A program made the position numbers and the translations under genes. The notes under the pieces were generated by a model. It was not told the origin of the DNA and searched no databases. It saw only the letters and a program-made list of their open reading frames with translations. Source: Phoenix dactylifera (taxonomy: Eukaryota > Streptophyta > Magnoliopsida > Arecales > Arecaceae). From it: a stretch of DNA of 64,000 nt. The stretch covers positions 5,507,775 through 5,571,774 of the forward strand of contig NC_052409.1 of assembly GCF_009389715.1 (NCBI RefSeq), given 5' to 3'. Positions 1 through 64,000 of the stretch are shown piece by piece. Every line of letters begins with the position of its first letter. Positions within the stretch are counted from its first letter, which is position 1.

Positions 1-3000
1 ATATATTAGAAGAACCATAATTTTGGGCACATGTGTACTAAGATATGGACCCATCATCTCGATCAACTTTTCGATACGCCTCAAGGCCTGTTTTTGCAAC
101 CAGACATCATCAGCATGAAGCATTTTCCTATCAATGCTATTAAGAAGACCAACAAAATGATTCTTCAGAAACTCTGGAAGGTCATCAGAACCTGTCAAGA
201 TTTTAGCTACCTCTTGGATCATCGTAGGAACCCTGATGGTCCTGAAAATAGCAATAATGTCAACAATTAAAGGTAGTGTCCAAAGAATACTGGCTAGAAT
301 TGGAATGCAGGATTTTTTTTTTTGTTTGTTGCTAGTGAAAACTTAAAGAAAACCCATTACCTCTTGTCCATCTCATCCATATCCCCTTCCACAGGAAAGC
401 ATAATAGTTCATCTAGGAGTGCTGGTAAGGCAGCGGCAAATATTTCTTTGCTGTCAGATCCTGTTTGGACATGATAAAATTGCAAAACACAGGATAGCTC
501 CTGCCCATCTGCACGAAGAAGAGTAAAGGCAAGCACTTTTGGTAACCAGTTGACAATCAATGGTACTACATCTGTGTCCAAGTGGTTTGCCAATTCATGC
601 AAAGTGATGAGTGCTTGATCATTATCCCTGTGTGAGACCACGAGCTTTGGTATGACAAAAGGAACCATTCTCCTTATAAGTTCCTCAGTCTTAATTCCAA
701 CAGCCTCTGCAAATTCTCTAATCATGGTTGGGCGACCAACCAGTCTTGCAGAGAGATAATCATATAACTCATCTCGGATATGAAAAAACTTTGAAAGGAC
801 TAGTTCAAACCCTCCATTCAGATGTAAGTGGCAGGATCTCTGCATCAACCTTGATGCGGTCAGTCTTACTATCTGATTTTGATTATCAAGTTGATCAACA
901 AATAAAATAAGCGAGTAAAGAAAAGCTGCCCATGAACGTCACTAGCATTCATAATTTCAGCAGTCGATTCCAGAAGAGTCACCAAGACCTGGGGATCTTC
1001 CGTTCTTGCCAAAGCATATTTTACTTTGTCCAAGAATTTTTGTTCTTTGGTCCTTTCACTTGCCTCGCCATCTATGAATAAAGCCTCCAAAATGTGATCT
1101 TCAAGGAAACAACTTATTTCGGCAGAAAATGCTTCCCTGATAGCCTTTGCTTTGTGCAAAAGTAAATGATCGATACACTCAATCCACTGAAATCTTGTTT
1201 CAAACAGAACATCTTGAGTTACGTGCCTAAGAATTCGTGGTAATACTTGAACACAGGCAACTTGAAAATCTTCCAATGGTTCCTCGTAAAGAAATTGAAA
1301 AAAGAGGGACTGCAGTTTGATGAAAGTAAGGTCATTCTCAAGCCTTAAGTTTTGCACCTTAGGCATGCGTATAGCATTAAAAGACTGCCCTTTATTGCCT
1401 ATAACTCCTGTGTCACATCGAGGACACCAGAATCCTCTCAAAAGAAGATCCATTGTCTTGATCTGCCTTTCATAGTGATCACCTAGAAACAACTTGCAAG
1501 TACTTCCATCAAGATCACCAGAAGCATTAGAGGAGCCATGTATACAGGACATGTAGCCAAGAGAAAAGAGGACAGATTTACGAACTTGTTTACTTTTGTC
1601 TCTACTCAATGACCTGGGAAATATAGCAACAATTGCAATGTCATCAAAAATTTTAAAAAATGGATGATGCATATACAGTGAAAACAAAAGGTTGTACAGC
1701 ATCCATTTCAGTAATCTATGCTACTTTCTTTTTTCTAGGCTGTGAAATCATTGAAAATCCTATAGAACAGAAACTATTTACTGAATAAATGATACACCAT
1801 CTTTCGATAAGGTGTCATCAAATCTAAAATTAAGAACTAAAAGGAAGAGGAGTTATCATACAATGGAATCACAGAAAGCAGACTGTATTGCAAACAATCA
1901 TATTGTAATGTGAAGAGACATGCATGGTAGGGAATAGGACTTGATTTATCATGATTTTCTTTTCACTACATAATCCATCCTAAAGGATGAATTAAAATAA
2001 AAAAAAGTATAAGCACCAACTCTTCCAAAAGTATGTCCATCAAACGAATGGAGCACCAAGACATTTCCATCTCTGATATATTCTTCTCCATTATGCATTT
2101 AAGTTTTCTAGAATTCTTGGTACATCAAATTTTCTAGAAGGATCAGATACATTTTTGTAAAACAGAAATCTGCAAAAAATGACTATGCATAATTACCTAA
2201 TACTCAAGGAGCATAATTGTTTAGGACAGATTGCATGCTGGTCTGTGCCATAAAGCCCATGCTGTGCCAGCACACACTAGCATGTAGCATGGCCACTAGC
2301 TGGTTGCCCAGCCAATGTGTGCCAAGCACTAGCATGTCACTGTACAAACCATGCACCGGAATGCAGTATTTACAATCTTGATCTAGGATAACATAAGTAG
2401 ATTATAACCTGCACTTTAACACTTTTGACCCATACGAAATCCCAAAACCTTTTCAACAAAAACAAAGCATGCATGAAATGCATATTGGGAAATCCAAATT
2501 GACTTACTCCAATTGTTTAAACATGTCTCCCAGGAAAGAGCAACCAGAGCACATGATGATCACAGGCATTGAGACAACAGCTTCATTTCGAACTTCCTCA
2601 GCTTCATCATGAATAGCCAGGTCCAACACTTCAAGATCACATTCAGCATTCAGTTGATTGCTGAACTTGGAGAAAGCTTGTAAGGAGAGACATTTTACTT
2701 TCCAGACAGGATGAGCTTGAGTTTCAAGTGAATGATTATCCCATGCCAGTTTCAGCAAATCCATAAGATCTTCATATCTCAGATGGATACAATTTATGAT
2801 GTCTGCATCATTGAAGCAATCATCACCTTGAATAACTTCATTCATGCATCAAGAAAGTCTGAATTAGTGAATAAAATGCCAAAGCAATGTTGTCCAGAAA
2901 TGAAATTGGTCAATGAACCAGCAGACAAGAAGGTATGGTCTGACCACCTGCAAGTAGCAGGCAGTCATGGGAGATCAAGCTACTAAGTACTAACTGCTAG

Positions 3001-6000
3001 ACTAGCGCCCAAAGCACAAGGGAGAAGCACAAGACCCCTCCATACAGACGCATATACGCACATCAACTCAGCAAGTTGTTCAGCCATACGCAAATAAATA
3101 TATGAAAACATGTATATGTATCGGTGTATGCATATATACACAAAAATTAGCTTAAAAATGATTTTAAAGTTTTACCAGAATAAATTGAGAACCATATGAC
3201 ATAATGAACATCATGCAAACAATTAGCAATTTTATTATTTTATTGTAATTAAATATCTTTCCAATCTTCTTCCTCTCCTTCAAGTGGGCATACCGAACCT
3301 GGGGCCATGGTACTAACCATCAAAAATTGACCTGACATCAGCATGTAATAAAGACTTAATAAAATTAAAAAAAAATGGAAAAGTCATATTTTCTACGCTT
3401 GATTTCTTAATCACATATACAGGACCTCTTCAGAGGACCAACACTGTTTAATGCATAAAATCCTCATTTTAAAAAACATGAATAGCAAGGGAATATACAA
3501 CCATTTTGACTAGAATGGCAATGCCATCTAAATAACTAACTCCAGCTTCCCATTAGAAAAGTTATCCTAATAGAGACAAGAACTGCAAGTTGGCAGGTGC
3601 GAACTGAATACAGTCTAATCAATTGTCCTAACTCTTAAGCATTTGCCCGGAGATAAACATAAAGTCATCACAAGATGCTCTGGATTGGTGATATTTTAAA
3701 GAACGCAAGGCCTCACCTTGAAGAAGCAGTATGCTATGAACTGCTTCTAGATAGATGGACAAATCAAACGAGAGCAACCTTATTTCCTTTACCTGCATGC
3801 ATGATTAATTAATTAAAATGGGTTAGAAAAAGAAAAATACAAAGTGTTGAAGTGATTAATTTGCTGCCATGGCTTCTGATAAAGTTTTTACGAACCTGGC
3901 TGCATATCCAAGGTATCCAAGAAAGCACTAGCTGAAAAATTCTAGCAGCCAAACTGGTATTAGGATAAGCCGAAAATACGATGCAGAGCAAGCTAAGAGC
4001 TGTTATGGCAGTATCTGGTTTCAATGGAGAAGCATCAGCAATGCCAGGTCTTAGAAGGCCAACAAACAAGAACAGTGATTGCTGCAACTCATCTGCAAAT
4101 TCTTTGTCTTGTTTCAATGTTAATGAAGCTCTAAACTCATCATCTATATGCATACTAACAATAGGAAATTTTCTCATTTCCACTGTCTTGTGACGCTTAC
4201 ACTGAATATTGTCATTATTTTGAGCCGACCTCTTCTTCCCAATTTTTGGCATGTCAAGTTCTTCGCCACTTTCCAATGGCATATATATACCATGATCATC
4301 TACTCCAGAAGCATTGAAACCAAGAATATCAATAGCCACTCGTATGCATTCAATCAATGGAAAACAAGGTTTTGGAGAGCAAAGCATGCTGACAAGAAGT
4401 CCTGGCCTCCAAATATGTGGAGGGCAGATTTTAGCAATTCGCATGTATGCATTGCACATGGCTACCTGAAATCACTACATCAGTCAGTAGCTCCATCTAT
4501 ACATTATCTCCTTCAGGTTTGGGTAACCTACAATTTGAAAAACAAGAATTGACCTGCCAAAGTAAGTATATTTAGACCTGAAGTTCAGGGCTTTCAGTGC
4601 TTTGGACTGATCTAGGAAAGACATTGACTACATCACTAGCTGTGGATTCAACAACATCATCCTGACAAGACATATGCAGTACATGAAGGCAAGCACCCAT
4701 AGAAGAGTCATAAACTGTGTTTCTGCAAAACAGACATGTTGGTGCATTACAAGACATTGTAAGTTTTACAAAAATATTAGAGAGAAGGAAGAAACATAGT
4801 TAAGAATGTTGAGCAAGGCCAAGCAAACGACAAGGTACAGATGTTGTAGCCAGTTTTGCTCTTAGAACACATACAGATTTTAACATTAAAAATCTCATCT
4901 CATAGTAATTCAATTAGAGACTTGGTCATCAGTAGTAAGATATCAGAATACTGCACAGATGCGGCAAGAGTGCTGTACTTATAGTGATGTCAAGAATCAT
5001 TTACACCAATAACTGTCAATAACAATCTGTTGTAAATGATTTGGCAGTTGGCAAAATTGCACATGGAATAATGGAATATTTAACTCTAAAAAAAAATAAA
5101 CATTTCAGAACAGGATGGCCCATCAAGTGAGGAATTTTGTGTGCATGTGCATGTCTGTAACCATTAAAAAAACAAATTTCTGCAGCTTAAATCATTAACA
5201 CCATTATGTATTATCGAAGCCAGCACGGTTGCATACCACAAAAATTTTATCATCATCCATTTGCAAAATTCTAGCATCTTACTATTTAAAGAATTCATAG
5301 GAATAGGACAGCGTGACATGCTCAAGAAAAATGCCAAAAATGTTTAAAAGGTGGAGGTGCAAAACAAAGCATTCAGGCTGTCAATGAATTGAGAGGTTAG
5401 CCGTCAGCCTAAAGGCATAACTGCATAATCCTCATGGATTTTCTAAAATTTTAAGCAAAGTGATATGAGCATAAGCAAAGTAAAGGATGTGAATCTCATA
5501 TATGGCAAGGATCACACAAGCTCACACACCAAAGGTGAAAAAATTTTTAACATTAGCATCAAATAGAATTTACCGCCACTGTCTAATAGTTGTCTTGGAG
5601 ACACTGTAATTCAAATTTTCTATCAATAGAACTTGGATTAATGCAAGATGATGGGCCTAGAGCAGCGTATGCCGAACCGGCCCGTACCGGCCGGTACGGG
5701 CCGGTACAAACCGGTCCGGCCAGCTACCGGTACGGCGGAGCCGTGGAAACCGGTACAGGCCGGTTCCTTGCCGGAGACGAAGAAGACGAGGAGAAAAAGA
5801 GGGAGCGCGGGGAAGAGAGGGAGGGAGTCCACCTTCGGCCGCCATCGGAGAGCCGCGGAGGGGCGTCGGAGGCCGGTGGGGGGCGGCGGAGCCGGGCGGG
5901 GGACGGGGGAGCCCGCGGGGGCGCTGCGGAGGCTGCGGCCGCGGCCGCGTCACTGTTTCGAAAGAAACAGGGGACGCGGCCGCGTTTTTTAATTTAGGGA

Positions 6001-8079
6001 TTTTAAGTGAAGTCGGCAAATCGGTTGCCGACTTCACTTAAAAATCCCCAAATTTTTTAATTTGGGGATTTTTAAGTGAAGTCGGCAACCGATGTGCCGA
6101 CTTCACTTAAAATCCCCAAATTAAAAAACGCGGTCGCGTCCCCTGTTTCTTTCGAAACAGTGGACGCGGCCGCGGCCTCCGCAGCGCCCCTGCGGGCTCC
6201 GCCGCCCCCCGCCGGCCTCCGCCGCCCCCCACCGGCCTCCGACGCCCCTCCGCGGCTCTCCGATGGCGGCCGAAGGTGGGCTTTCTCCCTCTCTTCCCCG
6301 CGCTCTCTCTGGTGCTCTTCTTCTTCCCCGGTTCCGGCGGGGAAGAGCTTCCCGGTTCGTACCGCCCAGAGCACGGTACGAACCGGCCCGTACCGGTCCG
6401 GTAGGCAACCGGTACGCCTACCGGATCCGGTACGGTGGACCTTGGCCTAGAGTAAAAGATGAAACAAGGAACAGAAGAATTAAAGGCATAACCTAGAATC
6501 ACCATCAAGAAGAAGATACAAAATGTAAATCCACCATGCAAAATAATTTTTATTAATCAAAAGTTACTCTACAACCAAAATATTGGTTAACCATACACAT
6601 AAAACCACTAGAAAATATTCGCATATGAAAAAGTTGTTCAAGAAAAGGAGACCTACAAGGCTATAGCAACCTACATGCTACCAAATATCTGCCTGATCAA
6701 GTCCTCTACACTAAAACAAGTACAGGAGTAAAATAAGACTTATAAAGAATTGATAAAAGGCAGCATCTACTATTCAAGAGTCAAGAAAAAGCAAAGGGAA
6801 CATTTAACAAAGATGGGATACCTGAACAACATAAGTTCCTTCTCATCTTGCCCTAATATGCATGCTATTGAACGAATGATATTTTCAACCGGTAAGATTT
6901 CTGCATCTATTACCGTTGCTGTAATACGTGCAAAGTCGAAACAGGCCTGTTTAGAATGACACAAGCATCATAATTTAGAAAAAGAATCTGCAATTTAGAA
7001 ACGTAAGTGCATCATCTCAGGAGGACAGAGGGGGGAGGGTGAGAAAGCAGCAGCATGCAAGGAGAAAACAAAAACACCCACCATGTGCAAAGCTGCATTC
7101 CCGTAGCACAATAGAGTACAGGCAGCATATACAAATGATATATTGATGAGCCCTTCCACATAGAGTGTTCCTTCAGTCAGACATTTGCTAACAAGTTTAA
7201 TCATCCATGCGGCAAAATGTTGCCACCTCGACTTATCAGTCAGATCAACCAGCACGCCTGGGCCATCGGCCGGTCGGCAACAAGCCGGCAGCTCGCTAAA
7301 AAGAGCAGGGGAATCAGATATTCCCGCGAAGGAGTGACAGAGACACTTGAGTGATACTCTACCAGAAGACGTCGCATTTGACTTGCTTGCATTAATCGAT
7401 GCAATATAAAGAATATCTGTGGGATTAGGTGAGCCAGGAAGTGAAAAGATTGAATCTTTGCAGGGTAAATATTAATATGTCTTGGGTGTGAGTCAAAAAA
7501 TCATACCTTCAACAGCTACCATCGCGTCCAAGAAGAACTGGCGATATGCTTCTCGCTCTCCGGTGCGGAGAAGGGAGAGAAGGGAAGCGACGGTCTCGAA
7601 GATAACCTCATGCCGAGAACTGCAAGTGTAAACAAGAAAAAAAAAAGATGAGATTTTGATGCCACGGGAGACGATCAGGGTTAGGATTGGGGACGGTAAA
7701 CGACCGGAAGGCGGGTTCGGCAAGGAAGGGAAGGATGCGGCCGACAACGGGGAGGACGGCGGCGGCGCGGCCGTGGAAGAAGACGCCGGGGAAGTTGCGG
7801 GCGGTGTGGGAGAGCAGCTTGAGGACGGCGGTGACCTCTCTCTCGTTGCCTGCAGGGGAATCGATTAGGGAAAGAAATCGAGAGAAGAAGAGAGGGACTG
7901 AAAGAGTGAGAGGGAGGGATACCGGTGGAGGAGGGGAGGACATAGGCGTGGAGGAGGTTGGGGAGGACGGTGCGGAACTTGGTCTCAAGGGGGTCCTCGC
8001 CGGAGGGGGAGGGGGAGGCGGACGAAGAGGCGGCGATTCGTTCCCGGAGCTCGTGGATGAGGCCGGAAAGGTTGGCCAT
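1..8079 (-). CDS. ATR: Serine/threonine-protein kinase ATR, N-terminal part (gene continues past the left edge)
   Basis: ATR is the PI3K-like kinase that senses replication stress and single-stranded DNA in the nucleus. Exons read on the minus strand: 7923-8079, 7705-7849, 7507-7619, 7082-7416, 6822-6946, 4578-4722, 3896-4465, 3717-3792, 2508-2826, 361-1613 and <1-241, all with GT-AG ends. Phases agree except across exon 10. The start (MANLSGLIHELRERIAAS) and segments such as EVTAVLKLLSHTARNFPGVF and PPHIWRPG match plant ATR over its length. About 1,160 codons are present; exon 11 enters the UME domain (LLNSIDRKMLHADD), so the FAT and kinase domains lie outside the window. Exon 10 has a one-base frameshift near 895-915: the reading runs into a stop at 869-871, yet the ATR protein resumes in another frame and continues to 361. 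Either this allele is broken or the assembly has an error. Intron 5 carries a foldback element. Confidence 0.93.
2228..2365. repeat. GC-richer repeat-like patch in ATR intron 9
   Basis: Inside the 0.9-kb AT-rich ATR intron 9, a short patch has internal direct and inverted repeats: the words GTGCCAGCAC and GTGCCAAGCAC are each followed closely by CTAGCATG. It looks like a degraded MITE. I found no target duplication, so the class is open. Confidence 0.3.
5663..6444. mobile_element. 782-bp foldback non-autonomous hAT-like element in ATR intron 5
   Basis: The two halves are near-complete inverted copies: 5663 to about 6055 pairs with about 6056 to 6444, with a tight centre of AAATTTTTTAATTT. 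Each half also holds its own hairpin (AAGTGAAGTCGGCA against its complement at 6004-6040 and 6072-6109), so palindromes are nested. The ends are rich in CCGGTACCGG-type words. An 8-bp duplication GCCTAGAG flanks it at 5655-5662 and 6445-6452 (9 bp, if the preceding G is counted). With the 8-bp reading, both ends begin CA and converge on CCGWACCGG, as in hAT MITEs. The long ORFs here on both strands are by-products of the GC-rich arms. A 9-bp duplication would instead point to a MULE. Confidence 0.8.
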
Positions 8080-8139
8080 GGGGGCCGCCGGCCTACCCTC
8101 TCTCCCTTTCTCTCTCTCGCTGTAAATCGACTTCACCGG

Positions 8140-10379
8140 GCTGCTTTTTCTGCCCATAAATTTCCCTCCTCATTTCGAACCGTACCCAGAAAATAAGTTC
8201 GCTCTTAAGACCTATTATATTCATATTGTTGCATTTTAATTAGTTTATTATTAATTAACCTTTGATTGTTATATTGATATCTTCAAAGTTAAACATGGCT
8301 TTTTTAGTTGTAATTTTGTATACCATGGTTTGTTTTAGTTTTAGTTAATATATATGATTGATGAGTGAAGACCTTAATGCATTGGTGGTTACGGATGGAT
8401 GTATATAAAATAAATAGGTTAGGTATGGATTTATATTTCCCGACCGATTATAAATAGGTCAAATATGAATTGAAAATTTTTTAATCTATATATGCTTCGA
8501 CCCATCCAACCTAGCCCATTGCCACCCATAAATTTTTTTTCCATGCAAATGCCACCCTTACTTATTACTTGTGTTATGATATATTAAAAAGATATGTTGA
8601 CTTTATCATCATTTACCATTGTGTCTATTACTAGTTTATGTCTTGAAAAAAGATCAATCATTCTTTCATGCGAAAAATATAACCCAAATCCCTTCAATTT
8701 ACATGCAGTTTGGAAGTTCATAATCTTCTTCTTTTTCCAAGATCATGACCAAAATATGATAAAGTTTCTCAATCAAGACACGAAGCATGGAGAGAGAGAG
8801 AGGCTGGCGAACATCATGGAGGAGTTGAACATTGCCGTCATTTAATTTCTCGATGAGATAGGAGATACATGAATGGAAGGGTTAAAACTTACATCAAAGC
8901 TTACTTGTAATGTCTCTATTCGAGACAAAAGCTTGGACCCACTGAGTCGCATGCCACATCCAAAAATCACCACTCTTTTCTAATGCTAGATAAAGTCTCC
9001 ACTGCAGAAAAGGAGACAACCTAAATTGATGAAAAGCATTCATCAAAAAAAAATACTAGCACTTTATGTGAGCCAACGTAGTTAAAACAAAGCGCAAGAC
9101 ATTTCTAATTTGTTATTGGACCTCCAATCTAAACCAAATTCTGGGATCAAGCTCACCATTATTCGCCGATGGCTTTTTTGGTACCTCTTTTTTTAGTGCT
9201 TTCTAACAAATATCTCATATTGAAACTAAAATAATATTCATGTTTTTAAATACTAATAATTAGAAAAACAAAATTGCTATATCTTGATATAGAAACCAAT
9301 GCGATGAAATCATCTTTTTATCTCATGGCAAGGGAAGCAAAAAATTTTTGAAATAACACGCTATATTCTTGCACTGCAATGGAAATGGCTAGGGCCATTT
9401 GGGCCTAACAATTTCAAGGTTCGGCTCTTAAGCCTCAACTAGGTCTAATGATGAAAGTTTTTGTTAATCTTTTATATTTTTCAATATGACAATTCATAAT
9501 TTATCACTTAGGCAACAAAGTTTTATTATTGTCATTGTGGCTGGGATACATCTGACCAGTTTAGTTTAACTTCTATCCCTACTCAAACCTAACTTGTCCT
9601 AAACTAGCTAGAGACCTAACATTTAAATCCAATAGACTCAATAACTTTCGACCCATGCACATTCCCTGCCCGATAAAGTTATTGGTTAGCTAAAACGATC
9701 AATCACAAGTCATGGTTAGTGTAACCCTAGCTAGCTAAATCTATAGCTATTCTAATATTAAACCACAATCCCAATGTATCTCTCCATGCAGGAGGCATCA
9801 ATTGTTTGTCTCTTTTATCTCCTACTAAATATATCTATCTTGTTTTAATTTTTTTACTTTGAAAGGAAGAAACATGAAAAGAGTGTATTCATGAAACTTT
9901 ATAAATATAAAAAAAGAATAATCATATTTTGTAATTAACCAGGGTTGTGCTTTTCATAAGCATCGCATTGCTAAATATATAAGGTATTGATGGATTGGAT
10001 TCTGGCTTCAAATTGAGTTTGAGTTGTCCATGGCTCCTTTAACTCGATCGTGATTTGATTCAAGATTAATTTGATTGACATGTTCCAAGCATGAGTCCAC
10101 ATGCTCATGTTGCTTCCATCGTAGGTTCTCATTTCATGGAAGGAGCACTATGCAAGCATGTTCCTTTATCTTTCTTCTGAGTTCTAACTCTACCTAAGCT
10201 TTCTCTAAATTTGCACCCATCTCATTTATTTCTACGCCCTAAAGGTGGAGTGCTTCATTGATTAGTTGCTCTATCTCTTCCATAGAAAATTTATCCTCTA
10301 TTTTAATTCTCTTTTTTCGAAAGAAAAAAATACCGAGACAGTGTCACTACATTCTTACTTTGAGAAGTTGTATTTGTGA
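8140..10379. other. Intergenic, upstream of ATR; no gene seen
   Basis: The GC-rich ATR first exon and its CT-rich leader give way to AT-rich sequence from about 8200. ORFs are short, lack recognisable domains and have no splice partners. The segment next to 8139 should contain the ATR promoter, but I could not point to a TATA box with confidence. Confidence 0.6.
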
Positions 10380-10395
10380 TTTATTGATTGCTTTT

Positions 10396-10791
10396 TTTCT
10401 TCTTTTTTTGCTGAAAAAAAGGGGAAGGGGGGAGGAAGGGACAAGCCCACCCCCGCGTAGCAGCCTCCACTGGGCCTTCACCCTGCCAGGAGAATGTTTG
10501 ATGCAGGCAGAAATGACCGTGTATTGGGCACCCCGGCCGGTTTTACTCATACCCTCCCCACCCGTGGGCCCGGCTCGGTTACCTCTCTGGGCTCCAGCAC
10601 GAATACCACGTATGAGTACGTCACATCTGGCACCACCGAGGTTACCAGCATAGCGATACGCCTTTCCAGACCCTGTGTTCGAGCAGGGAGTATCCAGTCT
10701 CCATAATTTAATCGACGTCCGTGCGTTTCAAACTCGGAACCACTTGGTTGGAAGTAAGGCTACGCTCTCACTATGCTACCACCTCAGTGGT
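10396..10791 (-). mobile_element. tRNA-derived SINE, about 396 bp, with 16-bp target site duplication
   Basis: Read on the minus strand the element begins with a tRNA-like head: an A-box-like TAGCATAGTGAGAGC, then a B-box-like GGTTCCGAGTTTGAAA. After a GC-rich body it ends in TTTTTTTCAGCAAAAAAAG, a poly(A)-type tail. Flanking direct repeats TTTATTGATTGCTTTT (10380-10395) and TTTATTAATTGCTTTT (10792-10807) differ at one base, as expected of a target duplication made by LINE machinery. ORFs on either strand here are incidental. Confidence 0.75.
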
Positions 10792-10807
10792 TTTATTAAT
10801 TGCTTTT

Positions 10808-12765
10808 CGCAGCACCAAATTAGTTACCAGCAAGAGATACCTAATACTAGAATAGACGAAGTTGATGAATACTTTAGCTTGAAACAAATCAACTCATGAA
10901 TCTTTCTAAATCGATCTATTCGAGCGTTGAATTACTTGATTCTTGGCATATTAAGTCTCAGTCGGACACAAACCCGTCCCCGCCCCGATTTTTCGGTCAT
11001 TTGAAGTTCATTTGCAGCCTAGCATGATCCATCTAAACAGCTGTATAATGTCATCATATCTTTAATACATACATAATTGATCTAGGAGAAGAATAAGAGC
11101 TTTAGAGGTATCAACCAGGTATATCTATTCTTAGCAAATCATGTCTTCACAACAAGATAAACATACACAAGATATAAGAAGGTGTGAGACTTTTGTGTAG
11201 ATCACTAGATGTGACCACCCAAACGAAGACTAGAGGCTCAACATATATACCGTTGCACAGTGTATTCCAACAAGAGCTCATCGGATACTAGGGTTTCCAA
11301 GTTCTAATGAGCCCTTTTCTGAAGAAAGGAAATCTAAAATGAAGTCTTGGTTTTATCTTGTAATAGCTTCTTCTCATAACTTATTCCGCAATATCAGGTT
11401 TCCTTCATAAGAAGGATAGCTTTTTGCAAATGGAAGCACAGCCAGCTGTACGTGATCCCCCATTGAATAATCTAAGCAGATTTTTTTTATTTTAAAATGT
11501 TTATATAATTTGATAAATACTTTCCTACTCTCACGTGACACTCCGAAGGGTCCAGATTAAAATAGGCATAAGTACAATTGTACATATGGGACTAGAGAGA
11601 CATGTATAACCCAGAGAGAGAACATATTTGATGCCCAAAATGTCTCTAATTACATGCCACAATCAAGCCACAGTGGGTGCAGGGAGCGATTTCTATTACA
11701 TAGGTTTGCCATTATGATAAAAAAATGATTACTCCCAAACACAATCAAATGATACATATTTAGTAAATTAGTCATCTAGTAACTCAATACATACATTCAA
11801 GTAAATTGTTATATACAATCTTCAAAACATCATGTTCACAAGCACATAGTACATGACCAGGTAATACACACTCATCAACTTGCTAATATATACTGCAAAC
11901 TTCTTTGATGCACACCCAGTAGTAGGTGATACACACCAAGCAATTAGTTATTTAACAAGCCAATACACCCTTTTAGATAAATTAATACATAGATTTTAAA
12001 ACATAGTAGTGTTCATTAGTACGAGTACACAATACACAATTTCTAGCTCTATTTAATATATATATATATATATATATATAGTGTTCCTTAGTTCCATAAA
12101 CTCTTAGGTGCAAAGATTCTGAAAAAGAGAAAGGGATTCAAAGAAGGAGAAAGGACTCGGCAAGGAGAAGTAAGACCTCACGGATGGAAGATACGGCTTG
12201 ACGAGAAAGAGCGTGGCTGGATAGGTTTGACGAAGAAGAAAGAGGATGCCATGCACAATTTATTTTTCTTTTTTGAATTTTTTTAAATTACAGGATTGAC
12301 GACTATGTTAGTAGGAGGAGTCCTCGACTTTTGAGTTTTTTCTTCAAGATGGATACCGGTAAAACTATGGCAAAATAGGATGCTCGTTTTATATTTTCTT
12401 CTCATGTGCCCGCCTTATATGATTTTTGTTCTGCCAGAGTTGACACTCAACGACCCGCAAAAATTAGGGAACTACTTGGGGTAAAGGTGCACAGTTGCAC
12501 GCTAAAAGTACCTTGTTCAATCAACCAATATTTTGGCAATTCCCATAGTTGGATAATCTCCAAGGAAATTGATCATATTTGCATTGAATCTCCAGGAAGC
12601 CTTAAACGTGTGGTTCCACATGACTACATGACACATTCCACGGTATATCCCAACAACAGAGAGTTTGCAAGCGGCAAACAGTAGCAACAAGCTAATAAAA
12701 AACATGTCATCGATTAATAACCCAAAGAAGGCTTGGATACTGACCAAACTAGCACGTAATCATGA
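10808..12765. other. Intergenic between the SINE and the AMT gene; no gene seen
   Basis: AT-rich, with many short words such as AATACA and TACACA between 11700 and 12050, and a (TA)n run at about 12057-12081. No ORF here has a recognisable domain. The part next to 12766 should hold the 3' UTR of the ammonium transporter, but I did not find a convincing polyadenylation signal. Confidence 0.5.
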
Positions 12766-15700
12766 TCAGCGCCCACGAAACCCACGACAAAAGGCTGGCA
12801 ACACCGGCGTCATGCTCCAGCGAGCGTAGGTCTGAGTCCTCTCCCCATCCCCCCACAGCGCGTACGCCTCCTCCCCGTGTGCCGCATCGTCCCCTTTATT
12901 TAGATCGTCCTCGTTCATCCTCAGCGGCACGATTTTACTGATTGCCAAACATATAGCAGTCGTGATAACAACATTCCACACAGCTATAAACACCGCTCCA
13001 AGGAGCTGGTATCCGAGCTGCTTGAAGCCTTCGTCCAGGCGCCCATTATTGAAGTTATAGAACAAGCCAGAGTGGTCGTTTCCGCTGAACAGCGTCGTTA
13101 ACCGGGGATGCGCGAGGAGACCGGCGAGCAGCCCGCCCAAGGTTCCGGCGACGGCGTGGGTGTGGAACACCCCCAGTGTGTCGTCGACCTTCTGAAGGAA
13201 GGCTGCTCGTCTGTGCAGCACCATCATCGTGTACCATGGCACGGATCCTGACATGGTCCCCATCAGCATCGCCGCCCACGGCTCGACCAGCCCTGTCCAT
13301 CATGTCGTTCTCCAGCACGTCAGTTGGTTTTGCGAAGCTTAAAGATGGGATATTTGAAGTGATGTGAGTAAATAGTGGACTAACCGGCGGCCGGGGTGAT
13401 GCAGACGAGGCCGGTGATCATCCCTTGGACGGCGCCGATGACGGAGCTCTTGCGATAGACGAGCATGTCGAGGAAGAGCCAGACGGAGAGGCTGGTGGCG
13501 GTGCAGAGGTGGGTGTTGAGGACAGCGAGGGAGGCGACGGAGGCGAGGGAGTTGGTGGAGCCGGGGGCGCCGCCGTTGAAGCCGGACCAGCCCATCCAGA
13601 GGAGGCCGGCGCCGAACAGCATGTTGATGATGTTGTTGGGCGGGAAGTGCTGCCGGTCGTGGGATATCCGCGGGCCCACCTGGGGACAGCCATACGAGTT
13701 GGTGAATTTAGAACACGTCGCCAGGGTCAACAAAAATCTCATGCAAGGGTTCGGATCTTGTAGACCGCACTTTCTGGATTTGATGCGATGTAACTCGGAC
13801 GTGGACTCATGGCAACTAGGACAAATTTATATGTGCTTAGCCCAAGCCCACGCCATGACCAAAGCCGCAAGTAGACTTGGGCATCGGCCCGGCACGGCCC
13901 AGGCCCACCGGGCCCGAGGTCTAAACGGGCCGTGCCTGGCCCGGCCCGCTTCATAAGCGGGCCGTGCCGGGCACGGCCCGTTCAGCATAGAACGGAAGCC
14001 CGGCCCGGCCCCAGGCCCGTCTAGTGGCGGGCCGGGCCGGGCACGGCACGAGACGGGCCGTGCCGTGCTTGGCCGTGCCAGGCACGAGACGGGCCTCTGG
14101 GCCACCGCATCCTCCCCGGACGCGGACCGCACCACCCAGCTCGAGAACCCCCGGCAACCGTACTCGGCGAACACCGAGAACCCATCCCCCGGCTTCCACA
14201 CACTGCCATCGGAGAGCGGGTAGCAGCAGCCGAAGTAGCTCCGCTTGCCGTCGCAACCCCCGACGACGCCGATCCTGTCGCAACCGATCTTGCAGACGGA
14301 GGAGTCCTCGCAGGCGTAGAGGCGGAGGACGTTATCGGCGGTGACGGCGAAGAAGGGGCTGCGGTCGAAGACGAAGGAGGAGCGGTTGACGTTGGAGTAC
14401 CAGGGGTCACATGAGGAGGTTGAGTTTGGGGAGTAGTCGAGTAGGAGGGACCTGGAGGGAAGGAAGTCGATGACGCGGAGGTCGGTGGAGCCCAGAGTGA
14501 GGAAGAGGGCTGACGGGGTGGAGTCATCGGAGCAGGAGAGGCGGAAGGAGTCGATGGCGGGGCCGCAGGAGGAGTTGAGGTGAAACGGGAAGGGGATGGG
14601 GAGGTGACCGCACCTCTCGCCGCATTTGTTGGGGAAAAGGGCTTGGGGAAAGGCGAAAGGGAGTAAGGAAAAGAGGAGGAGGAGGAGGAGGAGGAAGGAA
14701 CCAGGCATGGCGAGAGTGGTAAAGAAAGGCCATGGAGAGCGGGGAGGGAGGAACTTTTAGTAGAGAGGGGAGACCGGGATCCGTACAGGGAGGGGTCTTG
14801 GGAGGTGGTGACGGGAACGGGTTTCGGAGACGGGGACGGGGAACGAGGCATGGGAGAGCGCGAGCGAGGCGGGGGCATGTCGGGGGAGACGGGCCGTGCC
14901 GGCCCAGGCCCGAAGCGGGCCGTGCCAGGCTCGGCCCGCGGGCCAGAAACCCGTGACCCAGCACGGCCCCCTTAAATGGGCCGTGCCAGGCACGGCCCGG
15001 TACTGTAGCTAGCGGGCCGTGCCAGGCACGGCCCGCTTCGTGCCGGGCCGTGCTGGGCCGTGGGCGGCCCGGCCCAGTGCCCAACTCTAGCCGCAAGATT
15101 GCCCTAGGCCGCACCCTCGGTCAACTTTCTACGTGGACCTGTTTTGAAATTGTAATGAATTCTTGGGATCTCACGCCACGCAAGAGACATGTGATTTTTT
15201 TTTTTATATAGTTGCTGAAAATGCATAAGCAGCCGGCCTTAATAACCTTTTGCTGGAAACAATTCAAAAAAGATCAATGGTTGATAACTCATTATTCAAA
15301 GGACACATGTCGACCATTAGAGGCTTGTGGTCTCGCATCAACGCAATTCACTCCACGTCTAAATCAAACCCAAGCTAACGTTTTCAGTAACGACAATTAT
15401 TCTCCGTCGAAGCGAAGGTAATAAGCAACGAGCCTCAAGATGTGTCTTTGGAAAGGTCGCTATCTCATGCATCAACAATGTTGTATGACCAGTCACCACC
15501 ATGCTCCAAATATCATAGTATATCGTATTGGTCCGAACTGAACAGTACGGAGCACACCGTACTATATCGGTTTAATACTGATATCTAATATAGATGGCGA
15601 ACCGACACTCGATATAAAAAAAAAAATTAATACTATACCATATCAATACTAGACGGCGAATCTTAGCAAATATAAATCTTATACATCATTAATACAGGTC

Positions 15701-16668
15701 GATTCAGATCATCTTCGATCTGGACCTAAAATGGACGGTGCCAATTTTCTTCATGGCGGTCCATAATTTGGATGAACCACTAACGCTGGTGTGAAATGCG
15801 GTATCCCATGTATTGCACGAAATCCATCCAATCATAACCCTTATGCAAGTCACGAAGAGCGGTGATTGGAGAATTGGCACTTTCCGTACGTTCAGGTCCG
15901 GATTGGAGAGGATCGATCAGAAGGCAAGACAACTCACCTTGCTGAAATCGCAGTAGGCCGCTGTGGACCTTTGTGGGCCACACGCATAACACAAAATCCA
16001 TGCAATGAAAGCAGTGAAGGCGCAGAGCTACATACCCAATATGCCGCCGTGAATCCGGCCACGCCGGAGGAGAGGTGGATAACATACCCTCCGGCGAAGT
16101 CCACCACCCCCATCTGGTCCAGGAACCCGCCTCCCCACACCGTGAACGCGCCCACCGTGTACGACGTCGTCAGCCACGGCGGCACGAACAACATCCACGC
16201 ATAAAAGTTCATCCTCCCGAGCAACGACCCGGCCAACAGGATCACCGTGATCGCCGCGAACGCGAACTGGAAGAAAACGTAGGAGGCCTTGGGGAAGGAG
16301 CCTTTGTCGCTTGCACTTGTGAGGTAGTCCTCGGGGAGCGCCATGGCCACTTGGCCAAGAAGCGGGCTGAGCCTATCGCCGAAGGACATGCGGTGGGCCC
16401 AGAGAACCCAGCAGAGGAGCACGGCGGCGAAGGCGTAGAGAGCCATGAAGGCCGAGTTCACGGCCCACTTCTTCTTCACCATGCTGCCATAGAGGATGAT
16501 GAGGCCTGGCACGCTTTGGAGGCCTACCAGCGCCGTGGCGGTCAGCTGCCACCCGTTGTCGGCGTGCGACAGCCAGTCGGGGCCCGTGAGGGCGAGCGGG
16601 CTAGGGCCCGGCGGCGGCGGGAGGCCTTCCTGGAAGCCCAGTACGCCGTGGTCGGAAAGATTCATCAT
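12766..16668 (-). CDS. Ammonium transporter, AMT2/AMT3 (MEP-like) type
   Basis: A plasma-membrane channel-like protein that moves ammonium/ammonia. Three exons on the minus strand: 16036-16668, 13385-13679 and 12766-13292, total 1,455 nt (484 aa plus stop), with GT-AG introns of 2,356 and 92 bp. Splices join AAYW to VGPR and ITPAA to GLVEPWAA in frame. Visible features: the pore-entry stretch [20 protein letters not shown]; the family signature [16 protein letters not shown] ending in GPR; the first pore His within VIHLSSG; and the second within [15 protein letters not shown]. The plant AMT2/3 tail [13 protein letters not shown] is present, after which the C-terminus differs from what I expect and ends in CRGFRGR, so a late frame change cannot be excluded. 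Intron 1 contains a gene-carrying hAT element in the same orientation as the captured ORF. The start is the first of two adjacent Met codons. Confidence 0.92.
13827..14708 (-). pseudogene. Captured first exon of a WAK-like receptor kinase (signal peptide plus GUB_WAK-type ectodomain)
   Basis: An open frame of 293 codons. Residues 1-21 are a clear signal peptide ([20 protein letters not shown]). Residues about 26-200 form a Cys-rich galacturonan-binding-like domain: [19 protein letters not shown], then [15 protein letters not shown] and a [12 protein letters not shown] segment. After about residue 205 the frame runs into the transposon end ([14 protein letters not shown] and similar low-complexity sequence) and stops outside the element. 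The transmembrane and kinase parts of such receptors are absent. The captured part has no stop or frameshift, so capture may be recent or the fragment may be under some selection. About 170 bp of leader sequence upstream (14709-14880) came with it. It is transcribed, if at all, in the same direction as the host AMT gene. Expression is unknown. Confidence 0.75.
13872..15089. mobile_element. Gene-capturing non-autonomous hAT-type element (Pack-hAT) in AMT intron 1
   Basis: A perfect 8-bp duplication GCCGCAAG lies at 13864-13871 and 15090-15097. The ends are inverted and begin TAGACTTGGGCA on the left and TAGAGTTGGGCA on the right, hAT-like termini. About 220 bp inside each end are packed with inverted and direct copies of GGGCCGTGCC and GGCACGGCCC. 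Between these GC-rich ends, from about 14100 to 14880, is unrelated sequence that encodes the start of a WAK-like receptor protein. No transposase is present, so mobility would depend on an autonomous partner. Confidence 0.88.
15510..15695. repeat. Degraded GTAC/CCGAAC-rich MITE-like patch in AMT intron 1
   Basis: The patch contains words such as GGTCCGAACTG, CAGTACGGAG and GGCGAACCGAC, repeated in both orientations, similar in flavour to the GGTACC-type hAT MITEs elsewhere in the window. I could not define its ends or a target duplication. Confidence 0.3.
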
Positions 16669-17035
16669 TGTTGTGGGTTCGGAGTTTGGAGCAAGGGGTT
16701 GGTGTTATGGTTGCGTGATTTGCCTTGTTACTTGGTGCGACCGAGGAATTATTATTTTTTAGGAGGCATAGGGATCATCCAATGTGACGCGTAGCTTTGT
16801 TTGCTTGTGGTGATGGAGCCTGGATTCTCTTAACATTCTCTTCTGGCAATATCTGGCTAGCCGTTTCTTGAATCTAGTGGAATCCCTTCCATATTTTAGG
16901 AATAATGATATATATGTATCTGATACCACGCCCATTCCCCATCCAACGAGTCAGGAGGAGACCATCGTTGCGGAGATTTCTGTAGATGTTATAATGATGA
17001 TGATCGATGACTTTAGACGTCATCGCCAAGCTAAG
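16669..17035. other. Region upstream of the AMT gene
   Basis: Candidate promoter and leader of the ammonium transporter on the minus strand. No gene is visible and no TATA box is certain. Confidence 0.35.
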
Positions 17036-17260
17036 AGTTCAAATTCATTCAAATCTAATCACAAACACCGTAATCGGTCCACGATTAGCCCTAATGAACT
17101 TGTGTTGTAATGTCCTTTGATCCACATAGGCTATGATTGAATCTGTTACCATTTCGTCACAACTCAAAATCTTATTCAAAAGGCTAGTTGGAATGTATTA
17201 TTTGGATTTTTTGGTTCCTTATAGCCGATGTGGGACTAAACACTCGTATGCATGGAATCG
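17036..17260. repeat. Dispersed repeat copy 1 (LTR-like, with an inverted snRNA-type USE motif)
   Basis: Related to 53455-53700 on the same strand: both share TTCAAATCTAATCACAA, then a diverged CTAATGAAC(T/A)TGTG block, then GTATTATTTGGAT-like and TTTGGTTCC words. This copy ends in CCGATGTGGGACTAAACAC, which on the minus strand reads AGTCCCACATCGG, the same word found in the TRIM LTRs of this window. It is probably part of an LTR of a non-autonomous retrotransposon. The full ends were not found. Confidence 0.6.
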
Positions 17261-17668
17261 TATGATCCATCTCTAATAAAAGCTGGGCTGCTTCCATAAT
17301 CATCCAAAAAAAATAAAAAAATAAAAATCAATCACGCATAAACCACCCAGTCACCTCGTATCATATTGAAACTTTTATTATTATTATTTTTTTTTATGAC
17401 TGAGGCATGATGGCCCTTTTGCAACTTGATAACTGCTATATTTTGTTGCACATTGTGGTGCAAACCTCTGACCTGTCAATTTTGTCTGCATGCCAAGTTC
17501 CCAATTGATCTTTCAAACTTTCTATATTGTTGGAGGGTGTAAACACCCTCTAGGCGACTCCACCCGTTTGTCCATTCCATTCCAATTTATCCAGTAGACT
17601 GCCTTTGAATGAAGAAAGGAAGAGCCCTTTCTTCATCTCCTATTTGGCAGCCTAGCGGTGGAACTCTC

Positions 17669-18095
17669 AGGCCTCATTCGGAAGCAGGATAAGTGCTTCG
17701 AGGATAACTTCTTGTTATCCCAATAGGGACAACCAATACCAGGGTAACATGAGATAAGCAGAAACGGCATGAAATTTATGCTTGAAATATGTTTTTTGGT
17801 CCCCCTTTAAATGTTGACTAGCGAAGATGGCAATAGTGTCCTTACATTTTAATTATCTTTAACCAATAATGGACTATTGTGGTCTCTTCATTAAATAGTA
17901 GGGTTAAAAATGGAGTTTAATGAAATTCCAGGGCCCAAGGGAAGTGGAGTAATGATCCCTGGTTATCCCTGGTTTGACCACATTGTCGGGGATTAGCAGT
18001 TCAAACCCAACATTTAGCTAGGCTGGCGGTTATCCCAGGTATAAGGTGTGATAAATGCTTTATCCCATCTCTTATTCCGTTTCCAAACTTGTCAT
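17669..18095. mobile_element. PIF/Harbinger-like MITE, about 430 bp
   Basis: The left end (GGCCTCATTCGGAAGCAGGA followed by TAAG) and the complement of the right end (AGTTTGGAAACGGAATAAG) form an imperfect inverted repeat that resembles the GGCC...TTTGGAAAC termini of Harbinger-type MITEs. Inside, GGTTATCCC words recur in both orientations. No coding sequence. The exact borders and the expected 3-bp duplication are uncertain. Confidence 0.5.
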
Positions 18096-18399
18096 CTCTC
18101 TTTTCTGAAGAGAACGGGGACCATCAATTCCAACTCGGATAAGAGAGAAACAACAGAAACTTGAAGAGTATATTAATCAGTTTGCATGAACAGAATCCAA
18201 AATTAGGATCCATAGTTCCTTAGTGCTCTTCTTGGATCTTTACATTGCACTTGCCGAAGACTAGGACCGATGAAGACAACCAAATCAATATCGAACGACA
18301 TAAAGTGGCTAAGATCCTAAATTACAATAATTGGCGATCAAGGTTCCACAATTGGCAGTCCCATTTAGAACACGTATCTTGGCATCTGTCCACTTGGGA

Positions 18400-18465
18400 A
18401 GAGTTGTGGATAGACTCCTGGATTCAACTTGCGGGAACAAGAGTTGTGGATAGACTCCTGGATTC
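18400..18465. repeat. 26-bp direct repeat, two copies 40 bp apart
   Basis: The word beginning AGAGTTGTGGATAGACTCCT occurs at 18400-18425 and again, unchanged, at 18440-18465. It looks like a recent local duplication in non-coding DNA. Confidence 0.85.
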
Positions 18466-18954
18466 TCGCAGCTTTCTGACTCAAAGCCCAGAGTGTTTGG
18501 GGTCGGTGGTGATGGTGATTCTGGTCCCAAACCAGAGACAATGCCACGTTGCTTTAAGATGGATCCAGCATTTCATCCACCTCATGTCCACTAGAATTTT
18601 CCTTCAAACTTTTTATTTGTTCCATCCTTTCTTCCCCAGTACCTGAACTAAATGGATCGAATCCAACCCGCTTTTGTTCAGGCGGGTGGACCGGGTCGAG
18701 TCAACCTAGTGGGGCGGCTGAGAAGACCACCAACGGCTATGAATTTGTCAACGCTCACTTTTGAAGCGGCGAAATCTATGATTTGACTTCTGAGTATTGA
18801 AAAAATTATTATTTAGCTGGCACTTGTTGAAGCTGGTCGGACCAGCGATCCATCCAGCGAGTGTCATGCTGGCATTGGGCAGGCATCCCACAGTCAGAAC
18901 GTTGAAATCAGCATTTACTCCAAAAACATATAAAATTTTTAATAATAAGATCAA

Positions 18955-19035
18955 ACAGTGTGGAGAGAGAGTTCAAACTCAGGATCTCTACTCTGATACT
19001 ACGTTAAAATCACTATTTATCCTCAAAACTTAAGC
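18955..19035 (-). repeat. tRNA-iMet/PBS-like repeat fragment
   Basis: On the minus strand the sequence reads TTTTAACGTAGTATCAGAG, then AGATCCTGAGTTTGAACTC. This resembles the plant repeat word containing TGGTATCAGAGC, complementary to the 3' end of initiator tRNA-Met. It may be a primer-binding site of a decayed retroelement or a SINE remnant. Confidence 0.35.
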
Positions 19036-19039
19036 TCAT

Positions 19040-20341
19040 AGGATGACGTAGATTTATTTATATATTTTATATTTTTTTATACAGTGATCTTTGGTGGGCT
19101 TCAATAGTCCTTTTTTTGCACCCAAGCTCAAAAGTCCGTGTCAGTAGAACCAAGTGGTGGTATCGAGTGGCATTCTCTACGGTGCATCTTTTGCACATTA
19201 GAGTGCTGTGCATGTTTGGATGGATTAACCTATTTTGAAAAAAAAGAGAGCCCTCCCCTGTTTGACCTGCTTGACAGCTACTTGCACATTTGATATTTTA
19301 AGGTGAGATCCTAGAAAAATGAATGAGAGCCTTCTATTTCTAAGATGAGCAATTTAGGGGCGAGGCATGGAAAAGATGCATTTGAACTTGGTATTTGTAG
19401 TAATAGCAGCTTTCAAAAAAAATCCCTGTATGGAATTTAGTAGAGGATAAGAAAATTGAAACAAGGATAGCTACACCAAGTAAGCTACCCATGCTATAAA
19501 ATTTTTAGAATAAGCTGAAAATTAAAATAAACTATCTATTTTTTAAAATAACAAAATTATCTTCGATAGATTATAATCTATACGGCGGTATTAATATATC
19601 TACTATAATAATATTATTAGAGAATAATTTTTATATTATAAAATATAACAAATATAGTTTTATGGCATATTTTATGTTATGATATTCATATTATGTATAT
19701 GCTATCTATATTAATATATTCATGTATTGATTTAACTTTATATTTTGAAGCAACTTATATAAATATTAGCATAATGTGACAATCAATATTATCATCATAA
19801 TATAACATCTTATGGAGAATAAGATTAATACATTGAAAGTATACTATATGTATGCTGCAAATGGCTTTTGATTGGTATAAGGCTGTTATACTCCTGCCAA
19901 GATGCTGTTTGTGATTTTTTTCAACTAGTGCTACGGGCCCCAAATCTTATATCAAGAATTTATACCATATGGGGCTATATTTTGCACCAATTGCTGATAG
20001 CAATTCGTTGATAGGTAGCCGGTGAGAGATGCCAAAAATGACATATGCCTTTGCCGTGTAATTTCGTTGCACCAGAATTTTATGTTATATATTCCAACTA
20101 CCCATCCCTTCCTCTAGACGGGAAAAATGGAGGATGTTGTTTGCCGTATTGATTTGTCTTATATATGTATAATGCCGTATAATTGAGAAGATTATCTTCT
20201 TTTTGCCGTATAGATTGTCTTCATGGCGTCACATCAAGGCATTTTATGCATTTGCCGTGCTCTAAATGCATCCCCACCTTTTTCTTTATAGCGACGCTGT
20301 CTACAATGTGGATTGTCACGTCTCAGGCATTGGGGGACACA

Positions 20342-20387
<46 letters not shown>

Positions 20388-20525
20388 GATAACTTATGAC
20401 CCAATGGCATGAATAGAATAAAAAATAAATCAAAAAGTAACGGGCCATCCAACGCCCTAAACAGTTCTCTCTCACCAATTTAGATGATTTTTCTAGAATG
20501 ATTGGCCATAAAAAAAACTACCCAG
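19040..20525. other. AT-rich intergenic stretch with an (ATT)n microsatellite
   Basis: Very AT-rich from about 19490 to 19830. An (ATT)n run of about 14 units lies at 20344-20386. No gene is seen. Confidence 0.7.
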
Positions 20526-20529
20526 TCTA

Positions 20530-21390
20530 CAGTTCCATTAGTCTATTTATCGATGTACTTGGGCTTGAAGACAATGTCTCCACTTGCCATGTTTTAAATA
20601 TCTCGAAGCAGGAGATGGCGGCCACCCATATCACCACTGCACTCTTAGATCCAACCGAGTCACCTTCGAGCAGAATTGTGTTGGCCAGCAGAACGTACCG
20701 AGCATGACACAAACCAGCCTAAGCTGCCCTCAGGCTGAAATGTCGGAAATTAGGCACTCACTGGCTACCACCACTTCAGAGTCCGGGCTTCTGATCACAA
20801 AATCTGCTCCACCTCTCCTGGCATCAACTAAAACACACTCGTTGAAGTTGACCTTGAGAAAACTCGGAGATGGGAGCTCCTAGATGATGTACGTTGTCTG
20901 CAGAACTACAAGAGCAGAGGTAGAGACCCAGATGTTCCAAGCTATCAATGGCCTATCTGATAGACTTTCATGAGTGATTTTTGTAGCCTACGCTCAGGCC
21001 CTCTCCATGACGAACCTTAGTGTAGGGCTACTCTTTCCAAACATCCAAATATTTATGGCCAACCAAAAATGGCAAGCAATATATGTTGCCTTGATGGCCA
21101 CATACCAGGTCTGAAGTATGGCGGCCCACCGTCTAGGTGTCGGGGGAAAGAGACGGACTAGCACCGAGCATCCAATGGGATATTAACAAGCCTTTATATC
21201 CTCATGGCTTGATCACATTGGAATAGAATATAGTCCACGAACTCCACCTCGCACTTAAGACATGCGGTTAGATGCTCAGTCTGCACCTTCTCAGAACAAA
21301 CCTCATCGGTAGCCGACCTCAAGCCACCTTTCAAAGGAATAAGGCTATCCTCGGATAAAGACCGAACCTTCAGATCTAAGCACAGTCCTA
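20530..21390 (-). pseudogene. LINE 3'-end remnant: zinc-knuckle and RNase H-like domain, decayed
   Basis: On the minus strand, a zf-RVT-like segment (CLKCEVEFVDYILFQCD, about 21210-21290) is followed by KATYIACHFWLAINIWMFGK and then an RNase H start, PSPSFLKVNFNECVLVDARR. The later LLANTILLEGDS block also remains. Stops and frameshifts break it several times, and the first catalytic Asp is changed (VNFNE instead of VNFDG). It is homologous to the better copies at 57.6-58.7 kb and 62.9-63.8 kb. Confidence 0.8.
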
Positions 21391-22179
21391 CCATAGTTGC
21401 TGCTCACTCTTAAGAATATTGTAGATGTCTCTTATTCTGACTCTAGGGCTGCAGCACGTGCATCAAACCCTCACAGCACATCATTACTCTTCAGTGTGAA
21501 TATTTTAGCTCCTTTTAGCTTTCTCACCAAACACAAGCCATTGCAACTTATTTTATTTATGCGACGGTCACATGCCAATAGCCGAGCCATGGTCCTTCAC
21601 CAAAGAAATGATAGCACGGAATCTTATGATTATCTCAACGTGAATTCTGGAGGTAATTTTGCGTGAGTTCGTAACGTCCTCTAAAGGAAGGGCCTGATAT
21701 ATGTACCGCTTTTTTTTCATATTGACACCCTCAATTTGTTTGCAGAATCCAAAGTATTTAGTTTGCTAAACCCATTGTTCCATGGGATCTAATGAAGTAT
21801 CCTTGGATCGATAATGACTGCTAAGACAAGCCCATACATGCAAGAAGAGATTAGCAACTTGCTCCATGAACTGAAGTTCTGATTGACCAAAGTTGATGAA
21901 GTCTTCCATGTATTAGTAGCAGAAGAGTGCATGTAACATGTCCTTTCCTGTCTTCCTCTTCCATGTATGAGGAAGCATTCTTTCTTGGCTTCAATCATTT
22001 GCTAACACACATTTGAACTCTGGTAAATCTTGTTTCCCCTGCACGATTTACCTAGCCAAAGTTTCAATAATTGATCCCTGGCTTGAAATAATTCAAAATA
22101 AAAGATGATGCCAACTGCTTGTGCACCCTGTTGGTATAAGATATCAAGTGTACTATTGTGGGATGGGGTTCCGAACTTT

Positions 22180-22223
22180 AGTCCCACATCGGCTAATCAG
22201 CGGAAAAGTCTGTGCCTTATAAT
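22180..22223 (+). promoter_or_regulatory. snRNA-type upstream sequence element plus TATA-like box in TRIM LTR1
   Basis: AGTCCCACATCGG (22180-22192) matches the plant snRNA promoter element RTCCCACATCG. It is followed 26 nt later by TATAAT (22218-22223). That spacing is nearer to the Pol III-type plant snRNA promoters than to the wider Pol II type. Whether it is active is unknown. Confidence 0.6.
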
Positions 22224-22549
22224 GAGGAGGCCTAAAACCTTTCCTCACGAGGCGCCTTTTGAAGGGCAAAACCGTGAGGGTAGGGGCAGTACCTCCGCGG
22301 ACCCCCGCACTGTTAGGGCCCGGGGCAGTCATTGGGCAAAGACCCTGGGCGATCCCCCTGAGACCCGAAGCGTCAATCCCAGAGCGGACAATACCTCGCG
22401 AAGGACGTAGTCGCTTTCCCTGCTCGGCTGGTGTGCGGGCTAGTGCCGAGGTGAAAACCCCGCATCAGATGGCGCTAGAAGGAGGGCCCCGGCCGCGCAC
22501 TGACCTTCCCGTTGGGGGGGCTGTGTTGTGGGATGGGGTTCCGAACTTT

Positions 22550-22593
22550 AGTCCCACATCGGCTAATCAGCGGAAAGGTCTGTGCCTTATAAT
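22550..22593 (+). promoter_or_regulatory. The same USE plus TATA arrangement in TRIM LTR2
   Basis: An identical AGTCCCACATCGG at 22550-22562 and TATAAT at 22588-22593. Since LTR2 is the downstream copy, any activity would be directed out into the sequence to the right of the element. Confidence 0.6.
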
Positions 22594-23849
22594 GAGGAGG
22601 CCTAAAATCTTTCCTCACGAGGTGCCTTTTGAAGGGCAAAACCGTGAGGGTAGGGGCAGTACCTCCGCGGACCCCCGCGCTGTTAGGGCCTGGGGCAGTC
22701 ATTGGGCACAGACCCTGGGCGACCCTCCGGAGACCCGAAGCGGCAATCTTAGAGCGGACAATACCTCGCGAGGGACGCAGTCGCTTTCCCTGCTCGGCTA
22801 GTGTGCGGGCTGGTGCCGGGGTGAAAACCCCGCATCATGTACTAAATCGAAATCATGAGTTCGATTGGGCCAAATCAGCTAGGAATTAGAATTGTATCTT
22901 CGGCGCTGGAAGAAGGATTCACCTTCCTTCACACGAATTCACCATTTCACTTTGAGATATCTGCAGGAGGATGAATGATGGAGTTTGAATCATTTTGTGA
23001 TCTATGCGATAGATGATCCAATGATGAATTAGTACGAAAGGAGATGAATCCTCCATTTCAGGTAAAAGATACAATCATACAATTGCAACCCATCATGCTA
23101 GAGGTCATTAATCATTGAATGCATCTAATGCAACAATTCACATGAGATTCACGTCCGACATACTTTTAATCATCATATACAACTTAGGATTAGTTTATAT
23201 ACAGCTAAGCAAGAGCAAATCCAAGCATCCCTCGTTGCCCACCGGGATAAAACAAGCAATGCTGACTTGTGCCTGTGCTGTATTCCTTGTCCTTTTTCTC
23301 TTCTAACGCGGCGCGTTCGCCTCGCGCCATCATGCCAAACTCGCGGAGGATGCGGTCCACCCAAACCGGCCTTTGACAAGATTCACTTAAATTTTCATGA
23401 GCCCATTTAACTATACTTAAACTTTATCATCTTTTCTTTAACTTGATTTTTTTTAAAAAAAAGCTATCTTTGCCTTCTTATTTTCATTTTTTCTTTTCAC
23501 AATTGCGGTTATCTATAGAGCTTGTGTAGTTAATCGCGAGATTTTACATACATACCTACCTATATGTATGTATGTATATAAATATTTATTTAATCATTGC
23601 TTATGGCATGTCGATGCCATGAATTGTTTTTTTTTATTTTGGAAAAAAATAATGCGATTCATGGTGTATGCTTAATCCTGTGGACAAATATAATTATAGT
23701 CTAATTTGACATTATCAAGCACTCACTCATCAATAAGATATATGTAAAAGCTTGGTCTTTGAATATTTTTAATTTATTCTCATCATTGATTCTTGAGGGA
23801 AATTGTCATCAAAGACGAGTTAACCTTTTACGTGGCAGGATGTGATTGG

Positions 23850-24330
23850 TATAATTGATAATTGGTGCGCAAACTTTTTCTTTGGCTCTAGTGCTGGGTC
23901 CCAAGGTATTTTTATTCTTAGGTCATGGAAGGGTGGTGGACCACGAGGAGAAAGGTCCAGCTCTGAAGAATGCGATTCGCGTACATCGCTTACAAGCTGT
24001 TGCAAAAGCTATAATGTTTTCACCTATGCGAGGGGAAATTCTTAAAATCCCTTATGCGAGGTGGGTGCTAGAGGCTTCTTAGAGAGAGACTCGGTAGAGA
24101 TTATTGAGCGAATTCTAAGAAAGGGCCGGAGGAGGCTGATCATCCGATTTTAGATGACATCCGAAGGTTATTGGAAGAGTGTGGTGCCTTTCAGGTTGTA
24201 CATGTATACCGAAAGATGAACAGAACTGCGGATTTGGTCGCTTTCTTTACTACTCACCATTTCGAAAAGATCCTCTAGATCCGTCATGTATCTGTTTTCC
24301 ATTTTTGGAATATATTATTTCTCTTGACTC
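23850..24330 (+). pseudogene. LINE RNase H-domain remnant
   Basis: The plus-strand reading gives a broken RNase H-like domain: an LERDSVEIIERIL block near 24090 (the GDS-type catalytic region), then DIRRLLEECGAFQVVHVYRK and MNRTADLVASFFTTHHFE, the usual C-terminal end with its last catalytic Asp. These blocks are in different frames and separated by stops, so it is not functional. Confidence 0.7.
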
Positions 24331-26519
24331 AGATGGCAGCGCTCACGCGAGATTAGTGTGAGCAGCAAATTTGCTAAAAAATAATATTTTTAGTATTTTT
24401 TTTATCTTTACATAGAAGAATCTTATGCTGTAAACGGTGATTGGTGCTTTTGTTGAGGATTAGAAAAATTAGATAAAAATGGGGCAAATTACAACAACAT
24501 TACTTCAAAATTATACAAAAAATTATTTTGATCTTAAAACTTTCAATTCTTCAACCAACCATCATAAGTTATTTTTGGGGTTATAATGTAGCCTAGCCTC
24601 CATCTCCAATAATAGAAAGGATACTTCAGAAATATTTTTTTTAAATCACGCGATGATCATATGATAACAATTTTTAATAGACATAGATGATTGCTAATGG
24701 AAAAATAACAAACGATGGCTGACTGCAAAAAATTAAAGTTTTGGGATTGAGGTGTTTCTTACGTTGCTATAACTTTTATAAAAAATATAAAATTGTGATA
24801 GAGCTACGCAAGCAACACGTTGGCTGGCCGAAGTAGTGTCTTTGGTGGATGTGCAAGGTGGGTCTCACCTGCCTTGCATAATATCTATGGATAGACATGG
24901 ACATTAATGGAAGGCAAACTCATGCATCCCAAAAAAAAATTTCAATTTATTTGCAAGTTTTTAAGATTATCTTATAAGAATCTTGGACTTGACCTTCCAA
25001 TCTTTGTATTTTCTATAACAACAACCATTTTCCATCTACATTGGCCTCCAAAAAATCTTGTATTATATGCTCATAAATTCATGAAACAAATACCCATTCC
25101 GCATTCTTATTTGGGTCATTGACATTATCCACGTCAACAAGAAACATTATCCAACCAAAGCGTATATGTCGGAATCTCGAGATAAACCTGGATCGATTAG
25201 CTCAAGACAGTCATCGAGCAATAAATTAAGCATGCGACATGACATAATTGGCCAACAGTTCGAAAGAATAATCTATACCTTTGTGGGGGAAAAAAAGTAG
25301 CAGGATGGCAAAAGGAACCATGACAGCTGACTGACCACACCTCCATTCATGGATTCATCATTCTTGGTGTGGACGTTGACGTGGCATAAACATGAGGGAC
25401 CCAGTTGATCCATTTTTTTATAGATGTCTCCCATGGTTAAATTGGAAGAGTACCAACCCAGAACACGGTGTCTACTCAAGAGAACTGGTTTATTTATTAT
25501 CTTTTACGGAAAGGAGATCTTTACAGGTACAGACGTTGTCGTAAGGAATTCACCAAATGGATTTGGTTGGTGAATGAAGAAGATAGTGACTTTAAATTGA
25601 AGACTCTTACAGAGAATTAACTAATGAATTTGTTATAATTTAGCCTATATGCGTAGATAAAACCAGCAACTATAGATTGAATACCCTTGGTAAAGGGATT
25701 ACCATCATTATGCCACCTCTTTGTGGATGTAGGAGAGTGTCGTATACAAGCATCATAGAAAACAATCTTTTGGCGTTCTATAATATTTTTTTGGCTTTGT
25801 AGGATAATGCAAGTAGAGTTTCTTGTTGTCATTCAACTCGATTAGAATGCAGGGTTTTTAGGAATGATAGCATAAATTTACAAATACCATCATCCCTTTT
25901 CAGCTGATCAAAACAAACCATGTGTTATAGAGCTGTTATGATTTTAGCTTAAGCTGTAGAGATGATCTACTGCATATCTAGTGACTACGGTTCACATGAG
26001 TTTTGGGGAAAATAGAAAAAAAAAAAAAAACAACTCACAAACAACTTTAGGAAAAAACCAACATGATTTCATAATACCAAATGCTTTTAATTACATGTTA
26101 CATTGCTCAATCAAAATGACGCTAATACATTACTCGTTTAATTTTCTCTATGAAATGGCAGTGCTTCTGGCACTGTTTTTCTCGAAAAGAATGTCAATAC
26201 ATCACTAGATTAGATTGAAATCTCTTGACAATACTGAGATACTAGTAATCACCATGCTACTAGTTTTCTATAGATATCATACATAGAGCCAAAACTATAA
26301 TCTCTACTACGCTGCAGAAGCACTTATTTGGTTTTGCATCTTGCATTCTACAATTTTCAAAATTAAATTTTCCATGTATCCTGCAACCTACCTAGAACAT
26401 TACGAGCGCCATTTACCTATCTTGATACATACATACATACATATATATACACACATATATACATATATACATACACATATATATACATACGTACCCCCCC
26501 TCCCCACACACACACACTC

Positions 26520-26574
<55 letters not shown>

Positions 26575-27540
26575 TACATACATACACATATATGTATATA
26601 TATACACACATATGTGTGTGTGTATATATATATATAATAGATTGCTTGCATCATATGTTTTGAGTGGTGCCCATAATTAACTAAATTTATTTCTATGTTG
26701 TTCGAAATTTAAAAAAAAATACTATAAATCTTGACTTCGTAGCCAAAATTTTCTCATGCATCTAGCTTGTCACATGGTTTGTCTGCCTGAATCAGTGGAT
26801 CAATAACTAGGAAAATTCAGATTTGGCTCTTGGATTGATCATCATCTAATATTTATTCCTTGCCAACAGAAAAACTTATATCATAGTTTTGATTTTTGAT
26901 GCCTACATGGCATGAAGGTTGGACCTTTGAGGTTTACTTTCATTATCACTGGTAGCCAGCGTAGCCGACAATTGTCTGCCATGCACCATGCCTGGTTTGT
27001 TCACCTGTAACTCTTGATCACTTTTTTTGGGTCACTCAACCTTTCCCTTTGGAAACAAAAAAACAAGGGCTAAAAACCCTTCGGCGCCAAGCCGCAGGTT
27101 TCATTGGTAGAATCCACCTAGATTCCCACGTTACCCAATTGAGCCCTGAGTCACATCTTATTTCCTATTAAATCCAACACTGGATAATAATCCCTTAGAT
27201 AGAATAACCACTAATATGAAATCAAAGCAGAACGATAGACGGCGCAATCCTGTTTCAGAAATTCTTTTTAGGTAACATACGATTGATTTCTGTCACATAA
27301 TTGCATGAATTTAGAAATTCTTTATTGCAGCGGGGAAGGAAGCGTTATAGGGAACATTTTTGGTGCTCTTTTTGGGCTCCGTAGGGTTGATTTTTTTTTC
27401 CTTTTTTTTTGGTGAAAAGTGGCTTGAAATCTTTTAGAAACCGTCTCCGCAAGCTGTAGTTGCTTTCCCCCCTGCTTGTAATCTGATCGCCACCACGTCA
27501 CCCTTTCCGTTCTCCATACATCTCCGGTTCTCCGCTTCCA
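24331..27540. other. Gene-free, AT-rich intergenic region with a compound microsatellite
   Basis: No ORF carries a recognisable domain. A compound TA/CA/TACA microsatellite spans about 26420-26636. The last 200 bp before 27540 become CT-rich and probably form the promoter and leader of the ACT-kinase gene. Confidence 0.6.
26420..26636. repeat. Compound (TA)n/(CA)n/(CATA)n microsatellite
   Basis: About 217 bp of TACA, TATA, CACA and TATG units, with a central pure (TA)n block from about 26523 to 26566. ORFs of Tyr/Ile/Val/Cys repeats here are artefacts. Confidence 0.95.
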
Positions 27541-27747
27541 TTTTCCCTTCTCTCTCTTTCTCTAGGGAGATAAAAGACTCGCCGTTGGCTCACGTGAGAA
27601 ATGGGAGGCCGCGGCAACCACGATCTCCGCCTCGAATCCTAGAGAAAGGAGGGATTTTGGGAGGAAAAGAGTGCGAGCGATCGCTTTCTTCCCTTGTTTG
27701 TCGGGTTTCTCTTCTCCTTTTCTGTCTCTTTGTGGGTGGTTTCGTGG

Positions 27748-30700
27748 ATGGTGGCGATGGAGGAGAGCGCGGAGAGTTGCGGCAGTCGGGCGGCGGACGC
27801 GGCCCAGGCGTCGCAGCCGCGGCAGCAGCAGCGGCGCAAGCTGGAGGCCTACAACGAGGCGCTCCGCCGCCTCAGGGAGGCCGGGCGGCCGGAGGCCCTG
27901 TCGCCGTCCTTCGAGGACGAGCTCTGGGCCCACTTCAATCGCCTCCCGGCCCGGTAGATTTCTTCTGTATCCATATATTTGTCGATTTGGAGGCCTCCTT
28001 TTGGGTTCAGGATTGAAAAGTTCTTTCCTTTCGCCTGATTACCTCGAGATTTTGTCCGTCTTTGATCAGGGTTCCTGTTCAAATAACCCGTGCATTGCTG
28101 TTGTTTATAGAAGTGCAGGCATCGGTTTAACCGTTTTGGTCTATAATTTTCGAAATTCCAATGCTGGCTAGTTTCATCCTATTGTCAGTGCAGTGATTTA
28201 GGTTGGAGTGGTCGTATTTTTTCGTCCTTTGAGGTTTTCTTGGAATTGCGTTTATGGGGACTTTTTCTTTTTGTTTTTTACCCCAATTGTTTGTGAATTT
28301 TACTGTCTTTTATTTTCTTTTCTTTATTTTCTTTTTTTTTCTTTGCAGCTATGCTATGGATGTGAATGTGGAGAGGGCAGAAGATGTTCTGACACATATG
28401 AAATTGTTGGAGCTGGCGCATGATCCTGCCAATAGGCCTGCCTTTGCAGTTCGATTAGTTCAGGTAAAGGCTCAGCCGGCTTAACTGTTGCCGAGTGCCG
28501 GAATTATGCTTATTTTTTCAATTGGTCAATATGGGTTAATGTAATTACTGATGGTTATTTGTTGGGGTTTATCACCAAATGTTTTCTCTGGGTAGTGCTC
28601 AAGTATTGGGTGAAAGATTTTATTTTCAAACATTTAACTTGTATCTGTTTATTAGTGTTGTAGAGTTCTATTTTGGTGCCCGGGGCATATAATTTAGTGA
28701 ATCCTGTTGCTTTTTTAGTTTGCGACTGTTAGGGCACTGGCGGGTCAGACTATGCAAGAACATGATTTATAATGTATTTTGTTTATTTTCATCTCTTGTA
28801 TCAAGAAGAGAATACCATGTTCCAAACCACTGTCTTGTTCTTATATCGATCGCTTCAAAGAGTTCTAATTTTGAAAAAATGAACTGGTATTGTTATTTGA
28901 TGATATTGTTATGAAGCTTTTTGAGATAAGTTTGTTGGTTACTCTTTATATGAATACAATGATATGACTGCCTTGCTCTTGTATTTGGCATTTGCTTTTG
29001 GCTACTCTGGTCTGAGTTGTTTGGGTTACCATGATATGTCGGAGTCCCTTAACTTGCATGTGTGGTTGGTTGCATAATGGTATATTTTTTTACTATTTAG
29101 GTGTCCCCAGTTCTTGATGGAAAGCGAGCTGATTTTTTTGATTCCAGCAAACCAGGGGAGGAAGATGCTCAATCTACTTCAAATTATTTTATCAGGCAAA
29201 GGTATAATTATCTCTTCTTTTCACCACTTCATGTTATCCTTGCCTTCTAATTGATGCATTTATTTATGCACAATGATTTTCTGGATACATGTATATCATA
29301 CAATATTCAGCAGTCACCCCCCTCCGGCCTTTGGCTCATCACCAAATCTAGAGGCACTTGCCCTTGAAGCCAGCAAGCAATATCTTCAAGATGGAGATGA
29401 TGCTAGAAATGCCTTTGCACTCTTTCCCAGGTAAACCTTGCCTATTAGTCTTCTTCACACATATTTCCCTTTATCTTCGCTTATTAAGTCCTTTTGGTAT
29501 TGGGAAAATTATTAATCAAAATCACAGCTATAGTGTGAGAATAACTATATAATTTAGAACTTGCATTATTATTGGTTAAAATTCTAAAATCATCTGTAAC
29601 AAGCATGCCAATGTATCATCTTAAATTCTTTGCCACGCTAGCCGGTTCCTGCATAAACTGGTAAAAATTCCTCCAGTCATCTTCTTTTAATACCTCCTTA
29701 TCTTTGCTTAAATTTCTTGTTTCTTTCAAATTCACAATTTGAATAAGCATGTCTTAAAAATTAGCGCGTTTTAATCTAGCTCTCCCTTTATCTAGGAGCA
29801 ATCTGGTTGTATGATGCCCAAAGCTTTAGTTGTTTTCAAAGTTTAGTTCTATCCAAGTTCTTTACAGCTGCTCGATACATTTTTCTCATGAAAAGAGAGA
29901 ATCATTTGAACTTTCACTGTTTTGTTTGGTCATCTTGGACTCACAGATTGAATAGTATGGGACTGTAATTAGAACCGTTTCACTAATTTCAATGATTTTT
30001 CAATTCTGATATTCGCTGCAGTTTCAAGATGTTTTATGTTCACCTTTGTGTGTATTATAAACTTGCAAATCTTCCTACAGAAGTAATGATGTATCTGTTG
30101 TAGATTTAGATTGCCCTTTTGTTGCAATAGGGAAAAAATCATGTTATCAAATTCCTTAAAGGGGGAGGTGTAATGTACGTGGCTCTTGACATTGCGGGTT
30201 GGGGAGGGTCAAATGTATGCAGGCTTACCCCCGGCGCTAAGAAGGTGTTTCTTTTGAATTCATGACACCTGGGTTTGAAGCAACCTTACCTATTATGTCT
30301 ATATTTCATCTACCCATTATATATTTTAAAATGTTATATAACTGTACTTCTAAGGACTATTGATTATTCATGGGTTGTATCCTACCTGAGCAGCTCCATT
30401 TTAGGTGGCTGACCTTGCTGTGCTCCAGGGAAGAGATAATAATGTGAAGATAAAATAGGTTAATCTTCAGTTTCCACTTTGCTTGAAGGTACTTGACCTT
30501 TGACTTGATATATCATGCCATATTGCCATAATGTCTTAGACCAGGCAACTTGCACACCAAGGATCCTTGAGCTAATCAAAATTTTCACTGATGTACTCTG
30601 TAAGATGAGCTATCGATATTTGGTCAGGGTTAACCAAGATTCCTTTCTGGCCGATTGAAACAAATAGTTGGACTATATATATTATCTGGAATTTTAGTAC

Positions 30701-33700
30701 ATTAATGTTGGCTAGACATTAAAATTGTTAGCTGTTGAACTATTGAGTGCTAAAAGCTGAAAGAACAGGGTATAAATGGGTACACGAAGGAACTGAAATC
30801 CTGCAGAATTTGAGAATAAAGCAGTTGGAATCACTTGAGATGGTGTGCAACTAAATTTCAAGAAAGATGAGCAAGGATTACATAATATTGTTGATGGATC
30901 AGGATAGAGGGATGGGGAACTAAGATAACTTTGCTAGATGTTGTGGAAAAAAGTTTCAAATAGTTTTGCACAAATCAATGGATTCTTTCCTTAATATGAA
31001 AATGAATACAAGCATATAAAGCCAGTTCTGACTTGACATTATTATTTTGATTCTTGTACCACAATCATGTGCCTTCTGTATTTAGTTGTTTTACCACAGC
31101 TCTGTTTTCCTTTCATGCATATGAATGAACTTCTTGTCATCCTTTATCAGCTTTGTTGTTCTTTGCTCCGTGTAACCTTATGAAGGTGTTAATGTTATGC
31201 GGCTCTCGCTTGTTTTTAACCCTGCATGATATGTGATTTGTTGATTCTATGCATGATTTTTTTGTCTCAATCAAAATTTCTATATTAGTATCCCTCTTTG
31301 TTATTGGATGCATCATTGCTTGTTTCTTCATCATGGATTAGCTATAGATCTCTCTGGTGTTTCTATTGGTTCTAACCTTCCAAAGATTTCTGCCCCCTTT
31401 TTTGTTGTTACCATGCATTTTGTTATATTATCTGTTTCTCCCCCGAGAGTCATAATATATGCCGCAACCTGGCTGTGTGATTTTGTCTATGGTTATCATT
31501 TCTATTCATTTGAGTAAGTAATTTTTTCCCACTTCAAAACAACTGTTTCTTTATTCGGGAGCATCATTATATATCTGCACTGAAATACCCTTTTTTTGTG
31601 CGTGTTCTGATAATCCAGCAGGCCCATGCATGAAATCACCTTTTCAACTGATGACAAGCCAAAGCTTCTCAGTCAGGTAGACCAACTGATTGCCATTTTA
31701 GGGTCCATTCCTCATCATTTTTTCCAAATATATTTGTGAATTAAAAATTTACTAAATTCATTGGCAATTTATTCATGTCTCTCAACAGGAGGGTAGCTGT
31801 TTTCACTTTCTGATAAGCTGACAATCGTAGAAGTTCTTTGGATTTTTTGATTTGTTTTAAAGAGAAGAATGTCTGTGTGCTTATTCTTGCATGCTTCAGA
31901 TGTATATTATTTTTTTGTTCAAATTCATACTTGTGCGATTTTTTTGCTAAATAACTCATGCCATTGTCTATTTGGCAATTTAATTTTTAAGGTCAGCTAA
32001 CATTATCAAGCATGGTAATCTGAAAGCATAAAGAGTGAAAGTTATGGAAGACAGATGAATAGATTTTTTGACTATTTGTAGGTAGTTCCATCGGTAAGTT
32101 CCAATTGTGAACTAAAATTGTTGACGTATTCGAGAAGAGGAATGATAAAATGATAATGAGGGACAAGTAGAATACACCTTCCTATTCTCTATGATCAAGG
32201 GCAGTTACACTGTGTAATCATGATATTTATCTGAGAGGCACACTGCCAAGTGCCAAGCAAGTCAATGATCTCACTAATAAGAAAAAAACAAAATTTACTG
32301 AATAACAATCTGCATTAAAAAATTATTCAGCTTCTAGAAAATGGACAGGCATTTGCTTGAAGTCTTGTTATAAAAACAATGAACCACTGACATAAATATA
32401 AGTCTAGTTTTTATGGATATGTCTTTGTATACCAATTAAATCCATTATACATTCTCATTTATAATATTTTGAATTTACAAGTTACAAATCTATAAAGATT
32501 ACTGTCTGTTTTTGTTGTAGAAATGCATAAAATCCCTGAAATCATGGCACTGGAAGTTTCTGCTTCTACCGAAGCAGAATGTTCAGTTGGCTACTAAGTG
32601 CTTATGCAAGAAACAATATGAGCCAGTTCTTGAAGGAAGAGTTGCAGCATTTTGTTAATATCGGCTTATTTTATAAATTTGGTTAGTGAAAGTTTCAGTG
32701 TTCTTCCGTTTTCAGCTGACTGCGTTGCTTGCTGAGGTTGGCCTTAACATCCAAGAAGCACATGCATTTTCAACAAATGATGGTTACTCGTTAGATGTGT
32801 TTGTCGTTGATGGCTGGCATTATGAGGTATTCTTTAAAATCCCTATGCTAAATTTCAGATCTTGATGTGGCAATTGGTATTGTGTAACCTGCTTGATATA
32901 TTCTTATACTTGTTTTAATAATAAACTCAATGGACACTATTATTATTACTTGTATGTCCTTTGTACTGAGTGCACTTTGTTAAGAATCCATTATTCCCTT
33001 ATCATGTATTATACAATTGTGGATTATGTTTCTGCATTAGAGAATAGCATAAATTGTATCAGCTAGGATTATTGAATGTAATGCTTGTGATTTACTTGTT
33101 TATCCAAAGTAGCAAGAACATCATGCTAAAAGTTGCTTTATAGTGCTTTATAAAGGAATGCCTATTTTATATATGATGACAAAAATGTGTTGCCTTTATT
33201 GACTTCTAGTCAGATTCAACCAATGCGGTTTGGAGGTAAACTAATTGAGTCATTCTCTTAACTAATGCTAAACATAGGATGGGAAGATTTCCTTAACCTC
33301 ATTCATTTCCATGGATGAATCAGAGTTTATAATTTTGTAAACTGGTATTGTGTGTAAAGACAGTTGTACATGGTGGGAAGAAGATGTACTCTTATTGGAA
33401 GTACTATACAACAGTTGCTTGCTTTAGATTGGTGGAACTTCTTTGAACTTTCATGAATAAATATGTATGCATTATATTTGTTTTCCCAGGATAAATGAAT
33501 TCTCTGAGAAATTGACATTTATTTGATCAAATAGCACCTTTTATGATCATGATTCTACAACTCTAAGGGAGAATATAAGAGTTGAGTAGTGAAATTGGTG
33601 AGACAAGAAATAAAAGAAATGTTATAAGAGTCAATGGGAGGCAGTTCTTTTGTACTTCATTTTTGTGAATTCCAGAAACAACTAAGCATTGTTGATTTTT

Positions 33701-36700
33701 CATGCATGCTAAGTATGTTGAGTTAATCCAGAAACAACTCCATTATTGATGAATCTCCTATTTTATTTGTAAATCAACAATTGTGTGAAAAATTGTTATC
33801 CTTGCTTTCAGATATAACTATTAGCATCAACCACTTTTAAAATCTGGAGACCATGAAATTTCTAGCATTTACAAGAATCTGTCAATTATTTGGGTGGAAA
33901 GATTATTTGCAACTGTGCAAGATGTAACATTCCTCTGGATCTTGCATCTAGGTCTAGGTGCATTATGCTTAAATGTTGTCTGTCTTTGCACATGACTGCA
34001 GCTATATTAAATTAAGAAAATTGCATATGTGCCCTGGTTAAGGATTGTTTATAATCTGTGTGAACATGTTTGTCTGCATGTATCAGATGCAACATGAAGC
34101 TCAGTATTTCTTGGTGCCATTGGTTGCATGTTCTTTTTGTTGAAATTATTGGTTTCAAACCTGGAATTTGTGCTATTTTTTGAAGTTACAGCAGGCTCAT
34201 AGTATTGGTAATGGTGTTAATGGGAGGGGCCGGGGACTAACATGTCTAAATAGGCCACAGTGCGTGAGAATATAATGGTTGCAGTAAATTTTAGGCATTA
34301 CCTGTTGGCTCCTATACTGGAGGAACATATTGTGTCGCCTTTCTAATTATTCTTTTAAATACTGTAGCAGCAAATGGGTGCCCAAGGGGCTGCTTAGCAC
34401 CTAAGCAATCGGCAGGTGCCTAGGTGGTTTCCAAGAGGTCAAGGTAGCCCAAAAGTAGCAAACTTTAAAAACTAATAATACAAGGATACATGTTAAAGAA
34501 AAAATAGTTATAATCCAAAAAATGAACCATGTATCAAGTTAGATGTTTTAAGTCAATTGAAATTACCAAAATTTTGACATACAATACTAATTCATAAATT
34601 GATTTATTCCCTCATATGCCAACTTGATGCAAAACAGGCAGGCACCTAGATGGCCACTAAGGGTGCTATCTTGGTGAGCACCCGGGCGGCTAAGGCAACA
34701 GTTTTTTTATTAATATTTTTACCTTATTTATTAGAAGTTGTGCAGACTATAGTAAGTTGCGTCTATGAAGGATTTCCATAGATCATGTCCCTAGATTGCT
34801 GAGTTTTATGAATGATCCCCCATTTCCCTCATATGCCCTTGATGAGAGTACATGCACACATGTACAGTCTCTTAGCCTTCATTCTTTGATCTTTTCAAGC
34901 TTTATGGTATGACACAATCTTCAGTAATTGATGCATTGTAATGTCATGTTTCTACACGCCAAGTGGAGTTCCTTGTTTTTGGTATTTAATTATGCAAGCT
35001 GTTGGAGCTTTTTTTTTGGGGGGTATTTCTATGAGTATGTCTAGGAGGCTAAAATTGATCTGCTTATCATTATGACTTGTAGTGCTAACATTGTCACATA
35101 GTTGTCAGGAGACAGTTATATTTTTCTAGAAAGAAAGAGTTCTTACTTGTTCATTGAAAATATTTAGGAAACGGAGCAGCTCAGGGATGCATTACAGAAG
35201 GGACTTCAGAAGATTGAGGTAATTTCCTTCTTTTTACTCACCCAGCAAATGCCTTGCTAATCAATTATTTTGTTCTTACCAGTCAAACTATCAATATAAT
35301 GGGGTTAAATAAAGAAATTGTCAATTTTAATATTCATATCCTTATTTGGGCTCCAAGTGTTTTATCTAAGACCTTTTTGTTTTGTATTTTTTACTTTGAA
35401 GATCATATGTTTTCCTTTGCTAGAAAACATTCCATGGTAATTGTATTTTGGGGAACATAAAGAACTGCTTGTTCATGTTTTTTTTTTTGTGGCTTGACAA
35501 TGTTCTTGAACTCCTTTTTTGAAAAATTATGCATCCTGATAAACATATCTTCTTATCATTCTGTTTTGGAATATAGCATTGACAATATCAAGAATGTTCT
35601 TTTTCTTTTTCTTTTTTTCCTCCATCTTTTATAAGACTTAAAAGATATTTCTGTATGCTGATTCGATTTCTTGATGAGATAAAACTAAGCCTTTGGATAA
35701 TAAGGGCTGGTTTTTGATTGAGCAATCATCAGGATTATGGACAATACTAAATACTTTCTAGCTTTGATGAATTTTTTGATTTCAATGAAACTTTCCAAAA
35801 GTTTGTGGGAGCTTACCCATAGCTGGAATTAATGCACAATTACTTTCTTTTAGGAAAAAAGAATATCCAAAACTTCTTTGGAATATGAAAAATTGCATTA
35901 TGAATAAGGTTCTAAAGAACTAATATCATTGAGTTTTTCCCCCAAATTTGTAAGTTGTCTTTTGCTGGAGTGTTATTCTTGGCATAAACCTTCTAGCCAT
36001 ATCTCGAATCACATGAACAACTATTCTAGCATTTTCAAGTGACCCAGCATGATGTCGAAAGAACAATATATAACTAGAGTATGAACAGGCTAATCCAATG
36101 ATTGACACACCTTGGAGGTGTGGATTAGACTTAGCTATTTATGAAAATCTCGTTTTTAGGCTAAGTTCCATGGCCCAATTTCCATGTGCCAAGCTCTTGG
36201 ACTAGCATTATTTGTTTTTGTTGATTGTGGTAAAGGTGTCCTGATATTTATAGTTTGTATCTTCTCCTTGTCAAATGCCTCCTCACCCTTCAACACCTCC
36301 ATTGTATAGGCTTATCATCTTTGTCATCTTGCTCCATGGTATCTGCATTAATCAGTCATGCATTAGAAGGTTGTCCTTAGGTCAAGTAATTGGTGGTTTA
36401 TAGTTTAGATGCTATTAACCAAACTGGCTGACAATAATCACAACATTAATAGGTATGTTATGACACTGCTTAATGCCTCTTTTCCACTCATATATGGTTC
36501 TTGATACGTGTAGCACATGCATAAAACTTGCAAACCAAGCTTGCACCCACTCATGTCCTTGCGCAACACCCACTCATTTGGTGTGGGGTGAGGGTTACCT
36601 AGTTTTGGATCCATTTGTAAACACTCTCAAGATGACATAAGTATTTTTTCTCTTTTGTTGTAAGAAGTAAAAATTATTCATCAACATACCTATCAGGAAT

Positions 36701-39700
36701 GCATACAGACATTTTCTTGAAGTATCATTGACTTAACCATAATATATTTTTAGGTAATCAAATTCTCAAGTAATAAGTCCTATCAACATGTGAATTTTGA
36801 ACCCAAATTTCAAAGGTCATTATGATTTGAAAAAACAATTTTAACATTTTTAGTATTGCTATGAAATATTATATTCTTGAATTGATATACTATATGATGT
36901 ACAGACAAAGATGGATTTTCGATAAAATCAGGACAAGGTAGATGAAGTGGAGAGGTGCTTTTATGGTCTTTTTGGTGCCTTGAAACTCCAGCAGAATTTT
37001 TATTGTCTATGCTTTGGAGACAAAAGTTGTATTCTTAATGCAATCGGATCTAGGTTGATGCAGGGGAGGGGTGCTTTTATGTTGTTATTAATGAGTGCCT
37101 TGGAATTCCAGGAAAATATGATTATATAACAAGAAGTTGTTTTATGCTGTGTGATTTAGCCTGTTGGCTAATAATTAGGGTCCCGGCATGTAAGATGTGC
37201 ATGGAAGATTTAATGTGGATGTGCGGTGTATTTATGAAGAAACAGGTGAGTAATGGGTATGTTAAAGGGAGCATAGGAGTTGCATCACTAGAAGATGGGA
37301 GTGGTAGAAAATGATGAAGGTAAGGCCATGTGCAATGGAAACTTGAGCAGGATTTTGCAAAGAGGGGAAGAATCTCAGATTTGTGAAGACTGAACAAAGA
37401 TGAGGGTAATCTAAGATAAATCAAAATCATGAGATGGAACACATTGTAGTGACACTGTGATAATGAATGATTGAATGTGGCCCTTAATGGGACTTTTTAG
37501 CAAAGAAGGATTCAAAAGGTCAACCCTAAACATATGAAGGAAGAATGTAAGCAAGTCGAAACAGTTCAAATGGAACGATGAAACAGTTCAAATGGAACGA
37601 TCGCAACTTATTTTAAAGTTATGTGCAACTTTTTTATGGTTCTGTTTGTGAGAGCAAAACTTGCATCAGATTTCAGCTGAAGTTTTGAACTGAGATTTGT
37701 CCGATAGTTTGTCTAACGGACTCTAACTATTTATTATCTATTGGATCAACTGACTATTTTTAGCAAACGGTTTGAGCTGGAACTTTGAACCATGTTTTAT
37801 TAGAATTCTCTAATGATATTCCCACAATATTTGTTGCATGTTTCATTCGGGAACTATTCCCTTTGCTGCATGGAGGAAAGTTCCCATTAAATTAACTTGT
37901 ACAGACACATTAGGCCACAATAGCTTGAAATTACTTTCAGGATCTTTTCCAGGGAATCCTAAACAATGCATTTAAAAACATGGTTTTGTTCATTTTTTTC
38001 CTTTATTATTGTTGGAAAAATAGTAAATTTAATTATTCAGCTAGACTATATGGTGAGATCTAAGTTTGTAATCTTGAATCAAGCAGTCAGAGAGCAACTT
38101 TAAATTTATACCAAATTACTATTTTGTGTTTCCACCTGAAAGAAAAGTGTTGACTCCACACACAGTGGCAGTTCTGTGTAGAAATTTATCAGCACCTGGG
38201 ATGACGATGTGACAAAAAAATTATTGTGATTTGAGGAGTTGATAGAAAAGTTATGATTTTGCTCTCTGTCTTGCAGCAAACAAGTTCTTGGTATGTAAAA
38301 AAGCCCTGATGTTATGCTATTTTGGTCTATCTGTGGTAATGAGAAACTGTTCTTATGTGTTGATTCTGTATGACAAAAATATCAGGCCATCAAGTTAATT
38401 AAAAATTGACAAGTGATTGTAAATCTGGGGGTGGGCTTTTTATTTTTATTTTTTTTACGAAATGATCATAATGAAAGTAAACAGACCAATGGTTGAAAAG
38501 GAGGTGTTCATATAACTCTTTTGTCTGTTGTATAGTCATATATACATTGTTTTCTATATATTTAAGTAATAATAGTACAGAAATGGCTTCATTGACGTTA
38601 TTTGGTTTTGACAGCAAGCTGTAGCTTTTAACTTTTTATTTATTGACGAGCTGTTAAATCTTGAAATATTCATGTCAAGTTCTAGAAAAGGAAGTCCGAA
38701 AATAAAGCTGCTTTGCTACATATCAACATTGTGCAATCTCATTTAGATTCTTAGTTATGTTGTTCTTGGAATACTCGAACTCCTTGAAATTTTATTTGTT
38801 TGATTGCTTATTTGTCATTTCTTCGAACATTATGTATGCTTGAATCTCTGAATAACGTATGAAATGTTATACAGAAGCAGGCATGGTCAAAGACGTGTTC
38901 ATGGTCTCCTATATTGGAAACTGCACAAACTGGGGAGGTGTCTCAACCAGACCATGTCCAAATACCTACAGATGGGACTGATGTGTGGGAAATTGATTTC
39001 AAGCTGCTGAAGTTTGGAAATAAAGTGGCATCTGGATCATATGGTGATCTGTAAGTCTTACCAGTGGACTTACATAGAAGACTTTTTCAGTTTTTTGTAT
39101 GGTTCCTTGCCTGATTGCTTGTCTTCTTCCAGTTACCATGGAGCATATTGTAGCCAGGATGTTGCTATTAAAGTACTCAAGCCTGAGCATGTAAATGCAG
39201 ATATGCAGAGAGAATTTGCTCAGGAAGTCTATATTATGAGGTTTGTTAGAAGAGAACCACTTGCTTTCAGCTGTAGTATGAATCATTTATCGTCTCATCA
39301 CTTCTTGGACAATAGAATAAGTAGCTTTTGCTACTGCCTCAATACTGATTCCTACTTTGATGCGCTAATTATGTTCTGCATACAAAGTAAACAAATTATT
39401 CGCATGCTGTGCTTTGCATTGCTGTATTTTAAATTTATCTCGCTTAATTTTGTAATATTCTGGTGGCAAATTGTTTGGTAATTACCACTACTATGATGCA
39501 ATATTTTAACTCAACATTATTTGAAATTGTCACAATTACAATGACATGTAAGTAAGGTACTTTATGTCTTCACTTGTATATCTGTTTTAGACATTGTTTA
39601 CTTATTTAGATGTTACTTGCTCATGTAGTTCATGGTGAAATATGCCTCAATCTTTGATAACCGCTTTATGTTTAAGAGCATAAATGAGGCTTCTAAATTA

Positions 39701-42700
39701 TTGAGAAACAAGAAGCTTGCAAAGATTGTGCACTGATTGACATTCTTATTGTTATTAATGCCTTATGAAGTTGTGTTTAACTTGTTTACGTAACTTGTCT
39801 CTTTGCACGTGTTTGTACATTTTTTGTAGTCAGTCAAAAACAGGCCTCTTGTTGCTGACTTTTTAGTAATGTGAAGTATCGTTTTGTTTTGTTTTTTTTT
39901 TTTTAAATAAATCTTATCCTCCTACTAGCCAGTTGAAGAAAATAACCTAAAAGATGGAAATACTTAAAGATCTGAATGGTATTTGTAGGGAGCGATTTTA
40001 AAAAGTTTATAGGTTTGAGCAAATGTCCATAAGTGGATATAATGAAAGTACACGTCTCAACGCCACAAGGGAAGAGGATATGGTTGCATCTGCTTCTTCT
40101 CATTTTGGTTGGAGAATTTATATCACCACTTTCTTTTTTTGAAGTGTGCTCTCTATTACACAAAATTCTTCTTGATCTACTTTGATTTCCCCTCATTATG
40201 CTCATGTTTTTTGCAGAAAAGTTCGCCACAAGAATGTCGTGCAGTTTATTGGTGCATGCAGCAAACCTCCAAACTTATGTATTGTTACAGGTACAAGTAT
40301 CTAAGAAATTTTGAGGATGGATGACAATTGGTTCTACAGAGTTTGTCATGCATAACATAGAATGTAGATGCTCTTTTTCTGTGCTGATTGCTGGTGCTGA
40401 GGCTATTTTCTTCGGTTTATGTACTGTTCTCAGAGTTTATGCAAGGTGGAAGTGTGTATGACTTTCTTCATAAACAGAAAGGTGTTTTTAAGCTTCCAGC
40501 TTTGCTTAGGGTAGCAATTGATGTATCGAAGGGAATGAACTACTTGCACCAGAATAATATTATCCACAGGGACCTAAAGGCTGCCAATCTTCTGATGGAT
40601 GAAAAGGAGGCAAGTAATTTCAATACATGCTGTTGTTTGTAGAGATTCGCTATTTGTATTCTTAGTATTGAATACACTTGTATAGTCCAATCCCTAATTA
40701 ATTGCTGTTGTAATATGGTTAATTGTGGCTGAATGTGTTATATGTTCTTCAGTGATGGATCTTTAATTCTTCTCTGCTATTTTGTTAATTTAGACAAATT
40801 TGATAGGTCTGTTGAGTTTGTTTACATCATGTACACATGAATATTTTATATTAACAAACTTTGTAGTCACTCCAAGCAGACTCATGTAGCGTCAAAAATG
40901 GTCTGTAGTTACATGCAGCTATTATTTTCATTGTGCCACATCTTCATACATGCAAATTTGACCTGACTAAGATGTTTTTATACAAATTCTCTCTTTTATT
41001 TTGTGCATTTATATTTTTTAGATAATGCACTATCTGCTGCTACCAATGCTCAGCTGCCGTTTTGAGTTGATTCCTTGTTCAGGGTTACCATGTCATTTAT
41101 ATATATTCTGTACTTACCCAGGTTTGGGGGATTGGCATCAGCTTATTCTTTATTGTTTATCTTTTTTATGTGTTAAATGTCTATCAGCACAGTTATTATA
41201 TGTTATATTCTTCAAATTTGCTTCAAGTAGATTGCTTGCTTGCATCTTTTTTGAGAAAAAGTATTTTTGTACATCTTAATCTAGATATCTTGCATCATCA
41301 TTTTCCTGTTAACTTTCTTCACTACTAGAAGTTTTGACAACGAAATTAAAGTGTCAGACTTGATGCTAATTTTACAAGCTTGTCTTCTTGACAGCGTTCT
41401 TTAGAGTGCTATTTATGGAATCCAGTAAATAAGTTTTAACCAGTTATGTAAATACTACTTGTAATCACATTAACTATCCTTTCTTTTTGTTCATTTTTTA
41501 ATAATATCCATTAGCTCTGTGGTCTATGAGCTTGGGACTAATTACACAGATACCAGAAATTCCATAATGCATAGATACTGGAGCAGGAGCATAATCGATT
41601 TTCCGGTGAGATACATCATGAGATGTTTTTCCATACTGTCTGCATTTAGTTCTAACTATTTCTGCACATCCTAATCAACCAGAGAAAGTTCATAAGTTGC
41701 TTTAATTTGTTATTCAGAACTAATTCCTGGGGCAATGCCTGGTGTTAGTGCACAGTGCAATGCCGTGTTGCTCCTAGCTCCTTTTTGTGTAAAGCATGTC
41801 TTCCAGTTCTCATCATACCTAATTCACATGCTATTGCTCATAAATGCTTGTAGACCAAGACTGCTACTAATTTTGTTTGTAACCCTCCTGTTGCATGGCT
41901 CATGTTGAGTTGTGTTGTATTGCTAAGATGTGATATATGTTTTTTGCATCCCAGGCTGTGTTGCTGACACAGATACCTTTCACTTAATGTTTTTTTTCCC
42001 ATAATCAAAAGTTACAGGGTCTTTCCGACTTATCATCAGACCATATTTCTTATGTTGGATGATCAATGTTTTAGTGCATTTTTGCTTGAGTGCAACTTTA
42101 GGCAGAAGATTTTCTGACCCCAAGCAAACAGTTTCAACACCTAAAGGATCATTACCCAGTTATGGTCTCGATGTTCCTGCGTCCTGAGAGGGGTGAACTA
42201 GGGACAATCCTAATCTTTGGCATATTTTTTTCTGTCAAAATGGCTGTTGCAGGACTTGAACTCGTGGAACTGCACTTGTCAGACCAAGCCTTTACCATTG
42301 CACCAAGGAATGGCCTCTCGGTTCCATACCTTGGGTTCGAACAGTTTCAATACCTCAGTTCTTTCAGTACAGCATCATGAAAACAAGAATGTCTCAGAAA
42401 TGGCGATGCCTTAGGAATGCTATGCAATAATATGATGCACAGAAGGCATGGAATAAGATTTTGATATGCTCATATTAGACTGATTTTACTATATTAATCA
42501 AGACCAACCAACTTTACTGTATATACTTTGTCTTTAGATAATCATATTTGAAAACCTCATTTTCTGTGGCATTATTTTTTCCCCTCATTTTAGCTGTTCT
42601 TTCTTGCTTCTATTTGACATGTTGATTCATTTGTTTTTTCATTCGCTGAGTCATCATTTCACAGGCTGTCAAGGTTGCAGATTTTGGTGTTGCACGTGTT

Positions 42701-45700
42701 AAATCACAATCTGGAGTTATGACTGCTGAAACGGGAACATATCGTTGGATGGCCCCTGAGGTACTGTTTCAGATGTCTGTTTTTACTTCTTTCCAATGTT
42801 TAGTTGAAATCTCTACCAGTTGTTTAGATTATGAGAAAACATATTCATGGTACGTCTGAAGTTAATAGTGTAATACAGAATGAAATACAATGTATTGACA
42901 CAAACAGATATTATACAAAATCCAAAAATGCAACTTGGCCATATTCAATTTTTAGGACACATACGTGAGTACTGTTTTTGCCTTTAATCCACATATTTAG
43001 TAATATATGATGTAAAAAGTCCAATCTCTAAATTGTAAAGTGTATGTCCAGCCTCATGCATGCATGTTTATGTTTATTTGTTTATTTATCCTGCCATGTG
43101 AGCCTTATGCTGAAAGTTATGGCTAAGAAATACAAAGAAACCATGTGGTATTCAAATGGCTGGTACATGTTGCAAAATGCCAATTGCATATCAGTATTAG
43201 TATTAGATCCGGGCAACCTGAACTTGACATCCCAAAAGCTCTTGTAACTTGGGGAAGAGGATCTCCTCCTGTTAGGATAACTTTTCCCGACTAAGACTTA
43301 AGACCTGCGGGTTCCCTCAAGCAGGACAAAGTACATAATTTCATGCACTTAGATATTAGCGGGTGGTGGTATGTGCAAGTGCCATGATTACCACAGGAGA
43401 CTTGCATAAGGAGAAGGACTCATAAGTCAAGAAAAAGCTGTGAAATTGGTGTAGGGAGGGGCTAGAGAACCTGGTAGCTGTAATGTTTTCAAAGAAAACT
43501 AGGCCATGCCAAAACTGGGATTTCAGATAGATTTTAAAATCTGAAATATACTATATCTGTATGCTTCATAGGTATGAAATCTAGTATTAAGTGGATCATA
43601 AGGCATCTATGGTGGTGATTTATAGCAAGGTCTGACCTAAGGAACCGACTGAAGGGGCTGATATTAGCTAACTGTATAAGAAGCATGAGAACTAGCATAC
43701 ATGAATATTAAACTAGCATATAGGAGACGAGTTGCAGAGCATCTTCACCAATCTTAGAATAATTTGAATTCATGAATTTTCTTATGATTTGCTGCTGCAT
43801 TATTCATGACAGGCTTAATTCATGTGGGTTTTCAAACACTATCATTCCTCTTACATTTTCCTGTATGCAATTGAATCGGAAAAGATCTGGATTGGGATTC
43901 ATAGTGAAACTTTACACCCTTACAGATATCTTTGTAGTAGTGATGTCAGTGGTTGGACCATGGTGGTTATCATGGTTATGCTCTACGACCCACTCGATAG
44001 CATTATCAATACATAGGCAATGTTAGTTTGTTCATTTCTGTCCAGGAGGATGATTATCTTTTTCGATAGTTGTTTGATACTATGCGCTTCCACTCTTTGA
44101 TTTGAAGAAATAGCACTTCTTGTTTGCTACTTTTAGATTATTTCTTGGCATTACGCATGGTTGCTGTAGGAACTGCTAATCTGATGCCCACATCACCTCA
44201 CTGTCATTTGATTTATGTTTGCAAGAGTAAGTTATGCCATTGTTAGTTTGACATTTCTAACTTCTTGGTGCTTATGCAGCCTTAACGAAGATCAACCTAG
44301 GTTTTGTGCAAAATTGGTTCAGGGAAGAGCCTTTGGTTGAGCCTTGTTTTTTGTTTTTGTGAACCATAGGGCCAGAACTCTCTAGTTACAACTGCTCGTA
44401 AGCTAGACTCATCAACAGCTGGGGGGACCATATGTCAGCAGGATAGTTCGCCATCTGAACCCTTGGTTGCCTGGATCTGCAGGTGATGTTGGCCATGGGG
44501 CATTGGTTACATGATTCCTCACTCTAAATATGTGGGAAGCTCTAACGTTAGGGCATGACCTCGTCACTTTGGAGAGATTGGAAAATTATGGGTGATTGGG
44601 AAGATCTCCATCAATCCAGGTTACCGTTGTGAGTCTCCGTTTACTCCTATTGGTTGTTCCTAGTCGGTTCATTGCAAAGTTTACACCTTCCCAGGTTGTC
44701 AGCAAGAGAAAGGTGGTCTTTTGGTGAATAGACCCAGCACCAAGTAGCAAGGCTTGCCATATCGTTACATACTCATCCTGTACCCAGTGGACCTTATCAT
44801 ACCAGGACGAACGAAGACTTGGTATGGAGGACATACCGAGTCTTGGTATGCTGAACTGATTCTATATCAGGTGTATGACACTATACCATTATGGTACTGG
44901 TATAGGGTCTGGTACCAAGACAACAAACCTTGCCAGGTAGTTTGCCTTTTTAGTTCCAAATGACACTCCCAGTTCACCACTTTGTGCCTTTACTGCTCTG
45001 TCAAAATACACCTGTACCTGGCCAGGTTCTAGGGAAGCCCATTAGATGAGAGGAGTTTGAATGGTGCCAAGTAAATCATAAGATTTCTGGTAGGAAGGAT
45101 GCTTTCACCTTAGAAGATCCCCTGATTTTGAGCTTTCCAAGTCTGCTGGAGGTAGGCCACTATCAACTCCAGGTGCATACTATTTGAGTCTATTTACCTG
45201 CGTGGAAAGAAAGCCCATATGGTGGACCTGTCAGAGCCCATGTGGGACTGCCCTAAGTGGTTGAGGGTCTGATCTACAACATGGCTGACCGAGGGCAAGA
45301 GAAGAGGGTGTGTCCCATCACAACAGCATTATAGTTATTTGCTAATTAATGGAATGAATGATATGTTAAGATTAGGGTTTCAGTTTGGTATGATGGTTTG
45401 AAAATCACGATCCTATGACTTGAATTTTGGTCTGGCAATTGTTTTTGAGGTAGAGAGATTAGCGTTAGAATTAAAGATATATACATGTCATGTGATTGAG
45501 GTGGTGACGTAGTGTCTTTGGAAATTAAAACAATTCTTCTGCTGATCTTGTGATTACAATTGGCACTGTTTGTTTGAAAGTTTGCAATGTTTGGAGGATA
45601 ATTAAGCATGGTAAAGGCAATAGTGCTGTCAGGAACTCTGTATACTGTGTCTGTAAAGTGTAAATTAAGATGGTGATCATAGTAACTGAACTCTAAGCAT

Positions 45701-48291
45701 GGTGCAAGGACTAGGAGCTTTGGTGGTATCTTATAACAAAATTTTACTCTATCAATTCAGCATTTATGAAATAATCAAGATGTTCTCTGTGGTATATGGA
45801 AGTCTTCAAGAATATTTCGAGATTCAAGCTCCTGATAGATTTTTTTTTCTAGGGATTATGTTCCTGCTTTTGACCCTACTTAATTTGTGCTCCTGGAACT
45901 ATAAAAACCATGATAAACTAGTACTAAGATGAACGAATGAAATGTCATAAGTCATAACCATAGGTGCTAATGTAATTTGATTTGTTTCTATTTTTGTCTT
46001 ACCCTAGCCATTCCAGTGGACTTTTTTCATCAATTTTTATGCAGTTTGCTGATCCTTTTTTTTCCCCATATCCTTTGAATTTTAGGCTCTAGTTTCCAAT
46101 AAGTTTCTAAGCAGAATGGGTTTATATTGTAGGTCATAGAACACAAGCCCTATGATCACAAGGCTGATGTTTTTAGCTTCGGAATTTTGCTGTGGGAGCT
46201 GCTAACAGGAAAGGTAATGCAGTGTATGGAATTATTTCTTAGTCTTTATAACAAGTGCTTTTTTTCAGTTAAGCTGATGATCATATTTATCTATTGCTTA
46301 GCTTCCATATGAGTACCTAACACCGCTACAAGCAGCAGTAGGTGTGGTTCAAAAGGTAAGCATCATATCCCACTCATCATTATGCACCATGCAAATATTC
46401 GCTATAGCCATCATATGTAAATTTTCTTTGTTTATTGTTTTTCAGTCCACTAGTAAATGAATCTGACAGTTGAAATAAAGGTAAATGTAATATCCCCTAC
46501 ACGCTTAAAAGGCTTGACTTGCTATATCAAGTCCGCTACAGACCATGTGGATGTTGCCCTTCTGGAAATGTATTTTCTGTTTACTTACTAAATAATTGTG
46601 TGAAATGTTTTCGAGATTTACACTATAAAATAAAATAAAGCATTGAAGTTTGAACCATTGCTTCTTGAGCAATTAAATGATTTATAAATCTCTTCCAACT
46701 CTTGAATGAGAGAGCAAACAAAATGTGGTCAGCTGCAAAATTTTTTCGCCTACAATAATTGTCTCTTATGCATGCAGTCTTAATTTTTCCCTTGAAGGGT
46801 TTGTCATTCGTTTCCGCACACACGTTCATCTAACCCTCTCAAACTCTGCAATGGCAGGAGACCGCGGTACCCTTTTTTTAGTATTTTTTGACATTATTAA
46901 ACTAGCGACTTTAATTTAAATGTAACTCAAAATCAAAAAGCTTAACATGTAGATAATTATAGCGAATCTTGTTTGACTTGTATAATAGATAAAATAACTT
47001 TTTCTTTTTTTGGTTTCTCAAGCTAAAGGTGGCATTGCTTAATGGAATTAAGTATAAAGAAAATAGGGTTAGGAAATTTTAGATATACCATGTTCTTTGC
47101 TTTGTTGGTTCTTCATGTTTGGAAAACTGAAAGTTGCGCTACCTGGCCCAAATCGTTCAGTTCTCTTTGTCAAATGTTATATTATGGACAATAAGCTGTG
47201 CATCAGTAATCTTGTTTCACATTACATGATGAATTGAATCACCTACTGTTCAACTTTGGAAAATTTTAGGGTACGAGGCTGCTATATTTAAAAAAAGAAC
47301 TACATATTTCTTTTTTTTTCTTGATATTCATAATTATGTTTCCATGAGATATGCTGCAAATCCACGGTTGTAGGCAAGGGTTTTCTATACGCATTAGGGT
47401 CGCATAGTCTCGTCGCTTGTGCATCAGATCTGGTTCATGAATGGTTTGCCTCAAAGCATTTAGGAGTGTGCTTCTGATAGTTGAGGTGGGCATCATTAGA
47501 TCAGAGATGTGTGGATCTTGAACAACTCATCTTTCCCCTAACAATTACTCAACCTGACACACTGAACATACAGTGCTCTATTTGTTTTGAGGTATATCTT
47601 ACTATTGTCATTGATTAATATTTACTACAACCTTAACCATAATGTTTTTTGGTCGGAAATAAATTGTAGTTTGTGGTTTGTTAGTTTAAGAATGGTGCAG
47701 CTTCTGTTTTAAGGGTGGTATACCTAAAGTAAGTTTGCTTAAAATGAAGGCATGCACGGCATTATATGTTTATTCATCCACCCATCTTCATGTCTACATA
47801 CTTCTATAAAAATGTATGGCCTTCTGATGGTCTAGATAAGACTAGATCTTTAAGGATCTATATATTTCTTGAAGTTGATCATGGTGTACTGTTAATCTCT
47901 GCAGCATCAGAACTTTTCTAATTTTCACCTATTTTCTTTTTGCTGCTGCCTGACTGTTGTTACAAAGATGGTGGCGATTTCTGCTCTTTGCAGGGCCTGA
48001 GACCAACCATACCAAAGCATACCAATCCTAAACTTGCTGAACTGCTTGAAAAATGCTGGCAGCAGGACCCAGCTCAAAGGCCAGACTTTTCAGAAATATT
48101 GGAGATACTCCAGTTTTTAGCCAAGGAGGTTCAATAAAGAAGACTATTTTTTCCCCCTCCTCTCAATTCCTTAAAGGGCCTTTAGGGTTTTTCTTATGAA
48201 TTTTGCCTAACAGGTCGCTGATGAACCTGAGGATCGTCGCAAGGAAAAGTCATCGGGCAGGTTTCTCTCAGTTCTGAGGCGGGGCCACTGA
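27748..48291 (+). CDS. ACT-domain serine/threonine/tyrosine kinase, STY8/STY17/STY46 group
   Basis: Members of this group phosphorylate transit peptides of chloroplast precursor proteins in the cytosol. Sixteen exons: 27748-27953, 28349-28463, 29101-29201, 29311-29430, 31619-31676, 32716-32826, 35168-35218, 38875-39050, 39133-39240, 40217-40290, 40434-40609, 42665-42760, 46133-46213, 46302-46355, 47994-48128 and 48214-48291. They sum to 1,740 nt in one frame: 579 aa. The ACT domain covers about residues 181-240 ([16 protein letters not shown] onward). The kinase domain covers about 290-552: Gly loop [15 protein letters not shown] Lys326, HRDLKAAN with Asp420, ADFG with Asp438, and GTYRWMAPE. 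Intron 11 uses a GC donor (GAG|GCAAGT). Exons 4 and 5 each start at a CAGCAG tandem acceptor. The last donor (GAG|GTTCAA) is weak; retention ends the protein at VQ (48137). The start at [14 protein letters not shown] follows family N-termini; an upstream in-frame Met exists at 27694. Confidence 0.95.
30165..30305 (-). mobile_element. Au-like SINE remnant in kinase intron 4
   Basis: On the minus strand, GGTAAGGTTGCTTCAAACCC leads to GGGGGTAAGCCTGCATACAT and then TTTGACCCTCCCCAACCC and CAAGAGCCACGT. That order and wording fit the body of Au-type plant SINEs. The A-box end seems to be missing and I saw no clear target duplication. Confidence 0.65.
34375..34705. repeat. MITE-like inverted-repeat patch in kinase intron 6
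   Basis: In an AT-rich intron, two GC-richer ends carry AGGTGCCTAGGTGG (left) and, on the other strand, CATCTAGGTGCCTGCC (right), with GGGTGCCC and CCGCCCGGGTGC further out. The arrangement resembles hAT-type MITEs built on GGCGCCTAGG words. The target duplication was not resolved. Confidence 0.4.
37558..37601. repeat. Perfect 22-bp tandem duplication in kinase intron 7
   Basis: The 22-bp word starting GAAACAGTTCAAATGGAACG is repeated twice without a gap (37558-37579 and 37580-37601). Confidence 0.9.
42143..42339 (-). mobile_element. Au-like SINE (197 bp) in kinase intron 11 with 16-bp target duplication
   Basis: On the minus strand the head has TTGGTGCAATGGTAAAGGC (A-box region) and CACGAGTTCAAGTCCTGC (B-box region), followed by AACAGCC and a body ending in CCCCTCTCAGGACGCAGGA. 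The flanks AACAGTTTCAACACCT (42127-42142) and AACAGTTTCAATACCT (42340-42355) differ by one base and form the target duplication. Confidence 0.82.
44748..44932. mobile_element. 185-bp hAT-like MITE in kinase intron 12
   Basis: The inverted ends CAAGGCTTGCCATATCGTTAC and the complement CAAGGTTTGTTGTCTTGGTA C-type terminus match at about 13 of 21 positions, most differences being transitions. Flanks CCAAGTAG (44740-44747) and CCAGGTAG (44933-44940) form an 8-bp duplication with one change. The interior is rich in GGTA and TACC words, like the foldback in ATR. Confidence 0.7.
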
Positions 48292-49562
48292 AGGAGAGAT
48301 GTCCGCGAATCATCATTTGTATGATCTCATCATGGGCAATTTCCAGTCCTTGGTAGGATTATACCTTAAGCTGTACAGTATTTAATTTGACGACCTAGTT
48401 TTTTGTTCCTAAATTTTGAGTTGCAATTCTTTTTACATTTAACTGCTGCCATGTCTATTTTTTATCATATTCGAATGGAATGTCATCAAAAGTGATCATC
48501 TCTTCCCAGAGCATGTGCCGGTGATCATTTTGTTATAGTTGTTCGGTTGTTTTTGCTTCTTTTAACCTTTTCGGCCTGATGTTACTAAGGGTAGTTCTGA
48601 GCCTTGATTTGTCCTTCTTTAGTGGAGTGGATATCTTTATGTAAGTTTTGACACTTCTGATGACGACCATGGTATTATTTATGGACTTTGCACCCGGATG
48701 GAGACCAAAATGATTTCAAAACAATGTTTCAACCGTCTGATGTGTACTGAGATTTAAGACTATATAATCGCATGGCAGCTGCATCCACTTTCAAAGTGCA
48801 TCCTTTAAGTTGGGGATGCTCTGTGACATGGTGTCATTTCTTGCACCATGGACAAGACCAGCAACACAGCTCCAAACAGCAATATTTCCTCAACCAAGAA
48901 GTGCAATTTACACTTTCCCTTCAGCTCTTTGGAAGTGAGCTGCCTCAGGGACTGGATCAGCTCACTTCTGCAAAAATAGCTGTGAACCGAAATAAATCTC
49001 AAGAAATATTTTACTGTGCTCGATATTCTTTCCAAAATGTATCATATGCGACTGTCGCACTGTTAAAGGATCTGCTGCATTCACTAAACAGTCTTAAGAG
49101 AGAAAAGGTGTTGAGGGACTTGAAATCTAGGGTTCCGAAACTCACAGTTTTCATTTGATGGCACTGAGGGCGTTGTAAGCTTAACTTCTAAAATGCGTGA
49201 ATGATCAGTCTACGAAAGTGATCTTATGTAAAATAACCTAGGCTACAAAAACTGATTTTAATTATTATTTCGGTTTTAACTTTGATAGAGCATCCCTATC
49301 TGCATGATAACATAAAGCAAGCAAATATGTATAAATATATTTCCTAATTAGTTTCATGGAATTTACTATAGCAAATGGAGTTTCTTCATGCAGATGTACT
49401 TCAATCTATACATACATCTGCTGATTATTAGCTGCTAATGGATCATTTTATTTCTTCCCAAGAGGCTAACAACTATTAGGAAGGAAAATTAGAGCTGCCC
49501 TCCTGTCTCATTTTACCACCATGGAAGCATGGAGAGCTATACATGTGCCAGCGGGATCGCTG
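48292..49562. other. Convergent intergenic region between the kinase and rhodanese genes
   Basis: This holds the 3' UTRs of two convergent genes. A 128-codon ORF at 48772-49158 (+) has no recognisable domain and a stretch of homopolymeric residues; I do not call it a gene. AT-rich elsewhere. Confidence 0.6.
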
Positions 49563-52500
49563 TCACTGCTCGATTGGGAGTCCATTCTGTATCCAAGCGG
49601 AATAACCACCTGCAATGTCTGTAATGCCTGTAAAACCCTGAGGAAATGAAAGAGTGTCTCAGTTCAGGGGCAATTACATGATTTCATGGCAACCAAAGAA
49701 ATATATTTCATGTTGAATGTCTTAGATCTCGTCGATATATGGTTCCACTGTTTGTAAATTGTCTGCTATTACGTGTACAAAGGCAAAGCATGTCGTTAAA
49801 CTTCTACTTACAGCAGATGAAAGTTCAGCTGTAGCCATGAGTGACAGTCTCCCACTCTGGCATCCCTACAGGCAAAAGGTGAAGAATTACCAAGAAGAAA
49901 AAGCCTTAAAGTAGCTTAAGTTGAGGGCAAGAATTGAAAAATTAGTACATGCAGACATACAATGATTATCTCATCATCCTTCCCAAAAACTTCTAGCACT
50001 TCCTTCAAGAAGTTAGGATTTTTTGTCTTCCCTACACCAGAAGGAGGAAGAAAATAAATGTGAAGATACTTTTTAAATGGTGAACCGCATAGAAAAAAAG
50101 AAAGAAAGATATGCCAGTAGTTTATCAACCAAAACTTGTCTGTAGGAATTTATAATAAAACCTACTGCAATATATATCTTCACTCGACCTTTTCTAAGGA
50201 TTTTGATCCACAATTGCAAATACTACAGTACCCAATAAATAAGCAGCTAAATGACATGCTCAAACAGCGGAATAAAATGTCCACTGGCTTCCACATGGTG
50301 AACCACTGATTTATATACCATTTTTACTCAAGACTTGTTTTAAGGATTTTGATCTAGAAAATACTACATTACCCAATAAATAAGCAGCTAAATGACATGC
50401 TGTAAGAACTGTATACAATCTTAAACCAGTATAAGAAGCATTGCTATATCTGCAGGCTTCCATATGGTGAAACGCCGATTTGTATACCCTAATGCTCGGT
50501 TCAGCATGCGGAGCAGGGTGCTTCCAAGTTTATCGCCCACTCGAATATTGGTAAATTGACAGTGTAGCATCCATTACTCTTATAGCATGATATAAGGAGA
50601 GAAACAAAACAACACCCATAACAACTCTAGGCTACAAAGATTGTAATGCTCTTTCATCATTACTTCTTAAATTCTGCATATATTCCTCTCCTAGATGTCT
50701 TTCATTCAGTGTCTTCTATTGCTGTCATCATTCACTTTGGGTGTGACATAAACCTGAATTCAAATAAATGCAATAGGAAATGCATTGGATATGAACATCT
50801 AACCTAGCTGAAATGCTGAATCTGCTCACAACAAATCTTCAAAAAATTTCATTTCTGGACTGGCTTCTATTTTTTTTCACAATGGAGCATTACTCGTACT
50901 ATTGTGCCAAGCAAAAGAATGCCCAGGAACTATGGATGATGCAGGCGTACCTCAGATTCAATTTTTAACTTCAATTTCTAAATCTCATGCTGCTCAAGTA
51001 AATTCCTCCAAGGCTCCAACAATTTGCTTACAATTGTTATTTTTCTTTCCATGAGAATATATTAGCAACTTGATCCCAAAACATGGAAATTAGGCTGTAG
51101 CATACTGTGGCCCCTACAATTCCTTCGGTTGTATATATCATTTAGGATAGATACAGATTCCTTACTTCTTCATAGTTCTTGTACAAAATCTTCATTTTAT
51201 TTCAGAAGAGCAGAGTAAAACATGGAAAGCACATTAATCTTGCATATGGTATTTGTTCTGTCTCATTAGAAGTGCCAATAAGACCTGATAAGACCAGATT
51301 CAAACATGGATATGTAACCAATCACAAGGTCTGAAGCATCTAAAAGCTCTTAGTCAAGTTGTCATAATCTAAATCTTGAGGAAGACCGTGCCATTCTTGA
51401 TGTCAGCGCAAGTACACTTCTCATGATTCCGATCTAATTAATATATATTAAAATCTGTCATTCTGGATATATATACCAACATAAATATGACTCTGATGCA
51501 GAATCTTTGGATGTTCTTCAAATATAAAACATGCATTCAGCTAGAGTGTACGAGGGGCCCCTTGGCCATTAAAAACAAATAGTGAGATCCAAAAAAAGTC
51601 TAAACCGAGCCTAAACTGGTCGACATATGAAAGATTCATTAAAATCTGGAGACTTCCTAATCTTAATTTCGCTTGGTTATGACTTATAAAGCTTAAAAGA
51701 GACCAGGAACAGAGCAGGAAGGAGAAGGGAGAACAAGGACAACCAATCAGATCAATTTAGATTATTATACAGAACAAGCACAGAAGCAGACTGATCATTG
51801 ACAATGAGTTTGGTGTAAAAAATGATTTATCCCTGCTTTGAAGTTGTAAATGTTAGGAAAAACAATAATGCACAAGAAGTATGTGTTCCGGTACCAAAGT
51901 ATAGAAGGCATGGTATGCCATACCAGTCCAAACCGAGCGATACAAGACGTCAGTACGGATACCGATGTCCAGTACAAGTACTGTACTGACACTCGATGCA
52001 CACAAAAAATTCCATACCATTACCGACACTATATATGCTAGTGTGGCACTAGTACAAGATCTGGTACCGAAATTATGAATCTTGATAGAAGGGTTTATAA
52101 ATCTATATTATTTGTGTTGTTTATGTAAACATAATCATGAAGATTTATCACTAGAGAATCGATAAAGAGAGCATCATCACAGGAGAAAACCAAAAGAAAA
52201 AGGGAATTATACTACATACTAAAAGCGAAGTACACGGAAAACATTGGTTAGCCAGGCATTACCTGACCCAACCTTGAGCATGTAAGGGATGTTTTTAGCA
52301 CCCACTGCATGGCCAGCATTGAACTCATCCACCGTCCTGAAAAACCATCCCATAATGCATCACTTCCTAATGTCATTTTCATTTTTTTTTCCCCGATGGA
52401 AAGAGTTGGCAGCCACCTATGACATCCTATTGTGATTACTGGAGAAAATTCTTCTGAAAAAAATCAGAAAAATGTCGACTGCACAAATATAACTATAGAT

Positions 52501-52980
52501 TAAGACATTTCTTTAATCATAATTACCTGACGTCCAGATAGCGATAACCAGCTTGAAGGAGCTCGTGCGCAACACGAACCGGCACCGATCTTGGGACCCC
52601 TATTTCTGGATTTCCATCGCTGCTTACAGATCTAATGCAGTAATCATAGTTCTCGAGAAAATTAGAATTAAAGAAAAAAAAGGAAGAAAACAGTAGCTTT
52701 TAGAAACTTAACAACCCGTCCCATTGAACTACAGTAGACCCCATACCTCAGGAAGCCTGGGCGACCGTTTTGTGCGCCGGAAACTGCATGCTGGTGTCCA
52801 GAATGCTTTGATGCCGAGAGAAACGTCGGCGACAGCGAAAGAAATCTATGAAACAGAGATTTGATGACAACCAATGCTAATAGAAGAAGAGAGTAGATAA
52901 AGAAGATGAACAGTTACAAACCTTTTGGGGGGTGGAGGAGAGAGGAGGACAGGAAGAGAGACGCGAGAGTAGGAGGCCAT
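49563..52980 (-). CDS. Single-domain rhodanese (thiosulfate sulfurtransferase), chloroplast type, STR14/15/16 group
   Basis: A sulfurtransferase-fold protein; relatives act in plastids and include the senescence/dark-induced SEN1/DIN1. Seven exons on the minus strand: 52922-52980, 52747-52845, 52527-52631, 52263-52336, 49961-50031, 49812-49865 and 49563-49637. They sum to 537 nt (178 aa plus stop) in one frame with GT-AG ends. Residues 1 to about 65 are Ser/Arg-rich and transit-peptide-like (MASYSRVSLPVLLSPPPKR). The rhodanese domain follows: GVPRSVPVRVAHELLQAGYR, YLDVRTVDEFNAGHAVGAKN, KNPNFLKEVLEVFGKDDEII, the active loop GCQSGRLS with the catalytic Cys at about residue 138, and ITDIAGGYSAWIQNGLP. 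The short coding exons fall below usual ORF cut-offs. Intron 4 (50032-52262) is large and holds a MITE and a local duplication. Confidence 0.93.
50196..50404. repeat. Imperfect tandem duplication (about 141-146 bp period) in rhodanese intron 4
   Basis: AAGGATTTTGATC and the longer word CCCAATAAATAAGCAGCTAA, followed by ATGACATGC, appear at 50196-50270 and again at 50342-50400. The flanking CTTCCACATGGTGAA and CTTCCATATGGTGAA words also repeat, which shows that the whole segment was duplicated. Confidence 0.75.
51873..52084. mobile_element. 212-bp hAT-like MITE in rhodanese intron 4 (GGTACC family)
   Basis: The left end, CAAGAAGTATGTGTTCCGGT followed by ACC, and the complement of the right end, CAAGATTCATAATTTCGGTA followed by CC, form a terminal inverted repeat. 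The interior has GTAC-rich words on both strands. A target duplication is not clear (ATAATGCA against ATAGAAGG). Confidence 0.6.
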
Positions 52981-53454
52981 TGTACTGATCTTCTTTTGGT
53001 TAAGTTGGTAAGAATGGAATGGAAGAAGAGAAGGCAGTGGAGTGGAAGTGAATGGGGAATAGGACGGTGCGGGGTTGTGCGTGACGCCATTGAGGTAGCT
53101 TTTATTCTTTGTTACGTTGTGGATCAGGGGGATGAGGCCTCGGGCAAGTTGCCGTGTATAGCGTCCGGTTCGTTTTTGTTAAGGAAAAGGACGGAGATGG
53201 CGTTGTTGGTATTGAATAGTGAAGTGACGTTTTTATTAGTAGAACTGGGCGGAGTACTGTCAGCTTGCTTGTGCTGAACTGGGTCAATAGGGATAAAGAC
53301 CGTCCCAAAAGATCAGAAGATATTAATTAAATTTTTTTATTTTTTTAAAATTATTTATGAACTATTTAATACATAGCTCATATGAACTAAATATATGTGT
53401 ACACATTTCACATATTTTCTCTATTTAAATTCTGATATTTTTGCCAAGTTAAAA
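52981..53454. other. Region upstream of the rhodanese gene
   Basis: Candidate promoter of the rhodanese gene, which reads leftward from 52980. A plus-strand ORF of 123 codons (52906-53277) overlaps the first exon antisense and has no recognisable domain. Confidence 0.4.
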
Positions 53455-53700
53455 TTTTAAATCTATTCAAATCTAATCACAATAACTGTAATCAGCTTAT
53501 GGTCAACCTTAATGAACATGTGCTGCAGTGTCTCCTATTCCACATACAGATTTGCTTTGATATTATTTGTGACAATTTAGGAACTTATCCAAAAAACCTA
53601 GCTGAAAAGTATTATTTAGATCTTTGGTTCCGTATAACCACCCAAAATTTACCTAATGCATAATCAATACGAGACTAAATATATGTCCGTGCGGATCCTT
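53455..53700. repeat. Dispersed repeat copy 2 (relative of 17036-17260)
   Basis: It shares TTCAAATCTAATCACAA and CTTAATGAACATGTG with copy 1, then AAAGTATTATTTAGATC and TTTGGTTCCGTATA. The last 40 bp include CGAGACTAAATA where copy 1 has the CCGATGTGGGACTAAACA word, so the USE-like motif has decayed here. Confidence 0.6.
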
Positions 53701-55317
53701 ACACTTGATGCCTGGACTTGATAGTGGCAAATAGTAGATCTATTATCCAGCAAAAAGTATTTTTATTCGTCTTTGCCCAAATCTTATCTAGAATATTCAT
53801 TGGGGCATGATACAATTCCTGCAGAAATTGGTGGACTGGCTCATCTAGCTCGTATTTTTGTAAGGGTCTGCTCAAGTTCTAGCCTAAAGAAGATCTATAA
53901 AGATTATTTTTCCCTTTCTACAAAATTGCTGGAGGAAAATTTAGTCCAATCCCACAGGATTACCAAAGAGGTTCTAACATAACTCTCAAATAGGCCGGAC
54001 TTTCCTTGCTTTGCAACTATCTAATACTCCTCCAGAAGAAATAGCTTCTTTCTGTTTACATTTGGCCTTCTTCTGTGCACTTGTATATGTTTCAGCGGGT
54101 GTCCGGCCTATACTCTTTTCTAGTAATACTTATTGACAAAATGAAGGGAGAAAGTATGCAAGCCATAACACTGAAGCTACCCCACAGCAATTATTGAAAG
54201 ATGCGCTCTCTATGCACCATTCTTTTTTTTTTTTTGCCTGTTCCATTTGATCTTTCTGTTTCAGCTCACAAGTCCTGCAAAGTTCTGTGATGAATGTGGT
54301 ACTGAGAGTTTAGGAATCTGATGAGCTGGCTCTTAGTACATTAATTTCTTATCTCCCGTTCTGCTGTATTTTTTTTTTTGGATGGAAAATGGAGGAACTG
54401 AGAAGCTTCCCCCAATTTATTATAAAAGTATCAAAAAAATACAGTAACGATGTACAAGTATAAAAATTACAGTTCTGTTGTAAATTATAGGGGAAATGCA
54501 AGTTGCTTGGTGTCTACTTTGGCTTTTCTAAACATTGAGGAAGCTGTTTTTTTTCTGGTTCTTGTTGTTTTAGTCATTGTACATGTTTCTCCCACCTTTA
54601 GCTTCATAAATATAATTTGATTTAAGTATGGCACAAAATAACTATAGTTCAAAAACATTTTACTTTTATCAGGGTAATTTTATATAATTCTGCAATGTCT
54701 CAAGCTAGGATAAGTAAAATCGAAAATGATAATAATCACCAAGCCAGCCCATGTTTGTTAATTGCGAGTAATGGACATTGATCTTAAGGACTTCCTGAAC
54801 CTACAATCAAGCCATCTATGCAAAAAAAAAAGATGAACTTCTAACCCTATCTTCTTGTTGAATGATGGCAAGGAGTTGAGACATACCATTCTCTGGCTTG
54901 TCCCATGAATTATGATCCCCCTCGCAGCTGAAAAAACTCACATCATGATTTGGACTATAGAAGGAGGATTTTCTGAAGCTAGACCAATTAACGACATGGG
55001 GTCTGCTAACCCAATGGTGGTGGAATCCAAGCTCTTCTTCGAATTCTACCTATTGCTTTGCATGGTATCTCGTTGCACCCTCCAGCCATGCGCTCAAGTC
55101 TAAGTGCGATTCTTGCATAACATAACCAAAATGTTTTGTAGAGATCTCTCCCACCAACTATCTATCTAGACTCTAGTGTGACAAACTCACAATTTACTAA
55201 TATATGTTAATTTGATGGAGGAAATCATCCTAGAAGTATTATTTCATTGTCATGACATCTAGTGTTGCATGTAAATGATGATTTGCGTAGGATTCAGAAA
55301 CAGGAGTGAAAGGGCAC
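53701..55317. other. Gene-free stretch with a short inverted repeat
   Basis: AT-rich, with no recognisable coding sequence. A perfect 11-bp inverted repeat (ATAGGCCGGAC at 53990-54000 and its complement at 54101-54111) brackets 100 bp and may be the trace of a very small MITE. Confidence 0.5.
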
Positions 55318-56050
55318 TGTTGAGGGAAAAATGGTTTGCCCCGAAGCACATGGGCACACTGCCGGCACGTGAAACTAGGCACCCGACCTCACGGCGCGCC
55401 CGATCTCAAGGCGCCCGATCTCAAGACGCCTGACCAGGTCAGAGAACGAGGCAAACTCCTCCACTCTGCCGGGAACCAAGCCTTCCAGGGCCCCGTCCCG
55501 CGATCTTCGTCTAAACGACTGTCAACAATAAATGCGCATGCTATTCATGGATCTCCGGCTTACTCAACAATAAAGCGCATGTTCTCTACGGATCTCCGGT
55601 TTACTCAACAATAAATGCACATGCTCTCCACGGATCTCCGGCTTACTCAAAATCTCATGCCATCCACGGCAACCAGTTGACTCACTCAACTCCGTCCAGT
55701 CATCCACGACACTTCATTAATTCAGACGGTCACGTCCAATCATGATGGTAACTCACATAATTCACCCAGTCACATCACAGGTAACCCTGTACTCCTCTTA
55801 TAAAAGAGAAACCTCTTCCTCCGGAGGGGGGATTCAGATCCTGACTCTAAAGCTCTTATACACAATTTATTTTCTTCTCAAAAGAGAGCCTCTCTGACTT
55901 AAGCATCGGAGAGCCGGCGCCGGAAACCCGGCCATCGGCTTCTTTTTGCAGGTCCCCCGGAGGACACAACCTGCCGACGTACCATCCGCACTGGAGCTCC
56001 TCCTCCTCAGCCAGTAGCTTGACCCGACACCGACCTTTCCGTTGGGAGGG
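55318..56050 (+). mobile_element. Gypsy-type LTR remnant with a 42-bp triple repeat and a TATA box
   Basis: It starts TGTTGAGGGAAA. Three copies of a 41-45-bp unit (CAACAATAAA...GATCTCCGG) lie at 55523-55650. TATAAAAG sits at 55799-55806, followed by a short leader, then CTGACTTAAGCATCGGAG and GCAGGTCCCCCGGAGGA, wording typical of Ty3/gypsy LTR R-U5 regions. Sequence right after (CTGGAGCTCC... and a PPT-like GTTGGGAGGG at 56041-56050) leads into a TRIM-type LTR. No coding region is present. Confidence 0.65.
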
Positions 56051-56056
56051 TGACGC

Positions 56057-56322
56057 TGTGGGAATAAAAGGCCTCGAACTTAGTCCCACATCAACTGAAT
56101 AGCGGAAAGGTCTGCGCCTTAAATGAAGGGAAAAGTCTTTTTCCTTGCGAGGCGCCTTTTGTCGAGTAAAACCGTCTCGGAGCGCGTAAGTAACCCCGGA
56201 GCGCGTAAGTAACCCCAGAGCGCACAATATCTCGCACAATATCTCGCAAGGGACACAGTTGTTCCTCTATTCCAATTCGGTGGGGACGAAGGTCTAAGGT
56301 CGAAGGAGCCCTGACCTCATCA
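56057..56322 (+). mobile_element. TRIM-family LTR, diverged relative of the LTRs at 22.2-22.8 kb
   Basis: It shares, in order, AGTCCCACATC (56082-56092), AGCGGAAAGGTCTG, GAGGCGCCTTTTG, AAAACCGT and ACAATATCTCGC with the TRIM LTRs, and the PPT-like stretch just before it (CGACCTTTCCGTTGGGAGGG) matches the TRIM internal end. It ends in CTCATCA. Internal duplications (GGAGCGCGTAAGTAACCCC twice, ACAATATCTCGC twice) are unique to this copy. Confidence 0.7.
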
Positions 56323-57609
56323 ACCTATATTACTCAAATTTAATAACAATGAGAACTTTATAGTCAAACCTTATTAGTCTCTCGATCGTAGCACAATTAT
56401 CTAAGATACCATGGCGGAGTAAACAATAGAAGGAAGATAAGGAGACCTTTCCAAGGCCACCCCTTTGAGTCACTTCCTTATATAAGAGATGCAGATCCAT
56501 CTCTTCTACTCGTAACGCAGGGTTCCTTCTCCATCAAAGAAAAAGATATCATCAAAGCCCTAATGCATATAAACAAAAATATATAAGAGAATCAAAAGCA
56601 TGTCAAGTCCTGCATACGTGAACTTAATTAGTGCCAATAGAAGAGTGGAAATGGCGCAGGGAGTCCATAAAAAGGGCTTCATCGTTGACGTACTTCTTCA
56701 TGGGAGTGAAGTGGAGGAGGGTAGACGTTTTCCTTCACCATCTCCACCACCATAGCCCTTTTCTCTTCCATCTCTCTCATTCCCACCTCCTCCATTCCCA
56801 TCTCCTTCCCCTCCCCCATCACGCTAAACGAACTAGACGAGACGAGTGGAGACAAAAATGGCAAGCCAGATGCTGAACTGATTAAAGTGAAATGGTGGTG
56901 AGAGAACTGTTAGCGAGTGGAGGTGGTAGTTAAGGCCAGTGCTTTCCAGCCTCCATAACAAACCAAAAATCCATGGAAAGAAAGGAGGAACGGGTTAATT
57001 AAACGTGGGGAAACCCACCCCTACCCTCACCAGCGATTGCTAATAGACATGTAGATTTCTAACGGCTAGTTTTTTTTTTTTTTTCCAACTTTAGAACAGC
57101 ACATTTGTAATTTAGTATGTAAGTAATGACTAAATTTACAACATTTCTTCTGACCCTCTGGTAAAATCTTAGCAGCCAATAGTCAATAATCTCAGGCCGG
57201 AGGTAACCTCTACAATATCATCTCATTAATCTCTGCAATATCTTTTGTGCAACCTCTACAATTTTCATCTCTTTAATCAGCTAAGACTTTCCTATCATTT
57301 TTGTGGAGTTACAAGATTTCTCTCTCCTCACCTTTTCAAAATTCTAGGACGTGACGAAGTTACCCGTGGTTTCAAATTTCTTACCAGGTTAAAAAGGAAC
57401 GTAGCCAGCCCAAAATCTATGGACTAATGAAACACAGTAACAGTGGGAAAAGCCCAGGCTCCGTTTTCGCCACCTTACACAGATGTACGTGTTTCCTGAG
57501 TACCATGCAAGCCTGGTACGTGTTCCTTTAGTGAGTCCCACCTGTTGCCTAATAACAAGGTTGGAAGCCGTTGATGCTCTTGTATCGCAAGGGGTTCAGA
57601 CCGGCCCAT
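56323..57609. other. Gene-free stretch between LTR and LINE debris
   Basis: A His/Pro-rich ORF near 56700 is a CT/CA-rich low-complexity artefact. I see no gene, RNA or clear element here. Confidence 0.5.
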
Positions 57610-58700
57610 CGGTTTTTTTTTTCCCCACTAAACCAGGTGATCTATATAACACGTGTACGGATGCACCCAATAAAGTCGGAAAACAAAATGTCCCGGAGCT
57701 CCCGAGGCAGCTCCCCGTCCCCTACCCATAGGGTACTACTGGCATGGTTAGCCATATACGTGGCCACCCAATCGATCCGCAGCCCTGTTGGCTTCTCTAA
57801 ACACAGCTTCGTCTGGACCACCCCTCCATCCCTCATCATCATCCATATATCGCGGATCAAGGGATGGTCGGCAGCACCGACCCTCTGACCTCCTTGGATC
57901 CAACTAATGACCGTAGCCGAGTCACCCTCCAAAATAACTGATCTAGCTGAGAGCACACGCTGAGCGTGTCGAATACCCGCCCAGGCAGCACTCAGCTCCG
58001 CTCCAGGAACCGTGCCGTCAAATAACAGACAGCCCCCCACCGCCACAACCCTAGAGCTCGGGTCCCGAATAACGAAACCTGCTCCACCCTTTGTGCCACC
58101 ATCCAGCACCGACCCATCAAAATTGACCTTGAGGAAGCTTGGGGGTGGGGGCTCCCAGGTGAAAAACACCATGTGAGAAGCTGCCGAGGCAGAAAGGGAA
58201 CCCCAGATATTCCGAGCTATCAAAAGTCGATCTAAGGAGGAAGCACGACTAATCTCTACCGCCTGCGCCCGGGCGCTCTCTGCCACGAGCCTTGGCGACA
58301 TGCTCTGCTCACCAAAGGTTCGAGCATTCCTTGCCAGCCATGTCTGGTATGCTGTGCAGGTCGCTCTAACCGCCTCTTGTTGTGTCAACGGGTTGCCCGA
58401 CCACCAACGGATGGTTCGTAAGAACTGGTCCCCCCGAGACCAACCCTCCCATAGCAGCCCCGCCGCACGCCACGCCGCCCTTGCCCATGTGCACTGAAAT
58501 AGTGCATGGTCCACCGACTCATCGGCTCTGCATGCCCCGCACTCAGGGGGCATCCTCAAGCCCCATTCGCTCAGTAATGCTCTCGTCGGAAGCCGATCCC
58601 AGACGACTTTTCATAAAAACAGTGCGACCCTCGGGTGGAGGCCTAAGCGCCAGACCCAGGCATACTCCGGTCCTGGCTCATGCTCTGGGCATTGTATTTG
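57610..58700 (-). pseudogene. 5'-truncated LINE 3' end: zinc-knuckle plus RNase H domain
   Basis: On the minus strand the reading starts in a zf-RVT segment (WRLGLHPRVALFL, one TGA in place of Trp near 58610), then CGACRADESVDHALFQC. A clean 305-codon frame (57642-58559) follows with an RNase H-like domain. The four acidic positions are visible: VNFDGSV, GAELSAAW, LEGDSATV and RIDWVATYMANH. It ends in RTRVI and then a poly(A)-type tail (poly-T on the plus strand at 57610-57619). The upstream reverse transcriptase and endonuclease are absent, as in a 5'-truncated insertion. It is the best preserved of five related copies in the window. Confidence 0.85.
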
Positions 58701-58752
58701 GCCCAGCCATTTTTGGGCCAAGCATCGTGTGCGATGCACGTGCAAGAGGCAC

Positions 58753-58789
58753 GGAAGAAGACTCCCACTCCGACTGGGAGTCTTCTTCC
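58753..58789. repeat. Perfect 15-bp hairpin with 7-nt loop
   Basis: GGAAGAAGACTCCCA (58753-58767) is followed by a 7-base loop and its exact complement (58775-58789). It lies between the truncated LINE 5' end and the leader of the CRAL-TRIO gene. It could be a junction product or a regulatory stem; no run of T follows. Confidence 0.85.
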
Positions 58790-59156
58790 TCCCCGATTAT
58801 GCCGGAGATCCGAAGTTCATCGTGATCCAAAGACCAAATGGATAAGGCCGGTATTATCTATTTAAAGACCTCCTCCTCCTCGTTCGAGTTCACCCGAGAT
58901 CGAGCCAACGATCCCAAACTCCTCTCTCCTATTCTTCTTCTTCTCCTCTCTCCCTCTTCCGTGACCTTTCGAAGCTCGTTTTGAGCTGGCAATCGCCGGA
59001 TTTTTGACGGAAACGCGATGCCCTGTTTCCTCTGTTTTGATCGGCTGACCCTATCTTCCCCTCCATGCACGCCCATTTTCTTACACAATTATCTAACTCT
59101 AAATCCTCCAAAATCTTGTCTTTAGTACTTTCAGCAGGCTAGGGTTCTTGTGATCG

Positions 59157-59909
59157 ATGGAAGAAGAATTGTTAGTCCAAACTTTCAAAGTGCAGGGAAG
59201 AGACAAGCTTGGCAGGAAGCTTCTCCGCATCGTCGGCAAGCTTTTCCCAGGTTTTCTTCCTTCTACCGAACCAAATTATTTGGATCATTACGACCTTGGA
59301 TTTTTAATTCTGTTTCATAATTTCTTGCAGCCAAGATAGGAGAGCAGGCAGTGAAGAGGTACCTGGAGGGGAGGATATTTCCAGAGTTGGGTAGTAAACC
59401 CTTCTGTGTCGTCTATTTCCACACCGACGTCCGGCGATCGGAGAACTTCCCCGGCATCTCCACCATCCGGTTTATATACGAGGCTATCCCCGCCGCTATC
59501 CGGGATAACCTCGAGGCCGTCTATTTCGTCCACCCCGGCCTTTGCTCCCGACTCTTCCTCGCCGCCTTCGGCCGGTTGCTCTTCAGTTCCGAGTGAGGAA
59601 TAAAGCCACAATTCCTATAACAATCTTCTTTTACCAGCCAGACTAGGGTATAAAGTTTTTTTTTCTTTGGATGATGATAGGTTATATGGGAAGGTGAGGT
59701 ACGTGAGCCGGGTGGAGTACCTGTGGAAGCGAATGAGGAGGGGAGAGATGGAGGTGCCGGCATTCGTGCAGGAGCATGATGTAGAGCTGGAGGACCGTCC
59801 GCTGATGGATTACGGGCTGGAGAGAGATCGTCACTGCAGCAGCTTGCATGATGCTCCGGCCATGGACGTATCCGCGCGGTCCATGTACTCCCTCCGGTGT
59901 ATTTCATAG
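59157..59909 (+). CDS. Small CRAL-TRIO-type (GDAP2/BNIP2-like) protein
   Basis: Plant homologues carry a divergent CRAL-TRIO (SEC14-like) lipid-binding fold; the precise role is not known to me. Three exons: 59157-59250, 59331-59592 and 59681-59909, total 585 nt (194 aa plus stop), with GT-AG ends and consistent phases. The start MEEELLVQTFKVQGRDKLGR follows a CT-rich leader. The core domain covers about residues 5-150: GRDKLGRKLLRIVGKLFP, YLEGRIFPELGSKPFCVVY, RFIYEAIPAAIRDNLEAVYF, VHPGLCSRLFLAAFGRLLFS and KVRYVSRVEYLWKRMRRGE. The C-terminal 40 residues are charged and then Ser-rich, without a known domain. The gene is intact and lies head-away from the LINE remnant on its left. Confidence 0.9.
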
Positions 59910-60224
59910 AGGGACCTCCCGGATACGTGTTCTTCTTTTGGGTTGTTTTCTACTTCTACATGGAGGTGTTCCTGCTGCTGCTCGCCAGTCTTAAGCTTCT
60001 GCTGCAGTCCAAGTACTGCATGCATAATTAATGTTCATGTGTTGTGATGTATGATGCCCGAATAGCTCAAGTACAGTTTCTGGAAGGAGATTGTTTGGAC
60101 TCTAACATGAAATAAATGGTAAATAAATAAAATATATGCTGTTCTGGCTCATTCATCCATGGGTGAGGTCTGTCCTTGAATCCAGGGTTATCAATTGTGC
60201 TACAAGTTTGGTGTATCAAATGTT
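59910..60224. other. 3' flank of the CRAL-TRIO gene
   Basis: Likely 3' UTR. AATAAA-like words occur at about 60110-60130. Confidence 0.4.
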
Positions 60225-60297
60225 TGAGCCTGAGCTGGCTAGAGGACATTTTTCCTCTCCTGAGAGAAATCTAGTTTCAAATCCTGGGTGGCAAGCC

Positions 60298-60359
<62 letters not shown>
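60225..60359 (+). repeat. tRNA-like SINE remnant followed by (TA)n tail
   Basis: GAGCTGGCTAGAGGACA resembles an A box and TAGTTTCAAATCCTGGGTGG a B box, about 40 bp apart. A (TA)n run of about 60 bp (60298-60358) follows at once. A short tRNA-derived SINE with a simple-repeat tail would look like this; no target duplication was found. The microsatellite itself is certain. Confidence 0.4.
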
Positions 60360-60366
<7 letters not shown>

Positions 60367-61369
60367 TGATTACTATACTAGTTAAAACAAGTAATCAGGT
60401 AAAAAACATTTGAGATTAAAATAATTATTATTATGAAAAGGGTTATTTATTAGTGTAGTGAATGTGTTTTTTATGTAAACAAAAAACATAGTGACATTAT
60501 TTGTTTGCGTTATCATCTAATTAATAGGTAAAAGTTTGTTTTGGTTGGAATGAAGATTAATTTTTTAAAATAATATTTAATATAAGCAAAGGATATAATA
60601 ATAGAGATTGTTATTCATAGTATATAACAATTGTTATAACAAAATAACGATTTGATTGCGGCTATTATTTAAATTTTTCTTGTTAATATATGTAATGTGG
60701 ACTGACTTCAAAATTATTAAACTAGATATTTAGCCATTATAGTGTTGGAGTAGTCATTATATTTAGCAAATGCTCTCTCTCTAACGTTCAAGCAAGCTTA
60801 TTTCATCTTGGGCGGAACTCCAGCACTTCAAAGACAACTTATTTAAGAGAATTTAGCAAGAACTTAAGGTTTTAATATAACATTTAATAAATATAAAAGT
60901 ATAAATAATAAAAAATAATATATTAAAATATCAATATAAATATAAAAAATATAATATTTGTAAATATTTCTATTTAACATTCAATACAATATTTATTTTT
61001 TTGTGGTGATCGAGCCTAGTTCCTATAAGTATGCAGCGATTGCTGTGGCTTCCGACGTGCAATCTCAAATCGGGAGCGTGACAATTACTTTCAATCTTTA
61101 TCGTCATTTTTGGAGCTTATGGTTTAGTCTCATTATTATTAGATTAGTCCTATTGGCTGTGCTATTATTTTATATTTTTTACTTTGGTGCTTTGGAGATC
61201 TGATTTCCATATTCAAGGTGGTATCTTTTAGTGTACATGTGGAAGTTCGACGGAGCTCCATTCTCGATCTCGTGTAATATTTACAGTAATATTTTTTGCG
61301 TATCCCTTGTGCATAGCTTTATAAATAGAGCCAATCTTTTTTCTTTTTCTTCTCATTACATGTTGACGC
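60360..61369. other. AT-rich spacer upstream of the DUF674 3' end
   Basis: Very AT-rich from 60370 to 61000. No gene is visible. The last part should contain the 3' UTR of the DUF674 gene. Confidence 0.5.
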
Positions 61370-62353
61370 TCAATCCAGGGGAACACCCTTTTCGGACTTC
61401 CCGAGAAATACGTCCGTCAGCACCGTCGTCGACCGCAGCGACGCCTTCAGCAGGTCCAGCCCCTACCAAAAACCACCAACTCCATAACACAATTAGCAAC
61501 AAACTAACATCCCTGTCAACCATCTACAAATATTCCTGAATCCTATCGAAGTTTTTAAACCTCAAAATGGAAAAAAAAAAAGAGAAAAGAAAAGGCTAAC
61601 CTCCTTCGTGCCCAATTCCACGGTCCATTCGTTGAGCGAGGACACATCCTTAATGAGCAAATTGTTGAGCAGAGTAATAGCAGTGGTGGTAGAAACGGGC
61701 ATCACGGACAAGTCATCCATCACCATGTAAGTCACCACCTTCTTCACGTACCCTCCTCCAGCCTCCGCCCTCGCCTTCTCCGCCTCCCCAGCCACGAACT
61801 TCACCTCCACCGTCATCTCCTGACGGCAACACGGACACTGCGTCCCACGAACATCCGTGACGTAGCCAAATTCCCCACCGCAAAGATTCTGGCCGGCGCA
61901 AAACCCCCGACTGCTGGTTCCTGAGCAACGATAGTACTTTCTAGCCGGTCGGTCCGAGGACTTCTCGTTTTCGAGGAGTAGAGAGGTGAGGGGGAGAGTG
62001 GACGAGAAGATTTGGGGATTAAGGAGGGCATGGCGATCTTCGGCGGGGAGGATGAAGTAGGCGTCGTCGAGGGATTCGACGCTATCGCGAAGCTTGTCAA
62101 TGGAGCCGGCTATGCGGTATTTGGAGAGGAGGCTGGCGACTGAGCCGATGGGGAGTTTGAGGAGATCGAAGAGGAAGTCGACTACGTCCTTGCCGGCCTC
62201 CGCGAAGAGGACGTGGTTGGAATGCTGGTCTACCATGAGCTTTAGCTTCAGCTTGGAGGCCTCTCCAGGGAAGGAGGGTGGCGCTTGTTCCATCATTGGT
62301 AGCTTGGAATGCTGGTCTACCTCGGAGGGTGGCAATGGTTCCATCATTTGCAT
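61370..62353 (-). CDS. DUF674 family protein
   Basis: A plant-specific family of unknown function. Two exons on the minus strand: 61601-62353 (751 bp frame closed by a GAG|GTTAGC donor) and 61370-61462, total 846 nt, 281 aa plus stop. The family core begins KLKLKLMVDQHSNHVLFAEA and includes GKDVVDFLFDLLKLPIGSVA, a Cys-rich stretch (CSGTSSRGFCAGQNLCGG, then CPCCRQEMTVEV) that may bind metal, and the conserved end GLDLLKASLRSTTVLTDVFL. The N-terminal 33 residues contain an extra copy of VDQHSKL-like sequence, matching a 16-bp direct repeat in the DNA (62220 and 62309 regions), so the first Met (MQMM) could be a local extension and a start nearer to KLKLKL is possible. If the intron is retained, the protein ends in VSLFFSLFFFPF. 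Confidence 0.88.
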
Positions 62354-62889
62354 GGTGCCGATGGAGGGATGGGGGAGGGAGGAGGGAAGCCGATTTTAAC
62401 GGGGTTTCGGCGAGCATCTTTGGGCGTCGTGTAGCTTTGCAATGAGAAAGGACAAAGCAAAGCATAATCAAGACAAAAGAAGAAGACAAGTTAATTTGGC
62501 TTGAGAATGGAACGCTATTGTCCGAGTCACCTGGAAGGCTGGAATTGTTCTTGCCTGAGAGTAGGTTCGAGAGATACTTCGGTTTTGTTACGTTACGAAG
62601 GAACGAGACTCCGCGTCACCGAGCAAGAGCAAGAGCAAAGCAAAGAATAATGTGGGGAGAGAATAATTGCTTGGGTACCGATTTTGCTACTCTTTTCCTT
62701 TTCTTTTTTTTTCCTGCTGTCGGGCAAGTGGTGTTTGTATCATGTTGATTTCATCGAGATGCCAATTTTGGAGAAGTTGCCAGAAAATGCCGGACACTGG
62801 TTGTATTTTGAAAGCCTCGTTGCCGTGCCACATTCCCCAAGAGCAAGTATAAAAGTTCTTTTATCAATACACCAAATGCATCTTTCAGT
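62354..62889. other. Upstream region of the DUF674 gene
   Basis: Candidate promoter and leader of the DUF674 gene, reading leftward. ORFs here lack domains. Confidence 0.4.
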
Positions 62890-63765
62890 GCCATCGGACT
62901 AGGAGGATTTGGAGGCAGTCGGAGTTTTCCAAAGCGCTTTGGTATCATGTGACGGCCTTTCTTCAGGTTATTTGCTGATTGGCGGGGGTCTTGCAGTTCA
63001 GACCGGAGGCAGTGCGGGCGACCTATATTGCCTATCAGATCTGGCTTGCAAGGAATGTATGGACTTTTGGAAAGAGATGCTCCTCCACCGGGGGTGCTGG
63101 TGGAGAGGGCGTGGTTGTTGGCGGTGGAGGCCTCTCAAGTCATCCGGTTGGATAGACCTTTGACTGCTCGGGATATCTGGGGCTCCTCATCTGCTCGTAG
63201 AACGTCTCGTTTGGTGTTTTTCACCTGGGAGCCTCTACTCTCGAGTTTCCTCAAGGTCAACTTTGATGGATGTGTCTTGCTGGCCGGCAGGAGGAAAGGT
63301 GTAGGCTTTGTTGTTAGGGGCCCGGATTCCAAGGTAATCGCAGCTGGGGGCTGCCAATTGTTCGACACCTCGGTGCTAGGGGCGGAGTTAAGAACGGCCT
63401 GGTCTGGATTGTGTTACGTTCGGCGTGCCTTGTAGAAAAGAGGGGTTCTTCTGGAGGGCGATTCTGCGATAGTTATCGGATGGATTCTGCAGGTTTCGGG
63501 AGGTTTGGCGATTACCTCCCACTTCTGAAAGATATTCGGGCCATGGTTAGGGATGGGATGGTGCTTCAGGCGAAACATGTGTTTAGAGAGGCCAATGAGG
63601 CCGCGGATTGGGTAGCGTCCTTTCTTGTCAACCACTCCGGGGACCACCTCTGAGTGGGAGAGGTGGAGTTGCTTAGTGCTCTCCGTGATGTTTTGCTTTT
63701 TAACTTTTTGGGCTGTATCTATACATGTTATGTATGATACTACTGTTTTCAGCAAAAAAAAAAAA
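62890..63765 (+). pseudogene. LINE 3'-end remnant with RNase H domain and poly(A) tail
   Basis: The plus-strand reading gives EAVRATYIAYQIWLARNVWT, then (after a frameshift) the RNase H domain: LTARDIWGSSSARRTSRLVF, FLKVNFDGCVLLAGRRKG and GAELRTAWSGLCYVRRAL. A TAG stop follows, then GVLLEGDSAIVIGWIL and, in yet another frame, NEAADWVASFLVNHSGDHL. It ends in TTTTCAGCAAAAAAA and a poly(A) run at about 63752-63765. It is clearly homologous to the 57.6-58.7 kb copy but broken by at least one stop and two frameshifts. Confidence 0.85.
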
Positions 63766-63869
63766 AGAAGCATGCACAAACTATAATTCCCAACAGTTTC
63801 ATCCCTCTCCACCAAGTCTTGGCCCTACGGAAGATCCTCGAGTCCATAGCCCGAAGTGGTAATGGCAGC

Positions 63870-64000
63870 GAACCTCATATCTATTTTCGATCAATCTGTG
63901 CTTAGCACTGAGGTTAGGATTGCATAGAAGAGTATTTTCTATGTGAGAAAAGTGTTGAGCGCGGATCGTATTATTTTAGAAGAGGACTCAGCCATAGTGA
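63870..64000 (+). pseudogene. Second LINE RNase H fragment, cut by the right edge
   Basis: Reads LSTEVRIA, a stop, then KSIFYVRKVLSADRIILEED and SAIV. This matches GAELRTAWSGLCYVRRAL...LEGDSAIV of the neighbouring copy. It starts only about 100 bp after that copy's poly(A) tail, so two related insertions or duplicated copies lie side by side. Confidence 0.65.

Follow-up and report, generated by a model that had tools for sequence, protein, structure and literature searches.

The closest described systems are hAT transposons that contain pieces of host genes. In maize, two Ds2 and nine Ds-l4 cases of captured gene pieces were reported by Du et al. (2011, PMC3260210), who called capture by hAT elements rare and mentioned the repair of excision breaks. 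Pack-TYPE hAT elements with host DNA inside are described from maize and rice (Gisby and Catoni 2022, PMC8903248), and in grapevine the single hAT family Hatvine-6 carries varying genic pieces, some of which are common to a few copies (Benjak et al. 2008, PMC2528002). For animals, Tan et al. (2021, PMC8277862) describe the frog Pack-hAT hAT-N8_XT, which contains the 5' UTR of CAPSL and is located on three chromosomes within three distinct duplications. All four articles are cited here and below from excerpts. Given the published Pack-hAT cases and the maize and grapevine reports, gene capture by hAT elements is already known. The claim in the original prediction that it is less common in hAT elements agrees with the excerpt of Du et al. 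(PMC3260210).

The locus analyzed here is situated in the genome of the date palm, Phoenix dactylifera. In the window, i.e. the whole stretch of 64,000 nucleotides analyzed, positions 13872-15089 constitute a non-autonomous hAT element of 1218 bp, bordered by a perfect 8-bp duplication (Table 1). The duplication GCCGCAAG directly brackets TAGACTTGGGC...GCCCAACTCTA, and the terminal inverted repeats are 11 bp long (TAGA[C/G]TTGGGC), with variants of one to two changes in the relatives. An end pair with at most one mismatch per end and a perfect 8-bp repeat occurred once in the window and in none of 200 first-order Markov shuffles. Within the window, the motif GGGCCGTGCC is confined to the inside of the element. 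Direct reading and the shuffles bear out the perfect duplication and the paired ends that had been proposed, and the subterminal arms are GC-rich (0.76). The insertion was placed correctly in an intron of an ammonium transporter (AMT) gene, namely intron 1, and exons 1 and 3 of this gene match PF00909. The three AMT exons form one joined open frame with GT-AG introns; since the frame is open across all three, the element would probably be spliced out together with the intron. The captured fragment and AMT have the same orientation.

Table 1. Features of the element and of the surrounding ammonium transporter gene (positions in the window).
Feature	Position	Strand	Basis
ammonium transporter exon 3 with stop codon	12766..13292	-	PF00909 1.7e-22 for 12769-13299
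ammonium transporter exon 2	13385..13679	-	recognised by eye
ammonium transporter intron 1 (GTATGT...CCAG), holds the element	13680..16035	-	splice limits inferred from the sequence
chimeric open frame, 293 codons and stop	13827..14708	-	in order: start of the receptor with GUB_WAK_bind region, hAT arm, short piece of the AMT intron
target site duplication, left copy GCCGCAAG	13864..13871	.	read directly
left terminal inverted repeat TAGACTTGGGC	13872..13882	+	20-base left-end pattern: 576 genome matches
left subterminal arm, GC 0.76	13872..14093	+	90.7% identity in the closest match, a member with transposase
captured 5' end of a WAK-like receptor kinase gene	14094..14887	-	source C2:16204663-16205444; 97.2% identity, 8 mismatches, 14 gap positions
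right subterminal arm, GC 0.76	14888..15089	+	16 matches shown, all to members with transposase, at 96-98% identity
right terminal inverted repeat TAGAGTTGGGC (inward reading)	15079..15089	-	20-base right-end pattern: 531 genome matches
target site duplication, right copy GCCGCAAG	15090..15097	.	read directly; identical to left copy
ammonium transporter exon 1	16036..16668	-	PF00909 6.5e-31 for 16030-16671; limits by eye at GT/AG

The minus-strand frame starting with the ATG at 14708 matches the Pfam family GUB_WAK_bind (PF13947, 3.7e-9). The cargo extends from approximately 180 bp upstream of this ATG to codon 205 and ends within exon 1 of the donor. No stop codon is found in the cargo, and the frame crosses the left arm and terminates in the AMT intron after 293 codons. 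As read by eye, the frame starts with a putative secretion leader and is rich in Cys. The cargo had been taken for the first exon of a secreted, Cys-rich receptor without a stop; the receptor match and the open frame hold, but only a part of exon 1 is present, not the whole.

A whole-genome search with the element yielded full-length matches on contig C18 (the window), at C1:36308989-36310250 and at C37:91679-92995, as well as a match to the cargo alone at C2:16204663-16205444. Both sister copies have perfect duplications of their own (GGTGGATT on C1 and TCTGCAAG on C37), which differ from that of the window, and one end base is changed in the C37 copy. The multicopy spread of the receptor fragment that had been considered possible is therefore seen in three copies with three different perfect duplications, in all of which the chimeric frame is open through the captured part (293, 320 and 269 codons). 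The C37 copy is located a few hundred bases upstream of an ORF (start near L003:3029; region L003 2810-3480), judged by eye to be a putative small membrane-protein gene.

The locus on C2 runs on past the captured part and is followed, some 2.9 kb downstream and in the same orientation, by an exon with a protein kinase domain (5.5e-17), while neither element ends nor GGGCCGTGCC motifs were present in the 3.8 kb read. We take this locus to be the WAK source gene; the capture of a receptor piece is thus traced to a donor receptor kinase on another contig. The source (L004, about position 1521) has one C fewer than the CCCC run kept in each of the three element copies. In this assembly, the missing C disrupts the reading frame of the source close to where the captured part ends, which is either a real frameshift or a homopolymer assembly error. 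Seven substitutions and three indels relative to the source are common to all copies, one of the indels being a 12-base GAG-repeat difference in the leader. In contrast to these shared changes, only five substitutions are private (1, 2 and 2 per copy, in an alignment of 795 columns), as would be expected if the fragment was captured once and amplified recently. All five private changes are C:G to T:A and four of them are in CpG, which hints at methylated WAK copies, five changes in a CpG-rich stretch being few.

The 20-base pattern of the right end, with at most one mismatch, was found 531 times in the genome (controls 0 and 1) and that of the left end 576 times (controls 0 and 0), and the case that the ends match no other copy is thereby set aside. 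Twenty loci, not a random sample, were fetched from the best right-arm matches of the element search. With up to one mismatch tolerated in the duplication, 19 of the 20 were elements in which both ends and a duplication were recognized (perfect in 15, with one mismatch in four); no pair of ends and duplication was detected for the twentieth, L029. Seventeen of the 19 elements are 3.1-3.3 kb long. The other two, L041 and L047, are enlarged to 5.6-5.8 kb by additional DNA within the transposase region, which looks like nested insertions. The inner parts have a GC content of 0.33-0.34 in 17 elements and of 0.37 and 0.45 in the two enlarged ones, compared to 0.64 for the WAK cargo and 0.64 to 0.70 for the other cargos described below. 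All 19 elements contained segments of a hAT transposase, and the frames are broken in most. A single element, L034, has an uninterrupted frame of 675 codons, which matches Dimer_Tnp_hAT (PF05699, 9e-26) and hAT-like_RNase-H (PF14372, 1.7e-8); no zf-BED match was obtained at E 0.001, and a C..C...H....H pattern is visible by eye. The reverse-strand frames of L047 appear reverse transcriptase-like by eye.

A second set of elements was obtained by pairing ends that match exactly on the first contigs (100 of the 531 right and 94 of the 576 left ends; the right ends listed end at C12, and six left ends on C13 were left out). This resulted in 33 pairs representing 32 distinct elements: nine are short, 21 measure 2.9-3.5 kb and two exceed this length. 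All nine short elements were read, and gene fragments were found in seven. Most listed ends have no listed partner, for example when the partner carries a mismatch, so that the share of 7/32 is not a genome-wide rate. The seven cargos are WAK on C1, PORR on C2, 4CL-like on C5, GRAS on C4 and AP5B-like on C6, C8 and C11. An assumption that short members always carry cargo failed for L066 and L067, which are internal-deletion derivatives. These two elements (506 and 510 bp) have perfect duplications and retain part of the A+T-rich core; they may be miniature elements of the same hAT family.

Altogether, at least 12 cargo elements were recognized (three WAK, two PORR, five AP5B-like, one 4CL-like and one GRAS), and the other copies with different cargo that the original prediction had led us to look for are therefore present. 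The duplications are perfect in 11 of the 12; that of the PORR element on C2 matches in 7 of 8 positions. The latter element (L049/L056, C2:1740690-1742000) has short duplicated tips at both ends, as if the ends had been copied or re-inserted aberrantly. The second PORR element, on C800, has the same kind of ends, the duplication CTTTTGAT and a PORR-domain fragment (3.6e-39), and the PORR source on C13 contains an open stretch of 451 codons. The 4CL-like cargo on C5 has an AMP-binding match (6.1e-27) and the GRAS cargo on C4 a domain match (3.5e-8), whereas no Pfam match was obtained at E 0.1 for the AP5B-like cargo, the name of which is a reading of the protein by eye. A search with the AP5B-like cargo returned five elements with five different perfect duplications, weak matches of 68-83%, and one source gene on C17, which contains an open stretch of 503 codons. 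For the 4CL-like cargo, matches of 98% were found on C5, about 0.9 Mb from the element, and on C708, and of 92-94% at three more places; these may be genes or further elements. Three near-full-length 4CL-like matches (92-98%) lie within 90 kb at C5:13810303-13900288, possibly a gene cluster. The start codon is kept in four of the five cargos. The WAK and AP5B-like cargos show a substitution divergence of 0.5 to 1.2% from their sources, and these captures therefore look recent. Left ends are of the CATCGGG type in the WAK, 4CL-like and GRAS elements (with a deletion there in the window copy) and of the CAACGGG type in the PORR and AP5B-like elements. The arms, too, have their best matches in different full-length members, so that gene capture took place in two or more arm lineages.

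The proposed hAT-type origin is supported by the 8-bp duplications, the short terminal inverted repeats and the hAT transposase domains in elements with the same ends. The window element has, in addition, the features of a Pack-hAT, namely ends and duplication, no transposase, a host gene piece inside and a source elsewhere. The same cargo is found together with its arms at three WAK and five AP5B-like sites, all with different duplications, which suggests movement as a unit. Other classes were rejected. Pack-MULEs are defined by a 9-bp duplication and relatives with Mutator transposase, whereas the duplication here is 8 bp and the same-ended relatives have a hAT transposase. CACTA elements have CACTA ends and a short duplication, in contrast to the TAGA[C/G]TTGGGC ends and the 8-bp duplication. 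Helitrons have neither a target duplication nor terminal inverted repeats, both of which are present here. Rice Pack-MULEs, which have Mutator ends and the corresponding duplication and, according to the title of Ferguson et al. (2013), show a GC preference, likewise capture gene pieces repeatedly between the element ends; the window element is not a member. The hAT family Dart/nDart of rice has GC-rich subterminal regions and similar-looking ends, a likeness at the level of description.

Among the hAT systems, the frog element hAT-N8_XT resembles the palm elements as a hAT with a captured 5' part of a gene, amplified at sites with distinct duplications; unlike the palm family, it is an animal element with a cargo of 291 bp (PMC8277862). 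Multicopy cases number four (1.4%) in the excerpt of Tan et al. (PMC8277862), their origin being left open between gap filling and fork stalling with template switching, whereas three of the five cargos seen in the palm family are present in more than one element. The maize Ds2 and Ds-l4 elements are likewise non-autonomous hAT elements with gene fragments (PMC3260210). They have Ac/Ds ends, and the Ds-l elements tested were unresponsive to Ac according to the excerpt (PMC3260210). In the palm, comparison by sequence shows 96-98% identity between the right arm of the window element and members with a transposase. The maize and rice Pack-TYPE hAT elements also combine ends, an 8-bp duplication and host DNA inside, and belong to other species and families (PMC8903248). 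Hatvine-6 elements share transposase coding sequence (PMC2528002), while in the palm cargo elements the transposase core is replaced. Among 20 of 35 papers on date palm, hAT elements and gene fragments, no title or abstract opening dealt with the present family.

In the WAK and PORR captures, the entire A+T-rich core is replaced and the breakpoints coincide with the inner boundaries of the GC-rich arms. At the right WAK junction, GGA is common to source and arm, and at the left junction a few bases, with one mismatch, are shared with the arm; these homologies are short and might be due to chance in such GC-rich sequence. In four of the five AP5B-like elements, the cargo reaches ...GGCGTTATT and is followed by CCGGTATGATAG. 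The 15-nt sequence ATTCCGGTATGATAG is found once in the AP5B-like source and a second time, 53 nt further on, in these four elements, while in the fifth copy (L063) the region was lost at a GGG shared with the arm. A 15-nt repeat templated nearby corresponds to a slip-back of the polymerase with a template switch and thus favors template-switching repair. Most probably, the WAK element is a Pack-hAT derived from a 3.2-kb hAT element, the core of which was swapped by such repair before amplification in trans; the template switch and the mobilisation in trans are what we infer. A break in a hAT copy would undergo error-prone repair, in which synthesis leaves the GC-rich arm, continues on the source gene after a template switch at a homology of a few bases, and then returns to the other arm. 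The GC-rich 5' piece of the receptor-kinase gene would thereby take the place of the whole A+T-rich transposase core. Transposase provided in trans by full-length relatives could then have moved the finished element to at least three insertion sites, one of them in the AMT intron, and at least four other genes would have been captured likewise by the same hAT family.

Published models of capture differ. For single-copy animal Pack-TIRs, gap filling was supported, and fork stalling was offered for the multicopy cases (PMC8277862). Excision-induced abortive repair is expected to cause large deletions with breakpoints near the ends, which were absent in the animal set as excerpted (PMC8277862); such deletions are the pattern in the palm family. 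Fusion of neighbouring insertions, in which two hAT copies insert on both sides of a piece of a gene and joint transposition of the outer ends takes the intervening DNA along, is the model favored by Gisby and Catoni for Pack-TYPE elements, as tandem insertion and re-mobilisation, and is reported for maize and rice, hAT included (PMC8903248). Hundreds of family ends make neighbouring insertions plausible in the palm, and one of the two closest 4CL-like matches is on the same contig as its element, at the distance of about 0.9 Mb given above. The WAK and PORR junctions, however, lead from the arm straight to gene sequence with no second element end seen there, the WAK source is on a different contig, and the 15-nt templated repeat of the AP5B-like elements is indicative of template switching during synthesis. 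Fusion is hence rather unlikely as the origin of the WAK element. The capture models can be ranked in this way, and none is proven.

That the fragment itself is functional, as a secreted decoy ectodomain or a source-silencing RNA expressed either from the region upstream of it or as an alternative AMT first exon, seems improbable. The frame open in all WAK copies and the shared strand with AMT would suit such a role, but the capture left out the remainder of receptor exon 1, including the splice site, and the private C:G to T:A changes hint at methylated copies. Still less credible is retro-capture, i.e. copying of the fragment from an mRNA into a hAT element. No intron is present in any cargo (judged against the sources for WAK, PORR and AP5B-like, and from the frames alone for 4CL-like and GRAS), as would be expected of mRNA copies. 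Retrocopies are usually anchored at the 3' end, whereas the three captures compared with their sources are 5' parts of genes without poly(A), and that of WAK includes about 180 bp upstream of the ATG, which disfavors this route. An ordinary local receptor gene with merely transposon-like repeats, for which the start codon and open frame might speak, can be dismissed, since the whole unit with its arms recurs elsewhere with other duplications and the exons that come next are those of AMT, not the kinase exons of a complete local gene, the kinase-bearing gene being elsewhere.

Returning to template-switching repair, the GC-rich arms might serve as platforms for template switches that favor GC-rich 5' ends of genes. 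The family would then act as a capture engine resembling Pack-MULEs, in which the core is replaced, the start codon is usually kept and full-length relatives provide early amplification; we put this forward tentatively, as a possibility somewhat short of probable. The palm family is new, unusually prolific and notable for the number of captured genes, the multicopy cargos, the sources, the transposase-bearing relatives and the junctions. Capture by hAT elements has been regarded as rare (Du et al. 2011, PMC3260210), and the route by which cut-and-paste elements take up host DNA is a matter of debate. The palm family provides five captured genes, three sources, candidate sources for a fourth and fresh junctions, one of them with a templated repeat. 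Cargos, sources, relatives and junctions together make it possible to compare the competing capture models within a single genome.
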